In this document: positions 1 to 64,000 of the stretch, piece after piece
Numbering within the stretch: position 1 is the first letter of the stretch
Layout: every line of letters starts with the position of its first letter
IMG/VR virus record: IMGVR_UViG_3300020463_002440
Coordinates: 62,001-126,000 of that record
Origin: a virus
Length of the DNA: 64,000 nt
Strand: one strand, 5' to 3'
The notes under the pieces: model-generated
The model's input: the letters and a program-made list of their open reading frames with translations, nothing else
Databases searched by the model: none
Told to the model about the DNA's origin: nothing
Program-made: the position numbers and the translations under genes

Positions 1-802
1 TATGATAGTTGCCTGCTTGAGGAGCTTTGCCAAATGATCCAGATAATCCCCATTTCTTTTCAATGGAAAGTTTATTTAAATCAGTTTCGGCAAGTCGGAA
101 GTTTTGACCTAACGATACTGTATAGTGGTATGCTGTTGTTAATACTGTGTTAGCAGTAGGATCACCTGCGGCATCTCGAGCTTCTTCTGAAATTGAAGAT
201 ACTGGGATCGTTTGGAATCCAACTGATTCGTTACCGATTACAAATAAATCGCCACTGGCGACATCTGCAACTGTAATTCTTTTTGCTGGTGCAACTTCAA
301 AGTTAATTGAAGAAGCGTTAAAAGTAGTTGTTTGATTAGTGTTTTGCTCGACACTGTTTCCACTTATTCTTGTTGATGGAATGTCACCTACAACAATAAT
401 GTCTTGAGCGAAGTTAGTATCTTTAACATATGCAACTTCTATTGAATTACCAAGATCTCCAGGATACTTAGCGTCAAATGAACCGAATGTATGTAATGCA
501 CTGTTAGCATTAGTAGTATCGGATGCTGAAGCAGTAGTTGCGCCGTTATCGACACGAGCTACATACAAAGCATTTGCGTATGAAAGATAATCTGCTGCTA
601 CAAAGAACGTTTCATAGTTATCGTTATCAGGTGTACTGAAACGGTTTACTAATTCATTCTCTGAAGAAACAAGTACTGCCTCGCCAACAGGACCCCATCT
701 AAAAACACCAGCTACTGCTGCAGGCGGCGTTGCGATGGCAGGAACCGATGCTGATGCGTCCACCTCTCGAACAATTACGGAAGGACTTACGGAAAAAGCC
801 AT
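1..802 (-). CDS. 18: Contractile tail sheath protein, gp18-like (3' end outside window)
   Basis: About 267 N-terminal residues are present and the C-terminal part runs off the left edge. The product begins MAFSVSPSVIVREVD and continues with a GVFRWGPVGEAVLVSSENEL segment. This 'sheath start' (xSPxVxVxExD followed by a GxFxWGP turn) is typical of T4-family gp18, the protein that polymerises around the tail tube and contracts on infection. The ATG at 802 is preceded by a strong AAAGGAGAA ribosome site and, about 65 bp upstream, by an exact TATAAATA late box. Position directly after gp16-gp17 is the normal T4-like order. Family assignment is confident; completeness cannot be judged. Confidence 0.9.
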   Translation of the reverse strand, partial: MAFSVSPSVIVREVDASASVPAIATPPAAVAGVFRWGPVGEAVLVSSENELVNRFSTPDNDNYETFFVAADYLSYANALYVARVDNGATTASASDTTNANSALHTFGSFDAKYPGDLGNSIEVAYVKDTNFAQDIIVVGDIPSTRISGNSVEQNTNQTTTFNASSINFEVAPAKRITVADVASGDLFVIGNESVGFQTIPVSSISEEARDAAGDPTANTVLTTAYHYTVSLGQNFRLAETDLNKLSIEKKWGLSGSFGKAPQAGNYH

Positions 803-866
803 ATTATTCTCCTTTAAATTATTATCTATTTAAAACCTATTTTTTAATTTATAGTTATCACAGTTT

Positions 867-874
867 TATTTATA
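867..874 (-). promoter_or_regulatory. T4-type late promoter box, TATAAATA
   Basis: An exact TATAAATA on the minus strand lies in the 80-bp gap between the terminase large-subunit stop and the sheath ATG, about 65 bp upstream of that ATG. It matches the gp55/gp33-dependent late box of T4. It predicts separate late transcription of the sheath and downstream tail/head genes. Confidence 0.7.
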
Positions 875-881
875 AAAATTT

Positions 882-2501
882 CTATATCTCAAAACTTCTT
901 TGAGGATATTCTATCCAGCCTTGGTCATCGGCCATAGGATCCCCTGTATCAATAAAGCCAAAAGGTAGCAATTCTTCATCAAGCTGTTGTTCTGTTTTTT
1001 CTTTTAAAGCTGCTAATGTATTAATATCTGTAAGTTCTCTAAAGAACCTTTGGTCTGATAACCAAGCAAATAAAACCAAATTCATGGCGAGATCATCATG
1101 TGTTCCCGCTTCAGCCTCATAAGAATTACCCTTTTTACTAAATCGTGATAACTCCTGTATCGTATTATAATCTTGTATTATTAACTGATTTTGTTCAATT
1201 AATAACTTCAAAATAGAACAACCTTTAGATTTTACACTTTTTGTTGTTCGTATTCCATGATCTGCACGCTTCCCTCCAAAACCACTTGAAACTTGCTTGC
1301 CAGCTCGGCCTGCGTTTTCTGTGAAGAGAAGATTCTCATAGCCGTAGTCCATTAAGAGTACATCAGCGACTTGTTCCCCGATGTCATTTATCTCAATTAA
1401 GATAGCACTCTCATTATACATCAGCCCTATTCTATATATAACGGAGGCAAAGTCTACTGGACTTATAGTATTATCCTGAAAGCAACAAACTTGTTTATAC
1501 GGCATTTCTGTTACATCAAACATTGTAAAGGTTGAATAATCTAATCCTTTACCTCTTGATACATCAACCGTCATTACATACGAGTTTCCCGGCTCCACTT
1601 TTTCGTATTGTGTTACATTTTCACTTTCAGCTATTGGGCGTGAAGGAGCAAGTTCCTTTAATTTTGCTCCACTTATAAGAGTTCCTGAACTGCCTAAAAA
1701 TTGACAGCAGTACTCTTGATTAAATTTTTCTTGGTCAAAGTCTAATGCTTCTAATGTTTCATCTTTCCATTGGTCATCTCTACCAGGAACATCATACCAC
1801 ATAACCTCAACATATTCATATCCATTCGTTCCTTCTTTAGCACCCTTACATGTCTTCCAAAAGTGGTTTAAACCATTAGGAGTAGAAGTCATTAATAGTT
1901 TTGTACTTTTTCCTGATGAAATTGTTGGATAAACAGAAGCAAAGAATTCATCAAAGCCTTCAATAAATGCAACCTCATCAAGATATAGAAAAGATATAGA
2001 CTTACCACGAATGGCGCTTGATGTAGTTGTTCCTGCGTATATTTTACAACCATTCTCTAAAGTAATGTTACCTTTATTCCATTCCTCAATACCTTGCTGC
2101 ATCCATTTAGGTAATGCTTCGTAAGCTAATTGAATACGACTCAATACCTCTCTTGCGGCGTCTCCTTTGTTTGCTAATATCGCAACTGTTTTAAATTCAT
2201 TAAACAAGATGTAATGTAATATAACTGCAGATGCTGTTGTTGTTTTACCACTCTGTCTTGCAGTTAATACAGCAACACGTCTTGAATCTGTAATCTTTCT
2301 TGTGATATCTTTTTGATAATCATACATGTCCAAGTTAACTAAACCTTTGTCAACATGTACAATTTTAATATAGTTTTCGGCGAAGTATACAGGATCTTCC
2401 GCACACTTCATATATTCCTTTAACATTTCCGGAGTAAACTCTATCTGCTCTCCAATCTTTTTAAGATAAGAGTTGCCTAGATAGCCTTTATCCATCCTCA
2501 T
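882..2501 (-). CDS. 17: Terminase large subunit (DNA packaging ATPase/nuclease), gp17
   Basis: 539-aa packaging motor that pumps DNA into the prohead and cuts concatemers. The N-terminal ATPase shows Walker A (TARQSGKTT, about residues 80-88), Walker B (SFLYLDEVAF) and the coupling motif (TSTPNG). The C-terminal RNase H-like nuclease shows the acidic residues in TVDVSRGKGLDYS, IEINDIG and GTHDDLAMN. All key residues are present and the length is close to a typical marine T4-like gp17. Three in-frame starts are possible: GTG 2507, ATG 2501 and ATG 2495. I chose 2501 because AAAAGG lies five bases upstream. The gene overlaps the 3' end of gp16 by 14 bp, consistent with translational coupling of the two terminase subunits. 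Confidence 0.95.
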   Translation of the reverse strand: MRMDKGYLGNSYLKKIGEQIEFTPEMLKEYMKCAEDPVYFAENYIKIVHVDKGLVNLDMYDYQKDITRKITDSRRVAVLTARQSGKTTTASAVILHYILFNEFKTVAILANKGDAAREVLSRIQLAYEALPKWMQQGIEEWNKGNITLENGCKIYAGTTTSSAIRGKSISFLYLDEVAFIEGFDEFFASVYPTISSGKSTKLLMTSTPNGLNHFWKTCKGAKEGTNGYEYVEVMWYDVPGRDDQWKDETLEALDFDQEKFNQEYCCQFLGSSGTLISGAKLKELAPSRPIAESENVTQYEKVEPGNSYVMTVDVSRGKGLDYSTFTMFDVTEMPYKQVCCFQDNTISPVDFASVIYRIGLMYNESAILIEINDIGEQVADVLLMDYGYENLLFTENAGRAGKQVSSGFGGKRADHGIRTTKSVKSKGCSILKLLIEQNQLIIQDYNTIQELSRFSKKGNSYEAEAGTHDDLAMNLVLFAWLSDQRFFRELTDINTLAALKEKTEQQLDEELLPFGFIDTGDPMADDQGWIEYPQRSFEI

Positions 2502-3030
2502 TATCACCTTTTATCATTTTTAATAAATCCGCAGTAGATACTATTAAGTTATTATTTGTAACATTAGTATTCTTATCAGCTGAAGGATCTTCTTCTTTAG
2601 TAAATCTTTTCTTTGTCGACATTTCAACATAATCTTTGTTTGCATCAAGTAATGTTTTCATTAGTGTAGATACAACTTCAAATGCTCTAGGTGATTCCGA
2701 TTGTTTCGCAATTTCTGTCATTTCTTTTACGGCATCATCGCCAAGCTGAATTATATTTTCAATGTTTGCTTTTGCTAATTCAATATCTTTTAAATTTTCT
2801 TCAGCAGTTTTAGTAATTGGTACAGGCATTTGAGCTACACTTTCTTGCGGCAGATTCTTTACATCGTCTACACTTTCTACAAGTTCAACATCTTGATTTG
2901 TTGAAAAGGAATTAATTGGAATATCAGGCAATTTTTCTGGATTTAATCTATCTAGTGCTTCTTGCTTTTCTTTTTCAGCATCTTCTAATGATCTCATATT
3001 AAGTGCCTGTGCTATTTTATCATCCTTCAT
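2488..3030 (-). CDS. 16: Terminase small subunit, gp16-like
   Basis: 180-aa protein starting MKDDKIAQALNMRSLEDAEK. An open frame continues upstream to 3177, but that extension lies inside the cytidylyltransferase gene, so the ATG at 3030, with GGATAA upstream, is the sensible start. The product is charged, with a Gln/Glu/Pro-rich first third and then long amphipathic helices (ENLKDIELAKANIENIIQL and following). This is the helical pattern of T4-type gp16, which recognises DNA and activates gp17. The assignment rests mainly on position directly before gp17 and on the helical character. No HTH is obvious by eye. It overlaps gp17 by 14 bp. Confidence 0.8.
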   Translation of the reverse strand: MKDDKIAQALNMRSLEDAEKEKQEALDRLNPEKLPDIPINSFSTNQDVELVESVDDVKNLPQESVAQMPVPITKTAEENLKDIELAKANIENIIQLGDDAVKEMTEIAKQSESPRAFEVVSTLMKTLLDANKDYVEMSTKKRFTKEEDPSADKNTNVTNNNLIVSTADLLKMIKGDNEDG

Positions 3031-3034
3031 AATA

Positions 3035-3457
3035 CTATTTATCCTTATTTGTCCAGGCGCAACTCTTTCGTAAACCTGATGTACTAAAACGATGATCTCT
3101 TTTATTAAAAAACAATTCAACGTCTCTTTTACGACAAATATCTTTTCCGGTAAATTCTTTATCTCTATATTCTTCACCTAAAATACGAACATGAATTGTA
3201 TATAATTCTAATATATCTTCAAGATCTCTTTCAGTTGAATATGGAATGATTTCATCAACATAACTTACAGCTTTAAGTTGAGTGTATCTTTCAACAATAG
3301 TTTGGATAGGATAATTTTTTTCTTTAGGTCGGTCAGTGGCAGGATTCATTTGTAATCCTACAATTAAATAATCACATTGTTCTTTTGCATCTCTCAGCAT
3401 TTGAACATGTCCAGCATGAAGTAGGTCAAAGCTACTACAAGTAAATCCAATTTTCAT
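3035..3457 (-). CDS. TagD-like cytidylyltransferase (glycerol-3-phosphate cytidylyltransferase family)
   Basis: 140-aa single-domain nucleotidyltransferase. It begins MKIGFTCSSFDLLHAGHVQM, with the HxGH nucleotide-binding signature at residues 14-17 and the second family motif RFSTSGLR at 123-130. Members transfer CMP from CTP to a phosphorylated small alcohol (glycerol-3-phosphate, ethanolamine phosphate or similar); the true substrate is not deducible. The length matches TagD. A strong GAAGGAAG site precedes the ATG. It sits between the neck/tail-completion gene 15 and gp16, with only 4 bp before gp16, and so is probably expressed late with the virion genes. It could help modify a virion component or a host surface precursor; this is inference. 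It is a different subfamily from the HxGH domain at 9349-10110. Confidence 0.85.
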   Translation of the reverse strand: MKIGFTCSSFDLLHAGHVQMLRDAKEQCDYLIVGLQMNPATDRPKEKNYPIQTIVERYTQLKAVSYVDEIIPYSTERDLEDILELYTIHVRILGEEYRDKEFTGKDICRKRDVELFFNKRDHRFSTSGLRKSCAWTNKDK

Positions 3458-3471
3458 AATATTCTTCCTTC

Positions 3472-4329
3472 TTAACTAGGTTCGGTATCAGAGATCTGCT
3501 CGATAAAGTCCCAGTTGTCATCAAATTCAATTAAGCTATAATCAACAGTTTGTGTTATATCTGAAGTCGCAACATTATTTGCTGTCGACCCAGGTTGCAT
3601 TGTTTGAAATTCTTCAAACGTTGTATTCGCAAGATCAGTACTTGCGTAACGAACATCAATAAATTTAATTGTGTTCTTATCCTTTTCAGGTCCGAAGAAC
3701 CAACCTTTCATTGTAAAGTTTAATGTATATAATATACTTCTTCTTGTTGTAAAGGCATCTTCGTAAATATCTTCTGATGCAACATCATTTAAAATTAATG
3801 GTATATCAATCGGTTCTAATCCAGTTATTAAATTTACAGTACTTGTAAAATCTGGATTAAAGAATGGTAAAATTTGTTCTAATACTTTAACAGCATCTTC
3901 ATTATATTTTGCCATAATGTATAAACTGAATCCCATATTATATGGAGTACCTGAATAGACAAATCTTCTTCCACCATTTGCTTGATCTACGGTAGTCTTT
4001 CTTAATTTTCTTGTTGGTGCAACTTTTCTTTCTGCATCATATGTAAAACTTGTTAACTCAAAAGACATACGAGGTAATGTAATTCCGTATGGTTGTCCTG
4101 CGATCGGTTGTCCTCGTGCATCTGTTGTTGCACCACCTTGTAATGCAGGATCTTGGTCAAGACGAACTAATATCTTTTGATAAGGAGCATATGATATAGG
4201 TACAATCTGTCTCTGATTTAAAGTACCATCAGTGCTTGTTCTTCTAACTTCAACCTGATTAAAATATGTACCAAATAAGGCAACATATTTACGAATCGTA
4301 GAATTGTAAAAATAATTTGCTATTGCCAT
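3472..4329 (-). CDS. 15: Tail sheath stabiliser and completion protein, gp15-like
   Basis: 285-aa protein beginning MAIANYFYNSTIRKYVALFG, a very characteristic start of T4-family gp15, with the RMSFELTSFTYDAERK block and the later FTMKGWFFGPEK segment also family-typical. Gp15 forms the hexameric ring that caps the finished tail tube and sheath and provides the head-joining surface. The start codon overlaps the stop of the gp14 gene by one base (TAATG), so the two are probably translationally coupled. Length is close to T4 gp15. The C-terminal tail is acidic and low-complexity. Confidence 0.92.
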   Translation of the reverse strand: MAIANYFYNSTIRKYVALFGTYFNQVEVRRTSTDGTLNQRQIVPISYAPYQKILVRLDQDPALQGGATTDARGQPIAGQPYGITLPRMSFELTSFTYDAERKVAPTRKLRKTTVDQANGGRRFVYSGTPYNMGFSLYIMAKYNEDAVKVLEQILPFFNPDFTSTVNLITGLEPIDIPLILNDVASEDIYEDAFTTRRSILYTLNFTMKGWFFGPEKDKNTIKFIDVRYASTDLANTTFEEFQTMQPGSTANNVATSDITQTVDYSLIEFDDNWDFIEQISDTEPS

Positions 4330-5018
4330 TAGTTATCACTTATTTGTATATTTTCACTAAATGGATCTACTTCTGAGAAATCTAATATACTATCGCCTTC
4401 AACTTCAAAGTCAAGGTTACGAGCAAGATCATCAGTTGTTGAGATTGCATTTAGTGTTGCGTTATTTGCGTCAACAATAATATCAGTATTGTAAGCAGCA
4501 AAGTAATCGTCAATGTTAGAACGACCTGTATTAAATCTTTGATTACTGTATTCTATTAATTCACATACCATATCATAGACTTGTGTTTGTCCCATTTGAT
4601 AGAATATGCTTTCATGTTCGACATTCTTAATTTCAAAAATCTTTTCATTAAGTGGGAAGTAAATTAAATCACCTTCTCTTGGACGAATAAGATCAACAAC
4701 TTCTCGAGTCACATGTCTTTCAAAAGTTCTATTAGCAACTGTAAGTGTTAATTGATCTCTTATTTGTAATCCAAACTTAGATAAGAAATCGCCTTCTCCT
4801 TCAAAGCCTTCCATATTTTTAACATAAGCTTCAAATTCAAAAGTTTCGTTGTACTCTGGGAAATCATCTTCGTTGAAAATTTTGTCACGGCCTTTGATTG
4901 CTCTACTGATGTAAATGACATCAACACCGTATTGCTTGATGGATTCAATAACTAAATCATCAATTAAGGTTTGCTCTGATATTCTAGCGTAATTATTAAA
5001 AAATACATTAGTTGCCAT
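4329..5018 (-). CDS. 14: Neck protein, gp14-like
   Basis: 229-aa protein beginning MATNVFFNNYARISEQTLID. The pattern of an N-terminal helix followed by FEAYVKNMEGFEGEGDFLSK and a beta-rich REGDLIYFPLNEKIFEIKNV segment matches the T4 gp14 neck family, which with gp13 closes the head portal and joins it to the tail. It sits between gp13 and gp15 as in other T4-like phages, three bases after the gp13 stop and overlapping gp15 by one base. The C-terminus is acidic. Confidence 0.92.
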   Translation of the reverse strand: MATNVFFNNYARISEQTLIDDLVIESIKQYGVDVIYISRAIKGRDKIFNEDDFPEYNETFEFEAYVKNMEGFEGEGDFLSKFGLQIRDQLTLTVANRTFERHVTREVVDLIRPREGDLIYFPLNEKIFEIKNVEHESIFYQMGQTQVYDMVCELIEYSNQRFNTGRSNIDDYFAAYNTDIIVDANNATLNAISTTDDLARNLDFEVEGDSILDFSEVDPFSENIQISDN

Positions 5019-5021
5019 GCT

Positions 5022-5765
5022 CTACCCAATATAATTGTATGATAGAGGTTGTAATTCGTTGACGGCTTCTTCTTCCATTAATTTTCTTTCCTCACGACCG
5101 TCTGCTAAAATTTGTTCCCCATTAAATGATACTCCTCCAACTAATTGCATTCCACTAAACTTGGTTAAGTTTGATCCCCACTGTTCTTTGATTAAAGCAG
5201 AGGTATAATTTTGTAACCAACGATCTGACCACACATCAGAATATGTTGAAGCATCTATTACATCATAAGCTTCAATAATAATATATTCACCTGGCACTAA
5301 CAAGTCTTTGTCCATGTCTATGAATAATTTATTTACGTGTTTATTATATCTTATTCTTGGTTTGCCTACAAGCATTTCAGATAAAAATTCCATGTGAGAC
5401 ATTGCCATATAATAGTTTGTGATATTATATCCAGTGATATCTTCAAGATTATTTAAAACAAACTGGTATTGTACATTAAAGATACCTGAACCAGTTGAAA
5501 TACTTGACTGCATATTAAAGATGCCTGAAATACCAAGCAATCCTGATGGTAAGTCAATGTATCCGTTGTCTTTGTCGGCTTGAGTTAATTGATGTTTTAA
5601 GTATACTAATTGACTTCCGTTATAATGATAGTCTCTCCAATAATCTATTGCTTCATCAATACGATCATCAATTTGCTCATCAGAAACATTAATGTCAATG
5701 ACAGGCGCACCAAGCTTTCTTAAAACCCAGTCTTTAAATTCGTTTCTTGTTGTTGGTTGTGCCAT
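5022..5765 (-). CDS. 13: Neck protein, gp13-like
   Basis: 247-aa protein beginning MAQPTTRNEFKDWVLRKLGA, the family-typical start, with DRIDEAIDYWRDYHYNGS and the later GEYIIIEAYDVIDASTYSD block. Gp13 binds the portal vertex after DNA packaging and recruits gp14. It is the first gene of the unit gp13-14-15-cytidylyltransferase-16-17. The ribosome site is weak (GAG about nine bases before the ATG). A late box lies only about 23 bp upstream. Confidence 0.93.
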   Translation of the reverse strand: MAQPTTRNEFKDWVLRKLGAPVIDINVSDEQIDDRIDEAIDYWRDYHYNGSQLVYLKHQLTQADKDNGYIDLPSGLLGISGIFNMQSSISTGSGIFNVQYQFVLNNLEDITGYNITNYYMAMSHMEFLSEMLVGKPRIRYNKHVNKLFIDMDKDLLVPGEYIIIEAYDVIDASTYSDVWSDRWLQNYTSALIKEQWGSNLTKFSGMQLVGGVSFNGEQILADGREERKLMEEEAVNELQPLSYNYIG

Positions 5766-5787
5766 TTAGTTTACTCTATAATTTTAT

Positions 5788-5795
5788 TATTTATA
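5788..5795 (-). promoter_or_regulatory. T4-type late promoter box, TATAAATA
   Basis: Exact late box on the minus strand in the 32-bp gap between the 314-aa gene and gp13. It lies about 23 bp upstream of the gp13 ATG, which predicts a very short leader for the neck/packaging unit. Confidence 0.65.
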
Positions 5796-5797
5796 TG

Positions 5798-6742
5798 TTA
5801 GCTAGCTTCTGCAAATGTAAGAATCTTAACACCGATTTCTTTTACCTTGGTATCGGCATAACCACTTCCTCTTAACCAAAACTCAAGTTTTCCGTCGGTG
5901 TCATGCGTTCCGCCACCAATCTCATTTTCCTCAATAATTTGTCTAACGTCAAAATCTACATCTCGCGAAGTACTTATTGCTAACCAACCTGTATCATTTG
6001 ATGTACCAACTGTTGAGCCGTTGAGTGTTCTAACTGGTACAACGTAACTACTTCCGTTCGATGTTGTTCCTGACCATACTACCTTCATATGCGAGAGTGT
6101 TACTGAGGTGTTGTTTGAATATCCTGTTAGAGGTGGTGAAGTTCTCTCAATTGAATAGTAGGTATCGTCATTATAAACTTCTTCATAAGAATGAATTGTG
6201 TACCTAGAACCTCCACTATCAACATAATCGCCAACATTCCAACCTGTGCCTGGTATATTACTCTGAGCTTGAATGGTTGTACCTTGGTATATTAATGGAC
6301 CTCTATATGTTTCAGGTTCCGAACCACCTTGATAAAGTTCTACTGCATAAGTTTGTGTACCTGTTCTAGAATATACTTCGCCATCAGTAGAGCCATCCAT
6401 ACCTACAAAGCTAACTGACGAACCTGAGCCAGGAACACAGTTACATAAATGTGCAGCAAAATCGCCATATGCTGATCCACCTTCATCATATAGTCTAATC
6501 CTAGCGAGTCCAGAATTTGTAGCAGAGAATCTAATTATTACGTCGTTCTCTCCGTAAGCATCGGTTGGTGCATTTGAAATAACATTAGTTGAACAAGTTA
6601 CTGCATCTCCTGATGATGCATCTTTCATAATATCTATTGACGGAGATGTTGGAATATTGTTACCTCCGCCACCGGATACTCCGCCAGTTGCTCCTGTCGT
6701 TAATCCGATACCTGATCCTAAATTAAAAACATGTGTTGGCAT
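5798..6742 (-). CDS. Uncharacterised virion-associated protein, 314 aa, Gly/Ser/Thr-rich
   Basis: I do not recognise the family. The product starts MPTHVFNLGSGIGLTTGATG, has a poly-Gly linker near residues 22-28, and is otherwise rich in Ser, Thr, Gly and Tyr with short beta-strand-like alternation and few Lys residues. This composition is typical of fibre or decoration proteins. No signal peptide or membrane segment is seen. It is last in a five-gene late unit of similar beta-rich proteins (9299-5798). A role as a virion surface or fibre-associated protein is inferred only from composition and context. Confidence 0.6.
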   Translation of the reverse strand: MPTHVFNLGSGIGLTTGATGGVSGGGGNNIPTSPSIDIMKDASSGDAVTCSTNVISNAPTDAYGENDVIIRFSATNSGLARIRLYDEGGSAYGDFAAHLCNCVPGSGSSVSFVGMDGSTDGEVYSRTGTQTYAVELYQGGSEPETYRGPLIYQGTTIQAQSNIPGTGWNVGDYVDSGGSRYTIHSYEEVYNDDTYYSIERTSPPLTGYSNNTSVTLSHMKVVWSGTTSNGSSYVVPVRTLNGSTVGTSNDTGWLAISTSRDVDFDVRQIIEENEIGGGTHDTDGKLEFWLRGSGYADTKVKEIGVKILTFAEAS

Positions 6743-6751
6743 AATATCTCC

Positions 6752-7600
6752 TTAAGCTAGGCCGCTCCATTCGCATTCATAGTAACCTGTGGCTAATATG
6801 TTCGAACCATTTGATGTTGAAGAAATTTCTACTTTCATAACGCAATTCATATCAGCGTATGATGTAAGGTTTCTTGAGTCTCTTACTCTAAATTCTCTAT
6901 CTGAAGATAATGCAAGCCAAGTGTTGAGTGTATCACTATCAGAAACACTTAAACTGCTTCCGCTATGATTGGCTACTCTTATATAATATGTTTGTGATGG
7001 TGTAATATTGTTCCATGTAGTTGAATCATGTAAATAAGTTCCTTGCCCACCAACATTATAAATGGATTCATACTTATATACATTTCCGTCTGCATCGAAT
7101 TTCCAACCCATAATTAAATCATTAGCATTACTTCCTGCTTGGTCATAGAATGTTTCTGGGTTACTTGATATGGCACCTTGTAAAGTAACTGCCTCAGTTG
7201 GTGTACTTGATATTGATGTAAATGGAATAGCTGTTGCGTCAACTCTTGTAGAGCTCCAACAATGAAGAGTAATTTGCCATCTTCTATAGTTGCCCCAAGT
7301 CGGCTCAGTTCCTTCTGCCCAATTAATTTCTGTTCCAGTTGAAGGCCAAGACGGACCATAAGGTACAGTTGATGTATCTAATAGTAATATAGTTGATGCT
7401 CCTTCAGTTACACCTGTAAGCGAAAACTCTGTAGAAGCTCCTAAAGTACAAGTAAGAAATGGTTGAGAAAAATTAATAACATTATTTGTTGTGGTTGAAT
7501 TTGGATGAAAGTCTCTAGCGACAATGTTACTTGTCGCACCTGCTACTGATAATTTTCTATCGTCTGTAATTACTGCTGTTCCGTTTACTTTAATTGCCAT
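6752..7600 (-). CDS. MAIKV-head virion protein, 282 aa
   Basis: Starts MAIKVNGTAVITDDRKLSVAG. This head recurs in the genes at 7758-8246 (MAIKVAGTEVISDTQTIKV) and 8259-9299 (MAIKVNGNCVIDNRRHLGG). A second shared block, EGTEPTWGNYRRWQITLHCW (about residues 92-111), corresponds to EDTEPDFATARYWVHYLTAW in the 162-aa neighbour. The rest is beta-rich and Ser/Thr-rich with many Trp and Tyr. The ATG overlaps the stop of the upstream 52-aa gene by one base. The shared N-terminus probably marks a common attachment or trimerisation head with variable distal parts; function is otherwise unknown. Confidence 0.6.
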   Translation of the reverse strand: MAIKVNGTAVITDDRKLSVAGATSNIVARDFHPNSTTTNNVINFSQPFLTCTLGASTEFSLTGVTEGASTILLLDTSTVPYGPSWPSTGTEINWAEGTEPTWGNYRRWQITLHCWSSTRVDATAIPFTSISSTPTEAVTLQGAISSNPETFYDQAGSNANDLIMGWKFDADGNVYKYESIYNVGGQGTYLHDSTTWNNITPSQTYYIRVANHSGSSLSVSDSDTLNTWLALSSDREFRVRDSRNLTSYADMNCVMKVEISSTSNGSNILATGYYECEWSGLA

Positions 7601-7758
7601 TATTCTTTCCCAGCTAATTTTTTAATTAGTGTTTTTATTTCTTCGAGCTGTTCATCTTCTGTATCACATTCATTAACCACATAATATTGCATAATGTGAG
7701 TATTAGCTGTAGCATCAAATATTTTTACTGGAATTTCTATTATATTTCCTTGTGCCAT
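7600..7758 (-). CDS. Small protein, 52 aa, unknown
   Basis: Starts MAQGNIIEIPVKIFDATANT and ends in an acidic/basic helix (EDEQLEEIKTLIKKLAGKE). I place the start at 7758 rather than the longest open frame at 7830, because the extension lies inside the upstream 162-aa gene. The 7758 ATG also forms a TAATG one-base overlap with that gene's stop, and the gene overlaps the next one by another TAATG. The tight double coupling argues it is real despite its size. No known family recognised; possibly an assembly partner of the adjacent MAIKV-head proteins. Confidence 0.55.
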   Translation of the reverse strand: MAQGNIIEIPVKIFDATANTHIMQYYVVNECDTEDEQLEEIKTLIKKLAGKE

Positions 7759-8246
7759 TATGCTGCGCTCCAACTTGTTGATACTACGGATACTGTAGAT
7801 GCATCCCATGCTGTAAGATAATGTACCCAATATCTCGCCGTAGCAAAATCTGGTTCAGTATCTTCAGGGTATAATATTGTTCCATTTGGAAATGTAAATG
7901 ATTGGTCATATCCGTTTGCTGTTGCATCTACCCAAAGAGTTCTCATCATTCCACTTGCGAGAGTTGTGCCTTGGATTTGCCATGTTATAGTTCCACCTAA
8001 TTGACCACCAGAACCCCACCACACCGCGCCTGCGCCTAATCCTTCAGCGGATTGCGAAAAAGATATAGGACTCGTGCCTGCACCTGGATTTGATGCAGCT
8101 ACTACATAACTCGGTTTAATATTACCTGCATGCTGAGTTGGAGTACTGCCACCGCTGTTATAACCTTTATAAGTTCCACCACCGCCTGTTACTTTAATGG
8201 TTTGTGTGTCTGATATTACTTCTGTTCCTGCTACTTTAATTGCCAT
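7758..8246 (-). CDS. MAIKV-head virion protein, 162 aa
   Basis: Shortest of the three proteins with the MAIKV(N/A)G head. The head (residues 1-20) is followed by a GGGG linker, a Gly/Ser-rich stretch and a C-terminal block, EDTEPDFATARYWVHYLTAW, shared with the 282-aa neighbour. The middle is Gly-rich (GLGAGAVWWGSGGQLGG). The composition suggests a compact beta-structured surface protein. It lies 12 bp downstream of the 346-aa paralogue. Function unknown. Confidence 0.6.
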   Translation of the reverse strand: MAIKVAGTEVISDTQTIKVTGGGGTYKGYNSGGSTPTQHAGNIKPSYVVAASNPGAGTSPISFSQSAEGLGAGAVWWGSGGQLGGTITWQIQGTTLASGMMRTLWVDATANGYDQSFTFPNGTILYPEDTEPDFATARYWVHYLTAWDASTVSVVSTSWSAA

Positions 8247-8258
8247 TATTCTTCTCCA

Positions 8259-9299
8259 TTAAAACAACGGTACTGAACCGATATTTACTGCTAGCCTCAA
8301 CGAACTTAATCCGCCTGTATCTACTTCTCCTGTAGAATAAAAAGTACCTTGGTCACATTGTATTGTAATTCTGAAATCTGGATTTACACTACCAAAATTT
8401 GCTTCTGTTCTAGCTTTTTGATCACCAGGAGGATTGTTTGGATTTGCTTGAGCCATCCAACCAAATCTTAATTGTCCTGATGTAGGAACAGTATAATATG
8501 TTCCTGAATTATATCCATCGTTTGTAGGAAGTGGTCCAAAAGAATAATTAGAAGCAGTACAATCAAAGTAACACTGTTGTGATTGAACATTATATTGTGC
8601 TTGTACTGAAGTGATTCCAGTTAATCCTGTATAATTGGCATACATATAAGCATAAGTTCCTGGAGCTCCTGAATCACCATGTGCTCTTTCAATTCTAACT
8701 CTGTTATTACTTGCTTGGTGTTGAAAAGCTAAATAACACCATGTATCAGGAAAACCAGAACTTGCGAAGTGATTATTCCAAGTATCCCATGCGGATAAAG
8801 AAAAATTATCAAATGATGTTGTTCCTGATGTAGATGGCTCGTCAAACCCAACTGCTGTGCACATATTGGTATTTGTACTTTTCTCAACATTTGTAATTGT
8901 TACGTGCCAATATCTATGACTTGCCCAACTTGGTGTTGAAGGAAAGAAAAAGTTAGTAGGATCAAAGGTTGGAGTATAACTAGATGTGGTTGTATCAATT
9001 AAGAGTAGAACAGTTTCTCCTGCTGAATTACCGCCGCCACCAGCGTTGCTGACCTGGTCGATTGTATAGAGGCCTGAACTAGTTCCACCGTTTTGGGTAA
9101 GCGTTTTTTTGTAGTATGGGTAATTATAATTGATTATATCGTCGTTTACAGCATCTATGACTTCAGCTGTACCTGGGTAAAAAGTATCGTATCTTCCTCT
9201 TAAAGCAACATAAGATCCCGTCTGTACTGGATAGGAATCTCTTCCACCTAGATGTCTTCTATTATCTATGACACAATTACCGTTTACTTTTATTGCCAT
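8259..9299 (-). CDS. MAIKV-head virion protein, 346 aa
   Basis: First gene of its late unit, about 41 bp after a TATAAATA box. It has the MAIKVNGNCVI head, then a Tyr/Asn/Thr-rich beta-type sequence with a GGGGNS linker (about residues 88-93) and a SWASHRYWHVTITNVEKS block. That block is equivalent to the EPxxxxxRxW block in the two shorter relatives. The C-terminal half contains many Tyr, Asn and Gly residues, as in fibre tips. Probably a virion decoration or fibre protein; not assignable to a known family by eye. Confidence 0.6.
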   Translation of the reverse strand: MAIKVNGNCVIDNRRHLGGRDSYPVQTGSYVALRGRYDTFYPGTAEVIDAVNDDIINYNYPYYKKTLTQNGGTSSGLYTIDQVSNAGGGGNSAGETVLLLIDTTTSSYTPTFDPTNFFFPSTPSWASHRYWHVTITNVEKSTNTNMCTAVGFDEPSTSGTTSFDNFSLSAWDTWNNHFASSGFPDTWCYLAFQHQASNNRVRIERAHGDSGAPGTYAYMYANYTGLTGITSVQAQYNVQSQQCYFDCTASNYSFGPLPTNDGYNSGTYYTVPTSGQLRFGWMAQANPNNPPGDQKARTEANFGSVNPDFRITIQCDQGTFYSTGEVDTGGLSSLRLAVNIGSVPLF

Positions 9300-9339
9300 C
9301 TTCGTCCTCCGACTATTAGCATTTATTAATGTACAGTTT

Positions 9340-9347
9340 TATTTATA
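9340..9347 (-). promoter_or_regulatory. T4-type late promoter box, TATAAATA
   Basis: Exact late box on the minus strand between the nucleotidyltransferase-cupin stop and the 346-aa gene, about 41 bp upstream of its ATG. It separates the sugar cassette from the MAIKV-head unit. Confidence 0.7.
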
Positions 9348-9348
9348 C

Positions 9349-10110
9349 TTAATCTCTTCTTTCAATATCAGATTCTTCGAGTTTATCTCCAAGCCATACT
9401 TCAATTACTTTTGCCGTTTCAGTTCCAACATTAGTTGCTTTGTGCCAAACTTCTTTTGGAATGTCAACGCTCATTCCTGCATGATATATTTTTGTATGTT
9501 TTGAGCCAGGCATTCCATCATCCCTATCGAGTTCCATTAAAACAGAACCACTTACAATATGCCAATGTTCAGATCTATGAAAGTGTCGTTGGTCGCTTAA
9601 TGATTTATCTGGGTCAAAAGATAATTCTTTTACTTGCCATGAACCATTTGTATCCAAAACTTTATATGTTCCCCATTTACGTTGCGTTACAGGTTGAGAC
9701 CATTCTTTTAATATCCAACTTGATGAGTTCTTTTTATTCTCTCCACCAATACCAAACTCAAATGTAACTCCTTCAACTGCCATTTCAGGGATGTTATCTG
9801 ATGTTCTATCACCACCGTTTACAAATATAATAGTATCTGAAGGATACAAAAGTTTAACTTGTTCTAAGCAATGTATTGCCGTGTCATCTGAATCATCAAA
9901 ATCAATAACTTTATCTACACAAGCAAGTTCTGAAACAATAGCTGCTCTTTCTTTAAATGGCATAAAGTATTTACCTTTCTTTCTTATAAGCCATTCATCA
10001 GAATTTAAACCAACGATTAATTTTAAACCACTAAGACTTGCTTCTTTTAAATACGCAATATGTCCTGAATGAATTGGATCAAAACCACCTGTGGCAACTA
10101 CTGTAATCAT
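9349..10110 (-). CDS. Fusion enzyme: HldE-type nucleotidyltransferase + ManC-type phosphomannose-isomerase cupin
   Basis: 253 aa. The N-terminal domain (about residues 1-103) starts MITVVATGGFDPIHSGHIAY, with HSGH at 14-17. It continues LIVGLNSDEWLIRKKGK and ends in a VNGGDR strand, as in the ADP-heptose synthase/RfaE2 adenylyltransferase family. The C-terminal domain (about 145-253) is a cupin. SDQRHFHRSEHWHIVSGSVL carries the metal ligands (H176, H178, E181/H182), H223 is the fourth, and the end VWLGDKLEESDIERRD resembles the GxYLxEDDIxRxxD tail of ManC phosphomannose isomerases. I chose the ATG at 10110 (GGAG eight bases upstream; ATGA overlap with the upstream gene) over 10137. It should activate or isomerise a sugar phosphate; the substrate is unknown. 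Late expression with virion genes suggests modification of virion or host-surface glycans. Confidence 0.8.
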   Translation of the reverse strand: MITVVATGGFDPIHSGHIAYLKEASLSGLKLIVGLNSDEWLIRKKGKYFMPFKERAAIVSELACVDKVIDFDDSDDTAIHCLEQVKLLYPSDTIIFVNGGDRTSDNIPEMAVEGVTFEFGIGGENKKNSSSWILKEWSQPVTQRKWGTYKVLDTNGSWQVKELSFDPDKSLSDQRHFHRSEHWHIVSGSVLMELDRDDGMPGSKHTKIYHAGMSVDIPKEVWHKATNVGTETAKVIEVWLGDKLEESDIERRD

Positions 10111-11300
10111 TGTATTGACTCCATAAAATAATCCCATACAAAATTACATTCTTGCGCAGGCGCCTGTAATTCATTTATTGTATCTCTGCCAATTACATCA
10201 GGATGAATAAACCAATCTTCGTATGGATGATTTTCTGTAAACGAAACATTAGGAACAACTAATTCATAACCTAGTTTAAATAATATTTCTCTTGCCTCAT
10301 CTCTTCTTTCTCCACCTAGACGATAAGAATCATGTTCAAAAGTAATAACACCAAACTTATAAAAATCAAATGGAATCTTTTTCAAAATATCTATTGAGGC
10401 TTCGTCGCAATCAATTTGTAAATAATCAATGACAGGATCCATACAATGTTTATTAAATAAATCAAGATAACCAATTTCAGTTGCATCTGCACAAATGACT
10501 GTACTATTTCTTTCTTCTTTAAATTTATAACACAAAGCTTCTGAATTGTCAATAGAAATACCATTCCAACCAAACTGTGATAATAGAGCTGTATTATTAT
10601 GTATGTAAGGATCTCCTGAACCAATTTCTAACCAACTGCCGCGTTTCTTTCCATTAAACGCAGATAATACAAACATATCTTGCATGTGTTTAGAATAATT
10701 TTTTTGTACTTCTTCAATTCCTATGAAAGGATATTTAAATCTTTCTATATCTGAAATGTAATAATTTATTGTGTCAGGATAGAATATATTGTTTAGTATT
10801 TCTTTAGCTTTTTCATGTAGTTCAGATTCTAATTTTTCTCTAAAGATTAAATCAAAAAATAAATGTTTTCCATTTTGTTGACCAGATATGTACCAAGTTG
10901 CTAACGCTTGAAAAAATAATATGTCTTGATGTTCTTTATCTGTTTGTTGAAATTGTAATGCAGTCTTTGCATGCGCTAAACACTTTTTCCATTGACATGT
11001 CTGTTCGTAAAATTTACATAAGTAATAATGAGCAGCTGTTCTTGTAGGATTTAAAGCAACTGCATCAAGTAATGCACCTTCTACTGTATATCCTCTATCT
11101 CTTTGTCTATCATAACATAAAGCAATTCCAACCATGCAATCATATTGTAAATCTACACTATCAGTAATATCAGCAGACTTTAAATACAAAGATACTGCCA
11201 TTGCTCCTTGCTCTAATCTGTCGTATTCTTGAGCAAGATCAAAACATTTATGTGGATTCTTTGGATCCATAACATGTTCTTCTAATAATTTCTGTAACAT
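10107..11300 (-). CDS. TPR-like helical domain + FkbM-type SAM-dependent methyltransferase
   Basis: 397 aa. Residues about 1-175 are helical and TPR-like (HKCFDLAQEYDRLEQGAMAV, later RTAAHYYLCKFYEQTCQWKK). From about residue 218 an FkbM-type methyltransferase follows. The SAM loop is GSWLEIGSGDP (221-231), then GWNGISIDNSEALC with the acidic ribose-binding position, YLQIDCDEASIDILKK, and FEHDSYR near 321-327. FkbM-family enzymes O-methylate sugars and related small molecules. The gene lies three bases after the GH130-like gene and shares an ATGA overlap with the nucleotidyltransferase-cupin, so the three form one cassette. The acceptor is unknown; TPR may bind a protein partner. A GAGGATAG ribosome site precedes the ATG. 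Confidence 0.75.
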   Translation of the reverse strand: MLQKLLEEHVMDPKNPHKCFDLAQEYDRLEQGAMAVSLYLKSADITDSVDLQYDCMVGIALCYDRQRDRGYTVEGALLDAVALNPTRTAAHYYLCKFYEQTCQWKKCLAHAKTALQFQQTDKEHQDILFFQALATWYISGQQNGKHLFFDLIFREKLESELHEKAKEILNNIFYPDTINYYISDIERFKYPFIGIEEVQKNYSKHMQDMFVLSAFNGKKRGSWLEIGSGDPYIHNNTALLSQFGWNGISIDNSEALCYKFKEERNSTVICADATEIGYLDLFNKHCMDPVIDYLQIDCDEASIDILKKIPFDFYKFGVITFEHDSYRLGGERRDEAREILFKLGYELVVPNVSFTENHPYEDWFIHPDVIGRDTINELQAPAQECNFVWDYFMESIQ

Positions 11301-11303
11301 AAT

Positions 11304-12338
11304 CTATCCTCTTGCCACAAAGTCAAAAAATAGTTTCTCAGGCATTCTTAATATAAATGTTCCGTTATCTTGATAACCAAAAGCAATTACTACTTCACCA
11401 TTTATAAATGCCATTCCAGTCGCAAACTCAATATTATATTCATATCCTGTGGTTGGATCTATTTGCGTACCTAAAAAATGAAAATCTTTTGTATGATGAA
11501 CCATATTCCAATCTTCATCCCATACAACTATTCTATGATTATAATGTCCATCTTTACGCATAAAGGCATCTCTTGTTAAATCAACCTCATGAGTAAATGT
11601 CATTCTTCGACCTTCACCAATTGGATAAACTTGAGTACCACCTCTAAGATCTCTGGGTAACTTATATGTTTTATCACTATCATGTACAACAGTAGTTGTT
11701 GTTCTTGTATCAATATCGTACTTAACTACTTCAACGGGATTGCACCATTTAACAAAATGCCATGGCATATCAATAATTGGCATCCAGTTCTTTTCACAAA
11801 AAGTTCCATCATCTCCTGGAGCAGGTATAGGATTACGTGAAACTTCTTGCCATTCATTATCAATGTATTCTATTTCACACATCTCCATTCGTCCTGTTCC
11901 TTGGTCGTCATAACAATCTCTTCGAACACCACATAAGAATAAACGATCATCCCAACTAAATAATCTACCATCCTCAAGACCAATAAAATTCCAGGTAGGT
12001 TCACCTGTATCTAAATTCATTTTGATTCTGCTTGCGTTAACAACATTAAAATTTGAATCTAACTCTGTCATAATGTTATGAGTTGTTAGTGTTATGTCGT
12101 TTTCTGGATGTAGATATTGTAAAGGACCCCAGGTATGAGGAAACTTTTTACCTTCTGAATGATATAGTGTATAATTAACATGACGAACATTCATTAGAAT
12201 TTTATCGTTGTGCACGAAAATAGACGGGTTCATAATGCCCGTTTCGCCTGTTAAATCTTTTGGAAGTGTAATTGGATGAATCGTACCGCCTCTTTTTAAG
12301 GCGTAATGCACCAATCCGTGATGCCGTAAATCATGCAT
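11304..12338 (-). CDS. GH130/GH32-like five-bladed beta-propeller protein (possible glycoside phosphorylase or hydrolase)
   Basis: 344 aa. Repeated blade-like segments resemble the GH130 mannoside-phosphorylase and GH43/GH32 superfamilies: NPSIFVHNDKILMNVRHVNY (about 37-56), FIGLEDGRLFSWDDRLFLCG (about 117-136; compare the family GxEDPR motif), EKNWMPI (about 184-190), a GGTQVYPIGEGRRMTFTHEV strand pair, and FATGMAFINGEVVIAFGYQD near the end. Such enzymes cleave or phosphorolyse mannosides or fructosides, but the Pro of EDPR is Gly here, so activity is uncertain and a glycan-binding role is possible. ATG at 12338 has GGAG five bases upstream. It lies upstream of the methyltransferase and nucleotidyltransferase-cupin genes, which supports a carbohydrate role. 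Confidence 0.6.
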   Translation of the reverse strand: MHDLRHHGLVHYALKRGGTIHPITLPKDLTGETGIMNPSIFVHNDKILMNVRHVNYTLYHSEGKKFPHTWGPLQYLHPENDITLTTHNIMTELDSNFNVVNASRIKMNLDTGEPTWNFIGLEDGRLFSWDDRLFLCGVRRDCYDDQGTGRMEMCEIEYIDNEWQEVSRNPIPAPGDDGTFCEKNWMPIIDMPWHFVKWCNPVEVVKYDIDTRTTTTVVHDSDKTYKLPRDLRGGTQVYPIGEGRRMTFTHEVDLTRDAFMRKDGHYNHRIVVWDEDWNMVHHTKDFHFLGTQIDPTTGYEYNIEFATGMAFINGEVVIAFGYQDNGTFILRMPEKLFFDFVARG

Positions 12339-12369
12339 AAAAGCTCCATAATGTAAATCAAAATTTAGT

Positions 12370-12702
12370 TTAAGACCAAGGTATTGCGCGTTCGGTTGTT
12401 ACTAATTTATTTATTGACTCTTGTATTTTTAAATTGTAATCATTAATGGAAGCTTCAGAGTTGAGAGTGTTTAACCATCCCACAACCTTATCTTCTGTTA
12501 AATCAGTGAATGATGTAAAGTCTGCTTCAGCGGTCTCATGTGCAGATAAGACTGTAAAACCTACAACCTTACCAGTATTGCCATCTGAATCAACTCCGAT
12601 CCGTCTCCATTTAATTCTTACAACAGCATCTGACAACGTAACGCCGTCAGCGTTCGTCTGATCTCTAGTGTCAAACTTAACAATTTGCCAAGAATAAGTC
12701 AT
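12370..12702 (-). CDS. Small structural protein, 110 aa, paralogue of the 138-aa neighbour
   Basis: Starts MTYSWQIVKFDTRDQTNADG. It aligns along its length with the gene at 12717-13133. Shared features are W-x-V near the start, RDQxNxxGxTLxxAxVxxxW, a DSxGNxG turn, FxxFxDLTExxVxGW and a final PW. Mixed beta strands followed by two helices suggest a compact domain. I do not recognise a named function; related small proteins are common among structural genes of marine T4-like phages. Tandem duplication explains the pair. Confidence 0.65.
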   Translation of the reverse strand: MTYSWQIVKFDTRDQTNADGVTLSDAVVRIKWRRIGVDSDGNTGKVVGFTVLSAHETAEADFTSFTDLTEDKVVGWLNTLNSEASINDYNLKIQESINKLVTTERAIPWS

Positions 12703-12716
12703 GTGTTATTCCTAGC

Positions 12717-13133
12717 TTATTCGCCGTCGTCTGCTGGGTCAGCTGCATCGTCAGGTACAGGTGGTGTCACATCTTCAGTTGCCCAAGGCATTGTTGGTTC
12801 TTCGATGTTAGCTTCGTCAATTTGCTTTGCTACCATTTCTGAGATATGATCCGCATATCCTTGGTCAGCATTTACTACTGATTGAATCCAACCTAAAACA
12901 GTTGCTTCAGTTAAATCAGCAAATGCTACAAATGAACCAGCTGGGACAGCTGCTGCTGTAAATGGAGTAGCTCCTGAGAACTCTCCTTTGTTTCCGCTAG
13001 AATCTTCACCTTCAACTTTCCAAAATGTTTGGACAATAGCGCCTTCTAATGTTGCGCCTTCAGAGTTAACTTGATCTCTTTTCTTGAGACTAGTTACGCT
13101 CCAAGTCCATGTGTAATCGCTACTTAGTGCCAT
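12717..13133 (-). CDS. Small structural protein, 138 aa, paralogue of the 110-aa neighbour
   Basis: Starts MALSSDYTWTWSVTSLKKRD and shares the RDQ-N-G-TL, DSSGNKG and FADLTEATVLGW blocks with the 110-aa gene 14 bp downstream. It has an extra acidic, Pro-rich C-terminal tail (PPVPDDAADPADDGE) absent from the shorter copy. First gene of its late unit; the TATAAATA box is about 44 bp upstream. Function unknown. Confidence 0.65.
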   Translation of the reverse strand: MALSSDYTWTWSVTSLKKRDQVNSEGATLEGAIVQTFWKVEGEDSSGNKGEFSGATPFTAAAVPAGSFVAFADLTEATVLGWIQSVVNADQGYADHISEMVAKQIDEANIEEPTMPWATEDVTPPVPDDAADPADDGE

Positions 13134-13156
13134 TTTATTTTCTCCGTTAATATTAA

Positions 13157-13171
13157 ATAACTTTAAGTTAT
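13157..13171. other. 15-bp perfect inverted repeat ATAACTT-T-AAGTTAT
   Basis: Seven-base arms around a single central T, lying between the late box at 13177-13184 and the ATG at 13133, that is, within the predicted leader. It could be a protein-binding site, a weak leader hairpin or chance in AT-rich sequence. No poly-T tract follows, so I do not call it a terminator. Confidence 0.3.
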
Positions 13172-13176
13172 AGTTC

Positions 13177-13184
13177 TATTTATA
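13177..13184 (-). promoter_or_regulatory. T4-type late promoter box, TATAAATA
   Basis: Exact late box on the minus strand immediately after the stop of the 144-aa gene and about 44 bp before the 138-aa gene. It would drive 138-aa, 110-aa, GH130-like, methyltransferase and nucleotidyltransferase-cupin genes. Confidence 0.7.
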
Positions 13185-13185
13185 A

Positions 13186-13620
13186 TTAATCTTCAGTACA
13201 GCCAGCATAATAATCTAATGACTTAAGATGAGTATACGCTTGTACTAAATCTGAATCAGTGGAATCCATGTCTAACATGAATATACACTTTTGGTCAAGA
13301 CCTGGTGTACCAATTGATAGTTCAGCTTCAACCTCTGTTGCGTTTTCGCCTGCTATACCAATAGGATTTAAACCATCAGTCCTTGCTTGTTTTGTTGCCC
13401 ACATGGTTACCCATATACGACAAACATATCCCTCTGCCCAATACATATCAGACCCTGCTTCTCTAACACCATCGTTAGTCAATCCAGACGGTAATGAAGT
13501 ATCGGGTGGTAAAGGAATTTCTTGTGTTCTTTTATGAACCTTTATATCTGTAATAACGTGATAAGCGTCAGGCACGGTCACACCAGTACCTTGTATCTCG
13601 TAATCTTTAATTAGTGCCAT
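13186..13620 (-). CDS. Uncharacterised structural-region protein, 144 aa
   Basis: Starts MALIKDYEIQGTGVTVPDAY. A beta-rich first part (DAYHVITDIKVHKRTQEIPL) and a VCRIWVTMWATKQARTDGLN strand-helix segment follow. The start lies 14 bp inside the 3' end of the giant fibre gene, implying coupled translation and a role as fibre partner or tip/assembly protein, by analogy with the usual 'fibre then small accessory protein' order. This is inference; no family recognised. Confidence 0.6.
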   Translation of the reverse strand: MALIKDYEIQGTGVTVPDAYHVITDIKVHKRTQEIPLPPDTSLPSGLTNDGVREAGSDMYWAEGYVCRIWVTMWATKQARTDGLNPIGIAGENATEVEAELSIGTPGLDQKCIFMLDMDSTDSDLVQAYTHLKSLDYYAGCTED

Positions 13621-16600
13621 TGCTACTATTCTCCATTATTGATTGCATATTATATACCATTTCTTTTAGAATGTCAATATCTTTCTGCATATTATTTATT
13701 GTTTCTTCTTTACTCTTGATGATAGCGTTTTGGTCCTTAATACCTTCAACAAGTAAACCAACCATCTTAGGATAATCAAGTCCGTATTCATCATCTTCTT
13801 CATCGTAAGTTACAACCTCTGGAACAATAGGTTCAACTTCTTGGGCAATAAGACCCATTTGAGTACTTAGGAATGAATTATCACGTTCATCTTCCCATTC
13901 AGCAAGCTTACGAGTATATGTTACACCGCGTAATTGTAATACTTTATCAAGAGCATTTTCGATAGTTTGTATATTTTCTTTACGACGTCTATCTGAATAA
14001 GCAACTACGTTACCGGTAGCCCATAGTGAACCATTAACTTGCATTCTATAACCGCTTCGTGTTGCCGACGAACCTACACCCAGACAGTTATTACCACGGC
14101 TATGATAGTATACCCAACGACCGCCACCTTGTAGATAGATACCACCACTACCGTTGCTGTCGAACATTAGGTGCGGATCCCAAGTAGGTTGTGGCCATGA
14201 TAAACCGTACCATCCACTTCTGCTACCGTATATTGCCCATGAGCCGTAACTTGTTTGGTTATTCGGGAAGAAGTGAGCACCGTTATATCCATCATAGATA
14301 CCAACACCGCCGCCACCAACTTGTAACCAAGTATTTGCATAAGTATAACTTGAACCACCGTTGATTTGGAATCTAACAGTGTTTGAGTTATAATCATTCA
14401 TGAACCTCATGCCTTGATAGCTTGGGTTCGCTCCGAAGTCAAGACCTACGTGATAGTTAATTCTTAATGCGGGATATGGATAACTCCAACTACCTGATGT
14501 CTGGAATAATTCATAAGGATAAGAACTAATTGCTCTTCCTGAGTTACTGCCTGTACCATTAAAGTCAAATACGTATGCACGTACTTGGTTCATATTTGAT
14601 GTTGATGCTGGATCTGTATAATAACTTGTACTATTAGAATCGTAATAACGACCTGCATACATTGATCCACCATTCGTACTATTCTCATCTAATACTGGAA
14701 TTGTTCTCCAAGATCTCCAACCACTCCATGAACTTCTAAACCTAAGGTTAGTAATTGGTCCACCAACCATCTGCCAACCATAACCTGATGTATTACTATT
14801 TCTATAGTGATAGGCCTGAACTCCAACCCAGTGAGATGTACCTGACGGTTGATTAGGTGGATTACTCCAAGAATCAATAAATCCTGAACCCCAAGTTGAA
14901 ACGACGTTCATATCTTGACGTCCCCAACCCATTGAACCGGTCCAATAATCTGTATTACTTGTTATACGAGGTCTTGCTCTATAATACTCACCGCTGTTTC
15001 TTGTATGACCCGGCTGACTAATGTAAGCCATTGTTCTATTACTTACACCTTCAAACCTTGTGCTATGAGCAGAAGCACCGTTGAAGTAATAACCTGTATT
15101 GTTTCTATCGTAATAGATTGGTGCTCTTACATCAGTTCCAACATAAAGATTTCTATAAATTTCAGTATAAGAACTGCCTGGGTTAATACGAACTGCCCAA
15201 CCACCTGAACTATTTAATAAACCGAAACCACTACTGTCGTAATAAAGGTATCCACGACGACCTGTACTTGAGCCCTGTGAACTATTATAACGATCATATA
15301 TAATTAATCCACCTGATGAACTACCGCCGTCTAAGTGCCAATAACTTGTACCTGCAGCATAGAAGTGTCTTCCGTATGGAGTACTATATAAACCACGACC
15401 TCCATTATCGTTTCTGAACCAACCATCGTTGTAAATTTCTCCACGAATATCTAATACATTCATTACTGAAGTAGAAGCAAAGTCTCCATAATAGGCAGTA
15501 TTATTTGAATCATAATAACGGCCTGCGTACATTGAACCACCATTACCGCTGTTTTCATCCAACATTGGTATTGTACGCCAAGCACGGAAACCAGACCAAG
15601 AACTTCTGAATCTAAGGTTAGTGATCGGTCCACCAACCATCTGCCAACCATATCTTGCTGAACCGTTAGAATAGTGATATGCTTGTACACCAACCCAATG
15701 CGAAGTACCGCTTGGTTGATTACCTGGGTTTGACCAAGTATCCAAGAATCCTGAACCCCAGTTAGCAACTGTGTTAAAGTCAATTCTACCCCAACCTTTA
15801 GCTCCTGTCCAATAGTTGGTATCACTTGTTATATTTGGTCGTCTACCGTAATTACTTATTGCTCCATTTCTTGTATGACCCTGCAATCCAATCATTGCTT
15901 GACCACGAGCAGTTAAACCTTGCCAGTTTGAATCACCATTTGGATTCATGTAATAACCGGTGTCGTTTAAGTCATAGAATATTGGAGCACGGAATGATTC
16001 ACCTGAATAAACATATCCATAATAGAATCTATGATATGAACCGTTATAATAGAAGTTCCAACTACGTGTATTATCATGCATACCCCAGTTGTTGCCTTCG
16101 GTTGACATTAGAGTCCATCGAGTACCAATACCATAACCTGACCAACCGTTTCGACCAGTATTATATGTTGAGATGTTTCCGTATGGATTACCTTCACCAC
16201 CTGCTGAACGAATACCATATCCGTAATCTTGCCAATAAACACCAGTACTACCTTGAGGCCTAAACCAATTATTAGCATATACTGCGCTGAGTTGAGAACT
16301 GGCGGCTGGATCTACATAATAGCCGGTGTTATTCCAATCGTAGAATATTGGCGAACGAATATCTGAAGCAAATACCGCTCTACTTGATATAGCAGCTCTA
16401 AACGAACCATTGTTAATAATTAACATACCGTGGTCGTTTAATTGATTTGCACCACCTATCGAACCTGCGTTTGGATGCGACCAACCAATACCATACATAT
16501 TTGCAGTCGAAGCACCATTCGAGCTCGGTCTATAAGCAGCACCCATTGCGAATACTAATTGTAATCTTGTAGAAGTATATGTACCTGTTACACCGATACC

Positions 16601-19600
16601 ATAATTCAAGAATGTATGATAACCACTTTGTTGTGAAGCATTCCAATAGGAAGTACTTGCTGGATTTATATAGTACCCAGTATTATTTAGATCGTAGAAT
16701 ATCGGTGCTCTAAACGAACCTGATGTTTGTACTAAGTTACGACTATTTTGAATATATGAATCGTATGTTAGTCTCCATGCCTGAGTTGGGAAACTATCGT
16801 TACCGCCAATAGCAGCATACCAACCAGTTTGACCGCTACCCCAACCGCTTGCATACTTATATAAACCAGTATTAAGATGAGTTCTATAACCTGAATTATA
16901 TAATGCAGTTTGGTGAGTTAATGGTAAGTATACATTAGATGTACCAACATTGTAATCTCTGTTTCTTGTTGAGATTGGAGCATTAGTTAAACCACTTAAA
17001 CTTGTTGAATCGTATTTCTGTGGATTATCAACATAGAAGATTGCATTTGAAGTTAATGTACCAGCAAGTGTTAACGCATTTAAGTTTGAAGTACTTGCCG
17101 GGTCAAGATAATAACCAGTGTTTTGACGATCATAGAATATGTTAGCACGGAATGAATTAGATGCATAAGTATTACCATCCATCATTGCTTGGAAAGGCCA
17201 ACCTTGAATACTACCAGTTGCTGCACCGTGTTGACCTACATAGAATCCTGTTGAACCTGTACCGTTATTATTATTTGAGTCAAGGTTAAAGAAGATGTCA
17301 TGATAAGAGTTAAATCTTAAATCATCTGTTACACCGCCACCATTATCTCTTGATGAAATACTGTGATAGTCAGAATCGTTTCCGTAGAATGTAATGAAGT
17401 CACCACGATCTCTCATATTGAGTCTGTCAACTGTGACCGTTCTCATTGAAGCATCACCTTGGCCTGAACCAAAGTAGTATGCTGTATTTTCACGTTCGTA
17501 GAATATGTTAGCTCTTACATCATTCATATACGATACACTAGCAAAGTCACCGTAGTAAGCTGTATTATTTCTATCATAATAACGAGTAGCTCTTATATCA
17601 CCACCAACATATACCGCACTTGTATTATACCAAGCAAGGTAAATGTTGTTTCCGTTTTTAGCGTCTAAATGCAAGTTACCATTTGTAGAAGAAACTGTTG
17701 CATATGATGTTGTCCATCTACCGTTACCGCCTACTGCAAGATATTCGCCCCAACTTGCATTAGGCCCGTGTAATGTTCCACCTCTTACTCTTATTGCCGA
17801 ACCAGATGTTGAATTAAAGTCAGCATAATAACCTGTATCATTTGAATCATAAAAGACTGGAGCTCTTAGTGATGAACCTGCTTGTAAATTATTATTAACA
17901 AATACGTTACCAGAACCTAATGGGTCTGAACCATTATTGATTGACATGACCTGAGTTGCCATGTTATAATCATTATAGAATCTCATACCTTGGTAAGAAG
18001 CATTTGCACCAAACTTAATACCTGTGTGGAATGCAATTCTTAAATCAGGATAAGGGTAAGTCCAAGAACCACCTTCACGGAAGATTGCATAAGCTGTACT
18101 TTGCCCACTAGCAAAATATAAACCAAATTGGTCGTCTTGTGAAACAGCATCGACGTGCGCAAATCTTTGTGCCTTAACAACATTCATTACTGAAGTTGAA
18201 GCAAAGTCTCCGTAGTAAGCAGTGTTGTTTGTATCATAGAAGATAGGTGCTCTTAATGATCCACCAGCAAATAAGTAATTAGGAACATATACAGTATTAT
18301 TTGATCTTGTCTGCAATGTTTCATAACGAGTACCTGCTGTATTCGTATTATAGAATGTCATATAACCGTTAGTGTCAAATCTCATGTAAGCCTGACCATG
18401 AGAAGTATTTGGTCGACCTAAGTAATATTGATTTGTACCACCATTGAGATTATTATCAACATTATAACCGAAGCCTGCACCAGACCAAGTTCTTCCTGGT
18501 TCTGATACCCACATCTGTAATGGTATTTCACCTTGTCCTGCTCCATTATTTGCGGCAGGTAATGCCAATCTTATTGATGTGTTACCATGACCTGCACTTA
18601 CATCTAATGTCTTAGTGCTGTTGGCTGATCTTGTTCCAATTCCTAATCTTAACACCTTACCATTATTAGCAGGATCTAAATAATAATTAGTATCGTTGTA
18701 GTCGTAGAATAATGCAGCTCTTGCATCTCCACCTTCAACATATAAGTTATTACCACCTTCAACTCTAACGTGTGTATCACCTTTACCTACTGAGAATAAT
18801 ACAGTACTTAAGTCTTCGTTGTTGTATATACGAGTACCACCATAGCTTGGCTGAGCACCCATACGAATACCAGTATGCCATCTTAAATCAAGCTTGGTAT
18901 AATTACCACCGTAATTTTCTAAGTTTGTACCGATGTAATAGTTGCCTACAGCATTACTATCTCCACCACCAAACATTAACCTTGTTGAACCAACTGAGTT
19001 ATATGGATTGTTTGAGAAGTTACCACCAATTACAACATAGCCTGCAGTTCTTAATGTATTAAGTGCAGATTCACTTGCTGGGTCTGTATAATACGAAGTG
19101 TTATTTGAATCATAGAAGATTGGAGCACGTGATTGTCCTCTATGCCACATATATGTATTGTTTAATCTATATCTTTCAGCACCGCCTGCTAATAATCTTA
19201 GACCGTAAGTATGAGATGTACCCATACGAATATCCATACCGTATTCAGTAGCTGAACTACGGTTCTTATTAATTACTACTCCCCAATCATTATTTGTGGT
19301 TGCAGTGAAGTAAGCAGTTGCATCATTACTATTTTGTCTACTACCGCCATCGACAACCAACTCTTGCATTGTTTGTTTTACAGTATTAGAATTAGATGCA
19401 GGATCGTTATAGTATGCAGTGTTTCCTCTATCGTAATAAATGTTAGCATCTATACGATCAGCAGTAATATCATCAACTGATAGATCACCCGTTATTGTTG
19501 CGTCACCACCAACAATTAAATCATCGAGTAATTGAAGATCATCAGCTAATAAGTTAGATTCAGCATTACGTCTCTTCAACATAATACCGCCATACTCTCT

Positions 19601-22600
19601 TAAAGCACCACCTGCGTTATAGTTAAGTAATATTCTTATTCTTACATAATGTACACCACCACCATCAGACCCATTATATGGAGTATGAGATGTTGGCATT
19701 GTTGTATGGTTTCTTAATGTTTCCCAGTTTGTACTTGTTCTGTTTGAACCACCAACTACGAAATATGTTGTACCTGTATTACCTGCGATTGGTTTCTTAT
19801 CTTTATCAAATCTCTCAACACCGTAGTATAATAAACCACCAGAGCCTGAAATAAGTCTTGTTGATATTTCACCATATATTTCTTCACCAGGAGAAACAGG
19901 AATATAATTTGAATAGAAGTTTCTATATGCAGATGATCTTAATACATATCCACCTGCGAAAGGACCATCTCCTTTAATATATTCACTTGTAGTTCCTGTA
20001 AGAAAGTTTTCATTAGCGTCAATGTTTTGTATTACCCTTGCTTCCATATAAGGGGTCATATCGAATAGAACAAGATCTGCTCCACCTGAACCGTATGCTG
20101 GGTTCAATGATATGTTTTCATTACCACCATTTAGTTCAAAGTTACCTGCAGAAACTGAACCTTGGAAATATGCGTTACCATTATCGAGATCAATACTTGC
20201 TCTTACATTACCTGAACCTACAAATACTAATTCATTTGGATTAGAAGTACTGAAGTGTGAATAAGCAGGGTTAGTATTACCTGCCCACATAATACCCCAG
20301 TTAGTAGCAGTTTGCCATATCCAATGAGTGTAATCTTGCGCTCTCAATAATATGTTAGCATTACCGTTGCCTGAAGTAGTGAATCCTAGTCTGTCATATA
20401 TACCATTTGTTCTAAACGCAGTACTTGTATTACCTGATCCTTGATTAGAGTAATAAGCAGTATTATTTGAATCATAATAGATTGGAGCACGCATTTGGTT
20501 AATTGCTTCAAAGTAACCGCTTCGAGTTGAAGCCTGTTCTGAACCATTATAATATAATTCTACTTCAGCATTTCTTCTAGCTAGGACTGCCCATTTGTTA
20601 TCAATGTCGTTGTAGATACCGGCATTGTTGGTGCCATCTGACATAAAGTTCCATTGACCATTAATAGAATAACCGGCCCAACCATTTTTAGCACCGCCAA
20701 CTTCAACTGTTCCATAATCACCTGATGCAGCATCCATGTAATATGTTGTTGCATGATTGAAGTAATATCTTAAGGCTTGAACTAAATTAAATCTTGATGT
20801 ATTATTTGGATCTACATAATAGCCTGTATTATTTGAATCATAAAAGATTGGAGATCTTATTTGATTATTAGCAAGGAAGTATCCATTTTCTGTTCTTGCT
20901 TGTTCTACATTGTTATATAGTAATCTGATAGCAGCTTGACGATCTGCATACATAAACCAATGATTATCTACATCGTTATAGATACCTGTTCGGTTTGCAT
21001 TATCGTGCATGAATACAGAACGACCACCAATTGAGAATCCTTCCCAACCACTTCTTCCACCGCCGTCGACCATTAATGAACCATAAGTACCAGTTGGTTC
21101 TGCTAATACAACTGCATTACCATCAAGAGTAATTGTATCCATTCTTGATGAGCCGGCTGGATTTACATAATATGCAGAGTTATCTGAATCATACAATATT
21201 GGTGTATGAATATTTGTATCAACTTTTAGAGTACCAAATATTTGAGACTTAAATGAGTTTCCTGTATATGATCCCCATCTTTGAACTGCTGCCCATGATC
21301 CTGTACCAATTGTTTCTGATAAGTAAATCGGTACTCCGCCACCATGGTCAAACTTATGGAATTTATGAGCCCAGGTATTACTGTTGTAATTACCTCTCAT
21401 CATTAATCCGTTAGTACTTGAGTTTGCACCACCTGCGTTTTCGTTACCAACATTAATATTCATATACTGTTGATAAGAAGTACCTGCTGGGTCAGCATAG
21501 TATGTATTGTCGTCTGCATCGTAATAACGGCTAAAGTAAGCATTGCTACCAGTTACATTACCTGAGAAGTTACCAACTTGAGCATATATGTTAGACCAAC
21601 GATAAGTAGATAAACCTAAATTACCAGCATTATTTTGTCTAGGTATTAATGATCCACTGCCTGCTCCATTTTGTTGTGCAAATACATAATGAACATTATT
21701 TTCTGAAGAATCAAATAGCATTGCCAATTCAGCACCAGTAGTAACTGAATTGTCGGCATGGAATACTTTAATAGAAGCTTGTTGTTTTCCGCTTAATCCT
21801 GGAAGTTCACCGGATTGGTCGGTCATTGTAATGCCGACACCACCACCATTACTTTGTTTTTGTAATTCTATACCTGAGCCGTAAACTTCAAATTTATTTC
21901 TTGCTCTTACTGCTGAATTAGTTACTTTAAATCTTTCAGTACCGTTAGTATCAATTTTAACAGTATCGTTACCTGAGAAACCAATTAAAGTATTTGTATC
22001 TCCACGATGTCTTATATAATCATCAAGATCAATAGTGCTTAATTGTGAGTTACCATCTGGGTCAGCATAGTATGCTGAATTCTGATATGAATAATAAACA
22101 TTACCATAATATGAACCTTGTGTATATACATGTTTATTATTTCTTGAGCGGAGATATGTTGTATCAAGCATATACCAACCGCCACCCCAACCGAATCCTA
22201 ACTCTTCATCTTTAAGGAATGTTGATGTGCCACGACCAATTACAATAGCATCGTCATTACCTGCTAATTGAATTGAACCGCCTATGTGTAATCTGTTTGT
22301 TGTAAGTGCTCCACCAACTACTGGAGTATTATCACCTACCGTATATGTTGGAGCAGTTGAGTTTGCGATCATAACGTTTCCGCTATCATCAACAATTAAT
22401 GCTTCACTTGCACCTGATGTCCAGAATCCCCAATTAGTTCCTGATCCTAAAATGTTATAGATATTTCCAGAACTGTCACCGCGAATCGTTGCTCCGCTTG
22501 CAGCACCATCAGTTCTAAATTCTATAAATCTATTTCCATCATTAAATGGATTACTTCCAGCATCAATTCTATTAAGATACATTAATGCATATGTACCTGA

Positions 22601-25450
22601 ATAGTTACCACTAATTGCTACAGTTGTACTTTGACCTCCAGCTATATCTGCAGGACCTGCTAATGCAATACCTCCGTCTCCACTAGTATCACTATAACGA
22701 GCATAATCAGAAATATTATGAATACGAACACCACCAGCAAATGTTGCTGCTAATCCTGCATCAGCTGGATTTACATAATAGCTAGAATCTTGTCTATCTG
22801 CAAACTTATCTGCAGTGACTGTGCCTTGAACAGTAACAGGTGTATAGAATGTTGATAACGAATTATTAATATCTAAACGAGCATTACTTCCTGTAACAAC
22901 TCTAAAGCTATCGTTACCTGGGAATCCTATATAAGTATCAGTATCACCACGATGTTTAATATATGTATCAATGTCAATTTCTGACATCTGAGAAGCAGAC
23001 GCAAAGTCGCCGTAATAGTTTGTGTTATTACTATCGTAATAGACAGGTGAACGCATTTGATTAGTTGCTAATGCGTATGTGCCATTCACAAGGAATCGTT
23101 GATTTCCACCTGCGACAAATTCAATTGAATTGGCTCCATCAAAATGAATGAAAGTATCAGTATCTCCGTCGTGAATAATCTCACCAACTAAACTGATATC
23201 ATTAACTCTTGATGTGGCTGCAGGATCTAAATAATAAGTTGCGTTTTGTGCATCGTAATATCTTGAAGCATATAAGTTCGGGAATATACCATCAACCGTA
23301 CCTGTAATGTTTGTTCCATTAATTTCAAATCTTTGAGTACCTGCTGTCGTAAAGATTATATTGTCAGTTGAATTAAATCCAAAGTAAGTATCAACATCAC
23401 CGTTATGTTGAATGTAATCCTCAATACCAACACGATTTAATACTGATGTTCCATTAGGATCAAGGAAATAGCTATTGTTATCAGCATCTAGGAATCTTGA
23501 AGCAGATAAGTCACCACTGAATGTACCATCTACTGCTGTAATATTTCCACTTACATCAAGATTACCTGTAATATCTACACCAGTATTTTTAACTAATACT
23601 CTTTGTCCTCCACCCGTTACGATTTCAAATTGATCTGCTGCAGCAAAATTTAAATATGTATTAGTGTCACCATCATGAATGATTTCACCAACTAAGGATA
23701 TATCATTAATAACTGAAGTACCTGCTGGGTCAACAAGATATGTATTATTATCTGTGTCAATAAATCTTGGACCGTATACATCAACCGATGCTGTAACTGC
23801 TGAAGGAGTAATTGTTAATCTATTTGCACCACTTGAACCAATAACGACTGTATCTTCTGCACTGAATCCCATATAGGTATTCGTATCACCATTGTGACGA
23901 ACATAATCGTCAATATCAATAGTATTCATTACTGAATCACCAGCAGGATTTACAAGATAAGAGTTATCATCTCCGTCTACAAATCTTTGTCCAATTACAT
24001 CGGTTCCTGCCGTGACAGTTGTTGCTGCTGATACTGATGTTCCTGCATCTACTGAACCTGCTGTTGCTGTAATGTTTCCAGTTGTTGCTGTAATATTATT
24101 TTGTGCAACAATACTATCGCCTGCTGTTACATCGTCTCCTGCAGTTACATCACCAACTGTTGCTGATATATTTCCTGCGGATGCTGTTATGTTTCCAGAT
24201 GTTGATGTAATATTTTGAGCAGCTGTTACATCGTTATCTGCTTTTACATCTCTGCCTGCTTCAACATCTCTTTCAACTTCGAGATCACCATCACCGTCTG
24301 ATTTCATTGCCCAGTTGGCTGAAGAATTTAAAAATCCTATTTCACCAGCTGCTTGATATAATGTTCTATTGATTCCATTACCATCAAATATGATTTGTGC
24401 AGGACCTGCATTATCTCCAATTGTAAGATCACCTTCAATTGTTATATTACCTGTGGCAGTATCGTCTGCATCACTACGGAGGAATTGAGATCCTTCTAAT
24501 CCATCAACAGTATCAGCATCAAATCCATTTCCTGAACCTTCGTCTGCAGTTGTAATGATTCGACCAATGACTTGAGAGTTTGCCTCCAACTGCCAATAGT
24601 CTGATGTTTCATTCCATACAAGTTTTGCGTTAGCAAGAATGCCACGCTCAACCTCAATACCGCCATTCTCTGTTGGTGTTCCGCCTGTATAATTTGCATT
24701 AAGAGTAATAATATTATCAGAAAGTAATATCTCTTCAGTATTTACATAAGTGGTATTACCTGAAACGGTGAGATTACCATCAATGACTGCATTACCATCA
24801 ACTTGTAAATTTTGTTGTGTTCTAAGCAATGCTTTAAATAATGCACCTTGGTCAACTGTAAGAGTACCATCAATTTGTGCATTTCCATCAACATTAATAT
24901 CTTGTGAGAAAGTAATTGTTCCTGCTGCAGTATCAGCAACATCGGATCTTAAGAATTGGCTTCCTTCTAAACCATCAACGGTATCAGCATCAAGTCCGTT
25001 ACCTGGACCTTCATCAGCTGTTGTAAGAATTCTATTACCTTCAATTGTTGTTGAAGAAAGACCTGTAAAATCAGTTCCTGAATTTGTGAAAGCTAATTTA
25101 TCAGTACCTGCATATTTTATAACAACTCCATTGGTACTATCACCAATAAGAATTGCATTGTCTTGACCAGGATTTGTTATTAAATAATCGCCTGCAGAAG
25201 GATTGCGAACTTGAAGCGAATCAGAATCACCTTCAAATTGTGCAACGATAGTGGAGGCAGATGCACCTCCTGAATTTGTAACTTTAAGTGAAGCGGTACC
25301 GGCCACAGCCTGTGATATCGACGTTTGACCTGTTAGTTTTGATGTTCCTGTGACCTGAAGTTTTTCGCCCGTATCGGTAGTGCTACCTATTACAGCGTTT
25401 TCAGGAGTCAAGAGTCCATTCTTGACTATAAATTTTTTATCGTTTGCCAT
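13607..25450 (-). CDS. Giant modular tail fibre, 3947 aa, with C-terminal S74 intramolecular chaperone
   Basis: The ATG at 25450 (MANDKKFIVKNG, GGGGAG ten bases upstream) is preferred to the in-frame GTG at 25459. The N-terminal about 400 residues contain DADTVDGLEGSQFLRSD repeats and a VSGNTTYVNTEEILLSDNII module shared with the next fibre. The bulk consists of about 25 copies of a (R/I)(F/Y)YDxNNTxYYxDPAxTSxxN motif spaced roughly 80-150 residues apart, alternating with variable beta-rich segments. Near the C-terminus two long segments are near-duplicates (DNA about 14600-14976 and 15463-15845). The last about 129 residues are a Peptidase_S74 chaperone: Ser3819 and Lys3824 (SDRRRK) form the Ser-Lys pair, followed by GLIAQEVEPIVPEVV and a terminal coiled coil. 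S74 domains trimerise fibres and then cleave themselves off. Probably a receptor-binding fibre. Confidence 0.88.
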   Translation of the reverse strand: MANDKKFIVKNGLLTPENAVIGSTTDTGEKLQVTGTSKLTGQTSISQAVAGTASLKVTNSGGASASTIVAQFEGDSDSLQVRNPSAGDYLITNPGQDNAILIGDSTNGVVIKYAGTDKLAFTNSGTDFTGLSSTTIEGNRILTTADEGPGNGLDADTVDGLEGSQFLRSDVADTAAGTITFSQDINVDGNAQIDGTLTVDQGALFKALLRTQQNLQVDGNAVIDGNLTVSGNTTYVNTEEILLSDNIITLNANYTGGTPTENGGIEVERGILANAKLVWNETSDYWQLEANSQVIGRIITTADEGSGNGFDADTVDGLEGSQFLRSDADDTATGNITIEGDLTIGDNAGPAQIIFDGNGINRTLYQAAGEIGFLNSSANWAMKSDGDGDLEVERDVEAGRDVKADNDVTAAQNITSTSGNITASAGNISATVGDVTAGDDVTAGDSIVAQNNITATTGNITATAGSVDAGTSVSAATTVTAGTDVIGQRFVDGDDNSYLVNPAGDSVMNTIDIDDYVRHNGDTNTYMGFSAEDTVVIGSSGANRLTITPSAVTASVDVYGPRFIDTDNNTYLVDPAGTSVINDISLVGEIIHDGDTNTYLNFAAADQFEIVTGGGQRVLVKNTGVDITGNLDVSGNITAVDGTFSGDLSASRFLDADNNSYFLDPNGTSVLNRVGIEDYIQHNGDVDTYFGFNSTDNIIFTTAGTQRFEINGTNITGTVDGIFPNLYASRYYDAQNATYYLDPAATSRVNDISLVGEIIHDGDTDTFIHFDGANSIEFVAGGNQRFLVNGTYALATNQMRSPVYYDSNNTNYYGDFASASQMSEIDIDTYIKHRGDTDTYIGFPGNDSFRVVTGSNARLDINNSLSTFYTPVTVQGTVTADKFADRQDSSYYVNPADAGLAATFAGGVRIHNISDYARYSDTSGDGGIALAGPADIAGGQSTTVAISGNYSGTYALMYLNRIDAGSNPFNDGNRFIEFRTDGAASGATIRGDSSGNIYNILGSGTNWGFWTSGASEALIVDDSGNVMIANSTAPTYTVGDNTPVVGGALTTNRLHIGGSIQLAGNDDAIVIGRGTSTFLKDEELGFGWGGGWYMLDTTYLRSRNNKHVYTQGSYYGNVYYSYQNSAYYADPDGNSQLSTIDLDDYIRHRGDTNTLIGFSGNDTVKIDTNGTERFKVTNSAVRARNKFEVYGSGIELQKQSNGGGVGITMTDQSGELPGLSGKQQASIKVFHADNSVTTGAELAMLFDSSENNVHYVFAQQNGAGSGSLIPRQNNAGNLGLSTYRWSNIYAQVGNFSGNVTGSNAYFSRYYDADDNTYYADPAGTSYQQYMNINVGNENAGGANSSTNGLMMRGNYNSNTWAHKFHKFDHGGGVPIYLSETIGTGSWAAVQRWGSYTGNSFKSQIFGTLKVDTNIHTPILYDSDNSAYYVNPAGSSRMDTITLDGNAVVLAEPTGTYGSLMVDGGGRSGWEGFSIGGRSVFMHDNANRTGIYNDVDNHWFMYADRQAAIRLLYNNVEQARTENGYFLANNQIRSPIFYDSNNTGYYVDPNNTSRFNLVQALRYYFNHATTYYMDAASGDYGTVEVGGAKNGWAGYSINGQWNFMSDGTNNAGIYNDIDNKWAVLARRNAEVELYYNGSEQASTRSGYFEAINQMRAPIYYDSNNTAYYSNQGSGNTSTAFRTNGIYDRLGFTTSGNGNANILLRAQDYTHWIWQTATNWGIMWAGNTNPAYSHFSTSNPNELVFVGSGNVRASIDLDNGNAYFQGSVSAGNFELNGGNENISLNPAYGSGGADLVLFDMTPYMEARVIQNIDANENFLTGTTSEYIKGDGPFAGGYVLRSSAYRNFYSNYIPVSPGEEIYGEISTRLISGSGGLLYYGVERFDKDKKPIAGNTGTTYFVVGGSNRTSTNWETLRNHTTMPTSHTPYNGSDGGGVHYVRIRILLNYNAGGALREYGGIMLKRRNAESNLLADDLQLLDDLIVGGDATITGDLSVDDITADRIDANIYYDRGNTAYYNDPASNSNTVKQTMQELVVDGGSRQNSNDATAYFTATTNNDWGVVINKNRSSATEYGMDIRMGTSHTYGLRLLAGGAERYRLNNTYMWHRGQSRAPIFYDSNNTSYYTDPASESALNTLRTAGYVVIGGNFSNNPYNSVGSTRLMFGGGDSNAVGNYYIGTNLENYGGNYTKLDLRWHTGIRMGAQPSYGGTRIYNNEDLSTVLFSVGKGDTHVRVEGGNNLYVEGGDARAALFYDYNDTNYYLDPANNGKVLRLGIGTRSANSTKTLDVSAGHGNTSIRLALPAANNGAGQGEIPLQMWVSEPGRTWSGAGFGYNVDNNLNGGTNQYYLGRPNTSHGQAYMRFDTNGYMTFYNTNTAGTRYETLQTRSNNTVYVPNYLFAGGSLRAPIFYDTNNTAYYGDFASTSVMNVVKAQRFAHVDAVSQDDQFGLYFASGQSTAYAIFREGGSWTYPYPDLRIAFHTGIKFGANASYQGMRFYNDYNMATQVMSINNGSDPLGSGNVFVNNNLQAGSSLRAPVFYDSNDTGYYADFNSTSGSAIRVRGGTLHGPNASWGEYLAVGGNGRWTTSYATVSSTNGNLHLDAKNGNNIYLAWYNTSAVYVGGDIRATRYYDRNNTAYYGDFASVSYMNDVRANIFYERENTAYYFGSGQGDASMRTVTVDRLNMRDRGDFITFYGNDSDYHSISSRDNGGGVTDDLRFNSYHDIFFNLDSNNNNGTGSTGFYVGQHGAATGSIQGWPFQAMMDGNTYASNSFRANIFYDRQNTGYYLDPASTSNLNALTLAGTLTSNAIFYVDNPQKYDSTSLSGLTNAPISTRNRDYNVGTSNVYLPLTHQTALYNSGYRTHLNTGLYKYASGWGSGQTGWYAAIGGNDSFPTQAWRLTYDSYIQNSRNLVQTSGSFRAPIFYDLNNTGYYINPASTSYWNASQQSGYHTFLNYGIGVTGTYTSTRLQLVFAMGAAYRPSSNGASTANMYGIGWSHPNAGSIGGANQLNDHGMLIINNGSFRAAISSRAVFASDIRSPIFYDWNNTGYYVDPAASSQLSAVYANNWFRPQGSTGVYWQDYGYGIRSAGGEGNPYGNISTYNTGRNGWSGYGIGTRWTLMSTEGNNWGMHDNTRSWNFYYNGSYHRFYYGYVYSGESFRAPIFYDLNDTGYYMNPNGDSNWQGLTARGQAMIGLQGHTRNGAISNYGRRPNITSDTNYWTGAKGWGRIDFNTVANWGSGFLDTWSNPGNQPSGTSHWVGVQAYHYSNGSARYGWQMVGGPITNLRFRSSWSGFRAWRTIPMLDENSGNGGSMYAGRYYDSNNTAYYGDFASTSVMNVLDIRGEIYNDGWFRNDNGGRGLYSTPYGRHFYAAGTSYWHLDGGSSSGGLIIYDRYNSSQGSSTGRRGYLYYDSSGFGLLNSSGGWAVRINPGSSYTEIYRNLYVGTDVRAPIYYDRNNTGYYFNGASAHSTRFEGVSNRTMAYISQPGHTRNSGEYYRARPRITSNTDYWTGSMGWGRQDMNVVSTWGSGFIDSWSNPPNQPSGTSHWVGVQAYHYRNSNTSGYGWQMVGGPITNLRFRSSWSGWRSWRTIPVLDENSTNGGSMYAGRYYDSNSTSYYTDPASTSNMNQVRAYVFDFNGTGSNSGRAISSYPYELFQTSGSWSYPYPALRINYHVGLDFGANPSYQGMRFMNDYNSNTVRFQINGGSSYTYANTWLQVGGGGVGIYDGYNGAHFFPNNQTSYGSWAIYGSRSGWYGLSWPQPTWDPHLMFDSNGSGGIYLQGGGRWVYYHSRGNNCLGVGSSATRSGYRMQVNGSLWATGNVVAYSDRRRKENIQTIENALDKVLQLRGVTYTRKLAEWEDERDNSFLSTQMGLIAQEVEPIVPEVVTYDEEDDEYGLDYPKMVGLLVEGIKDQNAIIKSKEETINNMQKDIDILKEMVYNMQSIMENSSNGTN
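14600..15845 (-). repeat. Near-duplicate ~125-aa segments in the giant fibre distal region
   Basis: Two segments, about 14600-14976 and 15463-15845, encode closely similar sequence. Both contain WTGxxGWGRxD, GTSHWVGVQAYHY, GWQMVGGPITNLRFRSSWSG, RTIP(M/V)LDENS and GGSMYAGRYYDSN. They are about 870 bp apart. The DNA is diverged at third positions, so the duplication is not recent. This is consistent with a repeated domain near the receptor-binding end. Confidence 0.75.
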
Positions 25451-25498
25451 TCGGTTCACTCTCCCCAGATAGGCGATTTAAATTATATTGTACTGTTT

Positions 25499-25506
25499 TA
25501 TTTATC
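25499..25506 (-). promoter_or_regulatory. Probable late promoter box, GATAAATA
   Basis: One-base variant of TATAAATA on the minus strand, overlapping the stop region of the 1143-aa gene and about 49 bp before the giant fibre ATG. Position matches the other late boxes. Confidence 0.5.
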
Positions 25507-28500
25507 AAACTTTTATTAGTGTAGCAGCAATTTGATAGGTAGTTGCATTAGAACTTGCTGGTGTTGCATTTAATTGCACATTTCCGCTCTGTATTGTAAC
25601 ATCATAAGTTGCCAAACTGCCATTCGTATATATTGTCGCAAACTCAGTTGCTACTGCAGTTGAACCATTATGAACAAGTAATAACTTAGTTATATGCCTA
25701 TTACTTCCATCTGTTGCTGTTATTATTAACTCTGCGCTGTTATATGTTCCCTTATCAAAAGAGAAAATTTCAGCAGCGAATGTAGAGTTTGTTGTCGATT
25801 CATCGGATGTTAAATCAGATGATTCTAAAGAAACTGTATTACCAACCAATGTAGGAACAGTTAAGTTTCCTGTCATTGTATCGCCAGTTACATTTACATA
25901 TCTTGCATCCGCAATATTAATTGTTAGAACTGCAAGATTATTTTTTGTGAATCCTATAACGTGGCCAAACTTATCAAAGTTCATACTCTCAATAACTTCA
26001 GCGTTAGGTAAATCTAATACACCTGTATTCGCAACACTTGAAGTATCGGCATGAGTTAAAACAATGTTAGCAGTTAGAGGTCCACCACCTGTGACACCGT
26101 CTGAACCTGTTACTGATCTATCAGCTGCTTTAAGGAATAACGTGTCTGTTTCGGTTTCTGTATAATATCGGTTATCTAATTGACCGTTGTCTAATTCTGT
26201 TTCTGTGTAATATCGGTTATCAAGCTGACCTGCATCTAATTCTGTTTCAGTATAATAACGAGTATCTAATTGACCTGCATCAAGTAATGCTGATGTATAA
26301 TAACGATTATCAAAATCAACTTGGTCAAGACCTGTAACGTGTCCATAAGTATCAAGTACTACATCTTGTATTACTTGTCCGTTGCTTCCTAATACACTTG
26401 CTTGTGAACTTGTGTCAGCATGATCAAATGTAATTGTTGTTGCACCATTTTGATTAAGTGTAAACGATCCTCCACCGTCAATTGCATTTCCTGCTGTAAG
26501 AGTGATTTGAGAATCAAAAACATTATTTGCTGCGCCTGAAGTTGCCGCGGCAATAATATCAGCTGCATGTTGTCCGTCAAGTAAATCAGCATCAAGTCCA
26601 GTTCCTGTCCCATCTACTGTCTTAATTGCTGTTAATATTTCAGCCGCTGTTTGATCTGCGGTTGCACCTGCTTCTATAAGATCAAGTTTTGCTCCATCTA
26701 CTGAAAGATCACGACCATCAACTGTTCCTGATATTGTGATATCACCAGTAATATCAAGTTCACCAAATTCATGAATATTCGCAAGGAAGTGAGTACCATC
26801 TCCTGCTTCTAAATTTAATGTTGTATTTGCATTATGCCAAGTAAGATTTTCAATACCTTTAACACTTGCTTCTCCTGCTGCTGTGAGTCGACCATCTTCG
26901 TCAACTGTAAATGTTGGTATTGATGTTGTAGATCCATAAGATCCTGCCGTAACCGCAGTATTAGCAAGTTCTGCATTTATACTTATAGAACCATTACCTA
27001 AATCTGTAAGTATTGTAGAACCGCTTCCAGTAACTTTACCGGTCAGTGATACATCTATTTGAGGATCAGGTTTATTTGTTGTATTTGTAAAATCTAAGTA
27101 ATAACTACCTTCTTGACCGTCAAGTAAATCTGCATCTAAACCTGAGCCTGTGCCATCAACTGTTTTAATTGATGTAAGTATTTCAGATGCTGTTTGGTCG
27201 GCGGTAGCTCCTACCTCTATACCATCAAGTTTTGTCCCATCAGTAGCCAGGTCTCTGCCATCAACAGTTCCTGTGACGGTAATGTTTCCTGTGACATCAA
27301 TTCCTGAACCGAAATCAACATTTGCATCGAATTGTGAAATGTTAGCATCATATTGTGTTCCATCACCTGTTATAATTTGATAAGTGTTATTTGCTGTTAA
27401 CCAACTTGTTGAACTGATACCTGCGACTGAAGCAGTAGCAGCTGCAGTAATACGACCGTCAGCAGCAATTGTAATAATAGGAATTTCTGTTGCACCACCA
27501 TATTGAGCGGCAGTAACTCCTGAAGCAGCAATGTCTGTTGTAATTGTTCCGCTTGCTAAATCTGTTAATGTAACTGAACCTGTAACATCACCTGAAAGTG
27601 TAATTGTTGGATCAGGCTTGTTAGTTGTATTTGTAAAGTCAAGATAGAAATCGCTATTTGCCCCATCAAGCAAATCAGCATCTACACCTGAAAAGGCTCC
27701 ATCATTACTTAATACAACATTTATAATATCTGTATTACTTGGTATGTTTGGAGTATTTGTAAAATTAGTAAAATCAAGATAATAAGTTCCATCTTGACCA
27801 TCAAGGGTATCAGCATCCAATCCTGAACCTGTTCCGTCATTTGCTAATATGACATTTAAGATTTCGGTATTTGATAAGTTAACTTCAGCACCTGATGAAA
27901 TGCCATCGAGCTTAGTACCATCTGCTAATATATCACGACCATCAACGGTTCCTGTAACCGTTACATCTCCTACAACATCAATACCTGCACCAAAATTAAC
28001 ATTTAAATCAAAGTCAGATATTTGAGTATGGAATTGACTTCCATCAACCGTTGAAACTTCAAATGTATTATTTGCTTGGTACCAATCAATATCAGATACA
28101 CCTGCGACCGCAATATTTTGTGCAGCAGTTAAACGACCATCTTCATCAACGGTAAATGTTGGTATTTGAGAAGCAGAACCATATGAACCGGCTGTAACTG
28201 CTGTATTCGCAAGTTCGGTGGCAATAGAAATTGTACCTGAAGCTAAATCAGTTAAAGTGGTCGTCCCTGACCCTGTTACCTTCCCTGTTAAACCGACATC
28301 AATTTGTGGATCAGGTTTGTTCGTTGTATTTGTAAAATCTAAATAATAAGAACCTTCTTGCCCATCTAATAGGTCGGCATCAAATCCATTCCCTGTGCCT
28401 TCATCATTTGTAGTAATGATTCTTCCAGTTGTTCCACCAGAAGCAATTTCCCAATAATCATTTGCTTCATTCCATTGTAGAACTACATTTGTATCGTCTC

Positions 28501-28936
28501 CTCTTTCAACTTCGATACCTGCATTTTCTGAAGGAGAACCTGTCGTTGTACTGTTAAGAGTAATAATATTATCTTCGACAGTTAGAGTTTCTGTATTGAC
28601 TTGAGTTGTATTACCTGATACAGTAAGGTTACCTGTGATGATTAAGTTACCATCAAAAGTATCGTCTTCGTCTGCTCTTAAAAATTGTAATGAATTTAAG
28701 TTATCTAATAAGTCAGCATCAAGGCCTGATCCTGCTCCGTCAACTGTTTTAAGTAAAGTAAGAAGGTCATTTGGATCGGCACTAAACTCAACGATGGATT
28801 CTGTTCCACCGACATCTTGTTTAATGTAGATCTTACCGTCAGCTGTGTTAATCGCAAGTTCACCTAACTCCAAATTTGAGGTAGTAGGCACTCGTCCCTG
28901 AACGGCACTTCTTTTTAGCTTAATTAATGTTGACAT
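25505..28936 (-). CDS. Tail fibre protein, 1143 aa, with DADLLDG repeats
   Basis: Starts MSTLIKLKRSAVQGRVPTTS and LGELAINTADGKIYIKQD, a head common in tail fibres of T4-like marine phages and enterophages. The shaft holds repeated (L/F)DADLLDGQ-x-YYLDFTN modules, three GTVDGRDxxxDGxKLDxI repeats, alternating DEDGRLTAA segments, and a 15-residue tandem repeat RYYTETELD(A/N)GQLDN. Residues about 106-200 are the module shared with the giant fibre (VSGNTTQVNTETLTVEDNII and GIEVERGD). No S74 motif at the C-terminus. Probably a trimeric shaft fibre or connector to the adjacent giant fibre; receptor unknown. Starts 39 bp after the 1357-aa gene. Confidence 0.82.
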   Translation of the reverse strand: MSTLIKLKRSAVQGRVPTTSNLELGELAINTADGKIYIKQDVGGTESIVEFSADPNDLLTLLKTVDGAGSGLDADLLDNLNSLQFLRADEDDTFDGNLIITGNLTVSGNTTQVNTETLTVEDNIITLNSTTTGSPSENAGIEVERGDDTNVVLQWNEANDYWEIASGGTTGRIITTNDEGTGNGFDADLLDGQEGSYYLDFTNTTNKPDPQIDVGLTGKVTGSGTTTLTDLASGTISIATELANTAVTAGSYGSASQIPTFTVDEDGRLTAAQNIAVAGVSDIDWYQANNTFEVSTVDGSQFHTQISDFDLNVNFGAGIDVVGDVTVTGTVDGRDILADGTKLDGISSGAEVNLSNTEILNVILANDGTGSGLDADTLDGQDGTYYLDFTNFTNTPNIPSNTDIINVVLSNDGAFSGVDADLLDGANSDFYLDFTNTTNKPDPTITLSGDVTGSVTLTDLASGTITTDIAASGVTAAQYGGATEIPIITIAADGRITAAATASVAGISSTSWLTANNTYQIITGDGTQYDANISQFDANVDFGSGIDVTGNITVTGTVDGRDLATDGTKLDGIEVGATADQTASEILTSIKTVDGTGSGLDADLLDGQEGSYYLDFTNTTNKPDPQIDVSLTGKVTGSGSTILTDLGNGSISINAELANTAVTAGSYGSTTSIPTFTVDEDGRLTAAGEASVKGIENLTWHNANTTLNLEAGDGTHFLANIHEFGELDITGDITISGTVDGRDLSVDGAKLDLIEAGATADQTAAEILTAIKTVDGTGTGLDADLLDGQHAADIIAAATSGAANNVFDSQITLTAGNAIDGGGSFTLNQNGATTITFDHADTSSQASVLGSNGQVIQDVVLDTYGHVTGLDQVDFDNRYYTSALLDAGQLDTRYYTETELDAGQLDNRYYTETELDNGQLDNRYYTETETDTLFLKAADRSVTGSDGVTGGGPLTANIVLTHADTSSVANTGVLDLPNAEVIESMNFDKFGHVIGFTKNNLAVLTINIADARYVNVTGDTMTGNLTVPTLVGNTVSLESSDLTSDESTTNSTFAAEIFSFDKGTYNSAELIITATDGSNRHITKLLLVHNGSTAVATEFATIYTNGSLATYDVTIQSGNVQLNATPASSNATTYQIAATLIKV
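26155..26305 (-). repeat. 45-bp tandem repeat coding RYYTETELDxGQLDN
   Basis: Three to four head-to-tail copies of a 15-codon unit inside the 1143-aa fibre gene. Units differ at third positions and at a few residues. It probably forms a regular, register-repeating fibre segment. Confidence 0.75.
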
Positions 28937-28962
28937 ATATATGTCCTTCTATATCATATACC

Positions 28963-28970
28963 TATTTAGG
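28963..28970 (-). promoter_or_regulatory. Weak candidate late box, CCTAAATA
   Basis: Two mismatches from TATAAATA. Position, about 27 bp before the 1143-aa fibre ATG and within the 39-bp gap, fits the other late boxes. Listed only because the spacing matches; the gene may instead be read through from upstream. Confidence 0.2.
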
Positions 28971-28975
28971 CAAAT

Positions 28976-31900
28976 TTAAAAGGTTCCTCCATCAAGTGTT
29001 GTGACTGTAACATCGCCACTTGCCACTGTAAAGTTTGCTACGTTAAACGATGCAACTCCAATATTGGAATCGCTCGCTAATTCTCCAGCAATTGTTATTT
29101 GATTATTCGCAACCGTTGTGTTAATTCCTTCCCCTGCGGAGTAGGTAATTGTTTCACCTAAGGCAACTACATCTGTGGTACCTGTTTCGGCTGCTATGTT
29201 TATACCTGCAGTTGTTAAATTTCCAACTGCTGTATCTAAAAATTGTTTATTTACTGCATCTTTGCTATTGACAGGGTCGTTAACATTTGTTATAATAGAG
29301 TTATCAACGCTAAATACACCAGTAGTAGGATTGACTGTAATATCGCCACTTGCATTACTTATTGTATTATTTGCGATTGTAAGATTGCCGCCTATGGCAA
29401 TCTGTGTATCTAAATTTAATCCTTTAAATCTGGAGTTTTCTCCAGCAGGGTTGAGCAAATAGTCTACATCTTGACTATCAATAAAGTTTCTTGAATATAC
29501 TGAACCGTCTTCTACGTGCCAACCATTGTCCGTTGTATCAAAATATGTACCGAAGTTAAACGAACTACTTAAGAAACCTGCCTTTGTTCCTTGAGCATAG
29601 AAATACATATTACCTGAACCTGTTCCCAGAATAATCTGAGAGTTAGGTTGATTATAACCAATATGTAAATCTTTTAATCTTGATGTACCTGCAGGGTCAG
29701 CATAGAAAGATAAGTCATCTTTACTTACAAATTTTGTTGCTCTTAAATCACCGTTAGATGTATCACCACCTTGTGCATTGATATATCTCTCATCAAGAGT
29801 TACATAATCAAATGTGGTTGTGATTGCTACGTTAGAGTTACTAATAACCGTGCCGCTGCCAGTGACATCTCCTAATAACGCAATGTCAAAGTTATCAGTA
29901 ACAAAGTCTAATTTTTGTATTGCACTATTTGCTGTAACTCTAATACCACGCTCAAAGTTACCATTACGAACAGCATCTTCTACTACACCATAAATGGACG
30001 GAACAAAGTCAACAACCGCATTGGATGATACTGATAAAGGAACGTTAACTAACGAACGAACACGCCCATACACATCAAAGTTAAAGTTTGGAACTGTACC
30101 TTCAACACCTGCTTCTCTTAAACCTGTAAATGATTGCCATACAGGATCAAACCCAATCGCAACTACATTATTTGCTTGGTCGTATGTTTCAATTGTAAGA
30201 CCAGTACCAATCTCAATACTTGGCTTATCTACTTTATCAAATAAATCTAATACATAAGTATTGGCAGCTTTGGTAACATGAAAGTCTCTATCAAAAGTTT
30301 CTTCAAGATAAAACTTAGTTACCGCATCAGTGTTGCTTACAGGATCAGCAAGACCTGTTATGACAGTATTACCTACATCAATATGACCGCCTATTTCAAA
30401 TACTAAATTAGCAGTCCCTGAGTTAATTCTTTGTTGACTGTCAACTATAAATGCAGATACACCAGCAGTAACAAAATTGAGTTCGTCGTTATCTGCACCA
30501 GGACTTGATTCGGCTTCAATAAATGTATCTTGGTCAACGTCCTTAACACCACCTAGTGATGCCCATGCATTTCCACTATAACCTTCAAACACTCCGTCCG
30601 TTGTATTAAAACGAACCATACCTGCAGCTAATGAAGAAGGTCTATTTGCTGTTGTACCTACAGGAACTGTGATTGCTCCTGTTGTATCAATAACTAATAC
30701 TTCGTTATCACTATCAATTTTTGTTACGAATAATGTATTCCACTGAGAACCTGAAGCACCAAGATTATATGTTGCATCATCTTTAGGTAATAAGTTTGAA
30801 CTAAAGTCAGCAACTACATTAATTGAATCTACTGCTTGGTCACCTAATTGTAAATTACCTGCGATTGTTAAATCACCTGTAAATTCACCAGAACCAACGA
30901 CTCTAAATAATGATCCATCCCAAGTAAATCCTGCATCGTCTGTTAGTGCACCTGAAGGACCTGCGAATACAACTCTTCCATCAGTAAGTGATCCTACTGA
31001 TAATACATCGGTTGTTTGATTATATGTTAATCCTGAATCACCTTCAATTGCTCCATTTGCTCCAGCAACAAATACTTGGCCTTGTGAAACTGTTTCAAAT
31101 GTAGGTGCTGTTCGGAATTCAGAGGTTGCATTAACAACCATATGACTACCGTCAAACTGAATATTATTATTTGATGATAACGCACCAGTATCTGATACGA
31201 ACATCATTGTGTTCGCTTGTAAGTTACCTACTGATAAACTGTCGCCTGATAAACCACCTGATGTACTAAAGTCACCATCAACTGTAATACCACCAACGAT
31301 TGTTAAATTAGTTCCATCCCAGGCAAGGTTTGCTTGACCTTCTAATGTTCCACCTGATGATGTATATACAACAGACCCAGTAGGAATTTTTGAAACAGCA
31401 GCATCTGTAAATGTTGCCTTTTCACTAGAATAGTCAATTGTAATTCCGTTATTGGCGCCGAATGTTAAATCACCATCTTGGTCAATTTCCATTCTCTTAA
31501 CGCCTGCGGTGAAGAATTCTAAATCATCACCGTCAGCACCTGGCGAGAGTTCAGCTCGAATAAAGGTATCTTTATCTACGTCTTTAACACTACCCGCTAA
31601 CTCAGACCAAGCTGTCCCGTCATATCCTTCAAATCGGCTATCTGAAGTATTGTAACGAATCATACCAACCGCGGAGGTTGGACGATCAGCAGTTCCACCT
31701 ACTGGTAAAGTAAAGGCACCGGTTTCATCGATAGTAACTACACCACTATCAGATTTGATTGTAGGTGTAAATACTCTGTGCCAATTTTTAGTAGGTGCTC
31801 CTAGGCTATACAAACCAGGTGCATCAGGAATAAGATCGGAAGTAAAATCTGCGACAACATTAATTGTATCAACTTGGTTATCACCTAATGTAAGGTTACC

Positions 31901-33049
31901 ACCAATTGTCACATTACCTGTAATATCAGCATCACCATCTACTGTGAATGTGGTTCCACTGAATGTTAATTTACTACTGTCTATTAATTCGCCATCAAGA
32001 CCTGAGAATACAACTCGTCCTGATGTTAAGTCAGTAACATTAACACTTCCTAATTCTGTTTGCCCAGGTACTCTAAGTATATCTAAAAATACACCACCTG
32101 TGGCTGTAATTGAAACTCCATCGAAAGATAAGTTAGCAGTATCAATTAATTCGCCGTTTGCTCCGGCATACATAATTCGACCTTCGGTCAAATCAATAAT
32201 ATTAACACTACCTAACGATGCTTGTCCAGGAACAGACATGTTATCCAAGAATACACCGCCTGTTGCGATAATACTTGTATCATCAAATCTTAAATTGGCA
32301 GAGTCAATTAATTCTCCACCTGCTCCTGCATATACGATACGACCTTGTGTAAGGTCTGAAACGTTTAAACTATCTGTATCTGTTTGACCATCAACTTGTA
32401 ATCCATCTAAGAATACCGCTCCTGTAGCTGTAAGAGAAGTACCGTCAAAGAATAGATTAGCACTATCAACAAATTCTCCGTTGGCTGCTATGAAAGGTAT
32501 TCTTGTTGCTGTTAAATCTGAAACACTTAAACTATCAACATCAGCTTGACCGCTAACGTCTAATGTATTTGATGAAAGCGGACCACCAATATCTAAACTT
32601 GTTAATCCAACAAGAGTATTAGTTGATTCACCTAGTGTAAGAGAGGTATTACCAATTGTGATATCATTAGAAGATATGATTGTTGAATTGGCAGAAAAGT
32701 TTAATGCGTTGAAACTTACATTCTCAAAATCTGTAATATGTCCAAAAGTATCAATGGAGATATTCTTTGGATAAGATAAATTTTGGTTTGTAGTACTAAC
32801 AGCATTTGATGTGTCAGCATGGCCTATAACAACATTTGCTGCTTGATCGTTAACAGTTTGGGAAACAACAATTCCGTTAGCAGATTCTATTTGCTGAACG
32901 TAATTACCAATTGTGTCGATACCGAGAACAACAGAATCAGGAACGATCTGTGGCTTTCTCTCAGCTGGTGCAACAATAGGAGTTGACTGACCTTGTTTTG
33001 GGACGGCCTTTATCGCACGGCCACCACCGATCTTGACCTTTATACTCAC
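28976..33049 (-). CDS. Tail fibre / baseplate-associated fibre protein, 1357 aa
   Basis: Starts MSIKVKIGGGRAIKAVPKQG. The middle is built from repeated xLTxGR(I/V)(V/M)(Y/F)AGxxGEL(I/V)DSANLxFDGTS modules (about residues 150-430, again about 560-760) and two long related halves, each with a GNLxLGDxxVDxINVVADF segment and a VKDVDxDTFI(R/E)AE segment. Near residue 1120 and beyond, two copies of the FxDxxDxxYxxNPAG-type motif of the giant fibre occur (FVSKDDLSFYADPAGTS, FIDSQDVDYLLNPAG). The C-terminus ends in beta-rich sequence without S74. The start overlaps the 112-aa gene by four bases. Fibre identity is clear from repeats; the place in the virion is not. Confidence 0.8.
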   Translation of the reverse strand: MSIKVKIGGGRAIKAVPKQGQSTPIVAPAERKPQIVPDSVVLGIDTIGNYVQQIESANGIVVSQTVNDQAANVVIGHADTSNAVSTTNQNLSYPKNISIDTFGHITDFENVSFNALNFSANSTIISSNDITIGNTSLTLGESTNTLVGLTSLDIGGPLSSNTLDVSGQADVDSLSVSDLTATRIPFIAANGEFVDSANLFFDGTSLTATGAVFLDGLQVDGQTDTDSLNVSDLTQGRIVYAGAGGELIDSANLRFDDTSIIATGGVFLDNMSVPGQASLGSVNIIDLTEGRIMYAGANGELIDTANLSFDGVSITATGGVFLDILRVPGQTELGSVNVTDLTSGRVVFSGLDGELIDSSKLTFSGTTFTVDGDADITGNVTIGGNLTLGDNQVDTINVVADFTSDLIPDAPGLYSLGAPTKNWHRVFTPTIKSDSGVVTIDETGAFTLPVGGTADRPTSAVGMIRYNTSDSRFEGYDGTAWSELAGSVKDVDKDTFIRAELSPGADGDDLEFFTAGVKRMEIDQDGDLTFGANNGITIDYSSEKATFTDAAVSKIPTGSVVYTSSGGTLEGQANLAWDGTNLTIVGGITVDGDFSTSGGLSGDSLSVGNLQANTMMFVSDTGALSSNNNIQFDGSHMVVNATSEFRTAPTFETVSQGQVFVAGANGAIEGDSGLTYNQTTDVLSVGSLTDGRVVFAGPSGALTDDAGFTWDGSLFRVVGSGEFTGDLTIAGNLQLGDQAVDSINVVADFSSNLLPKDDATYNLGASGSQWNTLFVTKIDSDNEVLVIDTTGAITVPVGTTANRPSSLAAGMVRFNTTDGVFEGYSGNAWASLGGVKDVDQDTFIEAESSPGADNDELNFVTAGVSAFIVDSQQRINSGTANLVFEIGGHIDVGNTVITGLADPVSNTDAVTKFYLEETFDRDFHVTKAANTYVLDLFDKVDKPSIEIGTGLTIETYDQANNVVAIGFDPVWQSFTGLREAGVEGTVPNFNFDVYGRVRSLVNVPLSVSSNAVVDFVPSIYGVVEDAVRNGNFERGIRVTANSAIQKLDFVTDNFDIALLGDVTGSGTVISNSNVAITTTFDYVTLDERYINAQGGDTSNGDLRATKFVSKDDLSFYADPAGTSRLKDLHIGYNQPNSQIILGTGSGNMYFYAQGTKAGFLSSSFNFGTYFDTTDNGWHVEDGSVYSRNFIDSQDVDYLLNPAGENSRFKGLNLDTQIAIGGNLTIANNTISNASGDITVNPTTGVFSVDNSIITNVNDPVNSKDAVNKQFLDTAVGNLTTAGINIAAETGTTDVVALGETITYSAGEGINTTVANNQITIAGELASDSNIGVASFNVANFTVASGDVTVTTLDGGTF

Positions 33050-33384
33050 GAAACCTCCGTAATAGTATCAACTACGATTGCTAAGCCTTCAACTATTTTG
33101 GTGAGTTCTCCTGTTTGTTTTTCCATCACTACGTCGTATTGGTATTTACCAGGAGCTAAAAGATCTGTCTGCTGGTCAGTTAATACTAACGTAATATCGT
33201 TATTTGCGACTTCGATTGTAAAGTTAGTAGCTGCAGTACTTGAATATACTTTTCTTATGCTACTATAGAAATTATAAACAGAGATAGTTGCGTCATCATA
33301 TTCGACACCCTCATCATTAAACAGATTTAGCTCTGTTCTGAAGTCCAATCCTTTATCAATGTATATGTTAGCTCTTGATGCCAT
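33046..33384 (-). CDS. Small beta-sandwich-like structural protein, 112 aa
   Basis: Starts MASRANIYIDKGLDFRTELN and shows alternating strands (DATISVYNFYSSIRKVYSS, NNDITLVLTDQQTDLLAPGK) ending with GKYQYDVVMEK. This layout resembles small Ig-like baseplate/fibre attachment proteins (BppU N-terminal type) but is not diagnostic. It overlaps the 1357-aa fibre start by four bases, so it is probably a stoichiometric partner or adaptor of that fibre. It is the first gene after a terminator-like hairpin and an exact late box. Confidence 0.65.
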   Translation of the reverse strand: MASRANIYIDKGLDFRTELNLFNDEGVEYDDATISVYNFYSSIRKVYSSTAATNFTIEVANNDITLVLTDQQTDLLAPGKYQYDVVMEKQTGELTKIVEGLAIVVDTITEVS

Positions 33385-33423
33385 GGCGATGAAACCTTTT
33401 TAAATTTTTATATATTATTACCT

Positions 33424-33431
33424 TATTTATA
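33424..33431 (-). promoter_or_regulatory. T4-type late promoter box, TATAAATA
   Basis: Exact late box on the minus strand about 40 bp upstream of the 112-aa gene. It follows immediately after the hairpin at 33448-33480, giving a clean terminator-then-promoter junction. Confidence 0.75.
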
Positions 33432-33447
33432 AGATATGACGACTCAA

Positions 33448-33480
33448 ATGAAAAAGGACATTGATTTAATGCCCTTTCAT
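33448..33480 (-). terminator. Hairpin terminator-like element after the collagen-fibre gene
   Basis: Minus-strand ATGAAAGGGCATT pairs with AATGTCCTTTTTCAT across a five-base loop (AAATC), with a small bulge and one mismatch. It lies about 45 bp after the collagen-fibre stop, in the only gap longer than 100 bp. The run of T's sits in the distal arm rather than after it, so it may be a weak terminator or an mRNA-stabilising/processing hairpin. Confidence 0.5.
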
Positions 33481-33525
33481 AGATAGTTATATGAACAGAG
33501 CAATTATACTCGACTCATAATATAA

Positions 33526-36500
33526 TTACTTCTTCAATTCGTCAATTTCTTTCTGCTGCTCTTTAATTGCTTCAATCAGTATACCGACCAAGTTTCCATA
33601 AGATACAGTCTTAGTGCCATCATCTCTTTCGCTGACAACTTCAGGCATTACTTGCTCTACTTCCTGAGCAATTACACCGGTTGAAGCCTCACCGTTATCA
33701 ATCCAATTAAACATAACACCACGTAATTTCATTACTTTATCAAGTGCATTTTCAATTGTTTCTACATTATCTTTTAGTGACTCATCAGATGTTGTGTTAA
33801 AGTCACTTGCCGTAATATCACCTGTAGTAGTAATATTATATGACTGACCATCTAAGTTACCACCTAGTTGTGGAGTTGTATCTTCAACTATATTATTGAG
33901 GTTACCACTACCACCTCCACCTGAAGGCCACGTTGTAATTGTTGAACCGCCTAATGTAACTGATCCATCAATTGTTAAATTTTCTAATGTTAATTCGTCG
34001 TCATTAGCAGTGTAGAAGAAGTTCTGATCTCCACCTGGGTTAGGTGTTGTTGTTCCATATAATGGTCTTGAACCTGATCCACCTTGAGTCATGGTAATGA
34101 ACATTGCTGTTCCTTGTAGACTACTTGTATGAATCGACGCTGTATCAGGGCTTCCTGTTGCTCCTGTTGTTCCTTGAGCACCAGTTTGACCGTCGTTACC
34201 TTGGAAACCAATTAATCCTTGAATACCTTGTAAGCCAGATCCTGTAATACCAGAAACACCTTGTGGTCCGGCTGGGCCAAGAGTTCCTTGGAAACCAGCA
34301 GAACCTTGTGCTCCTGGGTTTCCTGCTTCACCTTGAGTACCTTGAGCTCCTGCACCAAATGCTCCTTGGAAACCTAATGTACCTTGAACACCTTGAATAC
34401 CTTGTGGTCCAATTGGGCCAGAAGGACCCTGCGTACCTGTCGCATCCTCACCTGTAGGACCTTGAGCTCCTGGAGGTCCTTGAATACCACTTGACCCCGA
34501 TCCCTCAAATCCTTGAATACCAGTAATACCTTGAATACCTTGGTTACCTATAGGACCTTGAGTACCTGCACCACCTGAACCACCTTCGTTACCTTGAACA
34601 CCTTGTGGTCCGACTCCACCTTGAATACCTTGTAAGCCAGATCCGTTTTCACCTTGAATACCTAAGTCACCTTGAATACCTTGAATACCTTGAGTACCTA
34701 ATCCACCTAATTCTCCAGGAGGACCCTGAACTCCTTGTATTCCACCTGGGCCTTGAATACCAGGAGCACCTGTACCGTCTTGACCTTGTAGTCCTTGGTT
34801 ACCTTGCATTCCTTGGAAGCCTTGAGCGGATGCTCCACCAATAACTCCTTGTAAACCGATAAGACCTTGAATACCCTGTGGACCGTTGGAACCTTGAACA
34901 CCTTGAGGGCCAAGATCACCAGCTCCAGTTTCACCTTGTATACCTTGAGGTCCGCTCGGTCCTTGAATACCGGCACCATCAATACCTTGAGGTCCTGATT
35001 CACCTTGTAAACCTTGAATACCTTGTAAGCCTTGAACACCACTTCCTGTAACACCTGAAGTACCCTGTGGTCCTTGAACACCTTGGATACCTGAACCTGT
35101 TGTTCCTTGAGTACCTACCGCGCCTGGTCCTTGAACTCCTTGTATACCTTGAGAACCTGCTGCTCCTACTCCGGTTGTTCCTTGAATACCTTGAATACCT
35201 TGAGAACCTGCTCCAGTTGTACCTTGAGTACCTTGAGAACCTGCACCACCTGGCTGTCCATCTCCACCGTCAGCTCCTTGTAAACCTTGAGCACCCGGTC
35301 CACCTTCTGGACCTTGAATACCTTGTGTACCTTGGAATCCGTCTGAACCGGTTCCACCAATACCTTGTGATCCTGTGACACCTTGAATACCTTGAATACC
35401 TTGCGCGCCTGCTCCTGAATCACCTTGAATACCTAATCCACCTTGTATTCCTGCATTACCTTGAGCACCTTGAATACCTACAGAACCAGTTGTTCCTTGT
35501 AATCCTTGTAAACCTTGAGGGCCTTGTAATCCTTGTGGTCCGGTTGAACCTTGAGCTCCTGCTCCAGTTGTTCCTTGTAATCCTAATAGACCTTGAGTTC
35601 CTTGTAATCCTTGTAAGCCTTGCGTACCTTGATTACCTACTGCTCCGATATCACCTGTTCTTGCGAATGTAATTGTAACATCTTCTTGATCTGCAAATGT
35701 ACCGTTACCACTAACAAAAGCACAGGTAAGAATAAAGTATCCTGTTGGTTCTGCTAACGAACTGATTGTAAATATTTGGAAAACTTCAGGTTGTGATTTC
35801 TTTGTAACCTTAAAGTGACCTTTAATAGGACTTGAAGAATCGTCTACTGTTCTAAGAAAAGGTTCAATATTAATAAAGTTATCATCTCTATCATCAATAT
35901 ACAATGCAGTAGCTGATGAATAAGTAGCATTATTGAATTTTAATTTACCAATACCTGGATCGTTATTAATAGTAGATACGTCAAAAGTATAGTCGAATGT
36001 AATACCACCGAATGAACCTTCAGCGCCTTGTAAACCTGAATTACCTTGTAAACCTTGAGGTCCTTGAATACCTGCGCCTGTTAAACCTTGTAGTCCTTGA
36101 GTTCCTTGAGAACCTGTTGATCCTTGAATACCAGCTGGGCCACGAGGAATAAATGTAATAAGTGCGGCAGGACCGTGAACTGCATTTACTGCCGTTTGCC
36201 AATTTGTTACATTACCATCAACATAGTTAACATCAAAGTAACCATAGTTCTTAGAACCTGAATCCCAAGTCCAATCTGTAATTTCGTAAACTAACCAATG
36301 ATGTCCAGCAGGACCATTTCCATCGTCGTAATTACCTTCTTGTACTTTAAGATATCCTTTAACTGTTCCTGGCTGATTATCAATAAAATCTAGGAAGTCA
36401 TCAATCTCTTGTGTAAATTGGTCAGCAGGAATATCATCAAGTGTAATTAATGTAGCAAGAGCCGGATTTGAATTGTTAAATTTAAAATTGTTTGTACCAG

Positions 36501-38535
36501 GATCGGATCCGCCAATTGTATTATTAACAAAATTCCATATCCAAGTTAAACCACCGTATTGACCTTGCTCGCCTTGTAATCCTTGAATGCCTTGTATGCC
36601 AGTTGTTCCTTGAACACCTTGAGTACCCTGACCACCTTCTCTTCCTTGTAGTCCCTGTAGACCTTGTAATCCTTGGATTCCTGTAATACCTTGTATACCT
36701 TGCGACCCTTGTATTGCCTCGCCTTGAATCCCTTGTAGACCCTGTAAACCTTGAATACCTGTCGTTCCTTGAACTCCTTGTAAACCTTGAACACCTTGTG
36801 GACCAAAGTTACCTTGTAATCCTTGGACACCTTGTAGACCTTGAATACCACGATCACCATTTCTTGAGAATGTTAAACGAATGTCTATACCGTTTGCGAA
36901 AGTACCTGCACCACTTATTTTCTCAACAGCATACTCCCAATAACCAGTCTTATCTGTTATTGTATCAATCTTAAATAATGCTTGATCGTAAATATCTACT
37001 GCATTAATAATTCTTACATAACCTTTAGGAGAACCAACAATTGAGTTAAGTTCAGCAGATAAGCCATCCATAACATTGTTAGCACTTTGATCTTCATCAT
37101 CAATCCATAGCTTAAGGTTAGAAGCTGTTAAATCAGTATCACTGAAACGAATCTTTCCTGTACCAGGATCTGCATCAGTTGTGTTATTGTCGTAATCGTA
37201 ATCGTATGTTATTCCACCGAAGTCTCCGGTAGAACCTTGTAATCCTTGTAAGCCTTGAAGTCCTTGTGTACCCTGAACTCCTTGAACACCTTGTAAGCCT
37301 TGAGTACCTTGTGTTCCTGTATCACCTTGTATGCCAGTTGTTCCTTGGACGCCTTGAGTACCTTGAGGTCCAAGTAGTCCTTGAGTACCTTGAACTCCCT
37401 GAACACCTTGCGATCCTGTTATACCTTGAACACCTTGAGCACCACTTCTTACAAATGAAAGTATGAATGCAGGATCTGCAGCAACGTTTGTTAATACTGC
37501 TCCTGTACTTCCTATATGATTAACAAGTATTGTGAACCAACCAGAGTTATCTGTTATTTGTGTAATTTCATATGTAATGAATTGTGATGTATCACTGATT
37601 CTTGTTGCTTGTATATAACCTTTAACAGGACCTGATACTTGGTCAATAGAATTTAGTAATGCTGATACATCTTTAGATTGTTTTGCTGTTGAGTCAATGA
37701 ATAGTGCTGAAGCAGAGTTAGCCGCGGCTGAATTAATTGCGAACTTACCAACTGTAGGATCTTGAGCAACTGTTGTGAGATCAAAGTCAAACTCAAATGA
37801 TACTCCACCATAAGAACCTACAAAACCTTGAATTCCATAAAATCCTTGTATACCAGTGATTCCTTGAACACCCTGTGGTCCTGCACGTCCTTGTGTTCCT
37901 TGGAAACCAAGATCACCTTGAATACCGGTAATACCTTGAACACCTTGTGGACCACGTCTTCCTTGTATACCTTGAATACCGTATATTCCTTGCACACCCT
38001 GAACGCCTTGAATACCACGGAATCCTTGAACTCCACGATATCCTTGTTCACCTTGAATACCTTCTTGACCTAATGTTCCTTGATTACCTTGTAATCCTTG
38101 AATTCCTTGAAATCCTTGTACACCACGGAAAGATCCAATATTTACCCAATTGGCTCCATCCCAAATCCATAGTTCATCATCAGCTTCATCAATAACACCT
38201 TCACCAATATTAGGCGAGGTAAATGCTGCGTTTAAAGTTGCTTGTGGATCTCCACCTGCATCAACATCTGCAACTGAACCAATAATTGTAAAGCCAGGTC
38301 CGTAATTACCTTGGACACCTTGATTACCTTGAATGCCTGAGAAACCTTGTGTTCCTTGAGGTCCTGTTCCAAGTGGCTCCCAGGAAGTACCGTCGGAATA
38401 TCTTAACTCTCCGTTATCGGCATAAACCACTGCACCTTCAAAAGGAGCAGGATCGAGAGTGATAGGAAAAGTTTGCGGAACACCGTGTCCGATTAATTGG
38501 TTCTTTCCTGTCAATGTTCCGAATTTACTGGCCAT
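33526..38535 (-). CDS. Collagen-like tail fibre, 1669 aa, with four beta modules and C-terminal S74 chaperone
   Basis: The N-terminal globular part (about 1-56) is followed by Gly-X-Y triplets strongly enriched in Gln at the Y position (GIQG, GVQG, GLQG) instead of Pro. Four homologous beta modules interrupt the triplets, each starting (Y/F)GGxxxxxxFDxxT and DPGxGKxxFNN and ending near FxR(T/S)GD/GxxG: DNA about 37445-37805, 36865-37215, 36150-36555 and 35655-36010. A long uninterrupted collagen-like stretch follows (DNA about 34119-35655). The C-terminus has a DGSVTLGGSTITTWPSGGGG linker and an S74 chaperone with Ser1583 and Lys1588 (SDESLK), GVIAQEVEQVMPEVV and a terminal coiled coil, about 87 residues being released on self-cleavage. 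It is likely a flexible trimeric virion fibre. The gene is alone in its late unit. Confidence 0.88.
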   Translation of the reverse strand: MASKFGTLTGKNQLIGHGVPQTFPITLDPAPFEGAVVYADNGELRYSDGTSWEPLGTGPQGTQGFSGIQGNQGVQGNYGPGFTIIGSVADVDAGGDPQATLNAAFTSPNIGEGVIDEADDELWIWDGANWVNIGSFRGVQGFQGIQGLQGNQGTLGQEGIQGEQGYRGVQGFRGIQGVQGVQGIYGIQGIQGRRGPQGVQGITGIQGDLGFQGTQGRAGPQGVQGITGIQGFYGIQGFVGSYGGVSFEFDFDLTTVAQDPTVGKFAINSAAANSASALFIDSTAKQSKDVSALLNSIDQVSGPVKGYIQATRISDTSQFITYEITQITDNSGWFTILVNHIGSTGAVLTNVAADPAFILSFVRSGAQGVQGITGSQGVQGVQGTQGLLGPQGTQGVQGTTGIQGDTGTQGTQGLQGVQGVQGTQGLQGLQGLQGSTGDFGGITYDYDYDNNTTDADPGTGKIRFSDTDLTASNLKLWIDDEDQSANNVMDGLSAELNSIVGSPKGYVRIINAVDIYDQALFKIDTITDKTGYWEYAVEKISGAGTFANGIDIRLTFSRNGDRGIQGLQGVQGLQGNFGPQGVQGLQGVQGTTGIQGLQGLQGIQGEAIQGSQGIQGITGIQGLQGLQGLQGREGGQGTQGVQGTTGIQGIQGLQGEQGQYGGLTWIWNFVNNTIGGSDPGTNNFKFNNSNPALATLITLDDIPADQFTQEIDDFLDFIDNQPGTVKGYLKVQEGNYDDGNGPAGHHWLVYEITDWTWDSGSKNYGYFDVNYVDGNVTNWQTAVNAVHGPAALITFIPRGPAGIQGSTGSQGTQGLQGLTGAGIQGPQGLQGNSGLQGAEGSFGGITFDYTFDVSTINNDPGIGKLKFNNATYSSATALYIDDRDDNFINIEPFLRTVDDSSSPIKGHFKVTKKSQPEVFQIFTISSLAEPTGYFILTCAFVSGNGTFADQEDVTITFARTGDIGAVGNQGTQGLQGLQGTQGLLGLQGTTGAGAQGSTGPQGLQGPQGLQGLQGTTGSVGIQGAQGNAGIQGGLGIQGDSGAGAQGIQGIQGVTGSQGIGGTGSDGFQGTQGIQGPEGGPGAQGLQGADGGDGQPGGAGSQGTQGTTGAGSQGIQGIQGTTGVGAAGSQGIQGVQGPGAVGTQGTTGSGIQGVQGPQGTSGVTGSGVQGLQGIQGLQGESGPQGIDGAGIQGPSGPQGIQGETGAGDLGPQGVQGSNGPQGIQGLIGLQGVIGGASAQGFQGMQGNQGLQGQDGTGAPGIQGPGGIQGVQGPPGELGGLGTQGIQGIQGDLGIQGENGSGLQGIQGGVGPQGVQGNEGGSGGAGTQGPIGNQGIQGITGIQGFEGSGSSGIQGPPGAQGPTGEDATGTQGPSGPIGPQGIQGVQGTLGFQGAFGAGAQGTQGEAGNPGAQGSAGFQGTLGPAGPQGVSGITGSGLQGIQGLIGFQGNDGQTGAQGTTGATGSPDTASIHTSSLQGTAMFITMTQGGSGSRPLYGTTTPNPGGDQNFFYTANDDELTLENLTIDGSVTLGGSTITTWPSGGGGSGNLNNIVEDTTPQLGGNLDGQSYNITTTGDITASDFNTTSDESLKDNVETIENALDKVMKLRGVMFNWIDNGEASTGVIAQEVEQVMPEVVSERDDGTKTVSYGNLVGILIEAIKEQQKEIDELKK
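34119..35655 (-). repeat. Long collagen-like Gly-X-Gln coding repeat
   Basis: Degenerate nine-base periodicity, visible on the plus strand as recurring CCTTGnnnnCC. It encodes roughly 500 residues of Gly-X-Y triplets with Y mostly Gln. The repeat also produces Leu-rich open frames on the plus strand that are not genes. Confidence 0.85.
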
Positions 38536-38574
38536 TTATTTTATTTCCTTAAAGTTCAAACCTTATTAATAATA

Positions 38575-38582
38575 TATTTATT
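38575..38582 (-). promoter_or_regulatory. Probable late promoter box, AATAAATA
   Basis: One-base variant of TATAAATA about 40 bp upstream of the collagen-fibre ATG, in the 51-bp gap after the 141-aa gene. AATAAATA recurs at two other unit starts in this window. Confidence 0.5.
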
Positions 38583-38586
38583 ATGT

Positions 38587-39012
38587 TTAAACAACATCGT
38601 CTTCTTCAGACTGACCTTGTGTAAACGATATTGTCGCATGAATAGCCAAATCGGCCGTTGCCTCGATTTTTAACTCATCTCCTGTTTTCAAAAACTGACC
38701 GTTCAATGGAATCGGTATCGTCTCATATGCTGGAATTGGCATGTTCTTAAGTATAAAGAATTCTGCGTTTTCTATATGCCTATGAATTTGTAAATCAATA
38801 TTAACAGTATTAGCTGTAACATTGCACAATACAAGAGGTGAGATAATTTCAGCAACACCTGGCTCAACGACGTTTGATCCACCAAAGACAAGCTCAGGTA
38901 CATTATAGTTTGGACAATCCACAATCACACTCATATTGGTTGTAACAACCTTACTGACGGCAATTGGTTTAGCGTCAGGTGCTTGTGAGGTATCTATAGT
39001 AGTTATTGACAT
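38587..39012 (-). CDS. Uncharacterised virion-region protein, 141 aa
   Basis: Starts MSITTIDTSQAPDAKPIAVS, with strand-rich segments (MSVIVDCPNYNVPELVFGG, VNIDLQIHRHIENAEFFIL) and an acidic end (QGQSEEDDVV). No transmembrane segment. It follows the 3755-aa giant fibre by 15 bp and precedes the collagen fibre, so it is probably a fibre-associated accessory or capping protein. No family recognised. Confidence 0.6.
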   Translation of the reverse strand: MSITTIDTSQAPDAKPIAVSKVVTTNMSVIVDCPNYNVPELVFGGSNVVEPGVAEIISPLVLCNVTANTVNIDLQIHRHIENAEFFILKNMPIPAYETIPIPLNGQFLKTGDELKIEATADLAIHATISFTQGQSEEDDVV

Positions 39013-39027
39013 TTTTAATTTCCTATT

Positions 39028-42000
39028 TTAAATTACTGCTCTACTGTTTGAAGCTCTTCTTGCGAGTTTTCTTACAGAAGATGTAAATGGTCGACCTTCG
39101 ATTCTACCTGTTCGACCGTTAATTCTTAGTCCTCTTGCGAAGTACTGGTTATTCAATTCATCAGCACCTGACCATCGGATTCTACCACCGTCCTCATTAA
39201 GAACCGAAGCAACTGCTGATATAGCAGCACCTAAGTTTCTAAAGTTCAGAGGTAATGCATTTCTGTTAACACCTGCTGATGCACCGTTAAACTGGTGAGC
39301 AATAGATTCAACCAATGATCCAAATACTAATGTATCAGGTTTAAGTACATTACTCTTCAGACAATTATCAAATAATGCTTGTATCATTGCTGTATGATCT
39401 GAATCAGGAGATAGATTATTTACAAGATAATCTCTCATTCGATCCCACGATCCAGTAAATGCATCTAACAAGTCTGTATTGTTAGCACCTTCTAATACCC
39501 AAGTTGAACCATTCCAATAATATATATTACCTGCATACAGATTTGTTGTGAAATCAGTAGCAACAATATATGCCCAGTTTGGTTTCTGTCCTGTAATAGA
39601 ACTTAACGCAGCCACATCAACAACTGATCCTTTATATTTCAATCCTTGCATTGTTGGATTGAATACTGGGAACACATGAGTACCATCGTAATCAAAGAAT
39701 GTTGCTGTAAATGTTCTTATTGCGTTCTGATTACCATTTGTTTGATAGCTTGGTCCTACTGCTTGTGTATCTACATATTTGAAATCATTCTGTAAAGCAG
39801 TTAGTAAGTTTCTTGCATCACGTCTTGTTAGATTAATATCAAGGAAGTTATATGTAGCATTTACATATCTTACAGTATCTTTCTGTAATCCTTTTCTTCT
39901 TTGAGCAAGTATATCTTGAGCATCTGTAAATACTGCATCGCTGTAACTGTAATCAGGTTCAGTTTTAACAGGTAAGTACTTAGTATCATTATTTATTTGA
40001 GTTAAGAAGAATATATCTGCAAGATCTTTAACCTTCTTGCTTTCAACTGCAGTTCCTAATTCACCAAGTATCTTCTGACCTTCGTATTCACCAATTACAA
40101 TATCTTTACAAATCTTACCTAATTGACGATATGCTTTTGCAGTTGGTTCTCGTTGATCTTCAGGTAATCTGTAAACTTGATTCCAGAAGTAGAAATCAGC
40201 ATTCCATCTTGACGCGGTATTACCACCGAAGTTCAAGTCAAAGCTGAATGCATCAAGTAAGAAACCTGTATCTCTTCTACATTTATCTTTGTTGTAATCA
40301 AGTACAGTGAATTGATTGTTTATAAATTCAGTTACATCGGAAGCAAGTTCTTCAGTATTATCAACAAGTTTCTGAGCAGCATTACTAAGTTCAGTTGTTG
40401 GGAAACTTGAAGTTGATACTGGTCTTGGCAATTCGTCATTATCATTAGATCTTATTGATTGTTCGATAATACCAACTAAGTTAGTAACCTCAGTACCTTC
40501 AGTTGAAGTAGCTGCTACACCCAATGTATTTTGCGGAGTTAAAGTATATGTACTTGCATTAGTTACTGGAGTTTCTTGAACTACTTGAGACATTGCATTA
40601 CCAAGCAACTGTAATATATCAGCGTATTGTCTTTGCTGATCTACTTTAAGTACTGATACTTCTTTCTCAAAGTAAATGCCTGCTGATTGTAATGATGCGA
40701 AGTTTGTTTCATATTGAACATCGTGTGATATAGCATCAATAGTATATCCTATATCTCTTCTACATCTTGCTCGAGGGAAACTCAATCCGTTATGATTAAC
40801 TGATATATAACTGATAACACCTTCTGCGGCAGTATGAGATAGTCTTTCAACAAGCTCTTTAGCAGTTACATAGTTATCTCCCATCCAAGTTTGATCCACA
40901 TCAATTCTTTCAGGAATTGTAGATCTTACTTCATAAGAATCATCAACCGCATTGGCAATAAGTTCAACTAGCTTTCTTGTAGCAATACAAGTATTTGGAT
41001 TTGCACCGTGTATCGAGAAGTCTTGAGCTTCTGTTGTTTGATACGAAGGTACGCCGTTCCAATATTCGTATTTAGTTACAATATCACCAGTATAATATTT
41101 TCCTGTTCTTGGGAATAGTTTTGTTTCAATATCCTTAGCACCAACAACATGTTCTATAACTTTTGCCATGTGTAAGAATGCATCTCTTGTTCCCATGTAT
41201 TGTTCGATCTGTAATCCAGTATTTACTGTATTTTCAAAATACATTCCTGCAGTTTGAACTGAAGCCGCATTACCTCCATATTGAATGTCATGAGAAACTG
41301 CATCAATAATATATCCAGCATCTCTTCGACATTTCTCTTCACTGAATGGAAGTATATCATAATTTTCTGCAAGATAAGCAAGCAAGTCTTTAGCAACCGT
41401 TTCTTTAACTCCAAGTACTTCATTAAACGCTGTTTGATTAACTGCAGCATAATTTGATACTTTAGGCAATTCATAAGCAGGATTCAAGAGTAAGGTTGCA
41501 CTTGTAAGAGCATTTGCACAAAGATCAAATAAACCTTCCATTTCGGCGCCGAGTGGAGCACCACCTGAACCTGAACTGAAGTCTTGACTTAACGCATTAT
41601 TTGCTGATTTTAAACCAGCAATATCAGTATCTTGGACAATTAAATCAACACAATCTCCAATATGTTTAAATAGCATAGCTGAAGGCTCAACTTGATTTGT
41701 AGGTAAGCCAACATTAACTCCCTTTTCAAAATAAAGTCGAGTAAAGTTTTGAGTAGCAAAGTTACCTTGATGTTGTCCGTCAAATGAAACTGCATCAATC
41801 AAGTATCCTGTATCTCTTTCGCATTTAGCAACATCGTGAACATGGCTTGGATAATTTGCCTCAACCCATGCTGTTGCTTCAGCTATTAAGAATGCTTTGT
41901 TATTTTGTAATTGAGATCTACCATTTATTCGAGCAACACCTTGAGCATTTGTAGTAAAGTTGATTGCATCAGCAGCACTTCTACCATTTGTCATAACATC

Positions 42001-45000
42001 AATTATTTCGTCAAATGCTTCTTCAACTTTAACCTTTAGTGCTGAATCAGTAACTGCTTTAACTGCCAAGCCTCTTGCAAATTTAATACCTTCAACTGTT
42101 TCAGTTAATTGTTCGTTAATTACTCTGTTTGTACTTACAGTGTCAATTCTGTAAGCAGTACCATTAAATACTGCATTATAGTTAGAACCGGTGAGTACAT
42201 CAACCGCAACTGCATCAAGAAGTAAACCTATGTCTCTCTTACATCTATCTCCATCAAATGTATAATAACGATCTTTCAGATAACCTTGTACTTCTTCAAT
42301 AATAAAGTCTCTGTTTTGTTGTAATTGCTTTCTTGCTAATGTTCTATTCGGATCAAACGAAGCCTTAGTTAATGTTGGGAATTCATCATCTTCGATATTT
42401 ACATCATCAACTAATTGAGCAATTGATTCAATTAAATCATGCAATCTTGTAGCTGTTGCTGTATCAGCTGCAGTTCCATCTGTATTTTGATAAGGACCTG
42501 TACTAATTGCACCAGTATCGGCTGAAACAAATGAATGTGCATATTGACCTGAACCACCAGTACCAACATTCATTGTTATAGATGTACTAGTAATTGATGT
42601 AATCTTAACTGCTTTTCTATAATGAGGATGATGTGCTTGTGGCTCGGTATGATTTTGTGGACCGCTACCCATATCACAACTGAATGTAAATCCATTTGGT
42701 TTTAGATAAACTTTGTTTCCTACATCAAGTGTATGACTTCCAATTGTTGCTGTAAATACTCCAGTTGCTGGATCGTAAGTGGCATCAGTTGGATTGAATG
42801 TTGTAAAGTTTGTAGTATGAGCAACTTCTTTCGCAATCTTTTCAGCAACATCTGCTAAGTGAGAGAATGCCTTTTTCGTTGGTTCTCGTTGTTCATAAGG
42901 TAATACATTAATTGATTCTCTTAATCCTGAAACATTAGCAGTATCTTCATAATCGGATAATACTTTAAACTGTCCTTTTACTTCAATAGGTAATACATTA
43001 GTTGATCTTAATTGTTCGTAATCAGCCGATGCAGAATTGAATCTTCTGAAGTAGTAATCAAATACTTCTAATGTATTTTCATTTCCACCGTATTCAATAT
43101 CTCTTGATACTGCATCAACAATTAAACCAACATCTCTTTCACAAACCTCGGCAGCATAAGGTAATCCTTTATGTTCTTTTCTTAGGTAATCAATTACTGA
43201 CAATGAAATATTTTCGGATATTCCATCAATTGCAGCACAAGCAGTTACCATTGCAGTTTCAACATTAGGTTCGATGTAATCAGGCAAATGATCTATTGTA
43301 TCATCAGAGAGTGCTTGAGTTACAATATTAACTCTATCTCTTGCTAAGTTAGCAACCTCAATACCTCTATCAGTTCCTGTAACATCTTGTGTTACTGCAT
43401 TTCCTGTGGAAGGTGTGATTGTTATATCTCTAACAATACTCCAAGCAACTTCAGCTATATGTTCCCAAACTTTAACAAATGGTTCTTTTTGAGATATAGG
43501 TAATACTGATTCTCCGTTTTCAAAATACAATCTTGCAAAGTTAACAGAACATGTATTTCCGCCAAACCTAACATCTTGTGCTAGTGAATCAACCAAGTAA
43601 CCTGTATCTCTTGCACAATCAGCAGTATCATAAGAGTGGCTAGTATTCTGAGAAAGCCAAGCATTAGTTTCAGCAATAATAAATGCTCTATTAGCAATTA
43701 ATTGATTAGAAGCTTGTTTATGATCTTCTGTTAAAGCAGCTTCATCACCGTATGTTGTCACACCAGTATTGGCTGCACCATTTGATATGATATTAATAAT
43801 TCTATCAAAGTGTTGATTTGCTCTTGTAAGTGCGGTTCCTGTAACATTAGGATCACCGGCAACTTCAGATTTTAAGTAATTAATTGCACCTACTGTTTGT
43901 GTTAACTGATCGTTAATAACTTTGTTAGCACCTACTGAACCAGTTCTATAACCTAGTCCCATGAATTGAGAATTCCAAGTAGAGCCTGTAGCAATATCTC
44001 TTCTTACTGAATCAAGAATGAATCCTGAATCTCTTGTACATTTTTCACCGTTGAATACAAAGTATTCAGAATCTAAATAATTATTAACTTCTTTTTGTAA
44101 GAACTCTCTGTTAGCTTGTATTTGTTCTCTTGCATATTGACCTTGAGAATTATAAGTAACTTTAGCTACTGAATCTTTAATGGCCGATACAAATGTATGA
44201 GTTCCACCTGAACTTGCAAGAAGCTGAACAGTAACATCATTACCATTAACGGCTGTGACAGCTGTTGGAGTATTATAAACTGCATCACCTTTTCTTGGAT
44301 ACGAATGTTCAGTTGCATTACCGTCTTGTGTACATGTATAAGTAAATGAATATGGAGCAAACTGAACATAGTCATTTGTTGTTAAATCATGACCAGGAAT
44401 TGTCATTACAGTAATTCCTGAGGTAGGATCGTAAGTAGATGTTGTTGGTGTATAATGTTTAACAACTGAAGCAGGATCTGTAAATAATAATGCATCTGCA
44501 TCTATACAGTTAACCTCTGCACTAACAAACGTATGAGCTCCACCAGGACCTGCTCCTACATTCATTGTAATTGTATCAGAAGTTGCTGAATCAATTCTTA
44601 TAGGCTTCTTATAAGTAATACTATGATGTTCTTGAGGAACTGCATGATTGTAAACATTTCCATCCATTGTACATGTAAATACAAACGACCTAGGCTTAAT
44701 TGTTATATAATCGCCTGCTTCTAAATTATGTTGTCCAATTGTGGCAGTCATTACACCGGTTGCTTCATTGTAAGTAGCAGTTCTTGGTGTATACGTAGAT
44801 ATGTAATTACGTGTCTTAATATTATTTGCTGTTGCTGATATAAATGTATGAGGAGATGTATCAGACGAAGTACCTGCATTAATTGTAATCGTTGTGTTTG
44901 ATGTAGCAGCTACTACCATTGGCTTCTTATAAGCAGGATGTTCTCTTGTTCCTTGAATGGCACCTGTAATAGCAGATACAAATGTATGAGTACCTGATGC

Positions 45001-48000
45001 GTAATTTCCTCTTACCTTACCAACATTACATCCAATTACATTACCTTCAACTGAAGTAAGGGTAACTTCTTTTCTAAAGTTAGGATGGTGTTCTTCAGGT
45101 TCAGGATGACTTGTTTGATTATTATCTAACAGGCAAGACCATGTAATACCTCTTGTGGCAAATTTAATCTTATCGCCTACTCTTAATTTGTTAGTTCCAA
45201 TATCAGCAGTAAACTCTCCAGTAGCAGGATCATAAGTAGCTGTACTTGGAGTAAAGTTTGTTACTGTCTTTGTTGGATACGAATGCTGAGATGCATTACC
45301 ATCCAAATCACAAGTATATGTTAAGCTCTCAGGAGCAATTAATATTTCTTGTCCGATTTGTAAATCGTGAGAACCAATTGTAAGTACGTTTAGACCTGTA
45401 ATAGGATCGTAAGCAGAATCTGAAGTTGAATAAGTTTTACCTGTACTATTTAAAATACTTGTAATTTTATCGAATGCTTCGTCTGATCTGAACCCAGAAG
45501 CTTTATCATCAATTGCCTTAACATGTGAGATTGCATTGTTTGAAGCAGATACAAATGTATGAGGATTAGATCCACCGTACCCAACAAACATTGTGATAGT
45601 TGTTGGTGTTGTAGATTCAATTGGACAAGGATGATTAAAGAAAGGATGTCCTGGATTTGGAACTGCATCGTTTGTAGGTCCACTTCCTGTATCACAACTG
45701 AATGTAATACCATCTTCAGCAAACCTTACATAATCTCCTGCTTGTAATTTGTGACGACCGATAGTAGCAGTAAATATTCCAGACTCAGGATTATATGATG
45801 CATCAGTTGGAGTAAATGACAATCCTTGATTCTTTGCAGGAGTAATTGCGTTTGCGACTGCAGATACAAATGTATGTTCTTGCTGTCCTGTTGATCCACC
45901 ATAACCAGGATTCAATGTAATAGTTGTATTTGATACTCCTATGATTGGACAAGGAACGCCGTTTGCATATGGGTGATGCGCTTCAGGAACCGCATGGTTT
46001 GTAGGACCTGAACCAGTATCACAACTGAATGTAATACCTTGCATCGCAAATACAACAGTATCTCCAACAGCCAATGTATGAGCACCAATAGTTGCTACCA
46101 TGATTCCGGTAGAAGGATCGTAAGTTACGTCAGTAGGCTGGAATCCGCTTTCTGTCTGAAGTGTATTAACTCTTCTCTTAAGTTCGTTTATTGCACCTGT
46201 TGTTTGTACTAACTGATCGTTAATTACATTATCAGCTAACTCCGTACCTGCACGATAAGCAAGACCTGTTTGATATGCATTATAATTTGAACCTGTTAGA
46301 AGATCTCTTTCAACTGCAGGTAAAATGTATTCTCTAACATCTCTTCTACATTTGGCAGAATCATATCTGAAATATGTTTCATCAAGATATCCATCAACGT
46401 AATCCATTAAGAATGTTCTGTTTCTTTGTAATTGCTTTCTTGCGTTTCTCTTATTAGCAGGAATGCTTGCACTATCAGACCATTTGATAGTATCGCCTAG
46501 TACTGTAACTGCGCCTTGTGCAGCTTCGATGAATTGATACTCAAACGCAAATGGTTGTGTACCAACGTCAACTGTAATTTTATGAGGTACTGCACCTAAT
46601 ACTTCGACTGGAGTTTCATCAGCAGGATAACCTGCTTTTGGATAATAGGCTCTTGTTGTATGATTATCTCTGCTACAAGTCATGGTGAAACCACCTCTCT
46701 TAAGCAATACATAATCACCTATACTTAATCCGTGACCTGACTGAATAGCATTTGGAGTAGCAGAAACAAATGTATGTACTTGTTGACCAGTATCTCCACC
46801 ATAACCAACATTCATTCTTATTTTATTTCTACTTACACCGATAATTGGACATGGCTTTTCGTAATAAGGGTGGTGAGGTTCAGGAACCGCATGATTTGTA
46901 GGACCTGATCCAGTATCACAAGACCAAGTAACACTCTCAGGATTAAACCAAACAAAATCTCCTACTTCTAATTCGTGAGCACCTATATTGGCCTCCATAA
47001 TTCCAGTGGCAGGATCATAAGTTCCATCAGTCATTTGGTGAGCTTTTGAATTACCCATTGTGATAACGAATAAACCAGTTACTGGATCATAAGTTGCACC
47101 AGTAGGTGTATATTGTTTTCCTTTATTCTCAAGGATTTGTAAAATGTTATCGTAAGCATCATCAAGTCGTTGTGAAGCAAGATAAGAATCACCATCTATT
47201 AATTCATTAGTTTGATCCTTTAATCTATTATAAGCAGCAACTGTTTCGTTATTTTGATTTTGTATAACTGCTTTTGCAGATTGCATATAATATGCTCGAC
47301 CTGCAGTAAGTGAATTATAGTTAGTTTCAAATAACATGTCATTCTTAACGGCAGGAATAATATAATCAGAAACATCTCGACGACAAGATTTACTATCGTA
47401 TGCAAAGAACTCATCGTTGTTTTCAATCCAATCAATTAGCTCTTCAGTAACAAACTCTCTATTGTCCTGTAGTAGTGTTCTAGCTGCTGTTCGAGGCACA
47501 GAAGTATCTTGCCATATAATCGGGTTGATGTTCTCTTCACCGTATTCTAAGACATTTAGAAGTTCAGCAAAGGATGTATCAATTCTTGGATTAATTTCAT
47601 TATTTGCTGAAACAAAGATTTCTTTTGACCTGTCTCTTAAGTATTCGTTTGCACCTTTTGTTTCTTCAAGCTGTTCACCAGGAACAACATAACTGATTGG
47701 AGACCTATAAGTAATACCAGCAAGTCTTCCCCAATAGTTTGTATCAAGTGCAACGTCATAACCTGTACCGTCAATTATAATACCTGAATCTCTTAAACAT
47801 TTTTCTGAATCGTATTCTTTATAACCTAATCCACCGTTTGCTGAATTTGCTGTTAGGTAATCAACTACATCATCAATAACATCGTCAGCCGCATTATCAA
47901 TTGTATCAGCGAAGACTGTATTACCAATAATAAGATTAGAGTTTATACCTCTTGGAGCAAAGAATTCAGTTGTACCTTTTGCTCTCATTGATATATCACC

Positions 48001-50295
48001 GAACTGTGTACCTGAGTTGTTCAGCGTCATTTGACCACCGTTCAGTGCATAGAATGCACAACGAACAAATATTGATAATGAACCAATACCGTTAACACCA
48101 GCACCGTCTCTAGCAACATATCCTAAACCGTTTTGTGTACGAGGTGTGAAACCAAAACATAATACATATGTATATAATGAATCAGTATCAAGTACTCTTC
48201 TATCTGCAAGTACACAACCACCACCACGACCAACTTCTCTATTTGGGAAATCGTCCATGCCGATTGATTGTATAACACCTGTACCACCTGACTCACAAGT
48301 TACTGTATCTCCTACAGCAAATCCTTCGCCATTCTTCAGATTACGAACTCTGATAATACGATTTACTTCGATATCTTTATCGTTACCTTTTGTTACATCG
48401 TCAGTATCTTCCCACGATAGGAATCCTACAGCACCTGATGAGAATACAACTTCATCATCTTTTTGCCATAACTGTCTTGCTCCACCGTTACCTGGGTAAT
48501 TACCTAATGATCCATTTCCGCTATCAAATGTATGGCCCGGTGCCAATGTAAATGTTTGACCAAGGTCAGCAAGAGTACCTTTTGAGTTATAAGGATTAAG
48601 AGGTGGTTCAACATCTTGTCTTAAGAAGTTTGATAACTGAGTACTATCTCTAAGATATGGAGATCTTAATAGTTTAGCACCTGGTCGATATGCAATCGCA
48701 AATCCACCTTCTGGGAAATCAAAGTTATCAACTTTAAAGTTTTGATAACCGAAACCTTGAACATAACAACCAGAACCAACTAGGATTCCGTTATTGTTCT
48801 CGAATCCAGGAAGTAATTCAATTACTGTAGCATACTGACCTGCGGTTGAAGTACAGGAACAATCATCAGGTAACTGCAGATTACCTTTTGTATAATAAGT
48901 TCCTGGTCCAACCGAAATATGAACAGCATTATTAATTGCGTTACGATTTAATTCGCCACCTGCTTTTTCTAAACAAAGTTCAAATGCTCTCTCAAGAGTT
49001 TTAACAGGAGCTAACATTGTGCCAGGATTTTTATCATCACCTGATCCTGCATCAGCATGTACTTTTAATGCTTGAGCTGTTTTCTTAGATACTTCTTCGA
49101 ATAATTGACCGAAGTTAATTTGTTCTGTATCACCTGTCTTTTCGTTACGGATTGCGAAATATGAATCATCATCTATAGGAGCTTCAAACTCTTTAGTAAG
49201 ATCCATATCAAAGTCGGCAAGTCTTGATCTATCAATTGTACCGCCACTAAATACTGATCCTGAAAGTGCACCATTATCAAACGTTGAATTATTTGCTCCA
49301 AGACCATCGGCAGATGAACTACGGATTGTCATATCGGTTGCTACGACATTCTGCATTGTACCTTGGAAGTCAGTATTAGAAATTGTTCCATCGGTGAATA
49401 CTGAATCATCAATAGTTGAATTTGTTAATGTTACATTGTTTCCTGTACCATCGTTAAACTGAGAATTTGTTATGATAGTGTTATTTGAAGTACTATCATT
49501 AAGTTGTGAACTTGTAAGAACAACATTATTACCTGTGGAATCTGTTATAACTCCATCATCAAATATTGAACTTGTAAGTGTAACATTATTACCTGTGCCA
49601 TCATTAAACACTGATTGTGTAATTGTTACATTGTTTGCTGTTGAGTCATTAAGAACAGAATTAGCAAGTCTTATGTTATCACCATCAACATCTGACATTG
49701 TGCCAGTTGTAAACGACGAACTTGTTATTGTAATATTATTTGCTACAGAATCAGTAATTGTAGAATCATCAATTGTAGAATTAGTTAATACTACATTATT
49801 ACCTGTGCCATCATCAAACGACGAATTAGTAATCGCAACATTGTTTGCTGTGCTATCGTTAAGTTCAGAATTTGTTAGAACAACATTATTACCTGTACCA
49901 TCATTAAACACCGATTGTGTAATTGTTACATTGTTGGCAGTTGAGTCAAATATTCCACCGTTCGTAAACGTAGACGATGTCATTGTAATATTGTTAGCGG
50001 TAGAATCTGTTATGACTGTATCGTCAACAGTTCCACGAACAAAATTAGTATCTTCTATATCCGAATTATCAATTTTAACGTTATCAAGTCTAGAATCTGA
50101 CATGACAACACCGGAGATTGTACCTCCTGTAATAGTTATTCTTGAAAAGACCTCATACTGAATTGCTTCAACTAATTCTTTTCGAGTAATATTACTTGTG
50201 CCGTCATCACCTTGAACAAGGTTAACGATGACAAATAGGTCTTCTGACCTGGTATTGGCACCGGTAATCGGAGGTAATTCTGAAATTTTTGCCAT
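39028..50295 (-). CDS. Giant modular beta-helix fibre/adhesin, 3755 aa
   Basis: The head MAKISELPPITGANTRSEDL is shared with structural proteins of T4-like cyanophages. Residues about 45-320 are short pentapeptide-like repeats (NNVxITxSxFNDGTG, DSTANN) expected to form a beta-helix. Residues about 410-780 are a pectin-lyase-type beta-helix (SGDDKNPGTMLAPVKTLERA; ISVGPGTYYTKGNLQLPDD). The remainder interleaves two repeated modules. Module A, about 12 copies, is (K/R)CxRDxGxxIDAVxxDIxxGxN. Module B, eight to nine copies, is TYDPxTGxxxATIGxHxLxxGD followed by a CDxGSGPxNHxxPxxHHP-type Cys/His block and an HTFVSA ending. It ends in FARGLRINGRTGRIEGRPFT and a basic tail, without S74. Module B Cys/His residues might bind metal or disulfide-link; inference only. 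Probably a host-contact fibre. Confidence 0.82.
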   Translation of the reverse strand: MAKISELPPITGANTRSEDLFVIVNLVQGDDGTSNITRKELVEAIQYEVFSRITITGGTISGVVMSDSRLDNVKIDNSDIEDTNFVRGTVDDTVITDSTANNITMTSSTFTNGGIFDSTANNVTITQSVFNDGTGNNVVLTNSELNDSTANNVAITNSSFDDGTGNNVVLTNSTIDDSTITDSVANNITITSSSFTTGTMSDVDGDNIRLANSVLNDSTANNVTITQSVFNDGTGNNVTLTSSIFDDGVITDSTGNNVVLTSSQLNDSTSNNTIITNSQFNDGTGNNVTLTNSTIDDSVFTDGTISNTDFQGTMQNVVATDMTIRSSSADGLGANNSTFDNGALSGSVFSGGTIDRSRLADFDMDLTKEFEAPIDDDSYFAIRNEKTGDTEQINFGQLFEEVSKKTAQALKVHADAGSGDDKNPGTMLAPVKTLERAFELCLEKAGGELNRNAINNAVHISVGPGTYYTKGNLQLPDDCSCTSTAGQYATVIELLPGFENNNGILVGSGCYVQGFGYQNFKVDNFDFPEGGFAIAYRPGAKLLRSPYLRDSTQLSNFLRQDVEPPLNPYNSKGTLADLGQTFTLAPGHTFDSGNGSLGNYPGNGGARQLWQKDDEVVFSSGAVGFLSWEDTDDVTKGNDKDIEVNRIIRVRNLKNGEGFAVGDTVTCESGGTGVIQSIGMDDFPNREVGRGGGCVLADRRVLDTDSLYTYVLCFGFTPRTQNGLGYVARDGAGVNGIGSLSIFVRCAFYALNGGQMTLNNSGTQFGDISMRAKGTTEFFAPRGINSNLIIGNTVFADTIDNAADDVIDDVVDYLTANSANGGLGYKEYDSEKCLRDSGIIIDGTGYDVALDTNYWGRLAGITYRSPISYVVPGEQLEETKGANEYLRDRSKEIFVSANNEINPRIDTSFAELLNVLEYGEENINPIIWQDTSVPRTAARTLLQDNREFVTEELIDWIENNDEFFAYDSKSCRRDVSDYIIPAVKNDMLFETNYNSLTAGRAYYMQSAKAVIQNQNNETVAAYNRLKDQTNELIDGDSYLASQRLDDAYDNILQILENKGKQYTPTGATYDPVTGLFVITMGNSKAHQMTDGTYDPATGIMEANIGAHELEVGDFVWFNPESVTWSCDTGSGPTNHAVPEPHHPYYEKPCPIIGVSRNKIRMNVGYGGDTGQQVHTFVSATPNAIQSGHGLSIGDYVLLKRGGFTMTCSRDNHTTRAYYPKAGYPADETPVEVLGAVPHKITVDVGTQPFAFEYQFIEAAQGAVTVLGDTIKWSDSASIPANKRNARKQLQRNRTFLMDYVDGYLDETYFRYDSAKCRRDVREYILPAVERDLLTGSNYNAYQTGLAYRAGTELADNVINDQLVQTTGAINELKRRVNTLQTESGFQPTDVTYDPSTGIMVATIGAHTLAVGDTVVFAMQGITFSCDTGSGPTNHAVPEAHHPYANGVPCPIIGVSNTTITLNPGYGGSTGQQEHTFVSAVANAITPAKNQGLSFTPTDASYNPESGIFTATIGRHKLQAGDYVRFAEDGITFSCDTGSGPTNDAVPNPGHPFFNHPCPIESTTPTTITMFVGYGGSNPHTFVSASNNAISHVKAIDDKASGFRSDEAFDKITSILNSTGKTYSTSDSAYDPITGLNVLTIGSHDLQIGQEILIAPESLTYTCDLDGNASQHSYPTKTVTNFTPSTATYDPATGEFTADIGTNKLRVGDKIKFATRGITWSCLLDNNQTSHPEPEEHHPNFRKEVTLTSVEGNVIGCNVGKVRGNYASGTHTFVSAITGAIQGTREHPAYKKPMVVAATSNTTITINAGTSSDTSPHTFISATANNIKTRNYISTYTPRTATYNEATGVMTATIGQHNLEAGDYITIKPRSFVFTCTMDGNVYNHAVPQEHHSITYKKPIRIDSATSDTITMNVGAGPGGAHTFVSAEVNCIDADALLFTDPASVVKHYTPTTSTYDPTSGITVMTIPGHDLTTNDYVQFAPYSFTYTCTQDGNATEHSYPRKGDAVYNTPTAVTAVNGNDVTVQLLASSGGTHTFVSAIKDSVAKVTYNSQGQYAREQIQANREFLQKEVNNYLDSEYFVFNGEKCTRDSGFILDSVRRDIATGSTWNSQFMGLGYRTGSVGANKVINDQLTQTVGAINYLKSEVAGDPNVTGTALTRANQHFDRIINIISNGAANTGVTTYGDEAALTEDHKQASNQLIANRAFIIAETNAWLSQNTSHSYDTADCARDTGYLVDSLAQDVRFGGNTCSVNFARLYFENGESVLPISQKEPFVKVWEHIAEVAWSIVRDITITPSTGNAVTQDVTGTDRGIEVANLARDRVNIVTQALSDDTIDHLPDYIEPNVETAMVTACAAIDGISENISLSVIDYLRKEHKGLPYAAEVCERDVGLIVDAVSRDIEYGGNENTLEVFDYYFRRFNSASADYEQLRSTNVLPIEVKGQFKVLSDYEDTANVSGLRESINVLPYEQREPTKKAFSHLADVAEKIAKEVAHTTNFTTFNPTDATYDPATGVFTATIGSHTLDVGNKVYLKPNGFTFSCDMGSGPQNHTEPQAHHPHYRKAVKITSITSTSITMNVGTGGSGQYAHSFVSADTGAISTGPYQNTDGTAADTATATRLHDLIESIAQLVDDVNIEDDEFPTLTKASFDPNRTLARKQLQQNRDFIIEEVQGYLKDRYYTFDGDRCKRDIGLLLDAVAVDVLTGSNYNAVFNGTAYRIDTVSTNRVINEQLTETVEGIKFARGLAVKAVTDSALKVKVEEAFDEIIDVMTNGRSAADAINFTTNAQGVARINGRSQLQNNKAFLIAEATAWVEANYPSHVHDVAKCERDTGYLIDAVSFDGQHQGNFATQNFTRLYFEKGVNVGLPTNQVEPSAMLFKHIGDCVDLIVQDTDIAGLKSANNALSQDFSSGSGGAPLGAEMEGLFDLCANALTSATLLLNPAYELPKVSNYAAVNQTAFNEVLGVKETVAKDLLAYLAENYDILPFSEEKCRRDAGYIIDAVSHDIQYGGNAASVQTAGMYFENTVNTGLQIEQYMGTRDAFLHMAKVIEHVVGAKDIETKLFPRTGKYYTGDIVTKYEYWNGVPSYQTTEAQDFSIHGANPNTCIATRKLVELIANAVDDSYEVRSTIPERIDVDQTWMGDNYVTAKELVERLSHTAAEGVISYISVNHNGLSFPRARCRRDIGYTIDAISHDVQYETNFASLQSAGIYFEKEVSVLKVDQQRQYADILQLLGNAMSQVVQETPVTNASTYTLTPQNTLGVAATSTEGTEVTNLVGIIEQSIRSNDNDELPRPVSTSSFPTTELSNAAQKLVDNTEELASDVTEFINNQFTVLDYNKDKCRRDTGFLLDAFSFDLNFGGNTASRWNADFYFWNQVYRLPEDQREPTAKAYRQLGKICKDIVIGEYEGQKILGELGTAVESKKVKDLADIFFLTQINNDTKYLPVKTEPDYSYSDAVFTDAQDILAQRRKGLQKDTVRYVNATYNFLDINLTRRDARNLLTALQNDFKYVDTQAVGPSYQTNGNQNAIRTFTATFFDYDGTHVFPVFNPTMQGLKYKGSVVDVAALSSITGQKPNWAYIVATDFTTNLYAGNIYYWNGSTWVLEGANNTDLLDAFTGSWDRMRDYLVNNLSPDSDHTAMIQALFDNCLKSNVLKPDTLVFGSLVESIAHQFNGASAGVNRNALPLNFRNLGAAISAVASVLNEDGGRIRWSGADELNNQYFARGLRINGRTGRIEGRPFTSSVRKLARRASNSRAVI
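42480..47110 (-). repeat. Module-B array (TYDPxTG / Cys-His block / HTFVSA) in the 3755-aa fibre
   Basis: Eight to nine degenerate copies of a domain of about 95 residues, some truncated (for example the one ending near 45270). Full copies have a Cys followed about 12-18 residues later by His and then HHP. Each begins with the TYDPxTG turn and ends with HTFVSAxxxAI. They are interleaved with Module-A (CxRDxG) repeats. Confidence 0.75.
49330..50170 (-). repeat. Pentapeptide-like repeat region near the N-terminus of the 3755-aa fibre
   Basis: Dozens of short, alternating units of the form N(N/D)(V/I)xxTxSxF(N/D)DGTG and DSTANN. The hydrophobic position recurs with pentapeptide-like period, as in right-handed quadrilateral beta-helices. 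The DNA repeats are degenerate. Confidence 0.7.
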
Positions 50296-50322
50296 TTAGC
50301 TATTTCCCTTTGGTATTACTTA

Positions 50323-50330
50323 TATTTATA
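50323..50330 (-). promoter_or_regulatory. T4-type late promoter box, TATAAATA
   Basis: Exact late box on the minus strand about 28 bp before the 3755-aa fibre ATG. It lies within a short inverted repeat (CTTATA-TT-TATAAG). Confidence 0.65.
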
Positions 50331-50344
50331 AGACCAATCTCAAA

Positions 50345-51586
50345 TTAACCTTTGTTTTCGAGAAGGTTTTCTAAAACATTTACCTTTTCACTCAAATCCT
50401 TGATTGCTTCTATAAGCACCGGGACGATTTGTTGATATCTTACTGCCTTGTAAGTATCATCTTCCATACTAATATCATAAACTACTTCTGGTAAAATATT
50501 TTCAATTTCCTGAGCAATTACACCAGGAAGTGTATCCTCAGGTCTGTCTTTATAATTAAACGTATATGTCTTAATCTTTTCTATTTCTTTAAGTCCCTTT
50601 TTAAGAGGAACTATATTTTCTTTTAATCTTTCGTCTGAGAAGGATCCGTTTGTTGTTACATCACCTGTAAATATTGCTGAACCTGTTTGCGCAATTTGTG
50701 CTACAACGGCGTTACCACTATTCTTAATTTCTAATTCACCTTTTAAATTTAAATCTCCATTTAAATTTTGGTACCCTGTTACTTCTATTCCGTTAGGGAA
50801 CCATCTAAGAACATCATAAGTTGTGCTTGACCAATCAACTGCAAGACTACCTGCTGGTATTCCGCTTGGTCTTGAACCGTCTATGTAAGCCTTTTCAGCT
50901 CCACTTACTGAGCCTGTAGTAATAAACTCGTTACCTTGATAAGAATTTAATTCACCTTCTCCATCAAATGATATGGTTCCGTCTGTAGCAACATTAATAC
51001 CGTCTCCGCCTGTAAACGCTGCCCTTGCTCTTGCATTAGTATAAAATAAGTTTGTAGTTCCTTCAGTGATATCATCTGAACTTAAACCTGATCCACCTGA
51101 ACCTAATGCCAAACTATTTGCTGTTAATGATTCGGTGACAACAACATTAGGTACTGTTAATGTACCTGCGGCTGTTAATTGAAACTTTGCTTGACCTGTG
51201 CCTGTATCAATAATAAAGGTATGGCCACCGCTAGAATCATGTCCTATGTCCCAAGCTATTGAACCATCAGTATATCTTGTTTGACCACCTGTTCCTGAAT
51301 ATAGGAATGTTGCCGCAACTGATGTACCACTTGTTACTTGAATAGGATCTGAAAAATTAATTGTTGATGCAGATCTTGCACCAATTGTATCTGATGTAAG
51401 TTGACTTGTGGCTACTAAACTACTTCCAGTAAAATTGCCTGTAATAACAGCATTGCCGTCAGCAGCTGAATCAGTTGCTCCAGTCGTAACTACATTGTTT
51501 CTAAACGCTGCAGCAATTTGATTAGTCTTATCTAACCATTGCTGAAATGTGTCGGTAGTATTTACATCGGTTATATTCTTGGCCAT
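50345..51586 (-). CDS. Short tail-fibre protein, 413 aa, with C-terminal S74 chaperone
   Basis: Starts MAKNITDVNTTDTFQQWLDK, a phage-fibre head. The shaft is Ser/Thr/Gly-rich, including SSDDITEGTTNLFYTNARAR, a motif common in phage fibres, and a DGSIAWDIGHDSSGGHTFII segment. The C-terminus is a complete Peptidase_S74 domain: Ser317 and Lys322 (SDERLK), YTFNYKDRPEDTLPGVIAQE, ILPEVV, and a final coiled coil. About 97 residues would be released after self-cleavage. The start overlaps the 61-aa gene by one base (TAATG). This is the smallest of three S74 fibres in the window. Confidence 0.87.
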   Translation of the reverse strand: MAKNITDVNTTDTFQQWLDKTNQIAAAFRNNVVTTGATDSAADGNAVITGNFTGSSLVATSQLTSDTIGARSASTINFSDPIQVTSGTSVAATFLYSGTGGQTRYTDGSIAWDIGHDSSGGHTFIIDTGTGQAKFQLTAAGTLTVPNVVVTESLTANSLALGSGGSGLSSDDITEGTTNLFYTNARARAAFTGGDGINVATDGTISFDGEGELNSYQGNEFITTGSVSGAEKAYIDGSRPSGIPAGSLAVDWSSTTYDVLRWFPNGIEVTGYQNLNGDLNLKGELEIKNSGNAVVAQIAQTGSAIFTGDVTTNGSFSDERLKENIVPLKKGLKEIEKIKTYTFNYKDRPEDTLPGVIAQEIENILPEVVYDISMEDDTYKAVRYQQIVPVLIEAIKDLSEKVNVLENLLENKG

Positions 51587-51771
51587 TAGTTATTTTCCAA
51601 TTTTTCTATTCGTTCATAGATTTCAATTATGCTGCGTTTTATATCTACTAAGTCATTACATATTCTATCAACTTTACGATAATAATTGCGTTCTAATTTA
51701 TATTTATCGAGAGCGACAGCATCAGTACTTAATACTGCTCGTGATTTTTGATCTCTTTTAATATTACTCAT
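51586..51771 (-). CDS. Small coiled-coil protein, 61 aa
   Basis: Starts MSNIKRDQKSRAVLSTDAVA and has a C-terminal amphipathic coiled coil (VDIKRSIIEIYERIEKLENN). It is wedged between two certain structural genes, ten bases after one and overlapping the other by one base, which supports it being real. It could be a fibre assembly chaperone or a linker; no function can be assigned from sequence. Confidence 0.6.
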   Translation of the reverse strand: MSNIKRDQKSRAVLSTDAVALDKYKLERNYYRKVDRICNDLVDIKRSIIEIYERIEKLENN

Positions 51772-51781
51772 AACAAATACC

Positions 51782-54700
51782 TTATGTTAATGCGATTCCG
51801 CGATAGTCTTTTAGTGTAGGTGCGTTATGAATATTTGGAGATAACATATCAATACGAATAGCAAATCTCTTAAATCCTTCGAACACTCCTGAATTACTTG
51901 TGTATGTTAATGCGCTGCTTACAAATCCACCTGTCTTATTTGCATTAGCAACTCTATATTTAAATTCTCTGTAATCATTAATATTTGAAACAGTAGAGAA
52001 TACACCTACACCTTCAAATAGTTCAAGCTCAATCCAAGGAATAGAATCGAAGTCATCATTATCATAACCGTTTTGTGGTTTAATATAAACTTTAATATCT
52101 GTTCCTGTTGGACGATAACCTGTTAATGTTAAATTGAAATCTTCAGCATCTAAACTTTCAGCAAGTTCAATTGTTTTTGAAACATATCTTGCGGTCGTAT
52201 CTGCACTATTTGTTATTTTATATTGATACGCAATTAACTTAGAAGATTCAATGTCAACAAATGGAGTTGAAGTTACATTACTTCCATTTTCTAATCCAAC
52301 ATTAATCTTAAATGATTTTGAACCTGATGGGTCATTAGATTTAGAATATACAACAACACCTTCTTCTGAGAAATGATTATTGTCATTAAATCTCATTGGT
52401 TGATTATATGTTATATTAACGTTATCAATTGGTACGAATGTTCCACTCAACGAAGTTTTACTTGTTGAATCATTTGCTTTCATAATCATTGGTTGAACAT
52501 AACTTAAATTAATATTATCAACTGATGCTATATTTGCACTTGAACCAGAATCAAATCCATTCACAAGTGTTGATGCTACGAATTGTTTTGATGAACTTAC
52601 TGATGAACCTTCCAAATGCATTGAGAATGGATCTCTTATATCATAATAAGTTAAAGTACCTGTTACAACTGGTTCATGAGTTGCTGATCCAGAATCAGCA
52701 AATCCCCAAGCAGATGTTAATGTCAATTGACCTCCACTATCAACAGAAGCAATTTTAAATATACCTTTGTTGGCTCCTACTTTAATAAGTATCTTATCGT
52801 CATCGTTGTATATTGCATCAAGTCCTGAACCCGTTACAATTTTGGATCCTTGAGTAACACCCATGCTTGTACTAGGAGATGAAACTATTTGATAAATTGT
52901 TTCACCTGGAGTAAATCTTCCTGTAAGATTGTTGACTGAAAGGAATTCATTGTCGTTATTTGTTAACGAGACGGAACCAGTTGAAGAATTAAAGTTATGT
53001 CTTCTTAATGTAAATTTAATATCTTCATCTTGATATGATTTCCAAGCCGAGTTGTTAGTTGATGTAAATAGAATACCATCACCCCAATCCTGAGTAATAG
53101 CAGAACCTTGAGTTGAGCCTGGTGTTAAATCAACTCCACCAACTTTAGAAGTATATATTAAGTAATTAGGATCTGATGCATCAGGTTGAACTACAACCGC
53201 ATATTCTTTTTCAACATCTAATCTAACAGGTGCTTCAAATTCAAATGTTGTTGCTGATGAAGCATCTTCAGATACACTTACTGCTGCAGGCAATTTATGT
53301 ACTGCAGAGAAAGGAATAATTTGATTTGTTGGATAACCGTTTGTTACTTCTCTTATTTGTACTGTTACACCGTTTAGTGCGGAACTAGTATTATCGTTTG
53401 TCTCTGTTGTTGAAGGCTTACGTTTAAAGTAAACATCAATTTCTGATAGATAAACTGAATTGCTTCCTGCACCCATACCTTTCTTAATAAAGAATGTTTG
53501 TGCAAGTGGATCTCTACCTCGAATACGACGAGCAACATTTCTAACTGTTGTCGTTGTGTTAACATCAAAGTTTGGAGATCTTGTTGATGTTGTTAATGCC
53601 GTCTTTTCAACACTGAAGTTATATGCCCTGTAAGTAACAAATCCTTTTGATGTTGAAGCAGAATCAATACTACTATAAGTATTTACATCTACAATTTCTA
53701 AAATTCTATCGCCGACAAAGAATGTTTCAGGCGGTAAACTAAATATTGCTCTTAATACACCATTTGAATCTGTTGATATGGCAGTACCTTTATCGCCGTA
53801 TCTTTCGACATCATCAATTGTATCTGCTGTAATTGATCCTGGAGCAACGTGTGAATTTACATCAACACCATCAAAGAAGAAGTAATGTCTTTGATTAGGT
53901 CTTAGTCCTGACATATAAACTTTGATATCTCTACCTGCCATATAAGGTTCAAATCTAAAGTCAGAAACAAACTCACCAACATTTTCAACTGTTACTGTAC
54001 TTCCATCAATTACAACTTCACTTGAGGTTGTTGTTGTCGTTGTTGTTTGATTTCCTGCACCACGCCTTCCTGCTCGACCACGATCTCTTTCAAAGATTAC
54101 CTCTGAGGATACGTCAGTCATAGGAACAAATTCTTGAATTGCATCAATGAACTCTTCAAACGGCTGAGATAGATCTATATCAATTGAAGCAGGATTAACT
54201 GTTGTATCATAAGCAGCATCATAAGGTGGAGAAATAATTCCATCTCCGACATACTTATAAAAGTTACTTACACAGTTTCTATAATTTGAAGCATAAGGTT
54301 GAGATATAATATCAACATTACTATTCCTTCCAATTGTTGCTGCCTTTCCTAAACTAGAACTTGGGAAAACAGAAGCACCAGTTGATGAATCATATTTTAA
54401 GTCAAGTGGGAAAGTCTTCAGCGAAGGTTGTAGAATTTTTTTGTTAAATGGAACTGAGGCATTAAATTGTGGATTATCAACCGCAGCCAATTTTAAATCG
54501 TTAAATGGATCTACTACGAATCCATTCTTAAATCTGTTTTGACCGTTTTCATCACGTATAATCAAATTAGCAGTATCGGACTCTAATTGATTTAATGAAA
54601 TATAATAAGCCATGTTATCAATCTTCTTCTCTAAAGAATGAAGATCTTTCATTGTATAATTTCTAACACCTGTACTCTTTGGCTTAATTGCGTAATCTTT

Positions 54701-57151
54701 CTTACGAAGAACATCGGATTGTTTCTTAGATAGTGCAGGATAACCGGGAATTTCAACATTAGCAATTGCTACTTCATCTGTTGAAACCTTAGGCGGTATT
54801 GCGTACCTATCTTCGGCTCCTTTTCTTAATGTTATTTCACCGTAAGAATCACAAACAATAGTATCTATTCTTGAAAGATAGAATTCTATGTCTGTTGTAA
54901 TTGCTTGTGATGCAGCAGGTAATAATGGTACTCCGAGATTATTAAAGGCAATCGTATTAGAACCTACAGGAGTTGTAAGTGTTGGAGCAGAGGCTGCAGA
55001 AGCATTATTATAATCTGCACTTGTGTCTTTATTTACATGAGGTCTGAAATCAAAACATTCTCTCAAATTAAATTCACGACCTGATGAAGAAACATAAGTT
55101 GGAATTTCATATCTCTCTAATGTATTTGGGTAACTATTAATTGTAAAGAAGTATTCGCCTGTACTGTTTGATGCTTCAAATACACTCATTTGTATTGTCA
55201 AGACACCATTTCCTGGTTTTGGTCTACCTTCAATGTATTCAATATATGAAAGATCGTAATAAGTATCTTTCTGATTTGTTTTTAATCTAAAGCTATTTGA
55301 ATAATCTTCGTCATTTGAATCTACAATACTCAAGATCTTATATACATCAGGAAATCCTAAACTGTATTTAGAAGTTGCTGCTGTATAATTAACTTTAACA
55401 TAAGGAGTCCTAATAACTTTATTATAAGGATCAGTTCCACCTGAGGAACCAATTAATCTTTTATTAAAATATACAGTAACAGTTAGAGATGATGTATCAG
55501 CAATATTAATATCTAATTGTGAATTATTTAAACTTGTGGCTTTACTTACGACAGGATGTTGTGTACTTGTTGAATCTACAATAAGAATATCATTGTTATC
55601 GCAATTGAAATCTTCACCAGGATTTGCTGTAAGTGTTATTGTTCCTGAAGTTGAAGTACCTGCTACTTGAGTTCTTACAGGAATAAGAGAATCATTAGTA
55701 TTAAATAAACTATTAAGTCCTGTATCAAAAATTAATGCTCTTTTACTTGCTTCTTGAATTCTAGGTGTTACTGAAACATATCCATTACCGTCTGTAATTC
55801 TATCAAGTAATGATATATCTGCAGCACCATTCATTCTTACCGCTGATAGATATACTCTCTCATTAGTTAAGTTTGAACAAATAGCGGTACCTAAGATATT
55901 GCTACTTGCATCTTGTAAAGTAACATCAGTGTGATCAAGGTCCAACCTTCCACTGAAACCTGTAATAGGAAGGTAATTGCCGTAGTCCATTGAAACACTT
56001 TGATTTTCAGTTTCTTCAGTACCTGAGATTTGGTCAATGACGAATGAACGTTCGCCTGAGTTTTCAACTCGATATCCTTTAACATAAGCAACTCCTGTTC
56101 CTACTAAAACATTTACATCGGATCCACGATCATCAGTACTTAAAGGGAAACTTTGTAAAATATAATTACCTGATTCTTCGTATGTTCTTCGAGCCATTTC
56201 TTCACCAAGAACATTGAATTGAGAAACGTCTCTTACTGTAATTGCATTACCATTTTGATAACGAATTAAAGTAAAGAAGTCTGAGTTAGCGGTTGCTGTC
56301 GAAGTATCTTGTACTGTGAGAACAGGTTCTAGTTTTAATCTATCTGCACCAGGAGCATTTTCGTTTTTAGAACCATTTGCATTATCAAATAGTGTATCGT
56401 CTTGTAATGAATTGATTAAGTTTTCATTAACAAGGTATCCTACAGACTTATCATTAGGAACATCAGAATATTTTTCAACAACTAAACGCTGTTGTTTTGT
56501 AAATATGAAATGACCTTTTTGGAATACGATACCAGGAGCGGCTTCAATACCGAATGCTTTACCTACATGCGGTGTTGATATACCAGCTGATACTGAGATA
56601 CCGGTTAGTACTTGTTTAGGATTCAATGCATCAGTTGTTGTACCGACCTTAAATCTATATTTGTTAATAACTAAAGCTTCACCAGCCTGAAACTGAGTTG
56701 CTGATGCGCCTGTATTTAAATAGTTAATATAGAAAGTGTTTAAATCTGGTGGTCTTGTTTGAAATCCGACCGAGGCTTGAACAATCGTTGCTCTTAATCC
56801 TGAACTTTGTCCAACAAGTTCGTAAACCACATCAAGTTCAACTTCTTGATTTAGAACTGTTTCTGTTGTTGTTCTGCTAATATATGATTCAACATTAAGA
56901 CCTATTTTGTCATTGATCTTAACATATTGTAAATCATCGAGTTCTGTAAAGTTACAACCTTTGACGATTGAACCTTCTTTGAAAATATTATCACCAAACG
57001 ACTCAACCTGATTTTGAAGCATCGTTTGCAGTTGAGTAAGTTCTCTTGCCTGAACAGCGTACCCAGGCTTAAACATAACTCGATAGAATTGCTTCTCAAC
57101 ATCGTAGTCATCGAAGTATGGTGCTTGGTTTAAATTTTTATTAATAGGCAT
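51782..57151 (-). CDS. Large DUF4815-type virion structural protein, 1789 aa (baseplate/fibre connector?)
   Basis: Starts MPINKNLNQAPYFDDYDVEK, followed by FYRVMFKPGYAVQARELTQL and QNQVESFGDNIFKEGSIVKG. This N-terminus is typical of the large structural protein annotated with DUF4815 in marine T4-like phages. About residues 1015-1045 hold an Arg/Gly-rich patch and a seven-Thr tract (linker). Beyond it are beta-rich domains with an IKVYMSGLRPNQRHYFFFDG block and DPLAQTFFIKKGMGAGSNSV, another recurring phage structural motif. Position directly after gp8 suggests a baseplate-periphery or fibre-attachment role comparable to gp10, but homology to gp10 is not demonstrated. No enzymatic motif seen. 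Confidence 0.75.
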   Translation of the reverse strand: MPINKNLNQAPYFDDYDVEKQFYRVMFKPGYAVQARELTQLQTMLQNQVESFGDNIFKEGSIVKGCNFTELDDLQYVKINDKIGLNVESYISRTTTETVLNQEVELDVVYELVGQSSGLRATIVQASVGFQTRPPDLNTFYINYLNTGASATQFQAGEALVINKYRFKVGTTTDALNPKQVLTGISVSAGISTPHVGKAFGIEAAPGIVFQKGHFIFTKQQRLVVEKYSDVPNDKSVGYLVNENLINSLQDDTLFDNANGSKNENAPGADRLKLEPVLTVQDTSTATANSDFFTLIRYQNGNAITVRDVSQFNVLGEEMARRTYEESGNYILQSFPLSTDDRGSDVNVLVGTGVAYVKGYRVENSGERSFVIDQISGTEETENQSVSMDYGNYLPITGFSGRLDLDHTDVTLQDASSNILGTAICSNLTNERVYLSAVRMNGAADISLLDRITDGNGYVSVTPRIQEASKRALIFDTGLNSLFNTNDSLIPVRTQVAGTSTSGTITLTANPGEDFNCDNNDILIVDSTSTQHPVVSKATSLNNSQLDINIADTSSLTVTVYFNKRLIGSSGGTDPYNKVIRTPYVKVNYTAATSKYSLGFPDVYKILSIVDSNDEDYSNSFRLKTNQKDTYYDLSYIEYIEGRPKPGNGVLTIQMSVFEASNSTGEYFFTINSYPNTLERYEIPTYVSSSGREFNLRECFDFRPHVNKDTSADYNNASAASAPTLTTPVGSNTIAFNNLGVPLLPAASQAITTDIEFYLSRIDTIVCDSYGEITLRKGAEDRYAIPPKVSTDEVAIANVEIPGYPALSKKQSDVLRKKDYAIKPKSTGVRNYTMKDLHSLEKKIDNMAYYISLNQLESDTANLIIRDENGQNRFKNGFVVDPFNDLKLAAVDNPQFNASVPFNKKILQPSLKTFPLDLKYDSSTGASVFPSSSLGKAATIGRNSNVDIISQPYASNYRNCVSNFYKYVGDGIISPPYDAAYDTTVNPASIDIDLSQPFEEFIDAIQEFVPMTDVSSEVIFERDRGRAGRRGAGNQTTTTTTTSSEVVIDGSTVTVENVGEFVSDFRFEPYMAGRDIKVYMSGLRPNQRHYFFFDGVDVNSHVAPGSITADTIDDVERYGDKGTAISTDSNGVLRAIFSLPPETFFVGDRILEIVDVNTYSSIDSASTSKGFVTYRAYNFSVEKTALTTSTRSPNFDVNTTTTVRNVARRIRGRDPLAQTFFIKKGMGAGSNSVYLSEIDVYFKRKPSTTETNDNTSSALNGVTVQIREVTNGYPTNQIIPFSAVHKLPAAVSVSEDASSATTFEFEAPVRLDVEKEYAVVVQPDASDPNYLIYTSKVGGVDLTPGSTQGSAITQDWGDGILFTSTNNSAWKSYQDEDIKFTLRRHNFNSSTGSVSLTNNDNEFLSVNNLTGRFTPGETIYQIVSSPSTSMGVTQGSKIVTGSGLDAIYNDDDKILIKVGANKGIFKIASVDSGGQLTLTSAWGFADSGSATHEPVVTGTLTYYDIRDPFSMHLEGSSVSSSKQFVASTLVNGFDSGSSANIASVDNINLSYVQPMIMKANDSTSKTSLSGTFVPIDNVNITYNQPMRFNDNNHFSEEGVVVYSKSNDPSGSKSFKINVGLENGSNVTSTPFVDIESSKLIAYQYKITNSADTTARYVSKTIELAESLDAEDFNLTLTGYRPTGTDIKVYIKPQNGYDNDDFDSIPWIELELFEGVGVFSTVSNINDYREFKYRVANANKTGGFVSSALTYTSNSGVFEGFKRFAIRIDMLSPNIHNAPTLKDYRGIALT

Positions 57152-57166
57152 CTTTACTTACGTTCC

Positions 57167-59119
57167 TTAAAATTCCAATACAAACTTAAATTCCTCTCGG
57201 GAGAGGTCGGTTCTTGCGAGTGGGAAGAAGTTTTCCATGAAGTATACTTCGCCCGATCTTTGTATATAGTCTGAGTAAATTATATTATCTGCTACTGGAT
57301 TATTTATTGTGATTGTCTGTCCTCCTTCTGATCTTATTGTCAAATTAGGATTAAAAGATGTATCTCCATTTCCAGCCAAACCATTATTTACATTAGGTCC
57401 CATATATTCTGCTAAGTAAACTGTATTTGCGCTTGTATCAATTTCATGTACTTTTGCTGTAAATACTATCTCGTTACTTCCGTCAATTTGAGTGATTGTA
57501 CTGTTTGCTGTTAGTTTACCGTAATCGTTTGTTACGATTGCGATTCTGTTATCAAAAACATCAGGTGTAGGTGCAGTGTTTGCTTGACCACTTCTCCATA
57601 CTCCATTTCTAGGTGCAGTGTCTACATCTAGAAAATCCGGGCCTCTTATAATGCCAACCGCACCATAAGTATTTACATCACCAATTTTTGTATTGTCTTC
57701 TGCTGTAATATATCCATACATTGAAAAATGCTTACAACCAAATTCATCAAATATATTATATCCATGTCCGCCTGCTGGTTCAATAATAGGTCTTAAGACT
57801 GCTCTTACATCAGAGGTTGCATCATCCTCAGGATTAAATCCTACATTTGGATCAACAAGTGTGGATGTTGCATTTCGATATCCTGTACCACGATTTAGAA
57901 TTGTAACTTTATTTACTTTTCCATTTGCTATATCAGGAATTGCGATTGCGCCTGTTCCATCTCCAACAATATCTATTCTTGGAAACAATTTAATATTTGA
58001 AGATGCTGAAACCCCAGAAACTTGTAAATCTTTATCTGCTTCAAATGTTCCTCCGCTTGTATAAGCTCCAAATGCAGATCCGTTAACCGCAGATGATGCA
58101 GCCGCATCAGTATATAACTCAAACGTATCAGCGTCTATTCTTTTTGCATAATAGAGTGGAGTACCATCGTTATTGACATCGTTAATATCTGTCATTCCTA
58201 ATACATCTTTAAATGTTATTGGCTGATTTACTGCTGAGCTTAATCCATGAGCTGTTGAAGTTATCACAATTGGACTTGCCTGAGTTGCTCCTTCTACATT
58301 ACCTTTTGTTGGATTTGATATTTCAGGACTTAAAATAAAATCAGCGTTTGTTGATGTTGGATTATAAGTATAACTTCTTATTTTGAATAAATTTGAAACA
58401 TTATTAACATTGTTTGTTACATAAAGATATTGTCCTACATAAGAATCTGGAATTTGAAGCCAATCTGTTTCCTTTGGTGCGATTGTCATTGTTGAAGTAT
58501 TGAAATCAATATTTCTTGTAAAGCCTGTCTTTTCAAAATATCCGTTATTATCCAATGCATTTTCTACTTGAATATCAGACATACCGCCACCTACAACTGG
58601 AGATGGGGAAGTATAAGCTCTATCAATAGGAATATAACCTAAAGCATTATATGCTTCAAATTCTAATGTTGATAGACGATACATATATTTCCATACATAA
58701 CCATCTGCAGTTTCATAAATCTGATTTAAATTTGCAGCATCATATGTAGGAGGGGATTCAACTGTCCCAGCTCTATTGTTATCTAGACATTTGTAAATTC
58801 TGTAATCACCGGTGTCATTATCATTAGGACCAACTACTGCATAGTATTTAAGTCCGTTTAGATCAATTGTATCATCATATTGAGAATATACTTGTCCTCT
58901 TTGCCAAGGATAGTATCTTATCATAAAATTAATATCGTCGTTATTAATTCTTTTTCCAAATAGTATATTCTCTAAGAATTCGTTTTGAGACACCGCAGAA
59001 TCCACAGGATTAAAATTCCCAATTGTAGAGACAATCATATAATAATTCTGATTTGCCTCAGTATCAGTAACAAAGAGTTTATTTAGATCACTCTTGAAGT
59101 TATTTGTTAGAATTTCCAT
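57167..59119 (-). CDS. 8: Baseplate wedge subunit, gp8-like
   Basis: 650 aa, larger than T4 gp8 but similar to the enlarged gp8 of marine T4-like phages. It starts MEILTNNFKSDLNKLFVTDT. Family-typical blocks are NFMIRYYPWQRGQVYSQYDD, YRIYKCLDNN, and TADGYVWKYMYRLSTLEFEA (compare the DGYVWEYLF segment of T4 gp8). The extra length sits in the middle as beta-type insertions, for example ITSTAHGLSSAVNQPITFKD, a module common in phage structural proteins. A late box about 33 bp upstream heads the unit gp8, DUF4815, 61 aa and S74 fibre. Confidence 0.85.
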   Translation of the reverse strand: MEILTNNFKSDLNKLFVTDTEANQNYYMIVSTIGNFNPVDSAVSQNEFLENILFGKRINNDDINFMIRYYPWQRGQVYSQYDDTIDLNGLKYYAVVGPNDNDTGDYRIYKCLDNNRAGTVESPPTYDAANLNQIYETADGYVWKYMYRLSTLEFEAYNALGYIPIDRAYTSPSPVVGGGMSDIQVENALDNNGYFEKTGFTRNIDFNTSTMTIAPKETDWLQIPDSYVGQYLYVTNNVNNVSNLFKIRSYTYNPTSTNADFILSPEISNPTKGNVEGATQASPIVITSTAHGLSSAVNQPITFKDVLGMTDINDVNNDGTPLYYAKRIDADTFELYTDAAASSAVNGSAFGAYTSGGTFEADKDLQVSGVSASSNIKLFPRIDIVGDGTGAIAIPDIANGKVNKVTILNRGTGYRNATSTLVDPNVGFNPEDDATSDVRAVLRPIIEPAGGHGYNIFDEFGCKHFSMYGYITAEDNTKIGDVNTYGAVGIIRGPDFLDVDTAPRNGVWRSGQANTAPTPDVFDNRIAIVTNDYGKLTANSTITQIDGSNEIVFTAKVHEIDTSANTVYLAEYMGPNVNNGLAGNGDTSFNPNLTIRSEGGQTITINNPVADNIIYSDYIQRSGEVYFMENFFPLARTDLSREEFKFVLEF

Positions 59120-59151
59120 GTTTCTGCTTTCGCTCTTCTATATTATTAGTT

Positions 59152-59159
59152 TATTTATT
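59152..59159 (-). promoter_or_regulatory. Probable late promoter box, AATAAATA
   Basis: One-base variant of TATAAATA in the 49-bp gap between the protease stop and the gp8 ATG, about 33 bp before the latter. Confidence 0.5.
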
Positions 59160-59168
59160 ACAAGTTAT

Positions 59169-61409
59169 CTAGGATGAGTACGATACCTTTGGTCGAGGCC
59201 ATGCTCTACCTGATAATGGTCTTCTTCCTTCGCTTGTTTGTTCTGAACCACCTGCGATATATTTACCGCTTCCCATACGTATTCCCCACGGAATATGTAC
59301 TCTTAATGGAGGTGTTCCATATAGTTCTGTTAAATCTGCTCCACCGTTTTGATAATCATTATCGGAAATACGATTAACATTAGATGATGAATATAATTTT
59401 GATGATGCAACATCGCTTGGAGGATAAACGTATGGAGGAGTAGCACGGCTTCCTGCTACATTAGAAAAATCAATACCGTCCATTCCTTCACCAATTAAAT
59501 TTGCCTTTGCGTGCTTTTTCATCAATGCTTTTAAATCTGCTATGCTTGGATATACTCCTCGTTGAGTAAAATACCAATCTAAGAATACAGTTGCACAACC
59601 TGCAGCGACAGGAGCTGCACAACTCGTTCCACTAAAGTATCCCCAATTTCCATCAGAATAAACACCTGCTGGATTGCTTGTCCAAGTATATGCTCCATAA
59701 GCAGCAAAATCAATCTGAGGTCCACGACTACTATAATCATCCATTAATCTATTTGTATCATCTTGTTGGCAAGCGGCAATTGTTAACTGATTATCTCCAC
59801 CAGATATTTCCGTTCTTAAAGGATACAGAGTAACTTGAGATGTTTGAGTTGAAGTAGTAAAAACATTTCTGTCGTTAGTGATTGTATTTGTAACATAATC
59901 AGCACCAGCGTCAATTCTTACTGATGTATCAAATCTAGGATCTGATGGACTTGCACCAATATGTGCGTTATTACCTGCACTTGCAAAATGATATATTCCA
60001 TTATAACTATTATACTGACCCATAACCGTATCAAAGAAAGAACCTCTTGTTTGGTCAGGTATCGAAATCATCCACTTATCAGTACTATCTGCAGGATCAT
60101 TAATGACCCTTGGAATAATTAAGTTATTAGCAAATGCTCTAAAGTCTCCTAGCCATCGAGTTGTATCTTTTGTGCAAGAAATAGTACCAGTCATACTTGA
60201 ATGAAAATCACAAACATAATCATATATGACTGTTGAGTCAGGTAAAGTAAATGTAACAGTGCTTGTTCCTTGGCCTGTTACTCCTGCGACATTAGAACCG
60301 CTTTGTCTGATATATAACGGATGTCCACCTGAAGCTTGATTATTAATAATAACAGTATCACCTGGATGCGCAGTGATTCCTCTATTATTAACACCAGCAC
60401 TTGCATTTGTTCCTTCGTATATTCTATCTTCACCTGAAACAATATATGCAGACGAACCTGTGGCAGTCATTGTAATGTTCCAAGTTGCTGGTTGAGCATC
60501 ACCACGATTTATTGTTGTTGAATTACCTTCTGCATCATAAGCTATGATTTGATTTACATCATCAATTTTATAAAACTTTTCGTGGTCAACGCCAACATAA
60601 CCCCAAGCACCTGTTACGACCGTTGCATTACGAACTCCTGTGGATGGATTTACCGCTTTACTATTATGCCATTGAAGTACTGCATAGTAAGCGTTAGTTG
60701 TACCATCAGCCAAATATATAACTCTTAGTGTTGACTTTTTACCCCAACCACAAAACTTACCACCTGCTGCACTTAATACTCCAATTGCATGAGATGAGAA
60801 CCAGTTTGTGTTATTATTTGTTACTTGATTATTTCTTGCGGATGTAACTGCACCATTTTGAGTTGACCAATCCATAGGAACGAATTTAGAATTATTAGAA
60901 TCCCATTCTTCAAAATCAACATGATCTTCATGACCTGCATTTCCTGAGGCAGGACTACCTGCTTCAATCGCAACAATATCTACAAACTCTCCAAGGAAAT
61001 TACTTTTAACTGTATCATCAAATTGATAATCGCCAAAATAACCTATTGGAGGAGATGCGTTTTGTGCAGGATCAAATTCACTTGTATAAAACATATTCAT
61101 ACCAGTATAATCTGCACCGTTAGAACCGCTTGTTGGATTATATCTTGTTCTATATGTTACTGAAGGACTTTCATATCTTGGTGTTGAAGTTGGATATGAC
61201 ATTTCCACAGTTGGTCTTTCTGGTAAACATTCTTTAACAAAAGAAACTCCTTGAAGTATTTCTCTTTCAGGATCTGTTAAATTCATACATATCATACCAT
61301 CCCAAAGATCGAAGTTATTGAGAACTTCCATTCCTGCTGCTTCGTTTGAAAGAAAGGCAGCTTCATCTGTACCTGGTTCTAGAATTACGTTATGAATTCG
61401 TTTACTCAT
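59169..61409 (-). CDS. Subtilisin-like (S8) serine protease with inserted cupredoxin-like domain, 746 aa
   Basis: The S8 fold is supported by FSSHAIGVLSAAGG (His207), YHFASAGNN (oxyanion Asn480/481), DYSSRGPQIDFAAYG, and FSGTSCAAPVAAGCATVFLD (Ser596). The usual Asp motif (IDTG) reads VDIVAIEAGSP, with Glu149 at the expected position, so the triad may be Glu-His-Ser or the acid may come from elsewhere. Between His and Asn, residues about 311-412 form a cupredoxin-like insert: TAHPGDTVIINNQ, GGHPLYIRQSG (His363) and YVCDFHSSMTGTI (Cys400, His403, Met406). The Cys-x2-His-x2-Met spacing is that of amicyanin. No signal peptide. Four bases separate it from the upstream cupredoxin gene. Likely a virion protein; it could process virion components or host surface proteins. 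Confidence 0.85.
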   Translation of the reverse strand: MSKRIHNVILEPGTDEAAFLSNEAAGMEVLNNFDLWDGMICMNLTDPEREILQGVSFVKECLPERPTVEMSYPTSTPRYESPSVTYRTRYNPTSGSNGADYTGMNMFYTSEFDPAQNASPPIGYFGDYQFDDTVKSNFLGEFVDIVAIEAGSPASGNAGHEDHVDFEEWDSNNSKFVPMDWSTQNGAVTSARNNQVTNNNTNWFSSHAIGVLSAAGGKFCGWGKKSTLRVIYLADGTTNAYYAVLQWHNSKAVNPSTGVRNATVVTGAWGYVGVDHEKFYKIDDVNQIIAYDAEGNSTTINRGDAQPATWNITMTATGSSAYIVSGEDRIYEGTNASAGVNNRGITAHPGDTVIINNQASGGHPLYIRQSGSNVAGVTGQGTSTVTFTLPDSTVIYDYVCDFHSSMTGTISCTKDTTRWLGDFRAFANNLIIPRVINDPADSTDKWMISIPDQTRGSFFDTVMGQYNSYNGIYHFASAGNNAHIGASPSDPRFDTSVRIDAGADYVTNTITNDRNVFTTSTQTSQVTLYPLRTEISGGDNQLTIAACQQDDTNRLMDDYSSRGPQIDFAAYGAYTWTSNPAGVYSDGNWGYFSGTSCAAPVAAGCATVFLDWYFTQRGVYPSIADLKALMKKHAKANLIGEGMDGIDFSNVAGSRATPPYVYPPSDVASSKLYSSSNVNRISDNDYQNGGADLTELYGTPPLRVHIPWGIRMGSGKYIAGGSEQTSEGRRPLSGRAWPRPKVSYSS
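60174..60479 (-). other. Cupredoxin-like domain inside the S8 protease gene
   Basis: Codes for residues about 311-412 of the protease. The candidate copper ligands His363, Cys400, His403 and Met406 are all present, within a beta-sandwich-like pattern (SSAYIVSGEDRI, GTSTVTFTLPDSTVIYDYVC). Confidence 0.7.
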
Positions 61410-61412
61410 TTA

Positions 61413-63293
61413 TTAGCTCTCGAGTTTTAATGCGTCGATGGTACAAGTAACTGTACTGGTAGATCCAGAATTATTTTGTATTGCTACTGGAACTTCGGTT
61501 TCACTGTCGTCTAACCATCCGAAGATGGCAGGAGTAATTTTAAACTCCTGAGTACCTGCAGTTGTTGAAATAAATTCTGCAAGAACACCTGATCCATCTG
61601 CAGGATCTGTTCCTTGAGTCCTTCCTGCATCAGCAGTTCTTGAAGATGTATCAGAATATATTCTTACCCAACATTGCTTATCAACTGTAACTTTTTGTAA
61701 CGCAAACGATTTGCCTAATGTTGCATATGCAACTGAACCTGAAGCACCATCTGCAATTGACCCAGTTGTTTCTGCTTCTTGAACTCTTGCAGCTCCACCG
61801 CCACCTGAAGAAGGATCTGAAATTACAATATCACCAATCATATTTGAATGGGCTTGACACTTATACTTATAAGTACCGCTTATATTTCCTGGTACTTTCC
61901 AATATAATGTTCCTTCGTATTTAGCTTGTGCGTTTGTACCTGTTGTTTTAGTACCGTCGTTTGCATAATGAACAAGACCTGTATTATATTGAGTTGAACC
62001 ATTACCTTCTAAAATTAAGAATGGGTGTGATGATGTTGCACCGTTTAATTCAAATCCAACTGTTTGACCAGCTTGTACATATACTGTTGGGTTATCACCA
62101 GGAAGTTGATCCATTGTATATTTTGAACTGTCAGGAGCTACAACATAATAAGTCGTTACTGCAGTTGCAGCCATGTCGTGAATATCAAGATCGGCTGTAT
62201 CGACTTCAGTTAATGCGGCAAGAGTAGAAGAACCACCTCCACCAGTTGCATCTGCAACCCAAGCAAAATCAGAACCTGTCCAACTTAATATCTGATCTGC
62301 ACTTGCACTGCCTGTATTTAAATGAGTATCAACATCAGAGTTTGAATATTGCGTAATGTCGTTTGATAGTTGACCTGAAGAAGCAGATAATCCTGTTCCT
62401 GCGAGCATAGCAACAAAGTCTGTTACTGTTTCTTTCTTTGTATCACCTGAATCATCTGCATCAATAAATGCAATACTATCTGCAGTGACGTTGAGAATAG
62501 CCGAGTCAACACTATTTAAATTAACACTGTTTGAACCACCGCCGCCGCCTGATGCAGCGATTGTTATTGTATCACTTACAGAGTTAGCAGATAAAGTAAC
62601 ATTAGCACCTGCGACAAAATTTAATGTATCAGTACCTGATGCTTGAATGTTAACACCACCGACTGCGATAGTTGTAAACGAATCTCCACCGCCTCCGCCA
62701 CTTGCGGCAGCCCAAGTATAATCTGAACCATCCCATTGTAAGAATTCGTTAGTACTTGCACCTGAAACATTTAAATGAGTATCAACATCAGAGTTTGAAT
62801 AAGAGCTGTTAGAACCTCCGCCTCCGCCGCCGCCAGATACTTGAACCCAGCTGTAACTTCCGTTTGCACTTGTTCCAAGAACATAACCATCTACTTCACT
62901 ATTTAATATATTGGCCGAATATACAAATGAATTAAGTGGATCTGCATAACTTGGTATTGTACCTTCTGATGTATCAGCAAGTAATCTTCTCCAACCTGCA
63001 TGTGCGTAATACAAGGACCCAGTATTGTGGGCATGTCCTATTGATCCATGATAAGTACTTGCGTCTACCGCAAAGAGATCTGTATCTGTATCATATAAGA
63101 ATGAAATCTTATTTGCTTTTGATGGGTAATCAATATTACCGTTTACGTCAAATATTCCAATTGGATTAGTTGAACTACCTAAAGCAAGGTAGAGCTCATT
63201 AAAGTTATCGTTTGATTTATCAAATGCATTACGTAACGGATCACCTGTCCCGTCATTTGCGGATGCACCTATATTAATTGTTTGCTTGGCCAT
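61413..63293 (-). CDS. Gly-rich virion/fibre protein with cupredoxin-like domain, 626 aa
   Basis: Starts MAKQTINIGASANDGTGDPL and FDKSNDNFNELY, a head shared by many marine T4-like structural proteins. Poly-Gly linkers (about 154-160, 199-203, 249-253, 351-354) separate beta modules, two of which contain SNSDVDTHLN. Residues about 378-492 are cupredoxin-like: GDNPTVYVQAGQTVGFELNG, SSHPFLILEG (His423), and YKCQAHSNMIGDI (Cys479, His482, Met485), the same Cys-x2-His-x2-Met spacing as in the neighbouring protease. The C-terminal about 120 residues are a beta-rich module (GKSFALQKVTVDKQCWVRIY). First gene of its late unit; the protease follows after three bases. Probably a virion fibre or surface protein that may bind copper; function unproven. 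Confidence 0.8.
   Translation of the reverse strand: MAKQTINIGASANDGTGDPLRNAFDKSNDNFNELYLALGSSTNPIGIFDVNGNIDYPSKANKISFLYDTDTDLFAVDASTYHGSIGHAHNTGSLYYAHAGWRRLLADTSEGTIPSYADPLNSFVYSANILNSEVDGYVLGTSANGSYSWVQVSGGGGGGGSNSSYSNSDVDTHLNVSGASTNEFLQWDGSDYTWAAASGGGGGDSFTTIAVGGVNIQASGTDTLNFVAGANVTLSANSVSDTITIAASGGGGGSNSVNLNSVDSAILNVTADSIAFIDADDSGDTKKETVTDFVAMLAGTGLSASSGQLSNDITQYSNSDVDTHLNTGSASADQILSWTGSDFAWVADATGGGGSSTLAALTEVDTADLDIHDMAATAVTTYYVVAPDSSKYTMDQLPGDNPTVYVQAGQTVGFELNGATSSHPFLILEGNGSTQYNTGLVHYANDGTKTTGTNAQAKYEGTLYWKVPGNISGTYKYKCQAHSNMIGDIVISDPSSGGGGAARVQEAETTGSIADGASGSVAYATLGKSFALQKVTVDKQCWVRIYSDTSSRTADAGRTQGTDPADGSGVLAEFISTTAGTQEFKITPAIFGWLDDSETEVPVAIQNNSGSTSTVTCTIDALKLES
61818..62156 (-). other. 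Cupredoxin-like domain in the 626-aa virion protein
   Basis: Codes for residues about 380-492. Candidate ligands His423, Cys479, His482 and Met485 occur in a SHPFLI ... YKCQAHSNMIGDI arrangement matching the domain in the adjacent protease gene. Confidence 0.7.
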
Positions 63294-63322
63294 AGCGTTT
63301 TCCTAAAATATGTATTTTTTTA

Positions 63323-63330
63323 TATTTATT
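63323..63330 (-). promoter_or_regulatory. Probable late promoter box, AATAAATA
   Basis: One-base variant of TATAAATA right after the esterase stop and about 30 bp before the 626-aa gene ATG. Confidence 0.5.
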
Positions 63331-63331
63331 A

Positions 63332-64000
63332 CTAATATGTTATACTATAATTATTTTCCAGGTATTTATTGATGAGGTTTCGATGGTCAGCAGAAGTTGT
63401 ATGTCCTACTGCATCGTTCAAAAATATAACATCTCCGTAGTCAACGAGGAACGAGCTCGTTCCATATGATGTACCGTTTGATTGGCTACCTGAAAATCCT
63501 TGTGCTTGAGCAAACGCAAATGCACTATTTGGAGCGCTCAAGTGAGTCATACCTGTAAAGTTAGCACCACCGTTATATGGAATTACTGTATCGTTTGTTC
63601 CATTGAATTGTACTATTTTTCTTTGAGGTATTGGGTTTTTAATTGTATCATATCCATCGTTAGCATATGCATTACCTGTAAGTTCTTCATCTGCTGGATA
63701 ATAGAAATAACCACCTCTGTATTGGTCGTCATTAGTTTGTGATCCTCCACATACAATAACATCAACTGCCGGGTCAGTTATTTCTACAGCAGCTCTTAGT
63801 GCAAGTGCTCCACCGTTTGAGAATCCTAAAATTCTAAACTTGGTTGTATCAACATTATTATAAAGTTTCAGTTTAGTAATTAAATCATTTAACATTTCAA
63901 TATCAGGACCGTTACTCGGCTCGTTTGAAATATTCCATGTATCATTATAACCGTCTACTGCAACTAATACGTGTCCTGGTAATACGGAAGTATATCCACT
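63332..64000 (-). CDS. PHB-depolymerase/feruloyl-esterase-like alpha/beta hydrolase (5' end outside window)
   Basis: The frame stays open to the right edge (…VLPGHVLVAVDGYNDTWNIS…), so the true start is beyond 64000. About 222 residues are visible. Catalytic features of the LpqC/PHB-depolymerase esterase family are present: the nucleophile elbow GFSNGG within RILGFSNGGALALRAA, an Asp in FNGTNDTVIPYNGGA (compare the family HGxxDxxVPYxGG), and a late His in AVGHTTSADH. Such enzymes cleave ester bonds in polyesters or acetylated/feruloylated polysaccharides. The visible part looks like a free enzyme or the C-terminal domain of a longer virion protein. Placement before structural genes makes a virion-borne depolymerase plausible; substrate unknown. 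Confidence 0.75.
   Translation of the reverse strand, partial: SGYTSVLPGHVLVAVDGYNDTWNISNEPSNGPDIEMLNDLITKLKLYNNVDTTKFRILGFSNGGALALRAAVEITDPAVDVIVCGGSQTNDDQYRGGYFYYPADEELTGNAYANDGYDTIKNPIPQRKIVQFNGTNDTVIPYNGGANFTGMTHLSAPNSAFAFAQAQGFSGSQSNGTSYGTSSFLVDYGDVIFLNDAVGHTTSADHRNLINKYLENNYSITY

Follow-up and report, generated by a model that had tools for sequence, protein, structure and literature searches.

Enzymes of the GH130/GT108 fold group are mannoside phosphorylases and mannosyltransferases, among them the Leishmania GT108 enzymes MPT/MTP and the GH130 mannoside synthase Uhgb_MS. For the Asp of the EDxR acid motif a catalytic role is taken from the equivalent residue (PMC4599007), and N74 and D363 of BT3780 bind the -1 mannose. 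ManC, AlgA and PslB combine a mannose-1-phosphate guanylyltransferase with a type II phosphomannose isomerase, and the C-terminal domain of HldE and HldC act in ADP-heptose synthesis. The mannose-6-phosphate isomerase of cyanophage S-SCSM1 is presented as a single-domain enzyme whose role is read as carbon metabolism (PMC9602691). Here we describe a phage cassette that resembles each of these in part and of which a partial literature search found no published account.

Gene order and conservation of the cassette

The window, by which we mean the whole 64,000-nucleotide stretch of viral DNA analyzed, carries three minus-strand genes at 9349-12338, flanked by tail-fibre genes and by gp13/14/15 of a T4-like phage (Table 1). 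The open reading frame coordinates agree with the initial annotation, which had described three tightly coupled genes, joined by a three-base gap and an ATGA overlap, among structural genes. It had also made its reading depend on the genes occurring together elsewhere, as they do: among 51 viral loci found via the propeller, all 51 contain TPR-FkbM and 49 contain NT-cupin, and the contigs of the other two (L030 and L051) both stop within the TPR-FkbM gene. This co-occurrence exceeds chance. The full set of loci yields 56 distinct triples. In all of these but L088 (55 of 56) the two intergenic spacings range from -4 to +18 and from -4 to +3 bases, and gp13/14 lie downstream in 33 of the 36 distinct cassettes with enough flanking room. 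The trio-bearing viruses are water-borne T4-like viruses of bacteria. With five relatives per gene, dN/dS is 0.07-0.14 for gene 1, 0.20-0.28 for gene 2 and 0.18-0.19 for gene 3; the propeller is under strong constraint.

Table 1. Positions of the cassette genes, their predicted domains and neighboring elements in the window.
Feature	Position	Strand	Remarks
Late-box-like site TATAAATA	13177-13184	-	head of the unit
DUF7936 paralogue	12717-13133	-	first gene of the predicted late unit
DUF7936 protein	12370-12702	-	nearest gene upstream of the trio, same predicted late unit
Gene 1, predicted propeller of GH130/GT108 fold	11304-12338	-	344 aa; candidate glycosyl-transferring enzyme
Gene 1/gene 2 gap	11301-11303	-	three bases
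Gene 2, TPR (N-terminal third) and FkbM-type methyltransferase (C-terminal half)	10107-11300	-	397 aa
Gene 2/gene 3 ATGA overlap	10107-10110	-	start ATG of gene 3 inside ATGA
Gene 3, nucleotidyltransferase-cupin (NT-cupin)	9349-10110	-	253 aa counted from the ATG inside ATGA
Gene 3, N-terminal half, about residues 1-137	9700-10110	-	HldE/HldC-type nucleotidyltransferase, HxGH motif
Gene 3, C-terminal half, about residues 139-253	9349-9696	-	type II phosphomannose-isomerase cupin, S172-Q174-H176-R179
Late-box-like site TATAAATA	9340-9347	-	box of the next unit, directly past the gene 3 stop codon

The number of late-box-like sites was discarded as evidence in itself, as six copies on the minus strand and none on the plus strand are unremarkable against 4.25 expected. 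The evidence is instead conserved position: TATAAATA lies upstream of the first DUF7936 gene of the unit in 25 of 37 loci and, in 35 of 38, ahead of the gene that follows the cassette, and immediately upstream of the cassette genes themselves it was found in 0/49, 0/51 and 0/49 cases (genes 1, 2 and 3). The trio appears to form a single late unit. The single late box claimed for it at the outset is conserved in position but is not exclusive to the trio, being shared, on this reading, with the two DUF7936 genes.

Domain composition of the three proteins

The window propeller alone had no Pfam, NCBIfam or PDB sequence match, and a 34-row propeller profile matched no PDB sequence at E<=10. PF04041 was matched weakly by 11 of 34 relatives, with its 26-bit cut-off not reached (window protein no match, best relative 21.4). 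The propeller is tied to GH130 only via fold comparison and profile-profile alignment. The 44 best Foldseek rows for its model are all GH130/GT108, as are the 27 best on re-alignment (Z 17.6-23.4), with GH43 next (Z <=17.6); these matches uphold the earlier description of a GH130-like propeller, and the model would place it in the GH130/GT108 fold group.

The EDxR motif corresponds to E122-D123-G124-R125, with E122, D123 and R125 present in 109/109 sequences. N37 and D324, the equivalents of BT3780 N74 and D363 by profile alignment, are also present in all 109. At least 99% of the sequences retain K183, K197, R232 and H250; the alignment is weak in its middle, and mapping of the phosphate site, where basic residues would denote a phosphorylase or transferase and glutamates a hydrolase, is not confident.

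Gene 3 matches PF01467 with 48.7 bits (cut-off 21) and PF01050 with 77.9 bits (cut-off 23.6). All 127 NT-cupin rows, duplicates included, retain both the HxGH residues H14, G16 and H17 and the isomerase motif S172, Q174, H176 and R179, bearing out the ManC-type cupin proposed initially; those active-site residues of the propeller and cupin that could be mapped are invariant. The cupin half is also supported by a fold match, with CapF as its second match group, and the nucleotidyltransferase half is closest to HldE/HldC and TagD. The ManC model TIGR01479 reached 68.8 bits (curated cut-off 372.95) with the cupin part alone aligned, and the HldE C-terminal adenylyltransferase model TIGR02199 reached 67.6 bits, short of its curated 181.5. 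Cupin position 178 is His in 29 of 32 ManC-type matches picked by profile (an earlier pick by HxH pattern gave 29/29 by construction) and varies among the phage proteins (59 of 127). Gene 3 follows the ManC plan with a different nucleotidyltransferase.

Gene 2 alone matches FkbM and TPR weakly, scoring 20.5 bits against PF05050 (cut-off 22.7). Related proteins in DSL-LC02 (41.0 bits) and at locus L171 (42.6 bits) exceed this cut-off. E225, G227 and P231 are invariant in 30 rows, and S228 and G229 are kept in at least 90%; we take these residues to belong to the glycine-rich SAM-binding loop of FkbM methyltransferases.

Distribution in viruses and cellular genomes

The wider propeller family occurs in at least 600 viral stretches, where its linked or fused partners are FkbM, GT2, GT17, GT25, radical SAM-SPASM or DUF6445 and where it sits downstream of tail-fibre families, likewise in DSL-LC02. 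Because these neighbors are biosynthetic, we prefer building over trimming. The initial annotation had the trio build, methylate or trim a sugar; building and methylation gain support, and trimming less so.

NT-cupin also occurs at 56 loci that lack the propeller, 29 of them in the uvsX slot, nine in a third slot, seven at gp13/14 and seven elsewhere; the remaining four are named cyanophages with NT alone. In other phages it adjoins genes for a nucleotide-sugar dehydrogenase, an epimerase and FkbM at sites away from the fibre genes. Late timing had been held to argue against nucleotide supply, which stands for this locus but does not extend to the uvsX-type region, which by analogy with T4 would be early. 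Cluster C11, found upstream of NT-cupin in some loci, does not stand in for the propeller and its partner: its members, mostly from truncated contigs, are either TPR-FkbM or short proteins related to the methyltransferase half of TPR-FkbM.

Among the matches listed, in E-value order, from 645 cellular genomes, full or near-full NT-cupin was found in two metagenome-assembled genomes only (G001 and G002). Both genomes hold phage contigs with the trio and gp13-15, which gives no support to an acquisition of the gene from a sampled host. The phage's own record holds one epimerase and two more nucleotidyltransferase-like genes. No phosphomannomutase-type or GT2 gene was found in it; a search of the record for FkbM found none and missed gene 2 itself, making this a weak negative.

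Discussion

Domain make-up, conservation, synteny, late-box position, fold match and conserved motifs form the direct basis of a model to which we give an even chance: the cassette makes, transfers and O-methylates a manno-type glycan late in infection, with a tail-fibre or other virion protein as the most likely acceptor. First, the cupin half of gene 3 would convert host fructose-6-phosphate to mannose-6-phosphate, a host mutase would yield the 1-phosphate, and the nucleotidyltransferase half would produce the nucleotide sugar, making gene 3 a ManC/AlgA-like worker built on another nucleotidyltransferase. The propeller, judging by fold and neighbors, would then use sugar-1-phosphate or nucleotide sugar to place a mannose-type residue on the acceptor, a reaction with precedent among GT108 mannosyltransferases and in a GH130 mannoside synthase. 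Finally, FkbM would O-methylate the product while the TPR part holds the acceptor. The sugar could be heptose or another manno-configured sugar.

Several observations count against the model, namely the propeller's score below the Pfam cut-off, the low confidence in the placement of its phosphate-binding residues, the lack of conservation at cupin position 178, the occurrence of NT-cupin in the uvsX region, and the mutase and GT2 genes not found in the phage record.

The same chemistry might instead alter host LPS or capsule late in infection, blocking superinfection or the sticking of virions to debris. We regard this as unlikely but well worth weighing, as it accords with the neighbors of NT-cupin beyond the fibre region in other phages and with the usual interpretation of cyanophage sugar genes (PMC9602691). 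However, the trio is fixed between fibre and neck genes (33/36), and the wider propeller family follows tail-fibre genes. The predicted late timing of the cassette, its place among fibre and neck genes and the tail-fibre neighbors of the wider family make virion fibres the more likely target.

The donor might also be no mannose at all but ADP-heptose- or CDP-polyol-like, with the cupin as its isomerase or epimerase and the propeller as its transferase. The kinship of the nucleotidyltransferase half with HldE/HldC and TagD, and the CapF matches of the cupin, fit this proposal, whereas the invariant type II isomerase motif and a propeller fold group acting on mannosides make it improbable. More doubtful still is glycan use, in which the propeller would phosphorolyse a host mannoside to mannose-1-phosphate and the isomerase would feed central metabolism. 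Many GH130 members are phosphorylases, and viral isomerases have been read as supplying fructose-6-phosphate to central metabolism, but a fused nucleotidyltransferase and an FkbM methyltransferase are ill-suited to catabolism, the wider-family neighbors are glycosyltransferases and modifying enzymes, and little could be gained so late. That the propeller serves in the virion as a non-catalytic structural or sugar-binding protein, as its place among structural genes and sub-threshold GH130 score might suggest, is scarcely credible given strong constraint, fusions to enzyme-like parts, and the invariance of the acid motif and the other mapped positions across 109 sequences.

Building on the fibre-glycan model, we tentatively envisage a widespread, virus-specific glycan-building system. 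In it a ManC analogue, put together from an HldE-type nucleotidyltransferase and an isomerase cupin, would make a nucleotide-mannose of an unusual kind, and the propeller, as a candidate new transferase family resembling GT108, would pass it to TPR-recognized tail-fibre proteins; exchange of FkbM, radical SAM, DUF6445 and glycosyltransferase modules around the propeller would diversify the fibre sugar coat. If the fibre-glycan model is true, aquatic phages in their hundreds produce a sugar of their own and methylate it on host-contacting parts, with consequences for host range, the masking of receptors and evasion of sugar-binding defences; the GH130/GT108 enzymes gain a viral branch; and an isomerase-nucleotidyltransferase combination is added that the cellular genomes searched did not show. 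The model further suggests that part of the ocean-virome "viral mannose-6-phosphate isomerase" signal, so far read as central carbon metabolism, may reflect glycan building.

Comparison with known systems

With MPT/MTP and Uhgb_MS the phage propeller shares the five-bladed fold (re-aligned Z 17.6-20.4), EDxR and the mannose-site Asn and Asp, at just 10-14% identity and below the Pfam cut-off. Unlike them, it is virus-specific, has TPR-FkbM as a constant partner and is found fused to radical-SAM-like, DUF6445-like and GT17-like parts. Gene 3 has the domain order of ManC/AlgA/PslB, nucleotidyltransferase then isomerase cupin, and shares with them the isomerase motif as well as most positions of the cupin, 178 excepted; its nucleotidyltransferase, however, is of the HxGH HldE/TagD kind rather than a guanylyltransferase, and it has 253 residues versus about 470. 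HxGH is likewise held in common with the HldE C-terminal domain and HldC (35% identity to HldC 5xf2 over 115 residues), but gene 3 lacks a kinase half and has an isomerase cupin fused to its nucleotidyltransferase. The S-SCSM1 isomerase, also from a marine T4-like phage, has the same four key residues and type II domain (PMC9602691). In Synechococcus phages S-SCSM2R and DSL-LC02, the propeller is followed directly by TPR-FkbM with an 8-base overlap and no adjoining NT-cupin. In DSL-LC02 this pair neighbors fibre genes, and its FkbM protein is extended by radical SAM-SPASM; in S-SCSM2R it neighbors a gene annotated as baseplate wedge and tail pin, and the FkbM extension is DUF6445.

Results

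The cassette consists of three minus-strand genes that encode a GH130/GT108-like propeller, a TPR-FkbM protein and an NT-cupin, the last an HldE/HldC-type nucleotidyltransferase fused to a type II phosphomannose-isomerase cupin. Their tight coupling, described in the initial annotation, is borne out by the ORF coordinates, with a three-base gap followed by an ATGA overlap. Gene 3 exceeded the cut-offs of CTP_transf_like (48.7 versus 21 bits) and MannoseP_isomer (77.9 versus 23.6 bits), and gene 2 fell slightly under the FkbM cut-off (20.5 versus 22.7). By itself gene 2 matched TPR weakly; a profile of 30 relatives clearly recovered TPR proteins. Gene 1 as a single sequence gave no match.

Coordinates of the cassette and associated features (unprefixed, window; prefixed, individual contigs)
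Feature	Position	Strand
Gene 1, propeller	11304-12338	-
Gene 2, TPR-FkbM	10107-11300	-
Gene 3, NT-cupin	9349-10110	-
DUF7936 paralogue, cassette side	12370-12702	-
DUF7936 paralogue, outer	12717-13133	-
Giant ORF, 3950 aa	13607-25459	-
Giant ORF, 3755 aa	39028-50295	-
phrog_3304 relative	33046-33384	-
HxGH nucleotidyltransferase-like gene, 140 aa	3035-3457	-
Epimerase/dehydratase (same record, outside window)	L290:5875-6888	
Third nucleotidyltransferase-like gene and neighbourhood (same record, outside window)	L291:2521-3997 and 4257-5051	
Locus on contig binned as Woesearchaeota	L145:672-5496	
Cluster C1	L120:9805-10716	
Cluster C4	L075:13984-14844	

The viral record spans 156,383 bases; the window, bases 62001-126000, contains a T4-like late region. 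From the right, baseplate and giant fibre genes are followed by two DUF7936 genes, the trio, an array of fast-evolving genes (several beginning MAIKV), relatives of gp13, gp14 and gp15, and terminase genes. The large terminase has its nearest relatives in Sinorhizobium phages phiN3, phiM12, phiM7 and phiM19 (60%); that of a Pseudoalteromonas phage comes next (53%), and those of cyanophages and a Rhizobium phage follow at 47-49%. Two giant ORFs in the tail-fibre region are repeat-rich, and the terminal sequence of the longer resembles, by eye, an intramolecular chaperone tail; a relative of the L-shaped tail fibre assembly family is flanked by giant fibre genes. The late region also includes a second HxGH nucleotidyltransferase-like gene, flanked by the relatives of gp15 and of the small terminase.

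Searching viral contigs with the propeller yielded 51 loci, in all of which TPR-FkbM adjoins it; NT-cupin is present in 49, and the other two contigs stop inside the second gene. In the synteny comparison suggested at the outset, pooling propeller-found and NT-cupin-found loci, the complete trio recurs in 76 viral loci (56 distinct), with intergenic distances of at most 18 bases in 55/56 distinct trios and larger gaps in one (L088). A DUF7936 relative lies upstream in all 44 distinct cassettes with room for one, and gp13/14 lie downstream in 33 of the 36 having more than 7 kb. Compared pairwise with five relatives, the propeller has dN/dS values of 0.07-0.14, TPR-FkbM of 0.20-0.28 and NT-cupin of 0.18-0.19.

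By analogy with T4-like phages, TATAAATA would be a late promoter box. Six copies were found on the minus strand and none on the plus strand, a count that says little by itself because it is near the expected number (4.25). The box lies within 100 bases upstream of the outer DUF7936 gene, at -39 to -52, in 25/37 loci. It also precedes the first gene beyond the cassette in 35/38, and none of the trio genes has it immediately in front (0/49, 0/51 and 0/49). Given this conserved placement, the trio appears to close a single late unit headed by the two DUF7936 genes. The proposal that the trio shares one late box therefore holds as regards position, but this box is shared with the two DUF7936 genes and none directly precedes a trio gene.

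The propeller model (pLDDT 80.6, pTM 0.85; loop 59-82 weak) supports the GH130-like assignment: the best 44 Foldseek rows all belong to GH130 or GT108, once unnamed glycosidase entries are assigned to their family, with the mannoside synthase Uhgb_MS at the top (E=4.5e-9), and structural re-alignment places 27 GH130/GT108 entries on top (Z 17.6-23.4), followed by GH43 (17.6 and lower). Glyco_hydro_130 is matched weakly by 11/34 relatives (best 21.4 bits, cut-off 26). Profile-profile comparison with 11 bacterial GH130 proteins gave E=7.6e-5 over the last part of the propeller, and in global mode, with 109 propellers in the viral profile, E=3.1e-8. In the latter, N37, R52, the EDxR motif (E122, D123, R125) and D324, invariant across 109 viral sequences, align with conserved GH130 positions. 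The BT3780 counterparts are N74, R89, E141, D142 and D363, and of these D142 is both invariant and essential (PMC4599007). GH130 hydrolases carry glutamates in place of basic phosphate binders. K183, K197, R232, H250 and H268 are kept in at least 99% of viral propellers, a hint of phosphate or nucleotide-sugar chemistry, although the central part of the alignment with GH130 is too weak for a call. According to PMC8950772, GT108 enzymes are transferase-phosphorylases sharing fold and mechanism with GH130, and Uhgb_MS uses Man-1-P. Two GenBank phages already label the propeller, as MGP protein and beta-mannosyltransferase.

The NT-cupin model (pLDDT 88.7) has two domains, the first matching TagD (2b7l) and HldC (5xf2; 35% identity, 115 residues) and the second phosphomannose isomerases (7zvm, Z 17.1, 101 residues) and CapF. 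Type II isomerases have important Ser, Gln, His and Arg residues (PMC9602691); S172, Q174, H176 and R179, assigned to these by motif, are present in 127/127 NT-cupin rows (duplicates kept), E181 and H223 are likewise invariant, and position 178 varies. For ManC and for HldE alike, the protein's score lies far under the curated cut-off. Among the matches listed from 398 and 247 cellular genomes, full-length or nearly full-length ones occur only in two MAGs (three in G002, one in G001); the remainder are nucleotidyltransferase alone or cupin alone, the latter mostly in 450-550 aa frames, as expected for ManC. Because of this distribution, the fusion looks viral.

NT-cupin also occurs at 56 loci without the propeller: 29 at a uvsX slot, seven at the gp13/14 slot (6/7 beginning within 1.3 kb of a contig end), nine at a third slot, seven elsewhere and four in named cyanophages, which carry the nucleotidyltransferase alone. 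With uvsX- and third-slot genes named by eye from sequence, the 29 uvsX-slot loci include a UDPG/GDP-Man dehydrogenase-type gene in six, an epimerase in six and an FkbM gene in 14. ORF clusters C1 (26/29) and C4 (15/29) accompany NT-cupin there, lack Pfam matches and may be unrecognised glycosyltransferases.

Searching with the propeller of Synechococcus phage DSL-LC02, which carries the propeller and TPR-FkbM pair, returned at least 600 viral stretches. Among 80 loci examined, the propeller frame is clearly longer in seven; read by eye, the extensions are radical-SAM-like with CxxxCxxC (L178, L180, L222, L236), DUF6445-like (L186), GT17-like plus methyltransferase-like (L188) or TPR repeats (L208). 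A Pfam scan of 101 downstream or fused proteins, including six of these seven, found FkbM (22), radical SAM (17), DUF6445 (17), SPASM (15), GT2 (13), GT17 (8) and GT25 (6). Tail-fibre and collagen-like tail families top the list for 39 upstream ORFs, the leading family in eight. On cellular genome contigs the propeller occurs eight times, all in MAGs, with the phage trio and gp13 downstream in five and propeller plus TPR-FkbM only in three. On the small Woesearchaeota-binned contig, which is probably viral, the propeller precedes a protein with two FkbM-like domains, another that by eye combines GT25-like and FkbM-like segments, and a fibre-like ORF.

No phosphomannomutase-type gene was found in the phage record. 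Its only sugar-nucleotide epimerase match, an NAD-dependent epimerase/dehydratase (E=3.8e-54), has no obvious sugar-gene neighbours. The third nucleotidyltransferase-like gene adjoins one for a HAD-phosphatase/kinase-fusion-like protein (by eye), with a sulfotransferase-like gene further along, perhaps another small-molecule activation cluster.

Discussion

We propose that the isomerase and nucleotidyltransferase, aided by a host mutase, would produce an activated mannose-type sugar, which the propeller would transfer and FkbM would methylate while the TPR repeats hold the acceptor. The neighbouring genes of the propeller family point to glycan building of some kind, which we consider likely; position and timing point to fibres, and the whole chain, virion target included, is evenly balanced between right and wrong. 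Sugar genes, isomerases and FkbM genes are already familiar from phages. The papers retrieved in our literature searches did not describe the viral propeller family with swapped partners or the nucleotidyltransferase-isomerase fusion, and these would be the new elements here. The fusion follows the same plan as ManC but with a different nucleotidyltransferase.

What the first reader, a model, noticed from the sequence alone, without database searches (positions are those of the whole stretch)
59169..61409. Phage subtilisin-like protease with an amicyanin-type copper-site domain inserted in its fold
The S8 blocks flank a domain with His363, Cys400, His403 and Met406. The Cys-x2-His-x2-Met spacing matches amicyanin, a type-1 copper protein (seen in sequence; ligand rule is established knowledge). 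A protease with an internal blue-copper-like domain, encoded next to gp8 in a virion operon, is unexpected. It might sense redox state or copper to gate proteolysis, or use the cupredoxin as an adhesion/stability domain (inference).
Basis: partly seen in the sequence, partly recalled or inferred. Interest (0 to 1): 0.8.

Follow-up and report, generated by a model that had tools for sequence, protein, structure and literature searches.

The report
Phage protease carrying a copper-protein domain
A marine phage makes a tail-region protease with a complete blue-copper-type domain plugged into its fold, and related viruses gain, lose, swap and move this domain while its four predicted copper-binding residues almost never change.

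Summary
The minus-strand ORF 59169-61409 (746 aa) is a divergent S8 subtilase. Residues ~305-415 form a cupredoxin domain inserted between the catalytic-His block and the oxyanion-Asn block. AlphaFold2 models the domain well (pLDDT 89.5); its best solved-structure matches are cupredoxins. A family profile aligns H363/C400/H403/M406 exactly with amicyanin H53/C92/H95/M98. Among 129 related domains, 123 keep all four ligands; of the six exceptions one is a true loss.

Close relatives lack the domain: one pair is 97% identical in the protease core and ~98% in DNA, but only one carries it. Another pair has ~90% identical cores with only 40% identical domains. The same module sits in other subtilase loops, at the C-terminus, in a neighbouring gene, and on non-protease virion proteins, including the next window gene (61413-63293).

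Best explanation: an exchangeable virion surface module on a tail-associated, zymogen-like subtilase, with selection keeping its metal site. Copper binding, protease activity and virion location are untested. I found no published description. The clade also has Glu149 where subtilases have the catalytic Asp.

The parts
59169..61409 (-). Subtilase-like (S8) protein of 746 aa with an inserted cupredoxin domain
   Evidence: ORF; PF00082 hits 17 of 32 aligned relatives, best 3.6e-13, but not this sequence itself at E<=1; S8 motifs conserved; Foldseek to EpiP, CspA, pro-subtilisin E
61215..61409 (-). Residues 1-65, probable I9-type inhibitory prodomain
   Evidence: Predicted beta-alpha-beta-beta-alpha-beta order with pLDDT about 90; weak Inhibitor_I9 match in two relatives, best E=0.04
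60963..60965 (-). Glu149, at the position of the catalytic Asp
   Evidence: Invariant Glu in all 32 aligned relatives; aligned to Asp150 of the ACG-2014j subtilase and to Glu in S-CAM1
60789..60791 (-). His207, catalytic His position (SSHAIGV)
   Evidence: Invariant
60165..60497 (-). Cupredoxin domain, residues about 305-415
   Evidence: Model pLDDT 89.5; best PDB fold matches are cupredoxins; profile match to amicyanin and plastocyanin; PF00127 found in 13 of 15 family members
60321..60323 (-). His363, predicted Cu ligand (aligns with amicyanin His53)
60210..60212 (-). Cys400, predicted Cu ligand (aligns with amicyanin Cys92)
60201..60203 (-). His403, predicted Cu ligand (aligns with amicyanin His95)
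60192..60194 (-). Met406, predicted axial Cu ligand (aligns with amicyanin Met98)
59970..59972 (-). Asn480, oxyanion-hole Asn position (SAGNN)
   Evidence: Invariant
59622..59624 (-). Ser596, nucleophile position (GTSCAAP)
   Evidence: Invariant
61413..63293 (-). gp9/10-like baseplate wedge / tail-fibre connector, 626 aa
   Evidence: PF07880 E=1.3e-5; PHROG 677 E=9.5e-42
61818..62174 (-). Second cupredoxin domain, with ligands SHPF...CQAHSNM
   Evidence: E=1.9e-10 to the domain profile; only these two copies in the 156-kb virus record
57167..59119 (-). gp8-like baseplate wedge subunit
   Evidence: PHROG 438 E=1.8e-47

Best explanation
The gene encodes a tail- or baseplate-associated subtilase built as prodomain, linker and S8 catalytic domain. 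A mobile amicyanin-like cupredoxin module is plugged into the loop between the strand after the catalytic-His region and the helix leading to the oxyanion Asn. Shown by sequence and model: the fold, the complete ligand set, the insertion, and its loss, swapping and relocation among relatives. Inferred: the module binds copper (or a similar metal) with the type-1 ligand set, and works as an exchangeable surface domain. Like the Ig-like domains of tailed phages it would add stability, oligomer contacts or attachment to host surface material, with the metal cross-linking the end of the fold. It would not be an obligate regulator of catalysis. Also inferred: the protease is carried in or on the virion, self-activates by cutting its prodomain, and trims virion or host-surface proteins.
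For: Fold and ligands. Ligands H, C, H, M plus one Pro and one Tyr are the fully invariant columns across 58 domains, and His and Cys use both synonymous codons; 123 of 129 distinct domains keep all four ligands. Dispensable: relatives without the domain; L056 versus L092 have 97.4% identical cores and DNA 98% identical on both sides of the missing domain. Swappable: L007 versus L016, cores 90% identical, domains 40%, with the sharpest DNA identity drop at the domain; the tree needs at least 5 label changes. Portable: the same domain lies before the His block, between His and Asn blocks, C-terminal, and by motif positions between Asn and Ser blocks; in S-BM3 and MED4-213 subtilases, a separate gene beside an S8 gene in S-SCSM2R, and gp9/10 connectors and tail fibres. 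Virion neighbourhood.
Against: No experiment shows metal binding, activity or presence in virions. If the domain were only an ornament, near-absolute ligand conservation is more than needed; one true ligand-less copy exists (L156). About half or more of the domain-bearing proteins found are subtilases, and repeated insertion in the same loop in distant subtilases (window clade, S-BM3, AG-345-F15) could hint at a functional link with proteolysis; the sampling was seeded with subtilase-borne domains, so this ratio is biased.
Confidence: 0.6

Rival explanations
1. The cupredoxin is a copper or redox sensor that gates the protease, for example freeing the cleft when copper is bound or reduced.
For: It sits between the His and Asn blocks, after the strand that by homology borders the S1 pocket; the same loop is used in S-BM3 and AG-345-F15; ligands are conserved.
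Against: Near-identical proteases lack it; it is swapped for a 40% identical version with little change in the core; it also sits at other sites and on non-proteases.
Confidence: 0.12
2. A cupredoxin-fold ornament in which metal is not bound in nature; the ligands persist because the fold needs them.
For: Ig-like and other beta-sandwich accessory domains are common on tailed phages (established knowledge); a ligand-less copy exists (L156).
Against: Four ligands invariant in 58 of 58 domains with mean identity 42%; cupredoxin folds without ligands are common elsewhere (for example non-blue domains of coagulation factors, established knowledge), so the fold alone does not demand them.
Confidence: 0.15
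3. The subtilase is catalytically dead or very weak and the protein is a structural tail component, with cupredoxin as one more structural module.
For: Glu instead of the catalytic Asp in all 32 aligned members and S-CAM1; some relatives are annotated tail fibre.
Against: His, Asn and Ser, with a prodomain-like N-terminus, are kept invariantly; Ser-His-Glu triads work in other hydrolases (established knowledge).
Confidence: 0.1
4. The site binds zinc or another metal as a structural cross-link rather than copper.
For: His/Cys/His/Met can take other metals when copper is scarce (established knowledge).
Against: The exact amicyanin ligand spacing and fold favour copper.
Confidence: 0.03

Closest known systems
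Amicyanin and plastocyanin (PF00127, type-1 copper cupredoxins)
   Same: Fold; four ligands in register with amicyanin H53/C92/H95/M98; C-x2-H-x2-M loop as in amicyanin
   Different: Not a free periplasmic or lumenal electron carrier: it is a domain inside a phage protease, with no evidence of a redox partner
Peptidase S8 subtilases with an I9 prodomain (pro-subtilisin E, EpiP, CspA)
   Same: His, Asn and Ser blocks, prodomain-like N-terminus, fold matches
   Different: Glu149 at the Asp position; long insertion with a cupredoxin; phage tail gene neighbourhood
Cyanophage S8 proteins with cupredoxins: S-BM3, S-H9-1, ACG-2014j, MED4-213, S-CAM1, AG-345-F15
   Same: Subtilase plus cupredoxin with full ligands; in S-BM3 and AG-345-F15 in the equivalent loop
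   Different: Others have it C-terminal, after the prodomain, or (S-CAM1) apparently circularly permuted; most keep catalytic Asp; none is annotated as cupredoxin in the records seen
Ig-like accessory domains of tailed phages
   Same: Exchangeable beta-sandwich modules on varied virion proteins (established knowledge)
   Different: Cupredoxin fold with a conserved metal site

Membership tests
Cupredoxin (type-1 copper) | Greek-key beta-sandwich fold | tested here: met
   pLDDT 89.5 model, top PDB matches nitrite reductase cupredoxin domain, rusticyanin, laccases; TMq 0.5-0.62
Cupredoxin (type-1 copper) | His, Cys, His, Met ligand set with cupredoxin spacing | tested here: met
   Register with amicyanin; invariant in 58 of 58
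Cupredoxin (type-1 copper) | Ligands close together in space | not testable with these tools
Cupredoxin (type-1 copper) | Copper binding, blue colour | not testable with these tools
   Needs protein
Pfam PF00127 Copper-bind | Score above the curated cutoff | tested here: inconclusive
   Window domain 19.3 bits versus cutoff 21.2; relative L072 22.1 bits passes; 13 of 15 members match
Peptidase S8 (subtilase) | Fold | tested here: met
   Foldseek to subtilases; PF00082 above cutoff in relatives such as L092 and L105
Peptidase S8 (subtilase) | Asp-His-Ser triad | tested here: not met
   Glu149 replaces Asp in all 32 aligned members; His207, Asn480, Ser596 present
Peptidase S8 (subtilase) | Peptidase activity | not testable with these tools
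   Needs protein
Virion (tail/baseplate) protein | Present in virions | not testable with these tools
   Only gene neighbourhood and PHROG 15006 'tail fiber' match

The most novel reading that the evidence does not exclude
A copper- or redox-controlled protease carried by a virus particle: the cupredoxin beside the substrate cleft senses copper or redox state at the host surface and switches tail-associated proteolysis during infection.
Probability: 0.1. Interest if true: 0.88.

Novelty: new variant of a known kind. Interest (0 to 1): 0.62.

Why it matters
Virion proteins of marine T4-like phages appear to carry a widespread, reshuffled blue-copper-type module that records leave unnamed or call tail fibre, hypothetical or PetE. 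If it binds copper, many marine phage particles are copper proteins, which bears on trace-metal budgets, particle stability and attachment. The near-isogenic pair L056/L092 makes the role of the domain directly testable. It also warns that a phage gene called plastocyanin (PetE), counted as a photosynthesis gene, can be a virion part. The Glu-for-Asp subtilase clade offers a test of an altered catalytic triad.

Tried and rejected
phmmer of the single protein against PDB: no hit; a profile was needed. Pfam on the window protein alone misses S8 and gives Copper-bind at only 0.073. First domain coordinates were out of frame. Global profile alignment of the S8 core with S-BM3 and MED4-213 failed, so their architecture rests on motifs read in the sequence. 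No cellular relative of the domain came from the one genome scan; its pattern was narrow, so this does not show absence. Literature searches found no description of cupredoxin domains in phage virion proteins. psbA was not found in this virus record, so a cyanobacterial host is not shown. The chance-motif explanation was rejected. Assembly error was rejected because many independent contigs and isolates carry the domain.

Full report
Observation. The ORF at 59169-61409 is on the minus strand and encodes 746 aa. Only two H...C-x2-H-x2-M candidates occur in the window's six frames, this one and one in the upstream gene.

Surroundings. Downstream lies a gp8-like baseplate wedge gene (57167-59119); upstream lies a gp9/10-like connector (61413-63293). 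The connector carries its own cupredoxin domain at 61818-62174; no third copy was found in the 156-kb virus record.

Fold of the domain. The domain model from a 15-sequence alignment has pLDDT 89.5 and pTM 0.81 and is almost all beta. Its best PDB matches are cupredoxins: nitrite reductase, rusticyanin, laccases. A profile of the family against PDB sequences finds amicyanin (E=8e-6) and plastocyanin (2e-5). Reading the printed alignment, the four residues fall on chain positions 53, 92, 95 and 98, which are amicyanin's copper ligands by established knowledge. Pfam Copper-bind is found in 13 of 15 members.

The protease. The full model (pLDDT 78.6) shows a prodomain-like N-terminus of residues 1-65, a low-confidence linker, and an S8 catalytic region. 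Fold matches include EpiP, CspA and pro-subtilisin E, with modest TM-scores. PF00082 is found in 17 of 32 aligned relatives. His207, Asn480 and Ser596 are invariant, but the Asp position holds Glu149 in all 32. A profile alignment pairs Glu149 with Asp150 of the ACG-2014j subtilase and with Glu in S-CAM1. By the letter of the S8 definition the triad test is not met; activity is unknown.

The insertion is real and mobile. Ten of 32 relatives lack the domain cleanly. L056 has it and L092 lacks it; their cores are 97.4% identical and their DNA is about 98% identical on both sides of the missing stretch. L007 and L016 share about 90% of the core but only 40% of the domain, and the DNA identity falls sharply at the domain and recovers after it. 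A tree of the core needs six changes of the with/without label, five forced by well-supported branches.

The module elsewhere. It occurs between the Asp and His blocks (L078; S-CAM1, where the C-x2-H-x2-M strand precedes the His strand, an apparent circular permutation), between His and Asn blocks (window clade, S-BM3, AG-345-F15), C-terminal (S-H9-1, ACG-2014j), and in some contigs, by motif positions, between Asn and Ser blocks. MED4-213 has one copy ahead of the catalytic domain and one after it. It also sits on gp9/10 connectors, tail fibres and an S74-type protein. In S-SCSM2R a 168-aa gene called PetE lies directly after a peptidase S8 gene; its N-terminus looks like a virion protein, not a signal peptide (reading of the sequence).

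Conservation of the site. Among 58 complete distinct domains with mean pairwise identity 42% (minimum 22%), the four ligands, the Pro after the first His and a Tyr before the Cys are the only fully invariant columns; His and Cys codons vary synonymously. In a wider set of 129, 123 keep all four. Three exceptions are truncated or permuted, two look misaligned, and one (L156) is a true loss in a protein with a second copy. Part of this wider set was fetched with a pattern that includes the Cys-His-Met loop, so it is not fully unbiased.

Mechanism. Selection keeps the metal site while the module comes and goes. That is hard to square with an obligate gate of this protease and fits a self-contained, metal-stabilised surface module. 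Whether it stabilises, oligomerises or attaches is not resolved. Copper binding, proteolysis and virion location are inferences.

Knowns and novelty. Cupredoxins, S8 subtilases and exchangeable beta-sandwich domains on phage tails are each known. Text searches of the held library found no account of cupredoxins in phage virion proteins; subscription papers are mostly outside it. I rate it a new variant of a known kind.

Noticed in passing
window 61818-62174 (-): Second cupredoxin domain with full ligand set in the gp9/10-like connector next door; also found in connectors of related contigs and cyanophages.
   Followed up: yes
window 60963-60965 (-), Glu149: Whole clade has Glu where subtilases have the catalytic Asp, with His, Asn and Ser intact: a possible Ser-His-Glu subtilase.
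   Followed up: partly
L001:5080-7335 (Synechococcus phage S-CAM1): Cupredoxin appears circularly permuted: the Cys-x2-His-x2-Met strand comes before the His strand, inserted between Asp and His blocks.
   Followed up: partly
L108:1788-2294 (Synechococcus phage S-SCSM2R): Gene annotated PetE sits right after a peptidase S8 gene and has a virion-like N-terminus; probably a virion cupredoxin rather than plastocyanin.
   Followed up: partly
L078:5962-8619: One subtilase with two cupredoxin domains, one before and one after the catalytic-His block.
   Followed up: partly
L156:1570-4698: Tandem cupredoxins, one of which has lost His, Cys and His of the metal site (YSAM): a natural ligand-less copy.
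   Followed up: no
window 39028-50295 (-): 3755-aa protein with an N-terminal run of short NNV-type repeats resembling a pentapeptide-like beta-helix, then repeated similar domains.
   Followed up: no
window 63332-64000 (-): Alpha/beta-hydrolase-like esterase domain (Abhydrolase_2 E=5.6e-4; PHROG 2576) upstream in the tail operon, running off the window.
   Followed up: no
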